Of a DNA stretch of 44,447 nucleotides, positions 1 through 44,447 are shown one piece after another (position 1 is the first letter of the stretch; every line of letters starts with the position of its first letter). Origin of the DNA: Acidobacteriaceae bacterium (GTDB lineage Bacteria; Acidobacteriota; Terriglobia; Terriglobales; Acidobacteriaceae); contig PKVZ01000061.1 in NCBI GenBank assembly GCA_003131635.1, forward strand, positions 50,031 through 94,477, written 5' to 3'. The position numbers and the translations under genes are program-made. The notes under the pieces were generated by a model. That model did no database searches. It saw nothing but the letters and a program-made list of their open reading frames with translations, and was not told the DNA's origin.

Positions 1-530
1 ATAGCTTCAGCGATCTGCGTCATGTTGCCGCTGGCTTCCTTGACGCCGACGATATTCGGAATCTCTGCCAGCCGAGATAGCGTTGCGGGTTCGAGGTTCG
101 CTCCGGTACGTCCGGGCACATTGTAGAGAATGATGGGCTTGTCGCCTACCGCCTCCGCAATCGCCTTGAAATGCCGATACTGGCCCTCCTGCGTGGGCTT
201 GTTGTAGTAAGGAGAAGCGGTGAGAATGGCATCGACCCCAGGCCGCTCGGCAACTTCTTTGGCTTTTTCCACGGCATCGTGAGTGGAGTTCGATGTCGCG
301 CCCGCCAAGATGGGTACGCGCCCCGCCACGACCTCGATAGTCGTGTCGATCACGTGCAGCCATTCATCGTGCATGAGAGTCGGCGTCTCGCCCGTGGTTC
401 CGCAGGGAACCAGAAAATCTACGCCGGACTCCACCTGCCACGCCACCAGATTGCGCAGGGCAGCATCATCAATCGAGCCATCCTGATGAAACGGAGTGAC
501 CAGCGCGGTACCACAGCCACGGAGTTGCAT
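1..530 (-). CDS. dapA: 4-hydroxy-tetrahydrodipicolinate synthase, partial (3' end beyond window)
   Basis: DapA condenses pyruvate with aspartate semialdehyde, the committing step to diaminopimelate and lysine in the cytoplasm. The reading frame has no stop before the window edge, so only about 176 N-terminal codons are present. Visible family landmarks are GCGTALVTPF near the start, the CGTTGE substrate-binding turn, SPYYNKPTQEG, YNVPGRTG and the Schiff-base lysine Lys164 in GVKEASGN. The start ATG at 530 gives the typical short DapA N-terminus, although no strong Shine-Dalgarno precedes it. It lies 48 bases after the dapB stop as the last visible gene of the asd-lysC-dapB-dapA operon. Family assignment is secure; the missing C-terminus cannot be assessed. 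Confidence 0.95.
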   Translation of the reverse strand, partial: MQLRGCGTALVTPFHQDGSIDDAALRNLVAWQVESGVDFLVPCGTTGETPTLMHDEWLHVIDTTIEVVAGRVPILAGATSNSTHDAVEKAKEVAERPGVDAILTASPYYNKPTQEGQYRHFKAIAEAVGDKPIILYNVPGRTGANLEPATLSRLAEIPNIVGVKEASGNMTQIAEA

Positions 531-578
531 GGTAATAAGATAGCGCGAATGGGCCTGCGTGGGAACGGCTGCCAGCGT

Positions 579-1265
579 CTAAAGCTCCCGCCACACATCC
601 TTGAAATTGTAGAATCCCTTCTTGCCGGCGAGCCATTCGGCGGCGCGGAGTGCGCCGTCGGCGAAGCCCTGGCGTGACTTGGCGTCGTGACAGAGATAAA
701 TCCGGTCGGCGGCGGATTCTAGGACGACTTCGTGCATGCCTACGACTTCGCCTTCGCGAAAGGAAGTGATTTCGATTTCGTCTTGATTGCCGCTGGCTTG
801 GTGGATCACGCGCTGGAGGGCGATGGCCGTGCCGGAGGGTGCATCTTGTTTTGTAGCGTGGTGGCGCTCGAAGATTTGTCCGGAGTAGCCGTGATGCAAG
901 GCTGCGGCGGCGGATCGCGCGACGTCGAGAAACAGATTTACGCCGACCGAAAAGTTTGCGGCGTACACCAGGCCGGTGCCGTGGGTTTCAACCAAACGCT
1001 TGATGCGATCTATTTCTCTGTACCATCCGGTGGTGCCGACGACCATATTCTTGCCGGCTTTGGTGCAGGTTTCGATATGGTTGACGACGCAGTGGGGCGT
1101 GGTGAAATCGATAACTACATCAACCTCGCGAAGCTTTTCCGCGGTGAGGGCAGCGCCCTTTTCGTTTTCTGTGGATCCGGCGGTATGGACGTGGTGGCCG
1201 CGCTGGCGGGCGGCTTCCGCCACCAGCGATCCTGTCTTTCCACGGCCTAATAATAGGATGTTCAT
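579..1265 (-). CDS. dapB: 4-hydroxy-tetrahydrodipicolinate reductase
   Basis: DapB reduces the DapA product with NAD(P)H in lysine/diaminopimelate synthesis. The protein is 228 residues if started at the ATG at 1265, which places the Rossmann motif MNILLLGRGKTG at the very N-terminus as expected; an upstream in-frame ATG at 1322 would add 19 unconserved residues. The DapB signature ERHHATKQDAPSGTA (catalytic His pair, Lys and the PSGTA loop) is intact, as is the GTTGW segment. It is somewhat shorter than the E. coli enzyme (about 270). The nucleotide-binding turn is GRGKTG rather than the common GxxGxMG, a variation seen in short DapBs. It follows lysC by 87 bases and precedes dapA by 48 bases. 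Confidence 0.95.
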   Translation of the reverse strand: MNILLLGRGKTGSLVAEAARQRGHHVHTAGSTENEKGAALTAEKLREVDVVIDFTTPHCVVNHIETCTKAGKNMVVGTTGWYREIDRIKRLVETHGTGLVYAANFSVGVNLFLDVARSAAAALHHGYSGQIFERHHATKQDAPSGTAIALQRVIHQASGNQDEIEITSFREGEVVGMHEVVLESAADRIYLCHDAKSRQGFADGALRAAEWLAGKKGFYNFKDVWREL

Positions 1266-1352
1266 CGCGTCCAACATTGTAACCGCTGGTAGTGTCCTAA
1301 AATCATCAACCACAAAGGGCACGAAGGCACATGAAGAGGCGCATAGGCAAGC

Positions 1353-2726
1353 CTAGGCGAACACTTGCGGATCCAAATCCTGAAAAAATGTTGTATGCAG
1401 GCGCTTGATGACCTCGGGGACTTCGTCTTCTTCGATCACGAAGGTCAGATTAATTTCGGATGCGCCTTGCGAGATCATACGAATTTTCTTGTCTTTCAGT
1501 TCGCCGAAGACAAGCGCGGCGACACCTGGCTTATCCCGCAGGCTTTCGCCGACCAGGCAGACGATGGCTTTGCGGCCTTCATACTTCACATCCGCCAGCT
1601 TGGCGAGATCGGCTGCCAGCGCCGGAATTGCCTGATTCGAATCTACGGTCAGCGAAACGCTCACCTCCGACGTAGAGACTACATCGACCGCAACCTTGTG
1701 CCGGTCAAAGGCCTCGAAGATCGCACGCAGGAAGCCGTGGGCCAGCAGCATGCGCGGGGCAGCCACGTCCACAATGGTGATGCGCTTTTTCGCGGCGATG
1801 GCTTTGAAGATGTTTTTTATCTGCGGGGCGCGAGTGGTAATCTTCGTCCCCTCGCACGATGGGTTCATCGAGTTCAGCACGTAGACGGGAATATTTTTCT
1901 GGATCGCCGGCAGCACTGTGGCGGGATGCAGCACCTTGGCGCCGAAGTATGCCAACTCCGCAGCTTCGTCGAAGCTGATCACTTTTATGCGTCGCGCCTC
2001 CGGACAAATGCGGGGATCAGTGGTCAGAATCCCGTCTACGTCGGTCCAGATTTCTATCCGCTCTGCGCCCAAGCCAGCGCCCACGATGGCTGCGGAAAAA
2101 TCTGAGCCGCCACGACCAATTGTCGTGGTAATTCCACCGCGGTTTGCACCTACAAATCCACCCATCACCGGAACCTGACCGGCGTCGAGCAGCGGCTTTA
2201 CTTTGGTTTGCAGCCGTTCGTTGGTTTCTTCCTGCTGCGGGATGGCCTGCATGTAACTGCTGTCGGTGACCAGCACCTCGCGCGCATCGACAAATTCGCT
2301 GTTCAGGCCTTGCGCGGAAAATGCCGCCGCCACAATCTTGCTGGAAAGGATCTCACCGAACGCGGCAACGTGATCGGTGGTTCGCGGGGTCAACTCGCCG
2401 ACCGCGGAAATGCCGCGCAGCAATTCATCGAGAGATTCGAAGTCACTTCCCAGTTCCGAGTGGAAGTCTGTAAACAACGCCGTGCCCAGCAGTTCGCTGG
2501 CGGTATTGTAGTGGCGCTCCTGCAGAGAGCGGCAAAGCTTCAGCGCGGTTTTGCGTTCGCTGGCTCCCGCCGCGCGAGCCATGGTGAGCAGCGTGTCGGT
2601 CACCTTGGCCATGGCGCTGACCACAACTACCGGCCTCTGGGGCAGGCGGTCTTTTACGATCGCGGCCACTCGCTCAATGGCCCGGGCATCTTCCACCGAG
2701 GTGCCGCCGAATTTCATCACGATCAT
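1353..2726 (-). CDS. lysC: aspartate kinase
   Basis: Aspartate kinase phosphorylates aspartate as the first step to lysine, threonine and methionine. The 457-residue product begins MIVMKFGGTSVED, containing the KFGGTSV kinase signature. It continues with the amino-acid-kinase fold (GRGGSDFSAAIVGAGL and the EIWTDVDG segment), and ends in a regulatory half with paired ACT-type segments (VDVVSTSEVSVSLTVD, then an IRMISQGASEINLTFV segment). Length and single-domain layout match the monofunctional LysC class, not the homoserine-dehydrogenase fusions. It sits between asd and dapB on the same strand, consistent with one operon feeding the diaminopimelate branch. Feedback inhibition by lysine through the ACT domains is expected from the family, not visible here. 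Confidence 0.96.
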   Translation of the reverse strand: MIVMKFGGTSVEDARAIERVAAIVKDRLPQRPVVVVSAMAKVTDTLLTMARAAGASERKTALKLCRSLQERHYNTASELLGTALFTDFHSELGSDFESLDELLRGISAVGELTPRTTDHVAAFGEILSSKIVAAAFSAQGLNSEFVDAREVLVTDSSYMQAIPQQEETNERLQTKVKPLLDAGQVPVMGGFVGANRGGITTTIGRGGSDFSAAIVGAGLGAERIEIWTDVDGILTTDPRICPEARRIKVISFDEAAELAYFGAKVLHPATVLPAIQKNIPVYVLNSMNPSCEGTKITTRAPQIKNIFKAIAAKKRITIVDVAAPRMLLAHGFLRAIFEAFDRHKVAVDVVSTSEVSVSLTVDSNQAIPALAADLAKLADVKYEGRKAIVCLVGESLRDKPGVAALVFGELKDKKIRMISQGASEINLTFVIEEDEVPEVIKRLHTTFFQDLDPQVFA

Positions 2727-2776
2727 CGGCGTGACTTCCCGGTGGAATTACTGCAGTAGGGCTCAGCTTTCATTCT

Positions 2777-2822
2777 ATGAAATCGCCATTAAATCGCTAC
2801 GAAATCGCGCTATGAAGTCGCG
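2777..2822. repeat. four imperfect 11-base tandem units at the 3' end of asd
   Basis: Read on the minus strand, the asd end and the asd-lysC spacer contain GCGACTTCATA, GCGATTTCGTA, GCGATTTAATG and GCGATTTCATA in succession, with two extra bases after the first. The first unit supplies the last codons and stop of asd. The pattern suggests local slippage or duplication of the gene end; no role is evident. Confidence 0.7.
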
Positions 2823-3868
2823 AGATAACCCTTGGCCTTGAGCAGTTCGGCATTCAGCACGGCCGCGCCTGCAGCTCCGCGGATGGTGTTGTGCGAGAGC
2901 ACCGTGAACTTCCACTCCAGGACGCCGCATGGCCGCAATCGTCCGACGGCCGTAGTCATGCCCGCACCCATGTCCACATCGAAACGCGGCTGTGGACGAT
3001 CCACCGCCTCCATATACACCACGGGACGCTCCGGCGCGCTGGGAAGTTTCAGCACCTGCGGCTCACTGCGGTAGTCGTTCCATACGGCAATAATCTCTTC
3101 CCGTTTGGCTTTGGTTTTCAAGCGCACAGAAATCGATTCCGTATGACCATCCTCCACTGCGACGCGGTTGCACTGCGCGCTCATGGCAAACGCGGCAGGA
3201 ATCACTTTTGTTCCGTTCATTTGCCCGAGGAGTTTAAGAGTTTCCTCCTCCATTTTTTCTTCTTCGTTGCGAATGTAGGGAATTACATTTCCCAGGATGT
3301 CGAGCGATGCCACGCCCGGGTATCCCGCGCCGCTGACGGCCTGCATGGTTACGGCCATCACCGCTTCCAGTCCGAAGCGTTGCTGCAACGGCGCCAGTGC
3401 GAGCACCAGCCCGATCGCGGAACAGTTAGGATTGGTCACAACGTACCCGCCGGATTTCTTCCGCCAGGCCTGCCCATCAATCAGTTTGATGTGTCCGGCA
3501 TTCACTTCGGGAATGACGAGAGGTACGTCAGACTGCATGCGCAGTGCGCTGGAATTCGAAACCACAGCACAGCCCGCCTCGGCGAAGCGCGGCTCCATCT
3601 CGGCAGCGATGGCGGCATCGAGCGCGGCGAAAATAATCTTCGGTGCGCCCTCGGGTGTGGCCGGGGAAACTTTCATCGCCGCCACATTCGCGGGAATTGG
3701 TGTTTTCAATCGCCAGCGCGCGGCGTCAGAGTAAGTCTTACCTTCAGAGCGATCGGAAGCGGCCAGCCACGCCACTTCGAACCAGGGATGGCGCTCCAGC
3801 ATCTGGATGAACCTCTGCCCGACGACGCCGGTAGCGCCCAGAATTCCAATGGGAATTTTGCTGCTCAT
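2810..3868 (-). CDS. asd: aspartate-semialdehyde dehydrogenase (archaeal/fungal type)
   Basis: Asd reduces aspartyl phosphate to aspartate semialdehyde with NADPH. The 352-residue protein starts with [16 protein letters not shown] (Rossmann nucleotide-binding motif). The nucleophile is Cys149 in TNPNCSAIG and the acid/base is His242 in EDGHTES. The segment [16 protein letters not shown] places it in the archaeal/fungal subclass rather than the classical E. coli-like class. It is the first gene of the minus-strand operon asd-lysC-dapB-dapA and diverges from the EPS locus. The stop codon lies inside a short imperfect tandem repeat (2777-2822), so the last codons GCG ACT TCA resemble the repeat unit. 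Confidence 0.95.
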
Positions 3869-4008
3869 ATTTTGCTGGTCATAAAAAAGAAGATACTTGG
3901 AATTCTACAACAGCCGCTGCTTCGGACTATTTGCCGAAAGTAACCAGGACGTTGCTCCCTGGTCCGGAGCCATTCCTGTTCCCGCTCCCATGAACGAAGC
4001 CGGCCATT

Positions 4009-4057
4009 AGTACTGCTAGTACTGGCTTGGTACCGCTTCTGGTACTTCCGTGGTACC
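4009..4057. promoter_or_regulatory. array of five helically phased GTAC palindromes (candidate operator)
   Basis: The spacer between divergent asd and the EPS locus (3869-4151) carries AGTACT at 4009 and 4018, GGTACC at 4029, GGTACT at 4041 and GGTACC at 4052. Their centres are 9, 11, 12 and 11 bases apart, close to one DNA turn, so all five lie on roughly one face of the helix. Such spacing suits cooperative binding of a small regulator, which is an inference. Apart from this array I see no gene and no convincing -35/-10 pair in the spacer. Confidence 0.45.
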
Positions 4058-4151
4058 GAATCTATTCCGTTGGGGTAGATCCTTTTTGAACCTTGTGGAG
4101 TTCGATGCCCAAAGCGATACTGTGCACGCGGCGTCCATCTGGGAGAGCTTT

Positions 4152-4532
4152 GTGAAGCGAGTGCGCGTGCTGGTCGCAAATCAGCCCCGTCTGATGCGGG
4201 AACTCGTGATGGCGACAATTTCCGACCAGCCCGACATCGAGTTGGTGGGCGAGGTGGTCGACGAAGGCGAACTTACCGAGGTGGTGGAACAGGTTCAACC
4301 CGATGTGCTCATTCTGGCGATGAACGAGACCCAGAAGAGTCTGGGCCAGTGCGGCTTTCTCCTGGGGCGCTATCCCCAGATGAGGATTCTGGCGCTGGCT
4401 CCGGAGCAGAACCGCGGAATCTTTTATTGGGCCATCGTGGATATCCGAACCAAGCCGCTGGAAAGCTCGGAGGCGGGAATTTTGAACGCGGTTCGAGAAC
4501 GTCCGACACTGGTGGGAGCGATTCCGAACTGA
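4152..4532 (+). CDS. degenerate response-regulator receiver (pseudo-receiver) protein
   Basis: This 126-residue protein has the alternating beta/alpha pattern of a lone receiver (REC) domain with no output domain. It starts KRVRVLVANQPRLMREL, then has QPDVLILAMNET as beta-3 and a terminal TKPLE strand-loop. The residues needed for phosphorylation are altered: the acidic pair after beta-1 is Asn10-Gln11, and the phospho-acceptor Asp at the end of beta-3 is Ala56. The Lys-Pro of beta-5 (Lys101-Pro102) remains. The GTG at 4152 is preferred because GGGAGAG lies 4-10 bases upstream and it starts right before beta-1; the frame is open further up to a GTG at 4050. As first gene of the EPS operon it may be a phosphorylation-independent regulator, which is inference. 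Fold assignment is from pattern only. Confidence 0.7.
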   Translation: MKRVRVLVANQPRLMRELVMATISDQPDIELVGEVVDEGELTEVVEQVQPDVLILAMNETQKSLGQCGFLLGRYPQMRILALAPEQNRGIFYWAIVDIRTKPLESSEAGILNAVRERPTLVGAIPN

Positions 4533-4595
4533 GACACCAAAGGGATGCTGCAATTTAGTTTTGTACAGCATTGAAAAGGAATTAGTTAGATAGCA

Positions 4596-5195
4596 GTGGC
4601 TCCTGTAAGGCAGGGGGCGAAGCTGCATCTGCCGCGCCGTGAGATGGAAGCCCAGACAACAATTACCGATGAAGTCGCCGATATGGTAGATCGAGAGGAA
4701 GCGGATCCCAGCCAGTGGTACGCTCTGTACACCTGTCCGCGCCATGAAAAGGTCGTAGTTCAGCAGATCGAGGAGCGACGGATCTCCTGCTTCCTACCCC
4801 TATATCGTTCGGTCCGGCGCTGGAAGGATCGCCGCAAGGAATTAGAACTGGCCTTATTTCCCGGCTATGTCTTCGTCCGAATCGCCCTGAAGGATCGTTT
4901 GCGGGTACTGCAGTTGGCCAGCGTAGTGCGATTTGTGAGCTGTAACGGGCATCCCGTGCCGCTGCCTGAGAGCGAGATGGACTCACTGATGAACGGTCTA
5001 TGCCGGGGAGTCCGCGCGGAGCCGCATCCCTATTTGATTGCAGGGCGCATGGTGCGGGTACGATCCGGTCCCCTTGCCGGAACCCAGGGCGTACTGGTGC
5101 GGAGAAAAGATAAATTTCGCGTCGTCCTTTCCCTGAATCTGATCATGCGCTCGGTTGCGGTCGAGGTCGATGAAGCGGACATCGAGCCTTGTTGA
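4596..5195 (+). CDS. UpxY/RfaH-like NusG-family transcription antiterminator
   Basis: The protein is a NusG paralogue of the kind that binds RNA polymerase and prevents early termination in long polysaccharide operons. The NGN domain begins at QWYALYTCPRHEKVVVQQIE and runs through LFPGYVFVRI and VVRFVSCNG; a KOW-type segment, VRVRSGPLAGTQGVLVRR, is near the C-terminus. Starting at the GTG at 4596 gives 199 residues. An ATG at 4644 (MEAQTTITDE) gives 183, closer to the usual family size; neither has a strong Shine-Dalgarno, so the start is open. It sits second in the EPS locus, just ahead of 17 co-directional genes, matching the usual position of UpxY-type regulators. Its target element in the leader was not identified. 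Confidence 0.88.
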   Translation: MAPVRQGAKLHLPRREMEAQTTITDEVADMVDREEADPSQWYALYTCPRHEKVVVQQIEERRISCFLPLYRSVRRWKDRRKELELALFPGYVFVRIALKDRLRVLQLASVVRFVSCNGHPVPLPESEMDSLMNGLCRGVRAEPHPYLIAGRMVRVRSGPLAGTQGVLVRRKDKFRVVLSLNLIMRSVAVEVDEADIEPC

Positions 5196-5230
5196 GATTC
5201 GTGCAACCCTCGTTGAGATTCACGCGAACT
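5191..5230. repeat. 21-base direct duplication at the end of the antiterminator gene
   Basis: GTTGAGATTCGTGCAAC (from 5191) is followed 21 bases later by GTTGAGATTCACGCGAAC (from 5212). The first copy contains the TGA stop of the NusG-like gene. The repeat looks like a short local duplication; no function is evident. Confidence 0.6.
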
Positions 5231-5264
5231 AGTAAGGACCACCCAGAGTTCGTCTCTCCAGAAC

Positions 5265-8200
5265 ATGGCTCAAAGGATAAAGGCCTTAATGACCAGAAGA
5301 CTCTGTGACAGCTTCCGTTATAAGGCACGGATCTACAGGGCGGTGATCTATAGGGCGATGATCGTTCTGCTTAGCATGGAGCTGGGATATTCCGCAGCGG
5401 CCTTGGGTCAAGAACCTTCAGTCTATAACCGTAGCACTGCCATTGATCGAGCCGATTCCCGGGCAGAGCATGAAGCGGAGCAACTGGTCTCGCTTTCCGC
5501 GGACAAGATACTCTCCATCCTTCGCGAGGAACCCGGGTTGCTGCTGCAAGTGAAGAAAGCACTGGTCAGAAGCGCTTTCGAGCAAGGCCGCATCCTCGAT
5601 CCCAAGGACCTCACGGACGATGCTGTGTTTCGATTGATTGTAGAAGACGACAACATTCGAATTATCGCGACTCAGGAAATTGAAGATCGATCCTATGTCC
5701 GGGCCAAGCCCACGCGGGAAGAGCTGGCGCGGAACTTGCCCTGCCGGCAGCCCCTGCTGGCCGGCAGCGAGGCGCTGACCATGCAACCCGATCAGTCGCA
5801 GGAATCGGTCTACTGGCTCAGACACTACAGCGACCTGGATTGCTATCTGACGCAGTATCTGCCGAATGGCGCGGCTCAATCTTTATACTGGCACCCGCAG
5901 GCTACGCAAGCGCCGCCGCAGTCCTATCCTCCATCGCAGTACCCGCAGCGACCAAACTCGCAGCAGCCCTTCGCGCAACCGCGGTTTCCTGACTCATCCT
6001 ACCCGCCAGCCGAGGCTCCGCCGGCGGGGACTTCCCCCGACTACCGCCGTCAGCTTGACTTGACGCAGATGAAACCAGTTCAGGATTATTTTGGCGAGAC
6101 CAGCGACGAAAGCGAAATGGCGAGCCTGCAGCCCGATGCGCTCCCCAGTCTATTGAACGCCAGCGAGACCGGCAGTATTCCAGCAACGTCAGGAAACGAG
6201 ATCGGAGCAAGTGTCGCCGGCACTTCGGGTTTGACATTGCCCCGCGAGTTGGGTCCGTCAAGCGGAAGCATGCCTCAAGGCCTAAGCCGAGCGCGCGGCT
6301 TGCCGCAAGAGGCTCGTCTGGAGAATCAGAGCCCACCTTCGCCGCGGACGTTTTTATCTCCGAAGACACCACAGCGGCCCATGCTCCGTCATCAGCCGAA
6401 CCCCTATGCAGACGTTCCCTCCCTGTACGACTTGTACGCGCAATATGCCAAGCGTTCGCCCAGACTCGAGCGCTTTGGAGCGGATGTTTTCCGCAACGGC
6501 AGCGGAAATCTCGACCAGCTGCCCATGGATTTACCGGCAGGGCCCGACTATGTGGTAGGCCCCGGGGACGGGCTGACGATCAGCCTCTCGGGGGGAATCT
6601 CGCAGCGTCTGCGGCGCGTAGTTGATCGTGAAGGGCGCGTGGTTTTGCCCGAGGTGGGAGGGGTGCAGGTGTCCGGGCGCAGCTTGGGAGAGGTCCAGCA
6701 TCTGGTCGAAACCGTCCTCCGCGGCCAGTTCCGCGGTGTTGATGCCGATGTTTCTCTTAGCCGCATCCGTACGGTCCGCGTCTATGTTGCCGGCGACGTG
6801 GAGCGTCCCGGAGCCTACGACGTGAGTTCGCTTTCCACTCCGCTCAATGCTCTTTACACCGCTGGCGGACCGACGGCGGGCGGTTCGTTGCGCATTCTCC
6901 GCCACTATCGAGGGCAGCAGCTGGTTCAGGAAGTCGACGAATACGATCTGCTGCTGCACGGTATTCGGGAGGACCTGCAAAGACTGCAGGCCGGCGACAC
7001 GATTGAGGTCCCCCCGCTCAGCGGAGAAGTAACAGTCGAAGGGATGGTACGCCGCCCCGCCATCTATGAACTGCGCGGGGAAAAAAGCCTGGCCGAAGTT
7101 TTGGAGCTGGCGGGCGGGGTTTTGCCTTCGGGCACGTTGCGCCACGTGGATGTGGAGCGGGTGGAAAGCCACCAGGGCCGGACCATGCTGCGCCTCGATA
7201 TTCCGGAGACCGACAGCGACGCAAACGTGGCCCAGGCGCTCGACGATTTTGCGGTGCAGGATGGAGACAAGATCAAGATCACTCCGATCCTGCCCTATGC
7301 GGACAAAACCGTTTACCTCGATGGCCATGTCTCCCGCCCCGGCAAGTTTGCTTATCGCGACGGCATGAAAGTGACGGATCTGATCAAGTCCTACAAGGAC
7401 CTGTTGCCCGAGCCCTCGACCAATCACGCCGAGATCATCCGTTTATCCCAGCCCGGTTACACGCCCGTAGTGCTCGCCTTCAACTTAGGAGATGCGCTCG
7501 CCGGCCAAGATCAAAACCTGGCGCTGAAACCTTTTGACACGGTTCGCGTCTTCGGAAGATTCGACTTCGAAGATCCGCCCGTGATTACCGTCACCGGAGA
7601 GGTAAGAGATCCGGGAGATCATTTGACCAATGGCGTCGCCCACCTGCGGGACGCCGTTTACCTGGCTGGCGGAACCACGCCCGATGCTCTGCTCGAGGAC
7701 GCCCAGGTCTTTCGCAAGTCGAGCGACGGCAAGCTGGAGGTGATCAGCGTAGATTTGGGGAAGGCGATCGCAGGAGACGCCAAAGAAAATATTGCTCTTG
7801 CGCCCAAAGACCGGGTTTTGGTTCACCGGGACCTCAACAAGCTGGACCCGCCCACCGTCACCGTGGAAGGGGAAGTGTCTCGTCCGGGAAAGTATCCTCT
7901 GGGCGAGGGGATGACGGCGGCCGGTCTGGTAAGGGTTGCAGGCGGCTTCAAACGGGGCGCCTATACCCAGGCAGCCGACCTGACCCGCTACGAACTGGAA
8001 CAAGGCAGCAGGATGGTGAGCGACCACGTGAGCGTCCCCATCGCCGCCGCCCTGGCCGATCAACCCGACGCCGACGTGCGCCTGCGCGATGGCGATGTCC
8101 TCACCATCCAGCAGCTTTCCGGCTGGAAGGATGTGGGCGCGACCATCGCCGTTACCGGAGAGGTTCTCCACCCCGGCACCTACGGTATCCAGGAAGGCGA

Positions 8201-8891
8201 GCGCCTCAGTTCCGTCATTCAGCGCGCCGGCGGCTTCCGCAGTGACGCGTATCCCTACGCCGCCGTTTTTGAACGCCAGCAAATCAGAGAGCTGGAGTTA
8301 AAAAATCGTTCCGATCTGATCGATCGGGTGCAGGATGAGGCGGCCAATATCAAGAGCATCCCGGAGCTGAATGCGCAGGATGTTCTGGCCAAACAAGCCG
8401 CGGTGCAGCAATTCCAGGTGACGCTGCACAAGCTGCAGCATACCCCGCCGGAAGGGCGTCTGGTTCTGCATATTTCAAGCAATGTGCAGCGCTGGTCTAA
8501 CACATCCTCCGATATCCAGGTGCGGGCGGGCGACACGATCTATGTTCCCAAGCGGCCCAGCGTCGTCCTGGTGGATGGCGCGGTTTACAACCCCACCGGG
8601 GTTAGTTTCAAACCCGGGAAAAGTGCAGGATGGTATCTGCGGCAGGCGGGCGGCCCTACCCAGACGGCCAACAAGAAGGGGATTTTCGTGATCCGGGCAG
8701 ACGGCTCGGTTGTGGGTGGGTCGGGGGGGTTATTTAGCGGCGGAGTCGAAACCGCCGCCATGCTGCCAGGAGACATGGTGGTGGTTCCGGAAAAAATAAT
8801 CAGCGTCAGCCGCACCTGGCAGAACACGGCGCAGACTGCCCAAGTCCTCTCGGCCGTTGCGCTCGCAGTTGAGGCAGCGCGCAGTTTCTAG
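5265..8891 (+). CDS. multi-SLBB polysaccharide export protein (Wza-like)
   Basis: This 1208-residue protein is an outsized relative of Wza, the outer-membrane/periplasmic EPS export channel. A hydrophobic stretch near residues 32-48 (MIVLLSMELGYSAAALGQ) is a likely export signal, so the ATG at 5358 is an alternative start. Residues about 215-260 are Pro/Gln/Ser-rich. The polysaccharide-export domain begins near 425 (YVVGPGDGLTISLSGG). At least seven SLBB-type repeats follow, each a V-x-GxVxxPG strand plus a later AGG: near residues 505, 587, 681, 773, 864, 962 and 1101. Classical Wza is about 380 residues with two SLBBs, so both the N-terminal extension and the repeat number are unusual. It precedes the Wzi-like and Wzz-like genes, completing an export module. 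Confidence 0.92.
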   Translation: MAQRIKALMTRRLCDSFRYKARIYRAVIYRAMIVLLSMELGYSAAALGQEPSVYNRSTAIDRADSRAEHEAEQLVSLSADKILSILREEPGLLLQVKKALVRSAFEQGRILDPKDLTDDAVFRLIVEDDNIRIIATQEIEDRSYVRAKPTREELARNLPCRQPLLAGSEALTMQPDQSQESVYWLRHYSDLDCYLTQYLPNGAAQSLYWHPQATQAPPQSYPPSQYPQRPNSQQPFAQPRFPDSSYPPAEAPPAGTSPDYRRQLDLTQMKPVQDYFGETSDESEMASLQPDALPSLLNASETGSIPATSGNEIGASVAGTSGLTLPRELGPSSGSMPQGLSRARGLPQEARLENQSPPSPRTFLSPKTPQRPMLRHQPNPYADVPSLYDLYAQYAKRSPRLERFGADVFRNGSGNLDQLPMDLPAGPDYVVGPGDGLTISLSGGISQRLRRVVDREGRVVLPEVGGVQVSGRSLGEVQHLVETVLRGQFRGVDADVSLSRIRTVRVYVAGDVERPGAYDVSSLSTPLNALYTAGGPTAGGSLRILRHYRGQQLVQEVDEYDLLLHGIREDLQRLQAGDTIEVPPLSGEVTVEGMVRRPAIYELRGEKSLAEVLELAGGVLPSGTLRHVDVERVESHQGRTMLRLDIPETDSDANVAQALDDFAVQDGDKIKITPILPYADKTVYLDGHVSRPGKFAYRDGMKVTDLIKSYKDLLPEPSTNHAEIIRLSQPGYTPVVLAFNLGDALAGQDQNLALKPFDTVRVFGRFDFEDPPVITVTGEVRDPGDHLTNGVAHLRDAVYLAGGTTPDALLEDAQVFRKSSDGKLEVISVDLGKAIAGDAKENIALAPKDRVLVHRDLNKLDPPTVTVEGEVSRPGKYPLGEGMTAAGLVRVAGGFKRGAYTQAADLTRYELEQGSRMVSDHVSVPIAAALADQPDADVRLRDGDVLTIQQLSGWKDVGATIAVTGEVLHPGTYGIQEGERLSSVIQRAGGFRSDAYPYAAVFERQQIRELELKNRSDLIDRVQDEAANIKSIPELNAQDVLAKQAAVQQFQVTLHKLQHTPPEGRLVLHISSNVQRWSNTSSDIQVRAGDTIYVPKRPSVVLVDGAVYNPTGVSFKPGKSAGWYLRQAGGPTQTANKKGIFVIRADGSVVGGSGGLFSGGVETAAMLPGDMVVVPEKIISVSRTWQNTAQTAQVLSAVALAVEAARSF

Positions 8892-8932
8892 GCTTGCCTC
8901 CGAGCCCGTATCAGGGGGTGCGGCAGTTTAAG

Positions 8933-11479
8933 ATGTGGCGCTTGCAGCAAATCGCCAGTATCGCGTGGGTCGTGATTTTCTTGGTGATGAATCTCTCGAA
9001 TAATTCGGCGGCCCAGTCGGGACCCGAGACTCGGGAACCCCCGCTCCTTCCGATGCCAGCTTCCCCGGGCACGTGGAACGCTCCCGGGGAGCGCGTCCTC
9101 GACCCGAGCTCTTCGGACCCACCTGCCAGCGGAGTTGGTTGGTTGAAGCGCTTGGCCGATGACCAGAAGGCGATCTGGAGCAGCCCGTTGCACCTTCGCC
9201 CGAGCGATGCAGAGTGGGCACTTCCGGCCCTCGGCGGCGCGGGAGTATTTCTGGCAAGCGATGCGTGGCTCTCCCGGCAGGTTCCTGCGGGCGAGATCGC
9301 GCGCAGCCGCCGTCTTTCGAATGAGGGCGCCTATTCTCTGGCGGGCGCTGCGGGTGGAATGTTCGTCTTCGGAAAGATCATGCATGACGACCACGCCGCC
9401 GAAACCGGATTCCTGGCCGGCGAGGCTGCGGTGAATGCGGCGGCTGTGGACTTCGCGCTCAAATCCATGTTCCAGAGGCAACGCCCTTACCAAGGTACGG
9501 GCGCGGGCCACTTTTTTTCCGGAGGCTCATCGTTTCCCTCCGAGCACGCCGCGGTTTCCTGGGCCATCGCGGGTGTGGTTGCGCACGAGTATTCCGGACC
9601 TCTAACCAAGCTGATTTCCTATGGACTCGCGACCGCGGTCACGGCGGCTCGGGTTACGGGCAAGGAACACTTTCCATCGGACGCCATCGTGGGCGGCGCG
9701 CTCGGCTATTTCATAGCGCAGCAGATTTACCTGCGGCGCCGCGATCCCGAGGTCAGCGAGGGCGCCTGGGGCGGTCTGCTCGAAACGAAACCAGACCAGG
9801 AAAAACTCCGGAACCCTCACGATATGGGATCGTCGTATGTCCCACTCGACAGCTGGGTGTATCCGTCGCTGGAGCGCTTGGCGGCTTTAGGCTACCTGTC
9901 CACCGCTTTTTTGGGAATTCGTCCCTGGACGCGCATGGAGTGCGCGCGTCTGCTCGAAGAGATGGATGAAGAGATGGATACGGATACGGATACGAATACG
10001 AATACGAATAAAGATGATCGCATGGGTTATCAGAACGATGGCCCCGGTAGAGAGGCGCAAAAGATCTATGCCGCTTTGCAGATTGAGTTCAGAGACGAGA
10101 CCGCCCGCCTGAACGGGGCCGCCAATCTGGACCTGCGTCTGGACTCGATTTACACGCGTTCGGTGGGCATTTCGGGCAAGCCGCTGCGGGACGGATTCCA
10201 CTTCGGACAAACCATCGTCAACGATTACGGACGGCCCTATGGCGAAGGATTCAATCAGGTAACCGGGCTGAGCGCGAGCGCCGTGGCCGGTGTGTTTTCG
10301 TTTTCCCTCCGTGGTGAGTATCAGCACGCTCCGGCAGTGCCTTCCGATCCACTCAGCGTGCTGCAAGCCACCGCCCAGGCGGACTACCTCGCCATCCCCG
10401 TTCCCGACGGATCCCCGACCATCAACCGGTTTCGTCTGATCGAGGGTTCCATCGGAGTTATCTTCCACGACCTCAAAGTATCGTTTGGCAGGCAGAATCT
10501 GTGGCTCGGTCCGGGGGAGAGCGGCCCTCTTCTTATGAGTGACAATGCCGAGCCCATCACCATGCTGCAGATCGACAACGTATCTCCATTCGAGTTTCCG
10601 CTGCTCTCCTATTTTCTAGGACCAGCCCGGATCGACTCCTTCATCGGGCAGCTTGCGGGACAGCTTTGGGTGTACAACCCATCGCCCGCAGTCGGACTTG
10701 ATCCCACTACCGACCCGAGCTTTCTGCTAGGACCGGGTTTCCGTCCGCAGCCCTTCATTCATGGCAACAAGATCGGCTTCCGGCCCACTCCGAACCTGGA
10801 GTTTGGCATGGGGGTGACGGCGATCTTCGGCGGACCTGGACTTCCGTTCACCTGGCACGAGTTTTTCCGAAGTTATTACGGCCACAATGTAAGCACGGCA
10901 ACCAATCCCGGCAAGCGGTTTTCGAGCGTCGATTTCACCTACCGGCTCCCCGGCTTGAGACGCTGGCTGACTTTCTACGCCGATTCGATGGTAGGGGATG
11001 AGATTTCACCGATCGGTTCGACCCGTCCCATGTTGAATCCCGGGTTGTACCTTCCGCAACTGCCCAAATTGCCCAAGCTGGAGTTGCGAGTGGAGGGATT
11101 CAAGGCCGAGCCCCGGCTGGGGACGATTTACTTCGACCGGCGGTATCGCTCCGGTTACACCAACGACGGAAATCTGATCGGCAGTTGGATCGGTCGGCAG
11201 GCGCAGGGCGGGCAAGCTTGGATCAAGTACTCGTTTACCGCGCGAAACAGCTTGCAACTCGGGTACCGGCACCAGGAAGTGGACAAGTTTCTGGCGGGCG
11301 GCGGACGCCTGAACGACTTCTCGGCAGAGGGCGAGTACAGAGTCGGTCCGCGAATGGCAGTTTCGGGGCGGGCGCAATATGAGCAGTGGGATTTTCCCGC
11401 GCTCTCCGGCCAGAAACAATCGAATCTAACGGCTGGAGTGCAGCTGACTTACTACCCCGGTTGGAAGTTGCGGAACTGA
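8933..11479 (+). CDS. PAP2-family phosphatase fused to Wzi-like capsule assembly barrel
   Basis: The 848-residue product has a signal peptide (MWRLQQIASIAWVVIFLVMN, cleaved near AAQ). The first half is a PAP2/vanadium-haloperoxidase-type phosphatase: KxxxxxxRP at Lys177-Arg184-Pro185, SFPSEH at 200-205 (the usual PSGH is PSEH) and Arg240...His246...Asp250. The second half, from about residue 300 (YVPLDSWVYPSLERLAALGY), is a Wzi-type capsule assembly region rich in amphipathic strands, predicted as an outer-membrane beta-barrel that anchors surface polysaccharide. PAP2 proteins often hydrolyse undecaprenyl diphosphate, so a role in lipid-carrier or phosphoryl processing near the exporter is possible but inferred. 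A DT/NT hexamer repeat sits between the halves. Upstream in-frame starts exist (TTG 8894); ATG 8933 fits the signal peptide. Confidence 0.88.
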   Translation: MWRLQQIASIAWVVIFLVMNLSNNSAAQSGPETREPPLLPMPASPGTWNAPGERVLDPSSSDPPASGVGWLKRLADDQKAIWSSPLHLRPSDAEWALPALGGAGVFLASDAWLSRQVPAGEIARSRRLSNEGAYSLAGAAGGMFVFGKIMHDDHAAETGFLAGEAAVNAAAVDFALKSMFQRQRPYQGTGAGHFFSGGSSFPSEHAAVSWAIAGVVAHEYSGPLTKLISYGLATAVTAARVTGKEHFPSDAIVGGALGYFIAQQIYLRRRDPEVSEGAWGGLLETKPDQEKLRNPHDMGSSYVPLDSWVYPSLERLAALGYLSTAFLGIRPWTRMECARLLEEMDEEMDTDTDTNTNTNKDDRMGYQNDGPGREAQKIYAALQIEFRDETARLNGAANLDLRLDSIYTRSVGISGKPLRDGFHFGQTIVNDYGRPYGEGFNQVTGLSASAVAGVFSFSLRGEYQHAPAVPSDPLSVLQATAQADYLAIPVPDGSPTINRFRLIEGSIGVIFHDLKVSFGRQNLWLGPGESGPLLMSDNAEPITMLQIDNVSPFEFPLLSYFLGPARIDSFIGQLAGQLWVYNPSPAVGLDPTTDPSFLLGPGFRPQPFIHGNKIGFRPTPNLEFGMGVTAIFGGPGLPFTWHEFFRSYYGHNVSTATNPGKRFSSVDFTYRLPGLRRWLTFYADSMVGDEISPIGSTRPMLNPGLYLPQLPKLPKLELRVEGFKAEPRLGTIYFDRRYRSGYTNDGNLIGSWIGRQAQGGQAWIKYSFTARNSLQLGYRHQEVDKFLAGGGRLNDFSAEGEYRVGPRMAVSGRAQYEQWDFPALSGQKQSNLTAGVQLTYYPGWKLRN
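9977..10012. repeat. in-frame hexanucleotide microsatellite within the PAP2-Wzi gene
   Basis: Six consecutive 6-base units run GATACG x3, AATACG x2 and AATAAA, encoding DTDTDTNTNTNK in the linker between the phosphatase and barrel halves. Unit gain or loss would preserve the frame and change only linker length. Confidence 0.85.
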
Positions 11480-11592
11480 GGAATGGCTGCTCTCAAACCA
11501 GTGACTGCCAGAGCGCGAATTAGCGATTCATCCGCAGATCCGAAAATGCAGCAACCCAGAATGCCGGCGGGCATGAGAACAGGACGTCAGCC

Positions 11593-12963
11593 GTGAGCGC
11601 CACGGCCAGAATTCCGCTGCAGGAGAAGCCGGCTGAAGGGCAGGAGAGCGGCTCCCGCGAGGCGCCGATGTTGTGGGAGTCGGCGGATGCGGAACCGGGG
11701 GTGCTCTTCCATTTGCAGCTGCTCTGGCAACATCGGAGGGTCCTCTGGCGCGCAAGTATCTGCGCTCTGCTGGCCAGCACGCTGGTTGCATTCCTCGTTC
11801 CCGCCCGCTACGAATCAGTCACCCGGCTGATGCCGCCCGAGGGGCAGTCCGGTGCCGGCGCAGGGATGTTGGCCGCCATGGCGGGACGTGCCGGCGGGAA
11901 CGCTCTCAGTGGAATTGCCGGCGATCTGCTGGGCGGATCGAATAGCGGAGCGCTTTTTGTGGGCATCCTGGGAAGCCAGACGGTCGAAGACCGCCTTATC
12001 CGGCAATTCAACCTGCGCCAGGTTTATTGGGTTTCAAAGATAGAAGACGCGCGGGAAAGACTGGCCCAGCATACTTCGGTCTCCGAGGATCGCAAGAGCG
12101 GCATCATCACCATCGGATTCACCGATCACGACCCGCAGCGCGCCTCGGCCATCGCTCGCGCCTATGTGACCGAGCTGGACCGTGTGGTGGCGGAGGTCAG
12201 CACATCGTCGGCCCGCCGGGAACGCATTTTCCTCGAGGGGCGTTTGCATGCCGTGAAGGCGGACCTGGACGTAGCGGCTGGGAAATTCAGCGATTTTGCC
12301 AGCCAGAACTCGGCGATCGATATCCCGGCCCAGGGTAAAGCGATGGTGGAGGCCGCCGCCACGCTGCAAGGGCATCTCATCGCGGCCGAGTCCGAGCTTA
12401 GCGGACTGCAGCAGATGTACACAGCAAACAATGTGCGGGTTCGCTCCCTGCAAGCGCGGGTCAACGAGCTGCGCCAGCAATTGGACAAACTGGGCGGCGA
12501 CCTCTCCGCTGACGCCCAGAGTGAAGACGCGCTTTATCCATCGATTCGCAAGCTGCCCATTCTTGGCGTGACCTACGCTGACCTGTATCGCCAGACAAAG
12601 ATCGAGGAGACCGTGTACGAGCTTCTAACCCAGCAGTACGAACTGGCCAAGGTGCAGGAAGCCAAAGAGATTCCAGCGGTGAAGGTTCTGGACGCAGCCG
12701 TTGTGCCCACCAAAAAGTCGTTTCCGCCGCGCCTGCTAATCGTTTTCTTAGGAGCGGCTTTGGGCACGGCCATGGCCGTGGTCTGGGTTTATGGGGAGGT
12801 GTCGTGGCAGAACGTGGATGCCGCCGATCCCCGAAAAGTTTTTGCTGCGGAAGTCTTCACGACGGTGACGGCACGGCTCCACTGGTTCTCTCGCCGGCGC
12901 TCCGGCGCTCTTCCCGGAAGTAAATCAGTTTGGAGTTGGAGACACAGGAATGAAGGGCTTTAG
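11593..12963 (+). CDS. Wzz/GNVR-type polysaccharide co-polymerase (no kinase domain)
   Basis: This 456-residue inner-membrane protein has the chain-length-determinant layout. A first membrane helix lies at about residues 50-70 (ICALLASTLVAFLVPARY), followed by a large periplasmic domain with long predicted coiled coils (about 200-310), and a second helix near 380-400 (LLIVFLGAALGTAMAVVWVY). PAVKVLDAAVVPTKKSFPPR just before the second helix is the usual Wzz/Wzc proline-rich motif. There is no C-terminal BY-kinase: after the last helix only about 55 basic residues remain. Such proteins set polymer length with Wzy and Wza. The GTG at 11593 follows AGGA by eight bases. It lies between the Wzi-like gene and the flippase gene. 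Confidence 0.9.
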   Translation: MSATARIPLQEKPAEGQESGSREAPMLWESADAEPGVLFHLQLLWQHRRVLWRASICALLASTLVAFLVPARYESVTRLMPPEGQSGAGAGMLAAMAGRAGGNALSGIAGDLLGGSNSGALFVGILGSQTVEDRLIRQFNLRQVYWVSKIEDARERLAQHTSVSEDRKSGIITIGFTDHDPQRASAIARAYVTELDRVVAEVSTSSARRERIFLEGRLHAVKADLDVAAGKFSDFASQNSAIDIPAQGKAMVEAAATLQGHLIAAESELSGLQQMYTANNVRVRSLQARVNELRQQLDKLGGDLSADAQSEDALYPSIRKLPILGVTYADLYRQTKIEETVYELLTQQYELAKVQEAKEIPAVKVLDAAVVPTKKSFPPRLLIVFLGAALGTAMAVVWVYGEVSWQNVDAADPRKVFAAEVFTTVTARLHWFSRRRSGALPGSKSVWSWRHRNEGL

Positions 12964-12974
12964 GTCGCAAACTC

Positions 12975-14405
12975 ATGGGGTGTGTCCCTCTATTGAATAC
13001 TGACGAGTTATTGCGTGTGCCGGCTGCCTTCGAAAATGGACTGCGGCAGGCCAAGCGCTGGCCGCGATCTGCAGTTGCGGCGTTGCCGGGAATCTCCCGG
13101 CACATGCCGGTTGTAGCTTACAGCATGGCCGATCAGGCCTTGGCTGTCGGAGGCGGGTTCCTGGTCAACATTGTACTGGCCCGCACCCAGACCAAAGAAG
13201 AATATGGCATGTTCGCGCTTTCCTACTCGGTGTTTACATTCCTCTTGGGTTTGTACTACGCCGCAATTCTCGAGCCTTGCACCGTATACGGTTCCGGTCG
13301 ATACCGTCATCTCTTCTCCGAATACTTACGGCTGATAGTCCGCTGCAACGCGGTTGTCGGTGTTTCGCTAACCGGAATTCTGCTGCTTGCCTGTCTATCG
13401 CTCTCTTGGGTCGTACCACATTCGATGTTGCGGCCTTTCCTCGGTCTCGCACTCACTGCGGCCGTTCTTTTGTCGGGTTATCTTCTGCGCCGCCTGTTCT
13501 ATGTGCAACGGCGGCCTGATCTTGCTGCCAAGAGTTCTCTGGTGTTCTTCATCGCGGTCTGCGCCGGCCTCTGGTTCCTGGGGAAGATGCACCAGATCGA
13601 TAACTTCACCGTTTTTCTTGTGCTGGCACTGGGGTGGATCGCAGCCGGGGCAGCCTGTGGACGAAAGCTACAATTCGGAAGGCCAATACGACCCTTCCTC
13701 GCGCTGGAACCGCAATACAGGAGGGAACATTGGAAGTACATGAAATGGGTTCTCGCAACCGCGTTCGTGTTCCAGTTCACGCATCAGGGATATTACTGGC
13801 TTGTAGGAGAATTTCTTTCCGCAAGAGAAGTGGCCGATCTCAGGGCCATGTACCTGCTCGTCGCTCCCGTGGAGCAGGTCTTCATCGCTTTGTCTTACCT
13901 GATGGTCCCGGCGCTGTCGGCGCATTACGCCGCGAAAAGAATGGGGGCCTTCCTCTCGCTGTGGAAACGATACACCTTGATTACCGTAGGATTGTCGAGC
14001 GTCTACGCGCTCGGCGTCCGCATTGCGGGAAAAACCGCGGTGCATATCCTATACGCGGGGAAGTACGACGGGTTGGCTCCTTATCTCTTCGTGTTGGCCC
14101 TGGCGCCGCTGCTGCTATGGATTGGCAGCACCATGGGTCACGCGTTGAATGCGGCGGAAAAACCCACCTTCTTGTTTTGGGCTTACGTCAGCAGCGCCGC
14201 GGCGACGCTACTGGTGGGAATTCCGCTAGTGCTTTACTTGGGCCTGTGGGGCGCGGTTTACGGAATGCTCCTTTCCAGCGCGACGTATACCTTAGCCCTT
14301 TCGTTAAGCTTCTCGCGTACGTTCCGTAGTGTAGGGCGCGGACGGATCCAGTATGTCGGTGAAGCCATTGCAGTCAAACCGATGACGGACCGGCGGGTGC
14401 AGTGA
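12975..14405 (+). CDS. Wzx-like lipid-linked oligosaccharide flippase
   Basis: The 476-residue protein is almost wholly hydrophobic with about 12 likely membrane helices. It has the MVF/MATE-type polysaccharide transporter pattern, including an early SMADQALAVGGGFLVNIVLA helix followed by a KEEYGMFAL loop typical of Wzx flippases (Gly-Tyr/Phe after an acidic turn). It would move undecaprenyl-diphosphate-linked repeat units across the inner membrane to the Wzy polymerase encoded at 16565. The first 50 residues are hydrophilic, so a later start (for example ATG 13104) is possible. It begins 11 bases after the Wzz-like gene, suggesting co-transcription. Substrate cannot be read from the sequence. 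Confidence 0.85.
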   Translation: MGCVPLLNTDELLRVPAAFENGLRQAKRWPRSAVAALPGISRHMPVVAYSMADQALAVGGGFLVNIVLARTQTKEEYGMFALSYSVFTFLLGLYYAAILEPCTVYGSGRYRHLFSEYLRLIVRCNAVVGVSLTGILLLACLSLSWVVPHSMLRPFLGLALTAAVLLSGYLLRRLFYVQRRPDLAAKSSLVFFIAVCAGLWFLGKMHQIDNFTVFLVLALGWIAAGAACGRKLQFGRPIRPFLALEPQYRREHWKYMKWVLATAFVFQFTHQGYYWLVGEFLSAREVADLRAMYLLVAPVEQVFIALSYLMVPALSAHYAAKRMGAFLSLWKRYTLITVGLSSVYALGVRIAGKTAVHILYAGKYDGLAPYLFVLALAPLLLWIGSTMGHALNAAEKPTFLFWAYVSSAAATLLVGIPLVLYLGLWGAVYGMLLSSATYTLALSLSFSRTFRSVGRGRIQYVGEAIAVKPMTDRRVQ

Positions 14406-14473
14406 GCAGGTGATCACGAAACGGGCCTCGCTCCGCGCCGTTCCCGTTCTCAACTGTCATGAGGCAGGCAAGA

Positions 14474-15139
14474 ATGAAAGAACTGTTGTACTTGATCACA
14501 CTCCTCCTGCCTTGGGGGATTCGACGCCGGTTACTGGTGTTTGCCTTTGGGTATAGGATTCATCCCACGAGTCGCATTGGCTTGGCGTGGGTGATGCCCG
14601 AACAGCTAATTATGGATGCCTATTCGAGCATTGGAACACTGACATTGTGCAGGGGTCTGAAGCTGTTGCATCTAAAACAGAGTGCTTCGATTGGCAGAGC
14701 CAATTGGATAGGTGGTTTCCCTGCCGGCCGCAAAGAACACTATGCACACCAGCAGGACCGACAGCCTGACCTCATCGTCGGAGAGCACGCCGCGATCACC
14801 AACCGTCATCTCATCGACTGCACGAACCGCGTCACCATCGGAGCTTTCTGCACCTTCGCGGGCTCCCGATCCCAGATTCTGTCGCATAGTATTGACCTGG
14901 TAAGCTGCCGCCAGTCCTCCGCTCCCATCACCATCGGGGATTACACCTTCATCGGCACGGATTGCGTGATCCTGGGCGGCAGTTCCTTGCCTGACCACTC
15001 CATCCTCGGAGCGAAGTCGCTGTTAAACAAGTGGTATTCCGAGCCCTATTGTCTCTACGCTGGGAATCCGGCTCGTCCGGTGAAACATCTTGCGGAAGAC
15101 ATGGGGTATTTCAACCGGCAAACCGGCTTCGTTGCTTAG
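14474..15139 (+). CDS. left-handed beta-helix acyltransferase (colanic-acid WcaF-like)
   Basis: A 221-residue hexapeptide-repeat transferase, probably adding an acetyl or similar acyl group to an EPS sugar. The repeats are seen as [LIV]GxxxxI-type turns from about residue 75 onward (SIGRANWIGG, LIVGEHAAITNRHLIDC, VTIGAFCTFAG, ITIGDYTFIGTDCVILGG). The C-terminal PARPVK is the usual ending of acetyl-CoA-dependent LbetaH enzymes. His132-like residues in the coil are probable catalytic bases but cannot be pinned. ATG 14474 is favoured because GAGG lies ten bases before it; ATG 14459 would add five residues. Residues 3-25 are hydrophobic, perhaps membrane-associated. It sits between the flippase and a glycosyltransferase. 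Confidence 0.82.
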   Translation: MKELLYLITLLLPWGIRRRLLVFAFGYRIHPTSRIGLAWVMPEQLIMDAYSSIGTLTLCRGLKLLHLKQSASIGRANWIGGFPAGRKEHYAHQQDRQPDLIVGEHAAITNRHLIDCTNRVTIGAFCTFAGSRSQILSHSIDLVSCRQSSAPITIGDYTFIGTDCVILGGSSLPDHSILGAKSLLNKWYSEPYCLYAGNPARPVKHLAEDMGYFNRQTGFVA

Positions 15140-15246
15140 TGCGGGCTGTTCGTTCGGTGCCCGGAGCGTACCCGTCGGAATTGGCGGCCAGAACGAATAC
15201 GGTAATGACGCGCCTGTACGCGGGAAGCGAACAGAGTTCAGGTTCA

Positions 15247-16497
15247 ATGCGGATTCTTCAGGTGGTGGGGACACTGGCGCCGTGTTATGGCGGGCCGTCG
15301 ATCGCCTGTCCGGAACTTTCCCGCGAACTGGTGCGGCAGGGACACCGAGTTTCCATTTACGGCAGCGCCGTGGCGGGCAGGGAATACCTGGAAGTTCCGC
15401 TGGATCGTCCGGTGATCGAGCAAGGGGTTGAGATCCGGTACTTCTCAGCTCTGGCCCGGCCGGACAAGTACATGTTTTCCCCCAAACTTTGGTCGGCCCT
15501 CGGCGAGACGGTGGGGCAATTCGACGTCGTCCACATCTGGTCGGTGTACGGTTTTTTCAATGTGGCCGCAGCCTATTGGTGCCGCAAGCGCCAGGTGCCG
15601 CACATCCTCTTTCCGCACGGCTCGCTCGATCCCTATCTGCGGCGCCGCAACCGCCCGCGAAAGTGGATCTATACCAAGCTTTTTGCCGAGCGCGAGTACC
15701 GCAAGGCTTCGGCGATTATGTTCAATACCAGCGAAGAAATGCGTCTGGCTTCGGATTGGTCGGGCTTGCAACCGGCGCCGGGGGGCAACGGTTCTCTACC
15801 CAAGCGGTATGTGGTTCCGATCGGTCTTGACCCCGGCTGGTTCCGGGAGCCGGACTCCGCCGCTGGCCAAAGATTCCGGCAGCGGTTTCCGGCGCTGCAG
15901 GGACGCCGCCTGGTGGTTTGTTTCGGGCGGCTCAACTTCAAGAAGGGGCTCGACCTTCTGGTCCCTGCCTTTGCCCAGATCGCGGGCGACTACGACGACG
16001 TGCATTTGGTTCTCGCCGGACCGGGCGATGAAGATTACGTCCGCAAGGTGAAGCGCTGGCTGGAGCAGGGCGCAGTGCTTGAAAGAACCACCCTCACCGG
16101 CCCGCTTTCCGGCGAAGACCGTTTTACGGTATTGCAGCAGGCGGAACTCTTTGCGCTGCCTTCCTACACGGAAAACTTCGGCCAGGTCGTCTGCGAGGCC
16201 ATGGCGAGTGGCGTGCCCGTCGTAATTTCCGATCAGGTGAACATCTGGCCGGAAGTGTCGCGGGCGAAGGCCGGGCTGGTGGTGCCCTGCGCTGTGAGTG
16301 CGACCGCGCAGGCGCTGCGCCAACTGCTCGACGATCCGCCCCGAGCCCGGCAAATGGGACGCAACGGGCGCGCCTGGGTGGCCGAGCATCTGCCTTGGAA
16401 TGTCGTCGGGGCGCAAATGATCCGCGTCTACGAGGAAATTGTTCGGAACTCCGCAAGGCGATCTCTGTCTCCCGCCGAAGTGGAGGTTGCGGGTTGA
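15247..16497 (+). CDS. GT4-family glycosyltransferase
   Basis: A 416-residue GT-B glycosyltransferase. The N-terminal domain starts MRILQVVGTLAPCYGGPS with the glycine loop that contacts the acceptor. The C-terminal donor domain shows FGRLNFKKGLDLLVPAF, LVLAGPGDE, and the retaining-GT4 EX7E motif in ENFGQVVCE at Glu309/Glu317. The frame is open upstream to 15031, overlapping the acyltransferase gene, but ATG 15247 puts the first beta-strand at the N-terminus and has AGG six bases upstream. It would transfer a sugar from a nucleotide donor to the growing lipid-linked repeat on the cytoplasmic side. Donor and acceptor are unknown. Confidence 0.9.
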   Translation: MRILQVVGTLAPCYGGPSIACPELSRELVRQGHRVSIYGSAVAGREYLEVPLDRPVIEQGVEIRYFSALARPDKYMFSPKLWSALGETVGQFDVVHIWSVYGFFNVAAAYWCRKRQVPHILFPHGSLDPYLRRRNRPRKWIYTKLFAEREYRKASAIMFNTSEEMRLASDWSGLQPAPGGNGSLPKRYVVPIGLDPGWFREPDSAAGQRFRQRFPALQGRRLVVCFGRLNFKKGLDLLVPAFAQIAGDYDDVHLVLAGPGDEDYVRKVKRWLEQGAVLERTTLTGPLSGEDRFTVLQQAELFALPSYTENFGQVVCEAMASGVPVVISDQVNIWPEVSRAKAGLVVPCAVSATAQALRQLLDDPPRARQMGRNGRAWVAEHLPWNVVGAQMIRVYEEIVRNSARRSLSPAEVEVAG

Positions 16498-16564
16498 AAG
16501 TGGACGTTCCGGAGCGATGGCTGCGTTGCGGCCTGCGGCAAGCACCCGTCGCGGCGCGTGACCA

Positions 16565-17893
16565 ATGAGGCTCTTGCTGACACTCTTGATCGTGGCCAAT
16601 ATCGCGCTGGCCGCCTGGTACACGGTCCGAAAATGCTGGTCGCGGCAGGGGATCGAGTTCAATCACGTCCTCGCCTTCACCGTTGGATTCCTGTTTTACT
16701 GGATATGCCCCGTCGCCCTGGGCGTTTGGCGGTTCTTCGACGAAATGCCGGCCATGTCGGTCTGGTACGGGATTTTTGACGGTATCGGGGATGCGAAACT
16801 GGCCGCATATCTTTCGGTTTCGTTGCTGGCTTACCTGTCCTTTGTGTTCGGAACGGAGCGGGGCGAAAGCCGCCGCCCCAGGACGGCGGGACCAGGCCGG
16901 AAACGTATCCTCAATATCAGGCTGATGAACGGTTACCTGGTGCTGGTGGGGGGCATGTTTGTGCCCGCCGCCATAGGGATACGTAGCGAGTTCTTTAAGG
17001 GATATACGAACATCCGCGGGGTCCAGGACTTGTATAGCAGAAGCCAATTCGGCGCGGTGACCGTATTCTCGATTTTGCTGTGGATGCTTTACAGCTCGAT
17101 GCACCATCAGAAATTGAACCTGGCGGCCGCGACCTATGGGGTGTTCGCTAACCGTTTTTTGGCGCTCTACGCGGTCGAGGCCGTCCTGGCCATTTCGATG
17201 GGCTCAAGGTACATCGAACTTTCTAGCGCGTTCATGTTTGCGACCTACTGCTCCGTCTACTTCAGGCGATGGTCGGCCCGCACGATGGGCTCGTTTCTGG
17301 CGCTGCTTTTGGTCTTTGCGCTTGCCGTCGGGGCGGTCCGGACGGATCTCAGCGTGACCAAGTCCCTGGGGGAGATCGCGTTTGAGGGCCTGGGGGAGAC
17401 CGTCAACGGCGCGCTCTCTCTGACTTATTTTCTGCGGGAATATTCTTTCGGAGTTCTGCGCTGGCCGGCTTTCCTGCTATCCGACTACGTCTACCTCGTC
17501 CCCCGGATCCTGCTTCCCATGAAGGATTCGATGATTCTGAGTCCCGAGGACCTGGGCTTCCATGTGGAAAATCCCGTGGGAGGGATGCATTCTTTCTTTT
17601 CCTTCATGATTAATTTCGGAGCTCTGGGCACCATGCTTTTCCTGTTCGCGTTCGGCTATGGCATGGGATCGCTGAAATCGTGGAGGCGAAGCATTCTGCC
17701 GCGAACCGTCTACGCCATGCTCTCCGGCTGGACGCTCATCTCTTTTTTCCGTAATCCTTTTGAGGTGTCGCTGGTCAAGGACATGTTTCAAATGTCCATC
17801 GTGATGCCGGCTTTCGTCTTAGGTAGCGTTTACTTCTTTTCCGACATCCTGCGCGCCCGACGGCTGTCCACCGAAGTACCCGTTGCTTCGTAA
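16565..17893 (+). CDS. Wzy-like O-antigen/EPS polymerase (multi-pass membrane protein)
   Basis: The 442-residue protein has about 10-12 hydrophobic helices and a longer hydrophilic loop around residues 285-345 (through LPMKDSMILSPEDLGF and NPVGGMHSF), the layout of Wzy polymerases and related oligosaccharide repeat-unit polymerases. Wzy proteins share little sequence, so the assignment rests on topology, length, the periplasmic-type loop and its place in a locus that has Wzx, Wzz and Wza but otherwise no polymerase. It begins 67 bases after the upstream glycosyltransferase. Alternative: a general O-antigen ligase-like membrane protein. Confidence 0.7.
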   Translation: MRLLLTLLIVANIALAAWYTVRKCWSRQGIEFNHVLAFTVGFLFYWICPVALGVWRFFDEMPAMSVWYGIFDGIGDAKLAAYLSVSLLAYLSFVFGTERGESRRPRTAGPGRKRILNIRLMNGYLVLVGGMFVPAAIGIRSEFFKGYTNIRGVQDLYSRSQFGAVTVFSILLWMLYSSMHHQKLNLAAATYGVFANRFLALYAVEAVLAISMGSRYIELSSAFMFATYCSVYFRRWSARTMGSFLALLLVFALAVGAVRTDLSVTKSLGEIAFEGLGETVNGALSLTYFLREYSFGVLRWPAFLLSDYVYLVPRILLPMKDSMILSPEDLGFHVENPVGGMHSFFSFMINFGALGTMLFLFAFGYGMGSLKSWRRSILPRTVYAMLSGWTLISFFRNPFEVSLVKDMFQMSIVMPAFVLGSVYFFSDILRARRLSTEVPVAS

Positions 17894-17999
17894 GTCGGAT
17901 GATTCCCTCTGCCTAGGGCGATCCGATTCGCGACAGAATTTGCTCGGGTGCCACCGGCGGCTTCATTTCTAGTAGGACCAGTCTGGGAGGAGCAGGCCT

Positions 18000-19052
18000 A
18001 TGGGCGAGGATGCCGCGATGGCTGCGCGCCAATTTGAGGTCGATGTAAGCGAGGACTTGCTGGGGTGCAAAATTTCATCCCCAGCCCGTCGGACCATGGC
18101 TGCTCCGGCCCGTTGCAGGACCTGCCAGGGGGTTACCGAGGCGTCGGTCAACCGGTTGTTTGACACGCGTTTTGGAATTCCCGGCCGTTTCGAAGTGCAA
18201 AGATGCCGCCAGTGCGGCCTGGAGCAGATTTTCCCGGTTCCGACGCCGGCTCAACTGAAAGAATTGTATGAGCGCTTTTACAACTTCGGAGGAGAGCGCG
18301 GGACGGTCTACACCACCCTGCGGGAGTGGTTTTTCTGCTCCCCGCTCTATCGTCTGTGGATTCTGCTCGACGAAGATATTTCCTTTCACACCCGGCAGGG
18401 CCAGGGGCGTCTGTTGGACATTGGCTGCAACGAAGGGAGAACTCTGAAGAATTATGCCCGCAATGGTTTTCAGGCGGAAGGCGCAGAACTGAACGAAACC
18501 GCAGCGGCGGTCGCCCGTTCCGCCGGGTTCACGGTTTTCACCGGTCCACTTGACGATTTTATCCTTGTGACTCCCTTCGATGTCGTGGTGCTGTCCAATG
18601 TCCTTGAACACGCGCTGGACCCGAAGGCAATGTTAATGTCGGTGCGCCGCTTGCTCAAGCCCGAAGGCCAAGTCTGGATCAGCTGTCCCAACAGTGAGAG
18701 CTGGCTGCGGCCGGTTTTTGGCCTCTCCTGGATCAACTGGCACGTACCCTTCCACATCTCGCACTTTTCGGCGAACACGCTGCGAAGCCTGCTGGAGGAA
18801 TGCGGATTCACGTTGCGGGAAACCCGGCAGATGACTCCCGCGCTCTGGGTCGCTCATTCCCTTGTGGCGCGGCTGTTTGCCGAGGAGGGGAAGCCCACCC
18901 GGCAGCTGCGGAATCCGCTATTGATGTTCGCTCTGGTAGGGCTGTGCCGGGCTCTGCTGTTTCCCGCGCTCGCCCTCGGAAACCGGTGGGGCCGGGGAGA
19001 CTGCCTGGCCGTGGTGGCGACGAGGGGCGGAGATCCAGCGGTTCGCGGCTGA
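18000..19052 (+). CDS. SAM-dependent methyltransferase with N-terminal zinc ribbon
   Basis: The 350-residue protein has a zinc-binding knuckle pair, Cys39-x2-Cys42 (CRTC) and Cys69-x2-Cys72 (CRQC). A class I methyltransferase domain follows: motif I RLLDIGCNEGRT near residue 137, DVVVLSNVLEH near 198, and LLKPEGQVWISCPN. This ribbon-methyltransferase layout is common for sugar-modifying enzymes in O-antigen and EPS loci. GGGAGGAG lies about ten bases before ATG 18000. A C-terminal hydrophobic stretch (LLMFALVGLCRALLFPALAL) may be peripheral to the membrane. It probably methylates a sugar or lipid-linked intermediate; the substrate is unknown. Confidence 0.85.
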   Translation: MGEDAAMAARQFEVDVSEDLLGCKISSPARRTMAAPARCRTCQGVTEASVNRLFDTRFGIPGRFEVQRCRQCGLEQIFPVPTPAQLKELYERFYNFGGERGTVYTTLREWFFCSPLYRLWILLDEDISFHTRQGQGRLLDIGCNEGRTLKNYARNGFQAEGAELNETAAAVARSAGFTVFTGPLDDFILVTPFDVVVLSNVLEHALDPKAMLMSVRRLLKPEGQVWISCPNSESWLRPVFGLSWINWHVPFHISHFSANTLRSLLEECGFTLRETRQMTPALWVAHSLVARLFAEEGKPTRQLRNPLLMFALVGLCRALLFPALALGNRWGRGDCLAVVATRGGDPAVRG

Positions 19053-19104
19053 GCCTGCGACCCGTGGCATGGCGAAGCGGGTTTCGCAGGCCTCAGGTTG
19101 ACTC

Positions 19105-20076
19105 CTGGTAAGAATCGTATACATCGCGGGATGTGGCCGCAGTGGCACTACTCTGCTGGCACGGTTGTTGGGAGAAATACCCAACTTCGTGTCGGTGGGC
19201 GAAGCCGGCTGGTGTTTCTTGGGGCTCAGGCATTCGAGCGCGCTGACCGTCCCTTGCGGCTGTGGCGCCCACATGTCGGAATGTTCCCTGTGGGGCAAGT
19301 TAGCGCTTGATCCGGAGGCGCGGATCCTGGCTGACCGGCTGATTCGCGCCCGCTACCTCCATCGCATCTTGTGGTGGCGGCCGGAAGCGCACCCCGACTT
19401 GCGCCGCTTCCTATCCGCCGCCAGCGAGTTCTACCATGCGGTGGCTGCGCAGACGGGGGCCGCGGTGATTGTGGACTCGTCCAAGAGTTCGTTGTTTGCC
19501 GCTGTGCTGGCCCGGGCTCCGGGGATCCGGGTGCACCTGATCCACATGATTCGTGACCTGCGGGGCGTGGTGAGCAGTGGGCAGCGCCCAAAAGCCTACA
19601 CTCCCGTAATGTCGCCCCGGTTCTGCATCCAGCACTGGTGCCGGGCGAATGTGGGGGCCGAGCTGCTGCAGAACCGCGCTGCAGGATTCTCGCGAGTGCG
19701 ATACGAGGATTTTGTCGCCCATCCCAAGCCCATGCTCGAGCAGCTGGCTTCCGACATTCGCGGATTCCCGGTCTCCTGCCCCTTCCTGCGCGACGGGTCG
19801 GCGAATATTCAGCCGCAGCATCTCGTGGGAAGCAATCCCGACAAATTTCAGTGCGGAGAAATCCCGCTGCGCGAACGCCCGCCTGAACTCGGCCCGGTCA
19901 TGAAGAAGGTTGTATCTCTGGCGGGCGCGCCCCTGCTGCTGCGTTACGGATATCTTTCGAAGCGGCGCAGCGGGGTGATCGCCGCCGATGATCGTCTGAC
20001 GGGGAGCGTGGCAGAGTCCACTGCATTGGCTTTGGCACCCGTTTCAGACCACAAACTGGAGAGCGATAGGATATGA
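19105..20076 (+). CDS. sulfotransferase with apparent non-canonical start
   Basis: The protein resembles PAPS-dependent sulfotransferases. The 5'-phosphosulfate-binding loop is GCGRSGTT at residues 9-16 when read from a CTG at 19105, preceded by beta-1 RIVYIA. A 3'-phosphate-binding segment, IRDLRGVVSSG, starts near residue 149, and RVRYEDFVAHPKP is a typical C-terminal motif. The frame is closed by TGA at 19099 and contains no ATG, GTG or TTG before the P-loop; the first conventional start (TTG 19165) would delete it. CAGG lies eight bases upstream of CTG 19105, so CTG initiation, or a one-base error in the GTA at 19108, is likely. Its TGA overlaps the next gene's ATG. It implies sulfation of the EPS. 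Confidence 0.82.
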   Translation: MVRIVYIAGCGRSGTTLLARLLGEIPNFVSVGEAGWCFLGLRHSSALTVPCGCGAHMSECSLWGKLALDPEARILADRLIRARYLHRILWWRPEAHPDLRRFLSAASEFYHAVAAQTGAAVIVDSSKSSLFAAVLARAPGIRVHLIHMIRDLRGVVSSGQRPKAYTPVMSPRFCIQHWCRANVGAELLQNRAAGFSRVRYEDFVAHPKPMLEQLASDIRGFPVSCPFLRDGSANIQPQHLVGSNPDKFQCGEIPLRERPPELGPVMKKVVSLAGAPLLLRYGYLSKRRSGVIAADDRLTGSVAESTALALAPVSDHKLESDRI

Positions 20077-21065
20077 AGCAACCGAAGCGGATATTGGTAA
20101 CGGGGGCCGGAGGTTTCATCGGACATCATCTGGTGAAGCGGCTGAAGGCGGACCGGCACTGGGTGCGGGGGGCTGACATCAAGTATCCGGACTATGAATC
20201 GAGTCCGGCCGATCAGTTCGAAATTCTCGATCTGCGAAAATTCGAGAACTGCCTGCTGGCCACGCGCGGGGCGGTCGAGGAAGTTTATAACCTCGCCGCC
20301 GATATGGGCGGTATCGGTTATATCACCGCTTTCCATGCCGATATCAGCCACAACAATATTCTTATCAACGCCCACATGCTCGAAGCCGCCCGGCAAAACG
20401 CGGTGCAGCGCCTTCTTTTCTCATCCTCCGCCTGCGTCTACAACCAGGCCAAACAGAAGGAGGCGGAGGTCAAGCCGCTGGCGGAGGAAGATGCCTATCC
20501 CGCAGACCCGGAGCCGGGTTACGGCTGGGAAAAACTCTTTGCCGAACAGCTCTGCCACTACTACTACCGGGACTACGGCTTGGAAACCCGCATCGTGCGT
20601 TTCCACAATGTTTACGGCCCGCTCGGTACGTATGAAGGGGGAAAAGAAAAAGCCCCCGCAGCCCTCAGCCGCAAAGTCGCGCTGGCGGAAAACGGATCTG
20701 AGATTGAGGTTTGGGGAGACGGCGAGCAGACGCGCTCGTTTATGTATGTGAACGACTGTGTGGAAGGGCTGATCCGGATCATGGCCTCCGAATACCACGA
20801 TGCGCTCAACTTGGGGACGGAGGAACTGGTCACGATCAACCGGCTGGTGGATCTGGTCGCGGGCGTTGCCGGCAAACAAATCAAGAAGCGTCATAACTTA
20901 GACGGCCCGCAGGGGGTGCGCGGCCGCAACAGCGAGAACACGCGGCTGCGCCAGGTCCTCGGCTGGGAGCCGTCCATCCGTCTGGAGCAGGGCCTGGCCA
21001 TCACCTATCCCTGGATCGCTTCGCGGGTGGTCCGGCAAGCCGCTTCCGAAATGGCCGCTGACTAG
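20073..21065 (+). CDS. GDP-mannose 3,5-epimerase-like SDR enzyme
   Basis: A 330-residue extended short-chain dehydrogenase/reductase closely patterned on GDP-D-mannose 3,5-epimerase (GME). It shows VTGAGGFIGHHL for NAD, NLAADMGGIGYI, the catalytic Cys121 in SSSACVY, Tyr150-x3-Lys154 in YGWEKL, and RFHNVYGPLGTYEGGKEKAP, a strong GME hallmark. GME converts GDP-mannose to GDP-L-galactose/gulose. Because GDP-heptose genes lie downstream (gmhA, hddA, hddC-like), the substrate may instead be a GDP-heptose, which is inference. The ATG overlaps the sulfotransferase TGA (ATGA), indicating translational coupling. Confidence 0.87.
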   Translation: MKQPKRILVTGAGGFIGHHLVKRLKADRHWVRGADIKYPDYESSPADQFEILDLRKFENCLLATRGAVEEVYNLAADMGGIGYITAFHADISHNNILINAHMLEAARQNAVQRLLFSSSACVYNQAKQKEAEVKPLAEEDAYPADPEPGYGWEKLFAEQLCHYYYRDYGLETRIVRFHNVYGPLGTYEGGKEKAPAALSRKVALAENGSEIEVWGDGEQTRSFMYVNDCVEGLIRIMASEYHDALNLGTEELVTINRLVDLVAGVAGKQIKKRHNLDGPQGVRGRNSENTRLRQVLGWEPSIRLEQGLAITYPWIASRVVRQAASEMAAD

Positions 21066-21071
21066 TTTCTT

Positions 21072-21107
21072 CCCCCTGGTGGAGAAATCTGTCCGGCCGC
21101 CAGGGGG
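21072..21107 (+). promoter_or_regulatory. hairpin able to mask the ribosome site of the WcaI-like gene
   Basis: CCCCCTGG (21072-21079) and CCAGGGGG (21100-21107) form a perfect 8-bp GC-rich stem with a 20-base loop. The 3' arm overlaps the GGGGGGTGAG ribosome-binding sequence used by ATG 21121. There is no T-tract after it, so a translation-level effect is more likely than termination; this is inference. Confidence 0.4.
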
Positions 21108-21120
21108 GTGAGTGGACCCT

Positions 21121-22479
21121 ATGCGCATACTGATTCACGGCCTTAATTTTGCGCCGGAACTCGTGGGTTGCGGCAAGACCACCGGCGAGATGGCGGACTG
21201 GCTGGCCGCCCAAGGCCACGAGGTGCGGGTTGTCACCGCTCCTCCCTTCAACCCGGAGTGGAGGGTGGCGCCAGGGTTTTCCCCGTGGCGATACTCTCGC
21301 GAGGATTCCGTTCGGCACAGCCAGCCGCGAAAAGCCTTCCGGGAACTCGTAGCCACAGATTCGCGAAGCGGCTTGCGCCGTTCCTCCGAAGCCAGCGGCC
21401 AGCTGGCCGATCTGCCGGATTCGACGTGCGAAACCACGACCGGACGCCTGACCGTGCTCCGCTGCCCGCTGTGGGTTCCTCGGCAGCCCTCAGCCGCGAA
21501 GCGCATATTGCACCTGGTCAGCTTTGCCCTGGCGAGTTTTCCCGTAATGTTGCGGCAGATCCGCTGGCAGCCCGAGGTGGTGCTGGTTATGGAGCCTACG
21601 CTGTTTTGCGTGCCGGCGGCCTTGCTCACCGGCCGGCTTTGCGGGGCCAAGAGATGGCTGCACGTTCTGGATTTCGAAGTGGACGCGGGTTTCGAGCTGG
21701 GTCTTCTGAAGTCGAGGAGCCTGAGGCGTGCGCTCGGGTGGGCGGAAAAAAAATCCATGTCTAGTTTCGATCGGGTTTCGACGATCTCCGAGAAGATGCT
21801 GGCTAAGCTGGTACAAAAAGGGGTTGCGCCCTCCGCTTGTCTTTTTTTCCCGAACTGGGTGGATACGGACGCGATTTTCCCCCTGGAGAAGCCGAGCAGG
21901 TTCCGTACGGAACTGGATATTTCCCCAAACGATACAGTTGCCTTGTACGCCGGAACCATGGCCCGCAAGCAAGGGCTCGAAGTGTTGGCGGAAGCGGCTT
22001 GCCAGTTGGGTGGGCGCGCGAATTTGCGCTTCGTTTTTTGTGGCGACGGCCCAGGCAAGTCGATGCTCGCCAGGCTTACCAGCCATCTGCCCTATGTCCA
22101 GTGGATTCCGTTGCAACCTTTTGCCCGCCTCAACGACTTGCTCAATCTGGCCGATATTCATCTTTTGCCGCAGAAAGCGGATGCCGCCGACCTGGTCATG
22201 CCTTCCAAGCTGACCGGCATGCTGGCCAGCGGACGGCCGGTGGTAGCTACATCCCCGCCGGGCACTCAGCTTGCCCAGGCGGTCGAGGGCAGGGGACTGG
22301 TGGTCGCGCCGGGGAACGCTCGAGCCTTTGCCCGGGCGATCGAACAGCTGGCGGAGGACTCTGGGTTGCGGGAAAAGCTGGGAAGAAATGCCCGGCAATA
22401 TGCGCTTTCTGTTTTGGAAAAAGAGAGTGTCTTGTCCCGCCTTGACCGGGAGTTACTCTTTTTCGCAGCGGCGGGTTGA
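21121..22479 (+). CDS. WcaI-like GT4 glycosyltransferase with internal insertion
   Basis: A 452-residue GT-B enzyme resembling colanic-acid glycosyltransferase WcaI. The N-terminus is MRILIHGLNFAPELVGCGKT, followed by FNPEWRVAPGFSPWRY, RCPLWVPRQPSAAKRILHL, then donor-domain motifs ALYAGTMARKQGLEVL, FVFCGDGPGK, and PSKLTGMLASGRPVVAT. In the family, the WRY segment normally runs almost directly into the RCPLWVP segment; here about 45 low-similarity residues (about 60-107) intervene, rich in Ser/Arg and containing a 14-base DNA palindrome at 21396-21409. ATG 21121 is chosen because GGGGGGTGAG lies nine bases upstream; a GTG at 21112 is in frame. It ends in a TGATG overlap with the sugar-transferase gene. 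Confidence 0.88.
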   Translation: MRILIHGLNFAPELVGCGKTTGEMADWLAAQGHEVRVVTAPPFNPEWRVAPGFSPWRYSREDSVRHSQPRKAFRELVATDSRSGLRRSSEASGQLADLPDSTCETTTGRLTVLRCPLWVPRQPSAAKRILHLVSFALASFPVMLRQIRWQPEVVLVMEPTLFCVPAALLTGRLCGAKRWLHVLDFEVDAGFELGLLKSRSLRRALGWAEKKSMSSFDRVSTISEKMLAKLVQKGVAPSACLFFPNWVDTDAIFPLEKPSRFRTELDISPNDTVALYAGTMARKQGLEVLAEAACQLGGRANLRFVFCGDGPGKSMLARLTSHLPYVQWIPLQPFARLNDLLNLADIHLLPQKADAADLVMPSKLTGMLASGRPVVATSPPGTQLAQAVEGRGLVVAPGNARAFARAIEQLAEDSGLREKLGRNARQYALSVLEKESVLSRLDRELLFFAAAG

Positions 22480-23246
22480 TGGCGGGGAGAAATCACGGCC
22501 GGCTCGCGCCGGGTGCAACCGAACGAAATTCTTGTCAAGACGAAATCTTTACCATGATGCTTTGCAGATTAGAAGCGCGCTTGTCCACCGTCCCGCAGGC
22601 AGTCGATGACTCGACCGTGATTTTTTCCCCTTATTGGAAAAGCGCATTTCGTCCCGCAGTCAAGCGCGGGATCGATCTGGTTTGCGCCGGCTCGCTTCTG
22701 ATCTTACTTTCTCCGCTCTTTGTGGCTCTGGCGATCGCCATCAAAGCCAGTTCGCCGGGAGATTTATTTTACCGGTGGCGCGTGGTGGGACAGGGAGGCA
22801 GACCCCTCCTCAGCTACAAATTCAGGTCGATGGTCAGCAATGCCGATGAGCTGAAGGGGCAACTGGAGCCGGCCAACGAGATGCGTGGGCCCGTCTTCAA
22901 AATGACCCGCGACCCGCGGGTGACCGCGGCGGGAAAATGGATGCGGCGCTACAGCCTGGACGAACTGCCGCAACTTTACAGCGTGCTCAAGGGGGAGATG
23001 AGCCTGGTAGGCCCCCGTCCGCCGCTGCTCAGCGAATACCAGCACTTCACCGCCTATCAAAAGCAGAAGGTGTCGGTAAAACCTGGAATGACCGGTTTGT
23101 GGCAGGTCCAGGGCCGCAACCGGATCAACGATCTGGATGATTGGGTGCGCCTCGATCTCGAATATATCCGCCGCTGGTCGCTGTGGCTGGACACCAAGAT
23201 TCTGTGGCGCACTTTGGGGGTGGTGTTCACAGGTTCCGGCAAATAG
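22479..23246 (+). CDS. polyprenyl-phosphate sugar-1-phosphate transferase (EPS initiation)
   Basis: The 255-residue enzyme belongs to the bacterial sugar transferase (PNPT) family that starts repeat-unit synthesis by moving a sugar-1-phosphate onto undecaprenyl phosphate. It shows a membrane hairpin (GIDLVCAGSLLILLSPLFVA), the substrate motif YKFRSM (Lys114-Phe-Arg116), the catalytic Asp161-Glu162 in SLDELPQLYSVLKGEMS, then LVGPRPP and VKPGMTGLWQV. All expected residues are present. There is no N-terminal multi-helix or nucleotide-binding domain, so it is the short PglC/WbaP-C-terminal-like form. The ATG at 22479 overlaps the upstream TGA (TGATG); ATG 22554 would remove 25 unconserved residues. 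Confidence 0.92.
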   Translation: MAGRNHGRLAPGATERNSCQDEIFTMMLCRLEARLSTVPQAVDDSTVIFSPYWKSAFRPAVKRGIDLVCAGSLLILLSPLFVALAIAIKASSPGDLFYRWRVVGQGGRPLLSYKFRSMVSNADELKGQLEPANEMRGPVFKMTRDPRVTAAGKWMRRYSLDELPQLYSVLKGEMSLVGPRPPLLSEYQHFTAYQKQKVSVKPGMTGLWQVQGRNRINDLDDWVRLDLEYIRRWSLWLDTKILWRTLGVVFTGSGK

Positions 23247-23292
23247 ATTGCACCCAGTAAATTCGCAATCGAACAGGGAGCATTTTGAAATC

Positions 23293-24405
23293 ATGCGCGT
23301 TCTCATAACCGGTGGTGCGGGGTTCATTGGCGGGCACTTAGCCGACCGCTTTATTCGAGAGGGTTTCCGGGTGCGGATCCTCGACAGTCTCGAGCCCAGG
23401 GTCCATCCCCACGGCCGGCCTAACTACCTGCCGGCGGGGGCGGAGTTTGTTGAGGGCGACGTTACCGACCGCAGTGTTCTGCTGGGCGCCCTGCAGGGAG
23501 TCGACATCGTCTCCCACCAGGCGGCTTATCAGGACTACATGCCCGATTTTTCCCGCTTCCTGCAAGTCAACGCCGTGTCTACGGCGCTCTTGTTCGAACT
23601 CATCATCGGGCACCGCTTGCCGGTGAAAAAAGTCATCGTAGCCTCATCGCAGGCGGTGTATGGCGAAGGCCAGTACCGCTGTCTGGATCACGGCGACTTT
23701 CAGCCGCTGCCGCGTTCTCCCGGGCAATTGCAGCGCGGGAACTGGGAAGTTTCGTGTCCCTTATGCCCAGGTCCGGTTCAGGCTCTGGCACTCGAGGAGC
23801 GATGGCATAATCCCTATAACCAGTACGCTGTCTCCAAATTGGCGCAAGAGAAAACCGCTCTGGGACTGGGCTGGTTGCACGGCATTCCAACCGTGGCGCT
23901 GCGCTACTCCATCACCCAAGGCCGGAGGCAATCGCTGTACAACCACTACTCCGGAGTGTGCCGCATCTTCTGCACTCGCGCCCTGCAGCATCTTCCCCTG
24001 ATGCTCTACGAAGATGGACGGCAGACCCGCGACTTCGTGCATGTGGACGATGTGGTCGAGGCCAACATGCTGGTGCTCGAGAAAGAAGAGGCGAATGGCC
24101 AGGCGTTCAACGTCGGCGGCGGGTGCGCCACCACAATTCTCGAATATGCCCACCGCGTGCTTGGCCTGATTCCAAGCCTCGCGGGGATCGATATCTCATC
24201 CCAATACCGCCGCGGCGACAACCGCCACAGCGTTTCGAGTATCGACAAATTGAAGCGTCTGGGCTGGAAACCCCAACGCGGCATGGATGACATTCTCGGC
24301 GATTTTCTGGAGTGGGTGGAAAGCTCCGGCGGCATCCCTGCGAGCCTGTCAGACCCGGCCGATGAAATGCGGGCCGCCGGGGTTCTGCTCAGTGCGACGA
24401 ATTAG
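23293..24405 (+). CDS. NAD-dependent sugar epimerase, dTDP-L-rhamnose 4-epimerase-like
   Basis: A 370-residue extended SDR enzyme: MRVLITGGAGFIGGHLADRF for NAD, SSQAVYGEG, catalytic Tyr178-x3-Lys182 (YAVSK) and DGRQTRDFVHVDDVVEANM. DSLEPRVHPHGRP and the cysteine insertion with SCPLC (Cys155/Cys158) resemble WbiB-type dTDP-L-rhamnose 4-epimerases, which make dTDP-6-deoxy-L-talose. In those the insertion has two CxxC knuckles; here the first is reduced to a single Cys (RCLDHG), so zinc binding may be lost. ATG 23293 follows AGGGAG by 11 bases. No dTDP-rhamnose synthesis genes occur in the window, so the actual substrate is uncertain. Confidence 0.82.
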   Translation: MRVLITGGAGFIGGHLADRFIREGFRVRILDSLEPRVHPHGRPNYLPAGAEFVEGDVTDRSVLLGALQGVDIVSHQAAYQDYMPDFSRFLQVNAVSTALLFELIIGHRLPVKKVIVASSQAVYGEGQYRCLDHGDFQPLPRSPGQLQRGNWEVSCPLCPGPVQALALEERWHNPYNQYAVSKLAQEKTALGLGWLHGIPTVALRYSITQGRRQSLYNHYSGVCRIFCTRALQHLPLMLYEDGRQTRDFVHVDDVVEANMLVLEKEEANGQAFNVGGGCATTILEYAHRVLGLIPSLAGIDISSQYRRGDNRHSVSSIDKLKRLGWKPQRGMDDILGDFLEWVESSGGIPASLSDPADEMRAAGVLLSATN

Positions 24406-24480
24406 TTCTGGTTGCAATTCTCCATCGCTGAAACTGGCACAACCGTATCCGGCTCAACCGGGAGAAAAAACGAGAAACTC

Positions 24481-25134
24481 ATGACCAACACATTCGACGT
24501 TTCCTCCTATCTTGAAGAGTTATCCGCCACTATCCATCTTCTTCCGCTGCCGGCCATCGACCGGCTCGTCGGAATGTTCCTTCAGGTCTATCACAGCGGC
24601 CGGACCATCTTTTTTTTTGGCAATGGAGGCAGCGCGTCTCTGGCCTCGCACATGACCTGCGACCTTGGCAAGGGCACCGCGCCGGCCGCCGGCAAGCGGC
24701 TGCGCGCGGTCGCTCTTACCGACAATGTGGCTTTGATCACGGCTTGGGCGAACGATACCCGCTATGATCGCATCTTCGTCGAACAACTCGAAAATCTGCT
24801 CGCAGCCGGCGACGTCGCCTTCGCCATCAGCGCCAGCGGCAACTCCCCCAACATACTCGCCGCTCTGAGTTTTGCCCGCCAGGCCGGGGCGGTTACCGCC
24901 GGCATGACGGGCTTCCAGGGAGGACAAATGAAGTCGCTTTGCGATCTCTGTGTGGTGGTTCCCTCCGACAACATGCAGATCATCGAAGATCTTCATCTTT
25001 CGATCGCCCACTCCGTATTTCGCGTGCTGCGGCACGAGATTCAAGCGATGGACCACTCCCGCGCCACCATCGCTCTAGCCCAGCCCGTTTCCGGACACGC
25101 GCCCAGTTGCCTTCCAAGGTTAGCCGCGCAATAA
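24481..25134 (+). CDS. gmhA: D-sedoheptulose-7-phosphate isomerase (SIS domain)
   Basis: GmhA converts sedoheptulose 7-phosphate to D-glycero-D-manno-heptose 7-phosphate, the first step of activated-heptose synthesis. The 217-residue product has the SIS fold with FFFGNGGSASLASHMTCDL, TDNVALITAWAND, the phosphate loop AISASGNSPNIL and a C-terminal EDLHLSIAHSVFRVLR helix bearing the conserved His pair. ATG 24481 begins the usual N-terminal helix; the frame is open upstream to 24412 without conservation. Downstream genes supply a heptose kinase and a nucleotidyltransferase, supporting the GDP-heptose branch. It follows the epimerase gene by 75 bases. Confidence 0.9.
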   Translation: MTNTFDVSSYLEELSATIHLLPLPAIDRLVGMFLQVYHSGRTIFFFGNGGSASLASHMTCDLGKGTAPAAGKRLRAVALTDNVALITAWANDTRYDRIFVEQLENLLAAGDVAFAISASGNSPNILAALSFARQAGAVTAGMTGFQGGQMKSLCDLCVVVPSDNMQIIEDLHLSIAHSVFRVLRHEIQAMDHSRATIALAQPVSGHAPSCLPRLAAQ

Positions 25135-25192
25135 AGAAGGAACCATCCGGGAAATTTAGAAAAAAAGAACGGAACAGAGAACCGAGCAAAGA

Positions 25193-26656
25193 ATGAAATC
25201 ACAGCAACTTCGTAACCGGATCCTGGCCGCAGATCTGGCCTGGATTCCAGTGGCGCTGGCCGCCGAGCAAGCCTTGTGCTCCGGACGGCACTGCAGCCAC
25301 CTTCCGCTGGGGCCGTCCAATTTTGTGGTTTATGTCGGCTGCACGGTCTTCGTCTGGGTGCTGCTCTCGGAAAACCTGCATCTGGATGGGTTCCGCAGCG
25401 GCTGGCGGTTGCCCGCTCTGGTCTCGCATCTTCTGCTGGCGGTCGGCGTGCTGATGGTGCTTCTGCTCGCGGTCGGGAATGTCTCGGAGAGGTACGTGGG
25501 AAAGCTGACCCTGAGTGTCTTTTCCCTGTTTCTGCTGATTGGCTTCCTCGGCATTCGCGGGTTCGCCCTGCGCCGGGTATTGCAGCGCTACCGGACTGGA
25601 CAGGTCCACCGCGTTGTTATCCTGGGTTCTGACCGTTTGGCCACCGAACTGGCGGTGAAATTCACCCATCATCCTGAACTCTTGTGCCGGGTGATTGGCT
25701 TCTTGTGTCCGGGAGCGGATGTTCCAGCCACAGCACCCAATCGAGCCACGACTGCCGGTCCAGCCACCGTTTCCACGACGGACGTCATCGGCCTGTTACG
25801 CCGGCACCAGGTGGACGAACTGGTGATGGCCCATACTCCGGCTTCGAGCGAAATACTGAATCTCGTCGCGCTCTGCCGTCAACATGCCATCCGCGTCAGC
25901 CTGGTTCCCCAACCTTACGAACTTTATCTATCCCGTCCCAGCCTGCTGGACCTCGGCGGCCTGCCTTTACTCCAACTCGGAGAGATGCCGCCGGCTTCGG
26001 GGGGGCCCGGCAAACGCCTGCTGGATCTGGCGCTGGGTTCGTTTCTCGCCCTGGCCACGCTGCCCTTCCTTCTGGCCTGCGCCGCGGCTCTCCGCTGCAC
26101 CGCCGGACACGGCTTTCGTTGGGAAAGACGCATCGGCTGGCAAGGCGCGCAGTTTTCCATGCTGCGGCTCAACGTGGATCACAATCCGCGAAATGGTTCA
26201 GGTTTTGAGCGGATGCTGGTCCGGTTCAGCATTGCCGAACTGCCCCAACTTTGGAATGTGCTGCGCGGGGAAATGAGCCTGGTGGGTCCACGGCCGGAAG
26301 GACCGGAACGCGCCCAGCAGTATTCCGCCTGGCAGCAACAACGGCTCTCGGTAAAGCCGGGTATGACCGGGTTGGCCCAAGTGCACGGGCTGCGAGAGGA
26401 GCACGCCTCCGAGGACAAAACCCGGCACGATCTGCAATACATGTTGCATCCTTCTTTGTTGAAGGATCTCTCGCTTCTGATTGAGACGATCTGGACGCTG
26501 CTGCTTCGCTTGATAAAGCTGCCGAAGGGCGTCTTGGCCGGCGGTGACTACGAGGGCGCCGCGGCCCCTTCCATTTCATACTCTTCCTATTCCTCTACTC
26601 AGGCTTTCCCGGAGATGTTACCGCATGCTCATCGGACGCAGTCCGGTTCGGATTAG
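25193..26656 (+). CDS. long-form polyprenyl glycosylphosphotransferase homologue, catalytically degenerate
   Basis: The 487-residue protein has the WcaJ/WbaP-type layout. Four to five N-terminal helices (about 10-130) come first, then a Rossmann-like middle domain (VVILGSDRLATELAV; DVIGLLRRHQVDELVMA), a membrane hairpin near 285-310, and the PNPT domain ending with LVGPRPEGPE and VKPGMTGLAQVHGL. Catalytic positions are changed: the Asp-Glu dyad reads Ala348-Glu349 (FSIAELPQLW), and the KFR motif reads Arg325-Leu-Asn327. The same motifs are intact in the short transferase at 22479. It may be a regulatory or scaffold paralogue, or use altered chemistry; this is inference. Its end overlaps the hddA-like start by 32 bases. 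Confidence 0.85.
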   Translation: MKSQQLRNRILAADLAWIPVALAAEQALCSGRHCSHLPLGPSNFVVYVGCTVFVWVLLSENLHLDGFRSGWRLPALVSHLLLAVGVLMVLLLAVGNVSERYVGKLTLSVFSLFLLIGFLGIRGFALRRVLQRYRTGQVHRVVILGSDRLATELAVKFTHHPELLCRVIGFLCPGADVPATAPNRATTAGPATVSTTDVIGLLRRHQVDELVMAHTPASSEILNLVALCRQHAIRVSLVPQPYELYLSRPSLLDLGGLPLLQLGEMPPASGGPGKRLLDLALGSFLALATLPFLLACAAALRCTAGHGFRWERRIGWQGAQFSMLRLNVDHNPRNGSGFERMLVRFSIAELPQLWNVLRGEMSLVGPRPEGPERAQQYSAWQQQRLSVKPGMTGLAQVHGLREEHASEDKTRHDLQYMLHPSLLKDLSLLIETIWTLLLRLIKLPKGVLAGGDYEGAAAPSISYSSYSSTQAFPEMLPHAHRTQSGSD

Positions 26657-27716
26657 TTTTGGCGGAGGCGGCACCGATCTCCCTTCCTACTACGAGCAGT
26701 TTGGGGGCGCCGTTCTCAGCACTGCCATTGACAAGTACTTCTACACCATTCTGGGAAACCGTAGCGATGGCCGCATCCAGGTCATCTCTTCCGATCTTCG
26801 CCTGTTTGGCAACTGGAGTGACCTCACCGCCCTGCCCGCTCTGCCCGATAAAAGCAGTGGCCTGGAGATTCCTCTCGCGGTGCTCAAGGATCTCGGCGCT
26901 GACCTTGCCGCCGACCTCTTCCTGGCTTCCGAAATCCCTCCCGGCACCGGATTGGGATCCTCCGCCAGCGTTTGTGTGAATCTGTTGAAAGTGCTTACCA
27001 CCCATTTGCGTTGTCCATTGTCAAAGTACGATCTCGCGGAGCGGGCCTTCAACATCACGCGCTTTGGCCTGAAACGCCACGTGGGCAAGCAGGACGAATA
27101 TGCCGCTGCCTTCGGCGGCCTCAACTACATCCGCTTTAGCCGGGATGGAGCCACCCAAGTCGAGCCGCTGCAACTCGATCCCGGCGTGCTTTCCGCTCTG
27201 CAGTCCAATCTCATGCTGTTTTTTACCGGAGCTGCCCACCATTCCTGGGACATCCTTGCCGATCAGGAGAAATCCACTCGGCTGCCGGACGGACCCGCCG
27301 TGGAGGCGTTGCACCAGGTGAAAGAGGCTGCAGCCCTGATGAAAGAGGCTCTTCTCTGCGGCGATTTGGAACACTTCGGCCATCTCCTCGACGAGGCCTG
27401 GCAAGCAAAAAAACGCATATCCCAGCGCATTTCGAGCCCGCGCATCGACCAGCTCTACGACGTGGCGCGGGAGCACGGCGCGCTGGGCGGCAAAATTACC
27501 GGCGCCGGCGGCGGAGGATTTCTGCTGCTTTATTGCGAGCCTTCATTCCGGGCGGCGGTGCGCTCCGCGCTGCAGCGCGAGGGTGTGCAGGAGATGGCTT
27601 TTGCCTTCGACGGTCAGGGGGCTCATGTCATCGTCAACGATCCCTTTATCGATCACGACGAACACGCCGGCACGCGATGGACCTTTCTGCCTCTGTCATC
27701 GGCGGCAACGGTTTGA
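26625..27716 (+). CDS. hddA: GHMP kinase, D-glycero-D-manno-heptose 7-phosphate kinase-like
   Basis: A 363-residue GHMP-superfamily sugar kinase. N-terminal GRSPVRISFGGGGTDLPSYY is the HddA/FKP-type signature, PPGTGLGSSASVCVNLL is the GHMP ATP-binding motif, and KITGAGGGGFLLLY is the C-terminal motif 3. HddA phosphorylates heptose 7-phosphate at C1 with alpha configuration for GDP-heptose. ATG 26625 is chosen because it starts directly before the signature and GGAG lies ten bases upstream; it overlaps the end of the preceding gene by 32 bases. Neighbouring gmhA and a nucleotidyltransferase support the assignment over fucose/galactose kinases. Confidence 0.87.
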   Translation: MLIGRSPVRISFGGGGTDLPSYYEQFGGAVLSTAIDKYFYTILGNRSDGRIQVISSDLRLFGNWSDLTALPALPDKSSGLEIPLAVLKDLGADLAADLFLASEIPPGTGLGSSASVCVNLLKVLTTHLRCPLSKYDLAERAFNITRFGLKRHVGKQDEYAAAFGGLNYIRFSRDGATQVEPLQLDPGVLSALQSNLMLFFTGAAHHSWDILADQEKSTRLPDGPAVEALHQVKEAAALMKEALLCGDLEHFGHLLDEAWQAKKRISQRISSPRIDQLYDVAREHGALGGKITGAGGGGFLLLYCEPSFRAAVRSALQREGVQEMAFAFDGQGAHVIVNDPFIDHDEHAGTRWTFLPLSSAATV

Positions 27717-27750
27717 TTTCCCTTCTGCCATTCGATCGCGGGAGCTCACC

Positions 27751-28545
27751 TTGAAAGCCTTTTTGCTGGCTGGAGGACACGGCACGCGCTTGCGGCCTCT
27801 GACTGACTCCATCGCCAAGTGCCTGGTGCCGATCCAGGGCAGGCCTCTGCTCGATATCTGGCTTGATCTGTGCGCTCACTCCGGGATTACAGACGTCCTC
27901 ATTAACCTGCACGCTCGCTCGCAAGACATCGAGCGGCATCTCCAGCGTAAGAGCTCGCCGGTGAGCGTTCGTCTAGTCCATGAAGAACAATTGCTCGGCT
28001 CGGCGGGCACGCTCGCCGCCAACCGGAGCTGGATCGGTTCTGATCCCGCGTTCTGGATCCTTTATTCCGACGTTCTCACCAACACGAATTTGCGGCGCAT
28101 GAGCGAATTCCATTCCGCTCACCGCGCCTTGGCGACCCTTGGTCTTTACCAGGTGCCCGATCCTTCGCGCTGCGGCGTCGCCATCACAGACCACCGCGGG
28201 GTCATCGTCGACTTCGAAGAAAAGCCGCAAACCCCGCGCAGTAATTGGGTCTTCTCCGGGCTCATGGTGGCGGGTCCCGGTCTTTTCGATTTGATCCCAC
28301 CCTGCATTCCCGCCGATATCGCATTCCACGTGCTGCCGCGGCTGCTCGGAAAAATGCGCGCCTTTCCGATCACAGACTACTTACTCGACATCGGTACTCT
28401 GCCGAACTACGAAAGGGCGCAGATCACATGGCCCGGCACAGAAGGCAGTTTGTGTGTACCGGAGTTGAACGCAAATCCGGTCCCGAGGCTTCTTCGAGAG
28501 TCTGGCCGTCAAGCACGCGGCGTCTCACGCGGAGAAGATTCATGA
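27751..28545 (+). CDS. hddC: sugar-1-phosphate nucleotidyltransferase, heptose-1-P guanylyltransferase-like
   Basis: The 264-residue enzyme has the nucleotidyltransferase signature LLAGGHGTRLRPLTDSIAKC near its N-terminus, then WILYSDVLTN (Mg-binding Asp) and VVDFEEKP-like IVDFEEKPQTPR. Size without a C-terminal beta-helix fits HddC/RmlA-like short enzymes. The TTG at 27751 is the best start: GGGAG ends six bases upstream and the signature follows at once. No ATG or GTG precedes the signature in a suitable place. Position after gmhA and hddA suggests formation of GDP-D-glycero-alpha-D-manno-heptose. A mannose-1-phosphate guanylyltransferase role is the main alternative. The stop overlaps the next ATG (ATGA). 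Confidence 0.83.
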   Translation: MKAFLLAGGHGTRLRPLTDSIAKCLVPIQGRPLLDIWLDLCAHSGITDVLINLHARSQDIERHLQRKSSPVSVRLVHEEQLLGSAGTLAANRSWIGSDPAFWILYSDVLTNTNLRRMSEFHSAHRALATLGLYQVPDPSRCGVAITDHRGVIVDFEEKPQTPRSNWVFSGLMVAGPGLFDLIPPCIPADIAFHVLPRLLGKMRAFPITDYLLDIGTLPNYERAQITWPGTEGSLCVPELNANPVPRLLRESGRQARGVSRGEDS

Positions 28546-29261
28546 GTCTCGGACAATTGCGTGGCGTCATCTTCGACATGGATGGCGTCCTGGTGGACAG
28601 TCATGCCGTGCATCGCAAGGCTTGGAGTCTGTTTTTCCAGACGCTGGCACGCGAAGTGTCCGAATCCGAGCTGGATTTCATTCTGGACGGGCGCAAACGC
28701 AGCGAGATCCTGCGGCACTTTCTGGGAGATTATCCCGACCCGGAACTCGAGGAATTCGGCAGGCGCAAGGATTGCATCTTCCGGCGAATGCGGCTCGATG
28801 TGGCCGCGGTTCCGGGGGCGGTCCGTATCGTGCGCCACCTTTATCGCGATGGCATCGCTTTAGCTCTGGCTACTTCCGCCGGCCGCAGTCGTGCCCGCTC
28901 GACCTTGCTCGATCTGGGATTGCTGGATTGCTTCCAACAGATCGTGACCGGAGAAGATGTGCTTTTGGGCAAACCGGACGCCGCGATTTACCGGCTGGCC
29001 TACAGCCGCATGGGGATTGAGCCTGAGCACCTGTTGGCGGTGGAAGATGCGATTTCAGGAATTCGGGCGGCGGTGGGTGCTGGCTTGAGTTGTGTGGGAG
29101 TAGCCTCGCACGAGACGCCCGAGAATCTTATCGCCGCCGGCGCGTCTCACGTGGTGCGGAACTTCGAGGCTGTTACCACCCACCAACTGAAACGCATCTT
29201 GCCGGAACGTGATCGCGATCTTGGGTCTCGCCCGGCTGCCGCCGCGTCGGCTAAAGCCTAA
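28542..29261 (+). CDS. HAD-superfamily phosphatase (beta-phosphoglucomutase-like)
   Basis: A 239-residue HAD subfamily IA hydrolase. Motif I is FDMDGVLVDSHAVHRKAW (Asp12 nucleophile, Asp14 acid/base), motif II ALATSAGRSRA, motif III Lys in LLGKPDAAIY, and motif IV VEDAISGIRAAVGAG. A four-helix C1 cap lies between residues about 18 and 85. The ATG overlaps the hddC-like TGA, so it is translationally coupled to the heptose module. That module lacks a recognisable GmhB, the C7 phosphatase of heptose 1,7-bisphosphate; this enzyme may fill that step, although GmhB belongs to a different HAD subclass. Sugar-phosphate phosphatase or mutase are alternatives. It is the last gene of the EPS run. Confidence 0.85.
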   Translation: MSLGQLRGVIFDMDGVLVDSHAVHRKAWSLFFQTLAREVSESELDFILDGRKRSEILRHFLGDYPDPELEEFGRRKDCIFRRMRLDVAAVPGAVRIVRHLYRDGIALALATSAGRSRARSTLLDLGLLDCFQQIVTGEDVLLGKPDAAIYRLAYSRMGIEPEHLLAVEDAISGIRAAVGAGLSCVGVASHETPENLIAAGASHVVRNFEAVTTHQLKRILPERDRDLGSRPAAAASAKA

Positions 29262-29720
29262 CCCTTCCGTTTGCGGCTCTCGTCTTGCACAACATGCGAT
29301 GCACGTGGTTCTTCGTCCTTCTGCGACGGAATGCGCCGTAAGGCTTCACGCAGCAGCCGATTCAGCAGCAAGAAAGTGGCTGCAGTTCCCGAAAATCCCG
29401 ATCCCATCTCCTCGATAAACCGCGTCTCTTCCTCTTCGCCCTGCCTCAAGCAATCCCTGCGCTAGTTGCTCCATTCCATTTTCCCGCTTACTTTCAACGT
29501 TTTCTCACTCTCAAATGTCAGGTTAAAGAGAAAACCTCGTTCGGACCGCTTTAAGAATCCAGAACTTACAGGCAGCGCTCAACGATCCCGCCGAACCTCC
29601 GCCACATAAAAGCTACAGCATCCGTCTTTCAGGTCATCCAACGGGATTTACCTTTTCGACCCCCAGATCAAGATCGTTGCACTATATTGCAGGGAGAGGT
29701 CTATACTAAGTTCCATTTTG
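29262..29720. other. gene-poor stretch after the EPS locus
   Basis: No convincing gene is seen here. A 63-codon minus-strand frame (29258-29449, TTG start, ending within the HAD stop) lacks a ribosome site and recognisable motifs. A-T content rises after about 29500. A possible weak promoter, TTGCAC (29677) with TATACT (29702) at 19-base spacing, lies at the end of the stretch. Confidence 0.5.
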
Positions 29721-29743
29721 GATGTCAAGAAAGGAGATTCCTG

Positions 29744-29824
29744 GTGGCTGCGCGAATACCTTATCAGAGTGCGGCATTCGTTTTCATTTCGAGCCATCTG
29801 AAAGCACCTGAAAGCATTGCTTGA
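29744..29824 (+). CDS. possible 26-codon leader ORF upstream of the Flp pilin
   Basis: AAGGAG at 29731 sits seven bases before a GTG that opens a 26-codon frame ending TGA at 29824. The 16 bases around this ribosome site are nearly identical to those before the Flp pilin gene (29944-29960). The predicted peptide matches nothing I know. It could be a leader peptide or a relic of a duplicated gene start. Confidence 0.22.
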   Translation: MAARIPYQSAAFVFISSHLKAPESIA

Positions 29825-29849
29825 CAGATGGTTCTCCTGGGAGCACAAT
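29821..29849 (+). promoter_or_regulatory. candidate sigma-70 promoter for the Flp pilin
   Basis: A perfect -35 TTGACA at 29821-29826 is followed after 17 bases by CACAAT at 29844-29849 (two mismatches to TATAAT). It lies about 110 bases before the pilin start codon. Confidence 0.45.
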
Positions 29850-29960
29850 CCCCAGCAGTTTTGGGTTCGCGCATCGTTTTTTTCTTCTTGTGATTCAACT
29901 GCACGGAATACACGAACCCCGATTAGAGTTCGCTGCCCACCGGCAAGAAAAGGAGATTCC

Positions 29961-30122
29961 ATGTCCGATCTTTTTAGAATCATCTGGTCTGAAGAGGGAC
30001 AGGACATTGCAGAGTATGCGGTTATGCTGGCAGTGATCCTGGTTCTCGTGGTTGGTACCATTCGGCTCATCGGTTCCAATGCAAACAACGTTTTTTCCAA
30101 TACCGCAAGCTCGATTCAATAG
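29961..30122 (+). CDS. Flp/Fap-type pilin
   Basis: The 53-residue product has the Flp prepilin layout: a short polar leader, then Gly13-x4-Glu18-Tyr19 (GQDIAEY), the G/xxxxEY cleavage and assembly signature, and a hydrophobic helix (AVMLAVILVLVVGTIRLIG), ending with a short polar tail. Flp pilins are processed by a TadV-like prepilin peptidase and assembled by the Tad secretion system. No tad genes are in the window, so this is an orphan pilin whose assembly machinery must be elsewhere. ATG 29961 is fixed by an excellent AAGGAG six bases upstream. A candidate promoter is at 29821. Confidence 0.88.
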   Translation: MSDLFRIIWSEEGQDIAEYAVMLAVILVLVVGTIRLIGSNANNVFSNTASSIQ

Positions 30123-30427
30123 CCCCTTGCCTGGCAGCGGCGGTGGGGACGATTCGCCTAATGCGCGCGATCGCGAACGAGCCGTTTTCCGTCGCCGCCG
30201 GTTCAACTCAGAGGGCGTTGCTCGATTGAGCAATAGATACGCTCCCGGTCGTTCGCCGCCCGTGCTGCACGGCCGCAGTCGACTTCAGGTCGATAATCGC
30301 CGACAAGAAAAGGGCGGATCCTCTGCCGCCACTTCGCCAACTGGGCACAAGCAGCGTGCCCGACTTCAGGTGCACCTGCCGCATGTGCCTGAGATGCAAT
30401 GAGCAGCGGGGGAGGAGCCCGCATCCG
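30123..30427. other. intergenic stretch with no recognised gene
   Basis: No coding frame here has a ribosome site or motif I can support. An 11-base direct repeat, CGACTTCAGGT, occurs at about 30280 and 30361. The last 20 bases hold the purine-rich ribosome site of the next small gene. Confidence 0.4.
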
Positions 30428-30532
30428 ATGGATACTATTGTGATGATCATGTTTGGATCGGTGTTGTGTTCGGTGACCGGACTGTGTTTCATGGAATTGC
30501 GCCGTATCCGCAAGAAGCTGGAATCAAAATAA
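30428..30532 (+). CDS. 34-residue single-pass membrane protein
   Basis: This short frame encodes one hydrophobic helix (residues about 3-22, TIVMIMFGSVLCSVTGLCFM) followed by a strongly basic cytoplasmic tail (ELRRIRKKLESK), a typical small membrane protein with positive-inside topology. GGGGGAGGAG at 30408-30417 lies ten bases before the ATG and supports translation. It lies 305 bases after the Flp pilin on the same strand, with no other gene between. I do not recognise a family; a role with the pilin or envelope is only suggested by position. Confidence 0.5.
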   Translation: MDTIVMIMFGSVLCSVTGLCFMELRRIRKKLESK

Positions 30533-30759
30533 CGGAAGCGCGATGTTAACCAAAGCGTTGGGAAGCCGTTCTGACGAACTGCTCACGATTTCAGTTGCGC
30601 GAGTGACATCCTCGTCCGTCGCTTCCCACGAACGAGATGGAATCGTGAGCCGCAGCAAGCGAACCCTGCGTTCGCTTTCGTACGCGGCCGCCAGCCTGGA
30701 AGATCCTGCAAGCGCATTGGTCTCAAAGAGCCGACTACCTCTTTGCCAATGCTTCGTCC

Positions 30760-30765
30760 TATAAT
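30760..30765 (+). promoter_or_regulatory. perfect TATAAT -10 box before the M28 peptidase
   Basis: TATAAT occurs 48 bases before the preferred TTG start of the peptidase. No good -35 lies at 16-18 bases upstream (TTGCCA at 30743 is only 11 bases away), so the promoter is tentative. The 30533-30759 stretch shows no supported gene. Confidence 0.3.
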
Positions 30766-30812
30766 CCGGAGCACTCAATCCAGACAAGCAAATGACTACC
30801 GGAGGAGGTTCT

Positions 30813-33116
30813 TTGACTTCACTACGCTCTTTTCTCGTACATGTTGCCATCACAATACTTGGCGCTGTTCCGCTCACGCTTGCGCAATCGGCGCAGACCT
30901 CGACTCCCGAGCCGGCCCGGCTCGCGGGCTACTCGTCGCAATCCAACAGGACGGAGCGGGATTGGGAGAAGAAACTACAGGCTGGCATCGTGCCGGATAA
31001 TTTGCGCGAGAACATGCAGCGTTTGAGCGCGCGCCCGCACCACGTAGGTTCTCCGTATGACAAGGAGAATGCGGAGTGGATTCTCGCCAAGTTCAAGGAA
31101 TGGGGATTCGACGCGCATATCGAGACCTTTACGGTGCTGTTCCCCACGCCCAAAGAGCGCACTGTGGAGATGATCGAGCCGACGAAGTTTCGAGCCAAGT
31201 TACAGGAACCGCCGGTCCCAGGCGATCCGACTTCGAGTCAAACCGCGGAGCAGTTGCCTACCTACAACGCCTACTCCATCGACGGAGACGTGACCGCGCC
31301 GCTGGTCTATGTGAACTACGGCAACCGTGAAGATTACGAGCAACTGGACCGCCTGGGGATTTCCGTGAAGGGTGCGATCGTGATCGCGCGCTACGGCGAA
31401 GGCTGGCGAGGAATCAAGCCCAAGGTGGCAGCCGAGCATGAGGCGATTGGCTGCATCATTTACTCCGATCCCAGAGACGATGGCTTTTTCAATGGCGACG
31501 ACTATCCCAAGGGTGGCTGGCGGCCGCGCGAAGGCGTGCAGCGCGGCAGCGTGATGGATACGGATTATCCCGGTGATCCTCTCACGCCTGGAGTCGGAGC
31601 CACTGCCGATGCCAAGCGGATCGAGATTAAGGACGCGAAGACCATCACCAAGATTCCGGTGCTGCCAATTTCCTGGGGCGATGCGTTGCCGCTGCTTTCG
31701 GCGTTGCAGGGGCCGGTAGCGCCCGAGGGTTGGCGAGGTGCGTTGCCCATCACCTATCACATTGGGCCGGGCCCGGCGAAGGTTCATCTGAAAGTGGCTT
31801 CGAACTGGGACTTGAAACCGGTGAATGACGTAATTGCGACCATGCGCGGCTCGGATGCGGCTGATGAATGGGTGATTCGAGGAAATCATTTCGATGCCTG
31901 GGTGAATGGTGCGGATGATCCGATCTCAGGAATGGTAACGGTTTTAGAAGAAGCTCGCATGCTCGGCGAACTGCGCAAGCAGGGATGGAGGCCAAAGCGG
32001 ACGATCATTCTCTGCGCGTGGGATGGCGAAGAGCCGGGGTTACTGGGTTCCACCGAGTGGGTTGAGACGCATGGCGACGAGCTTCAGAAGCATGCGGTCG
32101 CTTACATCAACTCAGATAGCAATGGACGGGGATTCTTTCGTGCCGGAGGTACGCATGACTTACAGCACCTTATTAACGACGTAACTCGCGACATTCAAGA
32201 TCCGGAGAAGCATATTCCGGTGCAGCAACGGGCGCGTCTGCAGCAGATTGCCAGGGCACACAACGCGGAGGAGCGGACGGAGATCAGAAAAAGCAGCGAT
32301 GTGCGGATCAATGCGCTGGGAGACGGTTCGGACTATACGGCTTTTATGGATCACGCGGGAATCTCCGCCCTTAACATCGGTTATGGCGGAGAGAACGATG
32401 CCGACTCCTATCATTCCATCTATGACGATTTTTATTGGTATACCAAGTTTGTGGATACCGATTTTTCTTACGGCCGCGCGCTGGCTCAGACAGGTGGAAC
32501 TGCAGTGATGCGGCTGGCGGATGCCGACGTGATTCCTTACGAGTACAACGCCGAAGCGGAGACGATCGAACGTTATGTGAAAGACCTGGAAAAGCTGCTC
32601 AAAGACAAGCAGGATGAAATCACCGAACGAAATCTGGAACTGAAAGAAGGGGTGTTCTCGGCGACATCGGATCCGCGAAAGACTTTTGTGCCCCCTCCCG
32701 CCAAGCAAGTTCCTCCGTTTATGAATTTTGCTCCCTTGAAAAACGGAGTTGAGGCGATCAAGAAAAGCGCAGAGCGTTACCAGGCGGCATTCGCAAAATG
32801 GCAGGCCAGTGGAACCGAATTGCCGGCGCAGACTGCTGCTGCCTTGAATTCAGAACTGATACAGATTCAGCGAGCCTTTCTAACCGACGACGGTTTGCCG
32901 GAACGGCCATGGTTCAGGCATCAGGTGTACGCTCCAGGGGCATACACCGGTTACGGGGCTAAGCCGATTGCGGCGGTTCGTGAATATATGGATCAGGAAA
33001 AATGGAAGGAAGCGGATGGCCAAGTCCCTATGGTTGGCCGGGTGCTGGAAAAGGTTGCGGCCACGCTCGGCAAGGCCGCAGATGATCTGGAAAAGGCGGT
33101 GGCGCAGCCACAGTGA
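30813..33116 (+). CDS. secreted M28 metallopeptidase, PSMA/glutamate carboxypeptidase II-like
   Basis: The 767-residue protein has a signal peptide (SFLVHVAITILGAVPLTLAQ) and the three-part layout of glutamate carboxypeptidase II/PSMA: protease domain, PA-domain insertion (about 130-320) and C-terminal transferrin-receptor-type helical dimerisation domain (about 590-740). All di-zinc ligands align: His359 (NHFDAW), Asp369, Glu407 with general base Glu406 (WDGEEPGLLGSTEW), Asp435 (INSDSNG) and His534 (YHSIYDDF). It should release C-terminal acidic or other residues from peptides in the periplasm or outside. GGAGGAGG at 30801-30808 points to TTG 30813 as the start; the in-frame ATG at 30792 precedes this site and would put it inside the gene. 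Confidence 0.93.
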   Translation: MTSLRSFLVHVAITILGAVPLTLAQSAQTSTPEPARLAGYSSQSNRTERDWEKKLQAGIVPDNLRENMQRLSARPHHVGSPYDKENAEWILAKFKEWGFDAHIETFTVLFPTPKERTVEMIEPTKFRAKLQEPPVPGDPTSSQTAEQLPTYNAYSIDGDVTAPLVYVNYGNREDYEQLDRLGISVKGAIVIARYGEGWRGIKPKVAAEHEAIGCIIYSDPRDDGFFNGDDYPKGGWRPREGVQRGSVMDTDYPGDPLTPGVGATADAKRIEIKDAKTITKIPVLPISWGDALPLLSALQGPVAPEGWRGALPITYHIGPGPAKVHLKVASNWDLKPVNDVIATMRGSDAADEWVIRGNHFDAWVNGADDPISGMVTVLEEARMLGELRKQGWRPKRTIILCAWDGEEPGLLGSTEWVETHGDELQKHAVAYINSDSNGRGFFRAGGTHDLQHLINDVTRDIQDPEKHIPVQQRARLQQIARAHNAEERTEIRKSSDVRINALGDGSDYTAFMDHAGISALNIGYGGENDADSYHSIYDDFYWYTKFVDTDFSYGRALAQTGGTAVMRLADADVIPYEYNAEAETIERYVKDLEKLLKDKQDEITERNLELKEGVFSATSDPRKTFVPPPAKQVPPFMNFAPLKNGVEAIKKSAERYQAAFAKWQASGTELPAQTAAALNSELIQIQRAFLTDDGLPERPWFRHQVYAPGAYTGYGAKPIAAVREYMDQEKWKEADGQVPMVGRVLEKVAATLGKAADDLEKAVAQPQ

Positions 33117-33223
33117 GTTTTGGGGTTACTCGTTTAACAATCGGCTAGGCAGTCCACATTACCCGATCGTTGAGACGTTCGGCGGAGGTGAGTAGTGTTC
33201 TCTATCGGGCTAAGCATATAGCT

Positions 33224-34294
33224 ATGCATCTTCTTCACGTGGTTGGGGCTCGACCAAACTTTATGAAGGCAGCTCCTGTTTTGCGCGCGGCCGGCAATAG
33301 GTCGCGAGTAGAGCAGACCTTAGTGCACACTGGACAGCACTATGACGCCAACATGTCAGAAGTCTTTTTCTCGCAACTAGAGATTCCATCACCGGACTTC
33401 AACCTGGGCGTCGGCTCGAGTAGCCATGCGCAGCAAACCGCGGAGATCATGAGTAAGTTCGAACCAATCGTGTTAAAGCGGAAACCTGACGTCGTACTGG
33501 TTTATGGCGACGTCAACTCCACCGTGGCAGCTGCTCTAGTCTGTGCGAAATTAGGCATCCGGGTGGGACATGTAGAAGCCGGACTCCGTTCGTTTGACTG
33601 GAATATGCCGGAAGAAATCAACCGCGTCATCACCGACCGGCTGGCTGATTTCCTGTTCACTCCATCCGAAGATGGCGATGTAAATCTGGGGCACGAAGGC
33701 ATTCCGGCCGAAAAGATATACCGCGTCGGCAATGTCATGATCGATTCTTTGGTGCGTCTATTGCCGGCCGCTAACCAGTGCACGAGGAACGGCTTCCCCG
33801 AACGTTATGCTCTTGTTACCCTTCATCGACCGTCCAACGTTGACGACTCCCAAAGCCTGAAGAGCATTCTGCAAGCGCTATTGGAAATTAACGAAGATTT
33901 GCCGGTGATCTTTCCCGTACACCCCAGAACTCGCGAGCGCATAGAAAAGTTTGCGCTCAACGCCGGGAAACTGCACTTATTGGAACCCCTCCCTTATGTG
34001 GAATTCCTGGCCCTGCAGCGCCGCGCGGTTGTTGTCATTACCGATTCGGGAGGAATCCAGGAAGAAACAACCTACTTGGGAGTGCCTTGCTTAACTCTGC
34101 GGAACAGTACGGAACGTCCGGTGACTGTCACCTTGGGTACTAACGTGGTTGTTGGACAGGAAAGAGATAAACTTAGTTTCGAGTTATCGAAGATCGTTGC
34201 AGGAAAAGCCAAGAAAGGAACTGTACCGCCGCTATGGGACGGGCATGCCGGTGAACGTATAGCCGACGTTCTACAGACTCTCCGACTTCACTGA
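33224..34294 (+). CDS. wecB: UDP-N-acetylglucosamine 2-epimerase (non-hydrolysing)
   Basis: WecB interconverts UDP-GlcNAc and UDP-ManNAc, a precursor of surface polysaccharides. The 356-residue protein begins MHLLHVVGARPNFMKAAPV, then shows VHTGQHYD, VYGDVNSTVAAALV, HVEAGLRSFDWNMPEEINR, VTLHRPSNVD and TDSGGIQEETTYLGVPCLTLR, the family hallmarks with catalytic His and Glu residues. ATG 33224 places the first strand at the N-terminus; the frame is open to 33170. It is detached from the EPS operon by the peptidase gene, and its base composition seems lower in GC than the EPS genes, so it may have a separate history. No ManNAc dehydrogenase is nearby. Confidence 0.93.
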   Translation: MHLLHVVGARPNFMKAAPVLRAAGNRSRVEQTLVHTGQHYDANMSEVFFSQLEIPSPDFNLGVGSSSHAQQTAEIMSKFEPIVLKRKPDVVLVYGDVNSTVAAALVCAKLGIRVGHVEAGLRSFDWNMPEEINRVITDRLADFLFTPSEDGDVNLGHEGIPAEKIYRVGNVMIDSLVRLLPAANQCTRNGFPERYALVTLHRPSNVDDSQSLKSILQALLEINEDLPVIFPVHPRTRERIEKFALNAGKLHLLEPLPYVEFLALQRRAVVVITDSGGIQEETTYLGVPCLTLRNSTERPVTVTLGTNVVVGQERDKLSFELSKIVAGKAKKGTVPPLWDGHAGERIADVLQTLRLH

Positions 34295-34382
34295 AGGCAA
34301 GCGATGATGCGGGCGCGGCCGGAGCCGGCAGCCATCTGGTGACGGGAACGGATGCTCGGCGATGACGGACGGTTGACGATCC

Positions 34383-34874
34383 CTAGCGATGGGCAAGATC
34401 AAACGTCACAGCCCCGGCCGAGGATCCGATGTTCAGCAGGGAGACCATGCGTTCGAGTTTGTGGTGTCCGGTCTTGTGGAAGAAATAACTGAGACCGACC
34501 ACACCGGCCATCTCGCCGGCGAAGTTCACAGCCAAGGCGGTTGTGCTGCCGGAGAATAGGCGCGTAACGGGATTGAGTTCTTGGCCACCTCCGCGTAGAT
34601 TGTCTCGGGTAATAACGAAGTCGGCTGCGCTGAAGGCAGCACTGGTCGCAAACAGAAGGCTGTTCTCACGGTCCCAGAATCGATGGCGGGGCACTTCCGG
34701 CGATGTGACTGTGGGGGCCGAGGTTACCATTGGTGCAGGTTCGATCACTCCCGGTTGAAGCAGCGCGTAAGAGATCTGCTGGCCAAGTCCCGGTCGGCTG
34801 AGGGCCAGGACCGCCAGCCCCAGAAAAATTGCGGCTTTCGGTTTCAGCATGAAGCCCAACCCGTTCGTCGGCAT
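34383..34874 (-). CDS. secreted/membrane hypothetical protein
   Basis: The 163-residue product has an N-terminal signal or anchor (AAIFLGLAVLALSRPGLGQ), a Pro/Thr-rich linker, and a compact C-terminal half: HRFWDRENSLLFATSAAF, the ELNPVTRLF segment, two helices (ALAVNFAGEMAGVVGLSYF) and FFHKTGHHKLERMVSLLNI. The TGHHKLER region resembles a motif in small acidobacterial hypothetical proteins, from memory only. An internal ATG at 34850 begins right before the signal and may be the true start. It is convergent with wecB and lies downstream of the TonB-like gene, 222 bases away. Function unknown. Confidence 0.7.
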   Translation of the reverse strand: MPTNGLGFMLKPKAAIFLGLAVLALSRPGLGQQISYALLQPGVIEPAPMVTSAPTVTSPEVPRHRFWDRENSLLFATSAAFSAADFVITRDNLRGGGQELNPVTRLFSGSTTALAVNFAGEMAGVVGLSYFFHKTGHHKLERMVSLLNIGSSAGAVTFDLAHR

Positions 34875-35096
34875 AATTCTAGTGAATCTCCAGCATTAGC
34901 TATCCGTACACGTGCTAGCGCATGTGCCGGGCCAAGTCGAATGGCTTTGAGGTACCGCTAAGGCCTTTAGAATTAATACGTTGGTTGCGTGGATTAGTGC
35001 GATAACTTCATCGTGCGCAAGCACTTGCACACTGTTGCAGAAGGGGAATGATCTTCGAGTCTTGAACGAACTCCTTAATTAAGTTGCGGCATCAGC
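34875..35096. other. intergenic spacer without recognised feature
   Basis: The spacer between the hypothetical gene and the TonB-like gene is AT-richer than its neighbours. I see no coding frame or clear terminator in it. Confidence 0.4.
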
Positions 35097-35951
35097 CTAG
35101 CTTGTCTTCGCGGGATTGTCTGAGATCTGAATCGAAAAATTGACGGTAATTCTTGCTTTGGTTTCGACGGGCTGACCGTTCTGAAGATAGGGCTTGAAGC
35201 GCCACTGGCGTACCGCCTGCTGCGCCGCCGTGGTCAGGATGGCGGGGCCGCTAACTATGCGAAGGCTCTCGATGGAGCCGTCGGTGCCGACCACTGCTTG
35301 CAACACTACGGAACCCTGCACCCGGGCGTGCTGTCCCAGTAAGGGATAGGTCGCCTCGACGGTTTGCCGCAGTTCGGGAACGCTCGCAGGAGAAAGACGC
35401 TCGCGCTCGGCGGCATTCGCGGGCAGAGCCGCCACTGAAGCGGTGACGGCTGTTGATACACGGTTTGAATCCTTGGGGATCTCTACTTGGGTGACGTTGC
35501 TTTCGGGATGAACCGTGCGGTGTGTGTCGCCTGCAACCACTTCTACCTCCAGCGGAGGAAGGACGGTTCGATTGGTCGCCACCACTGGCGAGTGGAGGCT
35601 GGCAGAATCGTTGGGAGTCGGCGCTGTGACAGTTGGTTCGGTGGAAGTCTTCCGAGCGATGTGGCTCTTTGGCGTGATAGCGGGGGCCGCTGGCGCTTGG
35701 CTGGTCTTCGCTGGCACAGCCACCGAGTTCGGTTTCGAGACGTTTTCCGAGCTCGCGGCATCGGATTCCAGCGCTTCGTCCGAGCCAAACCAGAAATCGC
35801 GGTTCTTCCCGATCACAACGGCGAGGGCAACCAGCAGTAGAAAAAGCGCGATCAGCAACTGGCGAGGCTGCTTATTTGCAAGACCAGCCTGAGGACCAGC
35901 AAACTCCGTTCTCGGATTCCGCTCCAGCGTTTCGTGTCTTTCGATCCGCAT
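35097..35951 (-). CDS. TonB-family energy transducer protein
   Basis: A 284-residue protein with one N-terminal membrane helix (LLIALFLLLVALAVVIG, residues about 32-48), a Pro/Ala/Thr-rich periplasmic linker (about 60-190) and a C-terminal TonB domain. The domain is marked by ATYPLLGQHARVQGSVVLQA, VVGTDGSIESLRIVSG and AVRQWRFKPYLQNGQPVE, the usual TonB C-terminal motif. TonB proteins pass proton-motive energy from ExbB/ExbD to outer-membrane receptors; exbBD are not in the window. A large TonB-dependent receptor lies 800 bases away on the opposite strand, a plausible partner. Related acidobacterial proteins often lack a dedicated receptor, so pairing is inference. Confidence 0.85.
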   Translation of the reverse strand: MRIERHETLERNPRTEFAGPQAGLANKQPRQLLIALFLLLVALAVVIGKNRDFWFGSDEALESDAASSENVSKPNSVAVPAKTSQAPAAPAITPKSHIARKTSTEPTVTAPTPNDSASLHSPVVATNRTVLPPLEVEVVAGDTHRTVHPESNVTQVEIPKDSNRVSTAVTASVAALPANAAERERLSPASVPELRQTVEATYPLLGQHARVQGSVVLQAVVGTDGSIESLRIVSGPAILTTAAQQAVRQWRFKPYLQNGQPVETKARITVNFSIQISDNPAKTS

Positions 35952-36156
35952 CCTGCCCCCGTTTGAAATAGGCCTCGATCAAGAGCGCCATTTTCCAGGC
36001 ACGAGTATCCTGAGGCCGTGAGCGCATTAGGACAATGGCACGATCCGGGAACCGTGTAGCCTGACAGTGCCATGCTTCGCGCCTTATTTTTTCTGCGCCA
36101 CTACCATCGTTGGTTTAGAACTATCTGTCGATTAATTTTGCGCCGGGAGAGAACGC

Positions 36157-36660
36157 TTGGTGATTGTGATGATGGGCGTGGCGGGAGCAGGGAAGACAAC
36201 GGTCGGAAGACTGCTGGCTTCCCAGCTGGGATGGGATTTTAAAGATGCGGACGATTACCACTCGGCAGCCAATGTGGAGAAGATGCGCAGCGGGATTCCC
36301 CTGACTGATGCCGATCGCGACCCCTGGTTATCGACGCTGCGGGCGCTGATTGGCGACTGGATTAAAGCCGGAAAAAACGCAGTACTTGCCTGTTCGGCCT
36401 TGAAGCGAGGGTACCGAGCTCCCTTGCGGGTCGGGCCTGAAGTGAAATTCGTCTATCTCAAGGTCGCGAAAGAGGTCCTGCGGCAGCGACTGAAGGCCCG
36501 CCACGGTCACTACATGACGGAATCGATGCTCGCCAGTCAGCTGGAAACGCTGGAAGAGCCGGAGCATGCCACGGTGATCGAGGCGGGCGCTACTCCCGAA
36601 GAGATTGTGGACGGAATCCGGACCCAGCTGGGTGTGACAGCGAAATCTGAATCCCCATAA
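36157..36660 (+). CDS. gntK: gluconokinase
   Basis: GntK phosphorylates D-gluconate to 6-phosphogluconate. The 167-residue product is of GntK length, with Walker A GVAGAGKTT (residues 7-15), the DADDYHSAANVEKM substrate segment, GIPLTDADRDPWL, and the ACSALKRGYR segment, all close to the GntK family pattern. The TTG at 36157 is preferred, with GGGAG ending seven bases upstream; GTG 36160 is also possible. No gluconate transporter or dehydrogenase is adjacent. It is followed by the receptor gene after 104 bases that include a separate promoter, so the two are probably not strictly co-regulated. Confidence 0.93.
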   Translation: MVIVMMGVAGAGKTTVGRLLASQLGWDFKDADDYHSAANVEKMRSGIPLTDADRDPWLSTLRALIGDWIKAGKNAVLACSALKRGYRAPLRVGPEVKFVYLKVAKEVLRQRLKARHGHYMTESMLASQLETLEEPEHATVIEAGATPEEIVDGIRTQLGVTAKSESP

Positions 36661-36705
36661 TCCAAAATATTTACCCATTTTTAACCTGTTTTGATATTAC
36701 CGGTC

Positions 36706-36735
36706 TTGAACCTGAACCATTACGTTTGCTATAAC
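36706..36735 (+). promoter_or_regulatory. candidate sigma-70 promoter of the Oar-like receptor
   Basis: TTGAAC (36706-36711) and TATAAC (36730-36735) are separated by 18 bases and lie about 30 bases before the GTG start, with AAGGAGG between. Both hexamers have few mismatches to consensus. Confidence 0.5.
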
Positions 36736-36764
36736 GGCGGGTCATTCTAAAGGAGGGTCCTAAC

Positions 36765-39700
36765 GTGATCTCCCGTCGTCGGTCGTCTGCCCTATCCGTT
36801 ACGACGTTTTTCTGTCGAGCGCTATTCACTGCAGTCCTCACTCTCATCGTTTCATCGCACTTCGCTCCGGCCCAGCAAACTTTGGGCGCCATCACCGGCA
36901 CGGTGACTGATCCCTCGGGAGCTGTCGTGTCCGACGCCACTGTGAAAGCGGTCAATATCGCGACCAACCTCGAAGTTGTTGCTCATACCAAGAACGGCGC
37001 TTTCCAGATTCCGGATCTTCCCGTCGGAACCTATCGAGTCACCGTCACGAAAGACGGTTTCAAAACGGAAACACACACGAAAATCCTGGTGTCCGGTAGC
37101 CGTACAACGACAGTGGACACGTCTCTGGTGGTGGGCTCGATCGGCACCACCGTGGAAGTGAACGCCGTGCCCTTGATGAACCAGGTGGACACCACGATCG
37201 GCTATGTGGTCGATAGCAACACCATCGAAACGACCCCGCTGGGCACTGGCAGCTTCACGCAACTGGCGATTCTTAGCCCTGGTGTTCATGCGGACTTCCT
37301 TGGTGGAGGCGGCGCCAACACGGGCCTTGGCAATCAGGCCATCTTCGCTAACGGAAACCGGGACACCAGCAATAGCTTTTCCTTAAACGGTGTCAGCACC
37401 AACAACCTCTTTAACGGCAATTCCACCAGCCAGGTAGGTGAAAACCGCTTCGTGCTCAATACAGGTGAGAACTTCGGTGCGGGCGGTACTATCCAAACCA
37501 GCACATCGGTGTATGGCGCGATTGGCCAGGCTCTTCCCACCCCGCCGCCGGATGCCATTCAGGAGATCGCCGTCAACTCCTCGCAATACGACGCCACCCA
37601 GGGCAACAACAGCGGCGCGCACATCAGCGTACTGACTAAGTCTGGTACGAACGCTCTGCATGGTTCACTATGGGAACAGTGGCAGAACAGCGATATGAAT
37701 GCCACACCGTACTTCTACAACGCTGCCGGCATCAATCCTGTCACCAATCAGCCTTATCTGCCTCGTCCTTTCCTGAACCGGAACGCTTTTGGCGGGACCA
37801 TCGGCGGGCCGATCATCAAAGACAAGTTGTTCTTCTTTGGGTCTTATCAGGGAGTCCGCATTGCCGATGCGCAGTCTTCCACCAAAGATGTGACCGTGCC
37901 TCTGGGTTTGACGGATGACCGCAGTACGCAGGGAATCATTAACATGATCCAGGCGACCTACGGCAGCACCATTACCTCGAGCCAGATCAATAGCGCGGCC
38001 GCGGCCATCCTGAATGCAAAACTTCCCAACGGACAGTATCTGGTACCGAGCGCGCAGTACACTTCGACGCAGGGCGTCGCGCTCGGCTACGATGCCATCG
38101 TGCAAGGCCCCAATACGCAAGCCACCGTAAGCCAAGGGATCGCCAGCATCGACTATGTTGTAAGCTCCAAGGATCGCTTGTCCGGGCGATATTACATTCA
38201 GAGCAATCCCACCAACAATCCTTTTGGCTCGGTCGGTTCGCTGCTGGGATTTCCACAGCAGCTTTCCGCCGGCAGCCAGGTATTTTCCCTCGCGAACTCC
38301 GTCGTGCTCTCTCCTAACCTCACTTGGGAGCAGCATGTGGGGTTCACTCGCCTGCGAGCTTATGCCAGTACAACCAACGGATTTGCCCCGGGTTCGGTGG
38401 GCATCAGCCTGCCGGGCGCGGCGACTTTTCCTCAGTTCGAAATCTCTACCTCGGACCCTACGGTCAGTGCTGGTTTGGAGTTTGGTCCCAGCCCCAGCTT
38501 TGGCAATGGTGGCATGATCCAGAATCAATGGGAGTATGGGACCTCCGCGAGTTGGGTGAAAGGAAAACATATCCTGAGCGCGGGGACGACGTGGGACCAC
38601 ACCCAACTCAATATCCTCAATAACAACACAAATACCGATACGCTCGACTTCGAGACCTTCCTGGATTTCGTAGAAGGCACCTTGCACGGGGGCAATGAGT
38701 TCGCTGGTTCGGCTCACCGTTATTACCGCTCCGATACCGTGGGCACCTACATTAACGACAACTATAAGATGAGGAGAAACCTCACGGTAACAGCCGGGTT
38801 GCGTTGGGATATCGACGGGCCGCTCTCGGAGAAATACGGCCTGCTTACCGGCTTTGACCCCTCTAAATACAGTTACACACAATGCACCGTTGGTGGGTTG
38901 CCGGCGGACCCAGCTTTGACCGAGTACAACTACGGCACTTGTGACGCAGGGACTGACGTCATCACCGGCTCTGGACTGGAAATCGCTGGGAATAACAAGA
39001 CTGGCGCGACGCCCGGAGCCAGCAATTCGCTTATGAAAAATCATCAGTGGGGTTTCGCGCCGCGCATCGGCATCGCGTGGTCTCCAATGTCTAAGTTGAC
39101 CGTGCGCGCAGGCTACGGTATCTACTACGATCGCGGCGAGCTATTCAGCTACCTGTCGCCGAGCGCAGGATCCGGATTTAACGGCCCATTCGGCGTCACT
39201 CTCGCGCCTCCATTCGTCCAACCGATCTCTGTTGCGAAGGGCGCGACGCTCTCTCAGCCGTTCGGCACGACTTTGCCGGCGGCACCGCCAGCCACGGGTG
39301 CAGCTTTCCTCGCCTACCTGCCGAACCTCGAGCAGACTGCTTGCGGTTACCCGGGATGCTGGCCGACCAACAATCTTTACGGTCCTTTCCTGTTTGGCGG
39401 TTACGATATCAACAACAAACTGCCTTACACGCAGAACTGGACACTCGACTTTCAATATCAGCCCTCCAGCAGCTGGATGTTCGAGGCCGGTTATGTCGGC
39501 AATCACGGCACGCATTTGGTGCTGCCCATTCCCTTCAACCAACCGCTCATCGCCACACCGACGAATGTGGTGAACGGGCAAACCAGTTCCTACGGGGGTA
39601 CCAGCCCGGCGGCTAACCAGAACGTGTACTACACTGGGCTAACCCCGCTGGATACCGAGCCCATCTATACGAATGAATACGCTGGCAATGCGCCGATCCG

Positions 39701-40595
39701 CGTACCCTATCCCGGTTACGACATGAACGCGGTGTTGTATAAGGCGGAGGGCACATCGAACTTCGATGCATTGCAACTGCAGGTTCACAAGCGCCTGACC
39801 AACGGCCTGCAATTCACTTCGTCTTACACCTGGTCTCATTCGCTGGACGAGCAGAGCGGCCTGGGACTCTTTTTTACCGGAAATAATCCGGCCAATCCCC
39901 GCGCCAACTATGCCTCCTCGGATTTCGATCAGACCCACGTTTTTCTGATCAACTACAGCTATACCACTCCTAAGCTCGTGGACAGAGGGGCGTGGGGAAA
40001 CGTGGTCAATGGCTGGATCATTGGTGGCCAGACTGTGGCGCAAAGCGGGCAGCCCTACAGCGTCTACGACTATTCGGGCTCAGTAGCGAGTCTGTACTAC
40101 GGCACCACCAACTATATTGGGAACCCCATTGTGCCGCTGTTGCCTGGCATAACGGCCAAGCAGGCATCTCACCCTGGCGCCAATTGTGCGGGAATTTCGA
40201 CAGAACTTTGTAAGCTCAATTCCGCTGATTTCGGACCCCAGTTCGTGGCTCCGGGGACCAACGGAGTTCCTGCTTGCGACGCTACCGGGTGCGATAACTA
40301 TGAGTCCTTGTATGGAACTACCGGCCGCAACACTTTTCGAGGCCCATTCCAGGTGCGCTTCGATACAAGCCTGGCCAAGCAGTTCCTAATCAAAGAGCGC
40401 TACCAGCTGAGGTTTGAAGCCGATGCGTTCAATATTTTCAACCATCCCGATTTCGACACGCCAAACAACGACGTAACCTTCTTTCCCAATTACTACGGTC
40501 CGCCATCGATTCCCCCGCAAGGGAGTTTGGGCGTCATCCAGCACACGATTGGCAGCCCACGCTTCCTGCAGCTCTCGCTGCATTTGGCGTTCTGA
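36765..40595 (+). CDS. Oar-like TonB-dependent receptor with carboxypeptidase-regulatory domain
   Basis: The 1276-residue outer-membrane protein has a basic signal peptide (cleaved near APAQQ), then a carboxypeptidase-regulatory-like beta-sandwich (about 38-125, GAITGTVTDPSGAVVSDATV and GTYRVTVTKDGF). A plug-like region follows (about 130-290, ANGNRDTSNSFSLNGV and EIAVNSSQYDATQG), and then a very long beta-barrel ending in Phe (FLQLSLHLAF). Barrel landmarks include the FGGTIGGPIIKDKLFFFGSY segment and YKMRRNLTVTAGLRWD. This layout is the multi-copy acidobacterial Oar/TonB receptor family, probably for large or carbohydrate-derived substrates; the ligand is unknown. The GTG at 36765 follows AAGGAGG closely. 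Neighbouring gluconokinase does not prove a sugar ligand. Confidence 0.92.
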   Translation: MISRRRSSALSVTTFFCRALFTAVLTLIVSSHFAPAQQTLGAITGTVTDPSGAVVSDATVKAVNIATNLEVVAHTKNGAFQIPDLPVGTYRVTVTKDGFKTETHTKILVSGSRTTTVDTSLVVGSIGTTVEVNAVPLMNQVDTTIGYVVDSNTIETTPLGTGSFTQLAILSPGVHADFLGGGGANTGLGNQAIFANGNRDTSNSFSLNGVSTNNLFNGNSTSQVGENRFVLNTGENFGAGGTIQTSTSVYGAIGQALPTPPPDAIQEIAVNSSQYDATQGNNSGAHISVLTKSGTNALHGSLWEQWQNSDMNATPYFYNAAGINPVTNQPYLPRPFLNRNAFGGTIGGPIIKDKLFFFGSYQGVRIADAQSSTKDVTVPLGLTDDRSTQGIINMIQATYGSTITSSQINSAAAAILNAKLPNGQYLVPSAQYTSTQGVALGYDAIVQGPNTQATVSQGIASIDYVVSSKDRLSGRYYIQSNPTNNPFGSVGSLLGFPQQLSAGSQVFSLANSVVLSPNLTWEQHVGFTRLRAYASTTNGFAPGSVGISLPGAATFPQFEISTSDPTVSAGLEFGPSPSFGNGGMIQNQWEYGTSASWVKGKHILSAGTTWDHTQLNILNNNTNTDTLDFETFLDFVEGTLHGGNEFAGSAHRYYRSDTVGTYINDNYKMRRNLTVTAGLRWDIDGPLSEKYGLLTGFDPSKYSYTQCTVGGLPADPALTEYNYGTCDAGTDVITGSGLEIAGNNKTGATPGASNSLMKNHQWGFAPRIGIAWSPMSKLTVRAGYGIYYDRGELFSYLSPSAGSGFNGPFGVTLAPPFVQPISVAKGATLSQPFGTTLPAAPPATGAAFLAYLPNLEQTACGYPGCWPTNNLYGPFLFGGYDINNKLPYTQNWTLDFQYQPSSSWMFEAGYVGNHGTHLVLPIPFNQPLIATPTNVVNGQTSSYGGTSPAANQNVYYTGLTPLDTEPIYTNEYAGNAPIRVPYPGYDMNAVLYKAEGTSNFDALQLQVHKRLTNGLQFTSSYTWSHSLDEQSGLGLFFTGNNPANPRANYASSDFDQTHVFLINYSYTTPKLVDRGAWGNVVNGWIIGGQTVAQSGQPYSVYDYSGSVASLYYGTTNYIGNPIVPLLPGITAKQASHPGANCAGISTELCKLNSADFGPQFVAPGTNGVPACDATGCDNYESLYGTTGRNTFRGPFQVRFDTSLAKQFLIKERYQLRFEADAFNIFNHPDFDTPNNDVTFFPNYYGPPSIPPQGSLGVIQHTIGSPRFLQLSLHLAF

Positions 40596-40633
40596 TTTGA
40601 GGTGAGAGGAGTGGACGAATTCTGCATCGTGAA

Positions 40634-41584
40634 ATGAAAATTGCGCGATTTAGACGGGGGCTGGTCAGCCTGGCGCTGATCGCCCTCGTTCTTTTGCAGA
40701 GCGTGGGGGCAGGCGCGTGGGGGAACGAGGGGCATACTTTAATCAACCGCGTTGCGGCGGAGAAAATTCCCGCCAGCATGCCGCGGTTTTTCCGGCGCGC
40801 GGGCGCTGAGATTGCTTATCTCGGGCCTGAGCCCGATCGGTGGCGCAGTCCCACCGAATTTGCGCTGAAAAATGCGCAGGAGCCGGATCACTTCATCGAT
40901 CTGGAGAGAGTCGACTGGCTCGATCCGCTGCCTCGCGGGCGCTATGAATTTTATCGAAAGCTTTACGAGAAACGTGCTGCGACTACCGACCACCCTGACG
41001 ATTATCTTCCCGAGCATGTTGGCTTGCAGCCTTACATCACGATGGAAGTGTATGGACGGTTGAAGGCTGCATTTCGGGAGTATCGAAAACTGAAGGCCGA
41101 TCATCAGCCGACGGCGCCAGTTGAGCAGGCCATCATTTTCTATGCAGGCTGGCTGGGTCACTACGTTGCTGACGGGGCGCAGCCGCTGCATACGACAATC
41201 AAATACAACGGCTGGGTGGGGCCGAATCCGAACGGGTATACGACGCTGCATGACATCCATGCTCAGTTCGAGACAGCCTATGTTGGAGCGAACATCGCGG
41301 CAAAGAGTTTTTCTAGATTAGTGCACGCTCCGGAGAAGCTGGATGATCCCTTCGCAAGCTACGTCGCGTATCTCAGGCAGTCCAATGGACTGGTGGAAAA
41401 AGTTTATGCACTTGAAAAAGCAGGCGGCTTTCGCGACAAAGGTTCGCCCGAGGCGTTCGAATTCACGGCTCGTCGCCTAGCCGCAGGATCGCAGATGCTT
41501 TTGGATCTCTGGTACACCGCCTGGCTGGAGAGCGCGGTGGCCTTACCTTCTCCGGAGCGTTCCGCACCACCTCTTACTAAATAG
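40634..41584 (+). CDS. secreted S1/P1-nuclease / phospholipase C-superfamily-like protein
   Basis: A 316-residue exported protein. The signal peptide ends at GAGA, so the mature chain would begin with Trp29 and carry His34 (WGNEGH), matching the Trp1/His6 zinc ligands of S1/P1 nucleases. Further matches are DHFIDLE, and HYVADGAQPLH, the H-x3-D...QPLH zinc motif. The last zinc motif differs: where S1/P1 has His-x3-Asp, this protein has LHDIHAQFE, so metal coordination may be altered. The protein could be a 3'-nucleotidase/nuclease or a lipid hydrolase of the same fold. It starts 38 bases after the receptor gene and could be co-transcribed with it. Confidence 0.78.
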   Translation: MKIARFRRGLVSLALIALVLLQSVGAGAWGNEGHTLINRVAAEKIPASMPRFFRRAGAEIAYLGPEPDRWRSPTEFALKNAQEPDHFIDLERVDWLDPLPRGRYEFYRKLYEKRAATTDHPDDYLPEHVGLQPYITMEVYGRLKAAFREYRKLKADHQPTAPVEQAIIFYAGWLGHYVADGAQPLHTTIKYNGWVGPNPNGYTTLHDIHAQFETAYVGANIAAKSFSRLVHAPEKLDDPFASYVAYLRQSNGLVEKVYALEKAGGFRDKGSPEAFEFTARRLAAGSQMLLDLWYTAWLESAVALPSPERSAPPLTK

Positions 41585-41621
41585 GGCAGCGCGTCTTGTC
41601 TAAACTGATTTAACGCAAGGA

Positions 41622-41652
41622 CAAAAAAGCCGCGCTGCTTTGGGCAGCGCGG
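41622..41652 (-). terminator. intrinsic terminator of the PEP-CTERM gene
   Basis: CCGCGCTGC (41630-41638) and GCAGCGCGG (41644-41652) form a perfect 9-bp stem with a 5-base loop. Read on the minus strand, the stem is followed by GCTTTTTTG, a six-T tract. It lies 65 bases beyond the stop of the minus-strand PEP-CTERM gene. Confidence 0.85.
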
Positions 41653-41716
41653 TAAGGGTTCAGCGTCGAGAAGGGTGAAGCGACGCTGTTCATTAAGGAA
41701 AATGATTTGCGCCGAA

Positions 41717-42361
41717 CTATGCCTTGAGCAATTTTCGTCGCAGCGTACCGGCAAGACCGATCAGGCCAGTTCCCATCAGCATAAGGCTGCCGGGTTCAGG
41801 AACAGCGTTGTAGCCGAGAAACTCCTGCGGCAAACCAGCGCCACCCGACTGCGTGCCGGCGATCGGAGTGTAGAGGATCAATCCGTTGAATGCGCTGTTC
41901 TTGGCTGTTCCTGCCAGAATCAGGAATTCCGCCTCCACTGCTGCGCCGCCGCTGGTCACGAACATAGGGTTGTTGGCCGCATTCTGCGAGAACAGGCCCC
42001 AGATGGCCCATTGTCCGGCTCCCGCGCCGGTGGTACCCCCGAGGATGCTCTTGAAGATCAATCCAGCAGCTTTGTAATCGAGAGACGCACCCGAGCCAAA
42101 TAAGCCGATGGCCTGCAGCAGCGGCGCGGCCGTCGCCTGCCAGCTCTCCCCAACATAATTGTAGTTGTCATAGGCGTCGCAAATCAGCGTGGTGTAGGGC
42201 TGCCCGCTGCCGTTGATGGAGAACAGCCAGGGATAACTTGTGTTGTTTCCTGCACCGTGTCCCTCGTAGGTCAGGGTGACGGTGTTGGCAAAGGCGGGGC
42301 TAGCCAGAAGCAGCGAGAAAACCAAAACTGTAAGTACCACGTGCAGACGATTCAGGCGCAT
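41717..42361 (-). CDS. PEP-CTERM sorted secreted protein
   Basis: The 214-residue product has a signal peptide (VVLTVLVFSLLLASPAFA), a Gly/Ser/Asn-rich middle without recognised catalytic motif (TLTYEGHGAGNNTSYPWLF, LICDAYDNYNYVGESWQA), and a classic C-terminal sorting signal: VPEPGSLMLMGTGLIGLAG followed by TLRRKLLKA. PEP-CTERM proteins are exported, cut by exosortase and often tied to EPS. ATG 42361 is set by GGGAGG about seven bases upstream; an in-frame start at 42409 would add 16 polar residues. It has a strong terminator downstream and diverges from the second PEP-CTERM gene. No exosortase is found in the window. Confidence 0.9.
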   Translation of the reverse strand: MRLNRLHVVLTVLVFSLLLASPAFANTVTLTYEGHGAGNNTSYPWLFSINGSGQPYTTLICDAYDNYNYVGESWQATAAPLLQAIGLFGSGASLDYKAAGLIFKSILGGTTGAGAGQWAIWGLFSQNAANNPMFVTSGGAAVEAEFLILAGTAKNSAFNGLILYTPIAGTQSGGAGLPQEFLGYNAVPEPGSLMLMGTGLIGLAGTLRRKLLKA

Positions 42362-42778
42362 AGATTTGCCTCCCAGCAAACGACAGATAGATGTCACAAA
42401 CGGCGACAATGTTTACTTCGCCTACTTCTTTCCTTCGTTCGGGGGAGATCGGCCAGCAAACCAACGGAGGAATTGAATCCTCACTACTGGCTATGCCGCG
42501 AAGGACGGCTCATCTCGTTAATCAGAGAAAACTGACTCCGGTAACAGTAGCGAGAGTACCAGCGTGTGCGCCGCGTGGAAATGGCCCGTTCGTGGTGTTA
42601 CCAGGGTCACCTTGGGCGCGTCGTCTCCATCCTGCGAGACCGAGAGCGCGGGGAGCGAACCTGGGAGACACTGAGAAATCCACAGCGTATTTTATGCAAA
42701 CTATTGCGCTGTCTGCTAACATGGTCCCCAAACAAACGCGGATCTTCTTGAGTTTGTATGGGTCCGCGGGTTGCGGTG
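42362..42778. other. divergent intergenic region between two PEP-CTERM genes
   Basis: A long plus-strand frame crosses this region but has no ribosome site, motif or coding-like composition, so I treat it as non-coding. No clear sigma-54 site was found on the minus strand for the left-hand gene. Confidence 0.45.
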
Positions 42779-42794
42779 TGGCACTTGAACTGCC
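42779..42794 (+). promoter_or_regulatory. candidate sigma-54 (-24/-12) promoter of the PEP-CTERM-like gene
   Basis: TGGCACTTGAACTGCC matches the RpoN consensus TGGCAC-N5-TTGC with one mismatch in the -12 element (CTGC), keeping the invariant GG and GC at correct spacing. It lies 66 bases upstream of GTG 42860. PEP-CTERM genes in other bacteria are known to be controlled by PrsK/PrsR with RpoN, which fits, but neither regulator is encoded here. Confidence 0.5.
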
Positions 42795-42859
42795 GCTATG
42801 TTTACGGTGGAGTGCCTCCAGTCCGGATCCCAGGACGGCCGCGCAGGTAGGAGTAGTTT

Positions 42860-43828
42860 GTGAGCGATCCCGCAGGGGGGAACGTCAAGCGCCGGCGAAG
42901 CCGCCGGCATAGCCGCAATCGGCGAATTCGCCGCTGGCTGGCGGCTGCGAGCATAGTATTTTGCGCTGCCGTTCTCTCGACGTTTGCCTTGCAGTATCTC
43001 AGCCCGTCTTTGTTTCACGCGCAAGAGTCCGCTCCTCCCAGCTTTCAACAAGCGGAACTAAGCCGCAACCGCCTCGTCACGCTGAACCAGGTCCTCTCGC
43101 AGGCACAGCCCGCCACTGATCGACCCGTGTATCCGTATTCGGTTGTGCCGGGTGGGGTGGAGGATGCGAAAGAATTGAAGTGGGTGGCGGAACACGACCC
43201 CATCGTGGCGGCGCATTATGCTGGTTTCGATTACGATCACGCGCGCGTAGTGCGGCTCACGCTGGCTCGGACGGCGTACCTGTCTTACCGGATTGGAAAC
43301 CGCGTTTACTGGACTCGTCATCGTGTGACTCTTCATAAAGGGGAAAAAATAATTACTGATGGGCGGATAGCGGCTCGCACCCGGTGCGCCAACCGAGTGG
43401 AAGAAGTGCCGCAACAGGCAACCTCGCGCGGCGAGCCTCCAGTGGAGAAATTCGATAAACCTATCGGCGCGGGCGATGGCACTGCGATGCGGTCTCCTCC
43501 AGTGCCGTTCCAATCGGCGCTACTGGAGCGGCCGCAAGCCCCGGGGCTCGGGCCCGCGGGCCCGCTGAGTTTGTACGATCCGTTTGTCGGCGGCAGTTGG
43601 ATCCCCATCGCACCTCCACCAATTCCCGCAGGGCTATGCGGGCCAGTCAAGAAAAACAGTACGGTCGATGCCGGCTGTTGTGTGGGAGGCGAGATCGAAG
43701 GCAAGACGAAAAAGGGAGGGCCCTGTGGCGCTCCGGGAGTTGTGCCCGAGCCTGGAACGTGGCTGTTGTTCGTCTCCGGGTTAGCCGCCATCTACTGGCA
43801 GGCTCGCCGAAAGCTGACACGGGCTTAG
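42860..43828 (+). CDS. PEP-CTERM protein with basic N-terminal anchor
   Basis: A 322-residue protein. The N-terminus is very Arg-rich (residues 10-25) followed by a membrane helix (LAAASIVFCAAVLSTFAL), acting as signal or anchor. A conserved-looking domain runs about 90-190 (YPYSVVPGGVEDAKELKWVA, DPIVAAHYAGFD, RTAYLSYRIGNRVYW, GEKIITDGRIAARTRC), then a Pro/Gly-rich stretch with several Cys, and the sorting signal VVPEPGTWLLFVSGLAAIYW with basic tail QARRKLTRA. GGTAGGAG precedes the GTG start. The central domain resembles acidobacterial hypothetical proteins from memory; its role is unknown. A sigma-54-like promoter lies upstream. Confidence 0.87.
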   Translation: MSDPAGGNVKRRRSRRHSRNRRIRRWLAAASIVFCAAVLSTFALQYLSPSLFHAQESAPPSFQQAELSRNRLVTLNQVLSQAQPATDRPVYPYSVVPGGVEDAKELKWVAEHDPIVAAHYAGFDYDHARVVRLTLARTAYLSYRIGNRVYWTRHRVTLHKGEKIITDGRIAARTRCANRVEEVPQQATSRGEPPVEKFDKPIGAGDGTAMRSPPVPFQSALLERPQAPGLGPAGPLSLYDPFVGGSWIPIAPPPIPAGLCGPVKKNSTVDAGCCVGGEIEGKTKKGGPCGAPGVVPEPGTWLLFVSGLAAIYWQARRKLTRA

Positions 43829-43940
43829 GGCCGCGAGGCACGACGATGACCCAAAGTTGTAATCCTTCCGTAAGCCTGCTTCCTCCCGGCCGCTGCTAGA
43901 ATCGCGGTAGCGCGCCGCTCACCAATCGATAAGGATATCT

Positions 43941-44447
43941 ATGAATCGCTCTGTCAGGGCAGCAGCCTGTATTCTCGCATGGGCCGCTGTATATGTTTCC
44001 GTGCCGGTTGTGGGGCAGGCGGGACAGGCGCAAGAGGTGCCTTCCGTGCGCCGCGTGCAGGTGCTGGGCACGCAGAATCCAGTGGAGATCGAGATCGAAG
44101 GCAGCGATCGACTCGTTCCGCAAGCGCAAGTCCTAACCCATCCGGACCGCCTGGTCGTCGACTTCGCCAATGCCGTTCCCGGGGCGCAGTTGCGCAATCA
44201 AACCCTGAATCGCGGAGAAGTAAAGAGCGTTCGCGCGGGATTGTTCACCTCGAAGCCTCCAGTAACGCGCATTGTGTTTGATTTGAATGGTCCGCAGGCT
44301 TACCAGGTTTTTCCCGCTGGCAGAACTGTGATCATTAAACTTGGGAGTGCGGGCGCACAAGCAGCTCACCTGGTTACCTCCTCGCCTTCCGGGGGGAAGC
44401 TGGTGACCTCAAGTTATACCGTGCAGTCGGTGCAGATCACGCCGCCG
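43941..44447 (+). CDS. AMIN-domain secreted protein, partial (3' end beyond window)
   Basis: The frame opens at ATG 43941 with AAGGA five bases upstream and stays open to the window end (169 codons). It has a signal peptide (ACILAWAAVYVSVPVVGQA) followed by an AMIN domain at about 36-135, seen as VRRVQVLGTQNPVEIEIEG, HPDRLVVDFANAVPGA, VKSVRAGLFTSKPPVTRIVF and VFPAGRTVIIKLG. AMIN domains target periplasmic proteins to peptidoglycan or septa and occur in amidases and in PilQ-type secretins. Which of these the missing C-terminus holds cannot be told. A TAGAAT lies about 40 bases upstream as a possible -10 element. Confidence 0.88.
   Translation, partial: MNRSVRAAACILAWAAVYVSVPVVGQAGQAQEVPSVRRVQVLGTQNPVEIEIEGSDRLVPQAQVLTHPDRLVVDFANAVPGAQLRNQTLNRGEVKSVRAGLFTSKPPVTRIVFDLNGPQAYQVFPAGRTVIIKLGSAGAQAAHLVTSSPSGGKLVTSSYTVQSVQITPP

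Follow-up and report, generated by a model that had tools for sequence, protein, structure and literature searches.

A large monotopic PGT homologue without the catalytic aspartate is conserved beside GDP-heptose genes in soil Acidobacteria: a putative non-catalytic pathway component

The locus described here raises the question of what a protein built like a phosphoglycosyl transferase (PGT) might do once its catalytic aspartate is missing, and whether such a loss concerns one strain or a whole lineage. The window, that is, the whole stretch of 44,447 nucleotides from an Acidobacteriaceae bacterium (contig PKVZ01000061.1) that was analyzed, encodes a protein with the architecture of a large monotopic PGT, hereafter referred to as the pseudo-PGT. 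A profile search gave the domain order as a putative N-terminal membrane region, then PF13727, then PF02397. The gene, its domains and the positions of interest are as follows:

25193–26656, + strand: pseudo-PGT, large monotopic PGT architecture, 487 amino acids, from a stop-free open frame and domain profiles
25430–25909, + strand: PF13727 (CoA_binding_3) domain, residues 80–239, E 1e-8
26012–26503, + strand: PF02397 (Bac_transf) sugar-transferase domain, residues 274–437, E 1e-37
26117–26125, + strand: Arg309-Trp310-Glu311; the aromatic residue at 43 is changed to Arg or Lys in 29/38 family members, and Gln45 to Glu in 36/38
26165–26173, + strand: Arg325-Leu326-Asn327 where Lys-Phe-Arg is expected, from the sequence and the family alignment
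26234–26239, + strand: Ala348-Glu349 where the catalytic Asp-Glu dyad is expected

In good agreement with the preliminary description, the frame runs full length without a stop, residues 346–353 read SIAELPQL and thereby contain the Ala348-Glu349 dyad, Arg-Leu-Asn replaces KFR at residues 325–327, and the LPQLW, MSLVGPRP and VKPGMTG motifs are all kept. The PF02397 match reached 129.9 bits against a curated cut-off of 27, and the protein scored below the whole-protein NCBIfam cut-offs of WcaJ (190 of 411 bits), WbaP (128 of 403 bits) and EPS_sugtrans (230 of 296 bits). Four other PF02397 proteins are encoded in the same genome, including the short PGT of the cluster, and all have an intact Asp-Glu. 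A structure prediction made from three sequences had a pLDDT of 35 and a pTM of 0.22 and was discarded.

Catalytic and donor-site residues were compared between 38 family members, the window included and all from the same class (probably Terriglobia, Acidobacteriota), and 57 other PGTs whose selection relied on an ELPQ-type motif rather than on the Asp. PglC numbering was mapped by hand from an alignment with PDB 8e37; one further member (L117), which reads LTEVPQ, falls outside the count of 38 owing to the motif filter. In monotopic PGTs, D93 and E94 carry out catalysis and K59, R88 and R111 orient the substrate (PMC12802240), R88 and R145 are needed for the binding of undecaprenyl phosphate (UndP) (PMC10519829), and modelling predicts that Phe43, Met63 and Arg79 of PglC hold uracil (PMC12550135). 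The catalytic Asp (D93) was present in 0/38 family members versus 57/57 other PGTs, a contrast not due to chance; in the family its position is occupied by Thr (25), Ser (11), Ala (1) or Arg (1). In all 38 members K59 is replaced by Arg, R61 by Asn, Asp, His or Ala, and R88 is gone, while these three positions are invariant in the other PGTs. Neither M63 nor the aromatic residue at 43 is kept in any member, and R79 is kept in two and gone in 36. The donor loop, from K59 to D93, spans 16–30 residues (mode 22) in the family versus 36–58 in the other PGTs. Overall, these losses occur in 38/38 members (36/38 for R79) versus 0 of 56–57 other PGTs, and the family departs from active PGTs in the Asp-Glu dyad, in K59/R88 orientation, and in the uracil contacts together with the donor loop. 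We infer that the pseudo-PGT has lost the ability to transfer phosphosugar from UDP-sugars. The earlier call of a pseudoenzyme stands, with the substitutions kept family-wide. Nucleotide sensing, which had also been proposed, is doubtful for the PGT domain because the residues predicted to hold uracil are gone, but the PF13727 domain could still bind nucleotides, as the equivalent domain of WbaP is reported to bind uridine nucleotides (PMC10942596).

Among 101 related genomes searched, members of the same genus or family gave full-length homologues with 81, 75, 66, 51 and 42–47% identity, and the order and class gave remoter ones. A family profile (A1) made from 16 homologues was run on sampled genomes of the class (399) and of the phylum (396), and its scores split cleanly, with at least 320 bits for the family and at most 244 bits for ordinary PGTs in the class or 269 bits elsewhere. 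The single intermediate score, 311 bits, belonged to genome G718. The family was present in 23 of the 399 sampled class genomes. The sole relative matched in a search of genome contigs was G036, and no plasmid record gave a match that reached 80% query coverage; what matched there were stretches of ordinary PGTs. Two genomes (G413 and G159) each carry two pseudo-PGT-hddA pairs, from separate branches of the tree. At L056:8314–8640 and in L136 (G029), all that is left of the pseudo-PGT is its C-terminal ~109 residues, upstream of an intact hddA; this remnant lies mid-contig and may reflect loss or an assembly break.

In a maximum-likelihood tree of 68 proteins, 40 family rows were on one side of a branch with an SH-aLRT of 99, and the sister of this clade was a large PGT (L133) from G718, a member of another class of the phylum (SH-aLRT 95). 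L133 keeps D93, E94, K59, R61 and R88, and its operon includes hddA, hddC, gmhA, an epimerase and a short PGT. Whether orthologues keep the substitutions, the check that the preliminary description had proposed, can thus be answered: Asp is missing in every member counted, and the sole intact relative found is the sister outside the clade. The midpoint root of the tree is a drawing choice, and the direction of change, a loss of Asp, was read not from the root but from the universal presence of Asp in the other PGTs. The simplest reading of these sequences would be one old loss, in a PGT already within a heptose operon. The frame of L133 (5459–8152) has 898 codons, extends upstream of the PGT and may hold a fused or misread part. 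A second, more degenerate large PGT without Asp-Glu, ARLPALWNVLRQDLSLVGPRP, was observed at L135:10440–11891 (G234), adjoining a divergent hddA (292 bits), gmhA and an intact short PGT; an AU test of this protein as part of the same loss gave p 0.147.

The window has GCC at codon 348, where its three nearest relatives (G036, G026 and G003) have TCC, and Ala348 was seen in the window only, the nearest relatives having Ser. With these codons, Ala348 is most likely a later change, from Ser, in a lineage already without Asp. The GAC-to-GCC path suggested earlier was rejected, as TCC to GCC is the preferred one.

The dN/dS ratio (Nei-Gojobori method) was 0.10–0.17 in the PGT domain of the pseudo-PGT and 0.08–0.22 in its N-terminal part, near the values of 0.05–0.15 obtained for hddA. 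The sole loose part was the linker at residues 438–470, with 0.35–0.72 where computable. Because dN/dS is this low and near the level of hddA, the gene is not decaying but under purifying selection.

The window carries a Wzx/Wzy-type polysaccharide cluster with SLBB/Poly_export, PAP2-Wzi, Wzz-like and flippase-like genes and glycosyltransferases. A single frame at 8894–11479 combines a PAP2 phosphatase (residues 178–280) with a Wzi capsule-assembly domain (residues 427–844). The pseudo-PGT gene lies between a gmhA-like gene and hddA, followed by an hddC-like gene and a HAD phosphatase gene, with the kinase and nucleotidyltransferase names resting on profile similarity below curated cut-offs:

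22476–23246, + strand: short PGT, intact (SLDELPQL and KFRSM), likely the initiating enzyme of the cluster
23137–24405, + strand: NAD-dependent epimerase/dehydratase, by profile
24412–25134, + strand: gmhA-like SIS-domain sedoheptulose-7-phosphate isomerase, by profile
26625–27716, + strand: hddA, D-glycero-D-manno-heptose 7-phosphate kinase-like, by profile; its ATG lies inside the pseudo-PGT gene, with a 32-nt overlap
26625–26656, + strand: overlap of pseudo-PGT and hddA, −32 or −17 nt in most orthologues
27583–28545, + strand: hddC-like sugar-1-phosphate nucleotidyltransferase, domain from ~27754; the true start is probably downstream of the ORF start
28245–29261, + strand: HAD phosphatase, presumed heptose-bisphosphate phosphatase, domain from ~28560

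Neighborhoods were counted where the flanks exceeded 5 kb upstream and 4 kb downstream, which gave 31 family loci, L133 not included. hddA was directly downstream of the pseudo-PGT in 31/31 loci, and within 8 kb we found hddC in 25, a short PGT in 25, an epimerase in 23, gmhA in 22 and a HAD phosphatase in 22. One family locus at a contig edge (L052) has no hddA on the available stretch. The C-terminal tail AHRTQSGSD is conserved because the overlap with hddA forces its coding, and it was rejected as a protein motif. In L042:9355–10776 (G057) the pseudo-PGT stops early, at a TAG inside the hddA overlap, leaving the tail AHRT. In L122 and L132, hddA is split over two overlapping frames, by frameshift or assembly error.

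Of the 399 class genomes, 24 had operon-type hddA (at least 321 bits), and 23 of these 24, but no other genome, had the pseudo-PGT; these counts may fall a few copies short, as scoring covered only the best few candidates of each genome. Among the same 399 genomes, no pseudo-PGT was found in those having only remoter HddA homologues (at most 288 bits). Distances between pairs of pseudo-PGTs correlated well with those of HddA (rho 0.84, 38 loci) and HddC (0.78), less with those of HAD (0.55) and GmhA (0.48) and hardly with those of the short PGT (0.16); these correlations carry no p-value owing to the non-independence of the pairs. The short PGT seems to be exchangeable, the pseudo-PGT-hddA-hddC core not. 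Adjacency and co-divergence show shared pathway and inheritance, not physical contact.

Taken together, we give a probability of roughly 0.5 to the reading that the protein is a conserved pseudo-PGT that may act at the membrane to scaffold or regulate the synthesis or use of GDP-heptose. A large monotopic PGT ancestor would have given rise to a clade-wide pseudoenzyme family whose members would reside in the inner membrane and partner with the GDP-D-glycero-D-manno-heptose module (HddA, HddC). There the pseudo-PGT might hold the soluble HddA and HddC where the glycan is assembled, or adjust their activity, and the intact short PGT would start the polysaccharide. The pseudo-PGT probably helps the heptose pathway rather than starting the chain. 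The counter-case to a role as module partner is genome G369 (L134), which has the same type of hddA-hddC-HAD operon and a short PGT without the pseudo-PGT.

An unlikely alternative is that the protein remains an enzyme whose pocket was remodelled and whose chemistry changed, taking, for example, GDP-heptose or its lipid-linked product as substrate in a direct displacement without the Asp intermediate. Glu349 of the dyad, the R145 equivalent (Arg401), Asp413 and Tyr416 are kept in 38/38 family members and the GPRP Arg in 36/38, and new residues are fixed or nearly so, namely Glu311 (36/38), Arg325 (38/38), Asn327 (32/38) and an acidic residue at 329 (29/38). Since so many pocket residues are kept and Glu311 is fixed, another ligand or chemistry is possible. 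The GDP-heptose genes are always alongside, and the intact sister L133 sits in the same kind of operon. It is conceivable, at similarly low odds, that the UDP-sugar pocket was rebuilt (Arg/Lys309, Glu311, Arg325, Asn327, Asp/Glu329) for GDP-heptose or heptose phosphate, which would give a heptose-handling protein or enzyme without a covalent Asp intermediate. However, the nucleophile position varies between Ser, Thr, Ala and Arg, so that there is no fixed substitute nucleophile there, and the Arg88 absent from the whole family is needed for UndP-dependent PglC activity (PMC10519829).

The preliminary description had put the short PGT forward as the partner and EPS priming as the role. Its observation that this PGT is intact was borne out by the ORF listed above, and the proposal itself, a regulatory subunit of the short PGT acting by dimerization or allostery as a priming scaffold, is tentative at best, about on a par with the remodelled enzyme. 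In its favor are the intact short PGT within 8 kb in 25/31 loci, the dimerization of large PGTs via their N-terminal region (WbaP, PMC10942596) and the control of large PGTs by partners (EpsZ-EpsW, PMC12802240). Against it, none lies nearby in 6/31 loci, where the pseudo-PGT-hddA pair persists, and the low rho with the short PGT indicates no co-divergence, in contrast to the always adjacent HddA. This lack of co-divergence led us to downgrade a physical pairing of the two PGTs, and both the partner and the pathway are probably other than those first proposed.

It is improbable that the gene is a relic kept solely through translational coupling to hddA. In most main-clade members the two genes do overlap, by 32 or 17 nt, but basal members have no overlap and keep the sequence despite a gap of 24 to 269 nt, and the strong form of this explanation is refuted by dN/dS, with purifying selection on the protein outside the linker. 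Recent strain-specific decay or a sequencing error, to which the uniqueness of Ala348 itself might point, is ruled out for practical purposes by the class-wide absence of Asp within a single clade, as one old loss.

To our knowledge, no family of monotopic PGTs that are catalytically dead has been described. None turned up in a limited search of open PMC papers, although an earlier description is possible. Across a group of soil Acidobacteria the catalytic centre has been lost and the protein is still strongly conserved, and its gene nearly always adjoins that of the kinase for a heptose, an unusual sugar of seven carbons. With its single old loss, intact sister, strong constraint and near-obligatory partner gene, this family is a clean test case for how a membrane enzyme may turn into a non-catalytic pathway component, and the finding points to an unrecognized component of GDP-heptose glycan synthesis. 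Annotation by PF02397 alone would label the pseudo-PGTs as active sugar transferases.

Among known systems, the pseudo-PGT resembles WbaP and WcaJ (TIGR03022, TIGR03023, TIGR03025; PDB 8t53, 9s7s) in its domain order, in the GPRP and PGMTGL motifs and in the re-entrant helix signature DX12P, for which Pro was found at D+13 in 31/38 family members and the Asp168 equivalent in 38/38; the family profile aligns with WbaP over profile positions 37–441 (E 6e-44). Unlike these enzymes, it is without the nucleophile Asp, Arg88, Arg79, Met63 and Arg61, its donor loop is shortened, it is encoded in a heptose operon and it falls below the curated NCBIfam cut-offs. The small monotopic PGT PglC (PDB 8e37, 8g1n) aligns with the PF02397 domain over nearly its whole length, but keeps D93, E94, K59, R88 and a mobile donor loop. 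The large PGT of G718 is the nearest relative outside the clade and likewise adjoins hddA, hddC, gmhA and a short PGT, but it belongs to another class and retains all five of the catalytic and donor-site residues named for it above. In Myxococcus, EpsW is a response regulator and, unlike the pseudo-PGT, no PGT homologue, and EpsZ is catalytically intact, but EpsZ-EpsW offers a precedent for a non-catalytic protein partner controlling a large PGT (PMC12802240).
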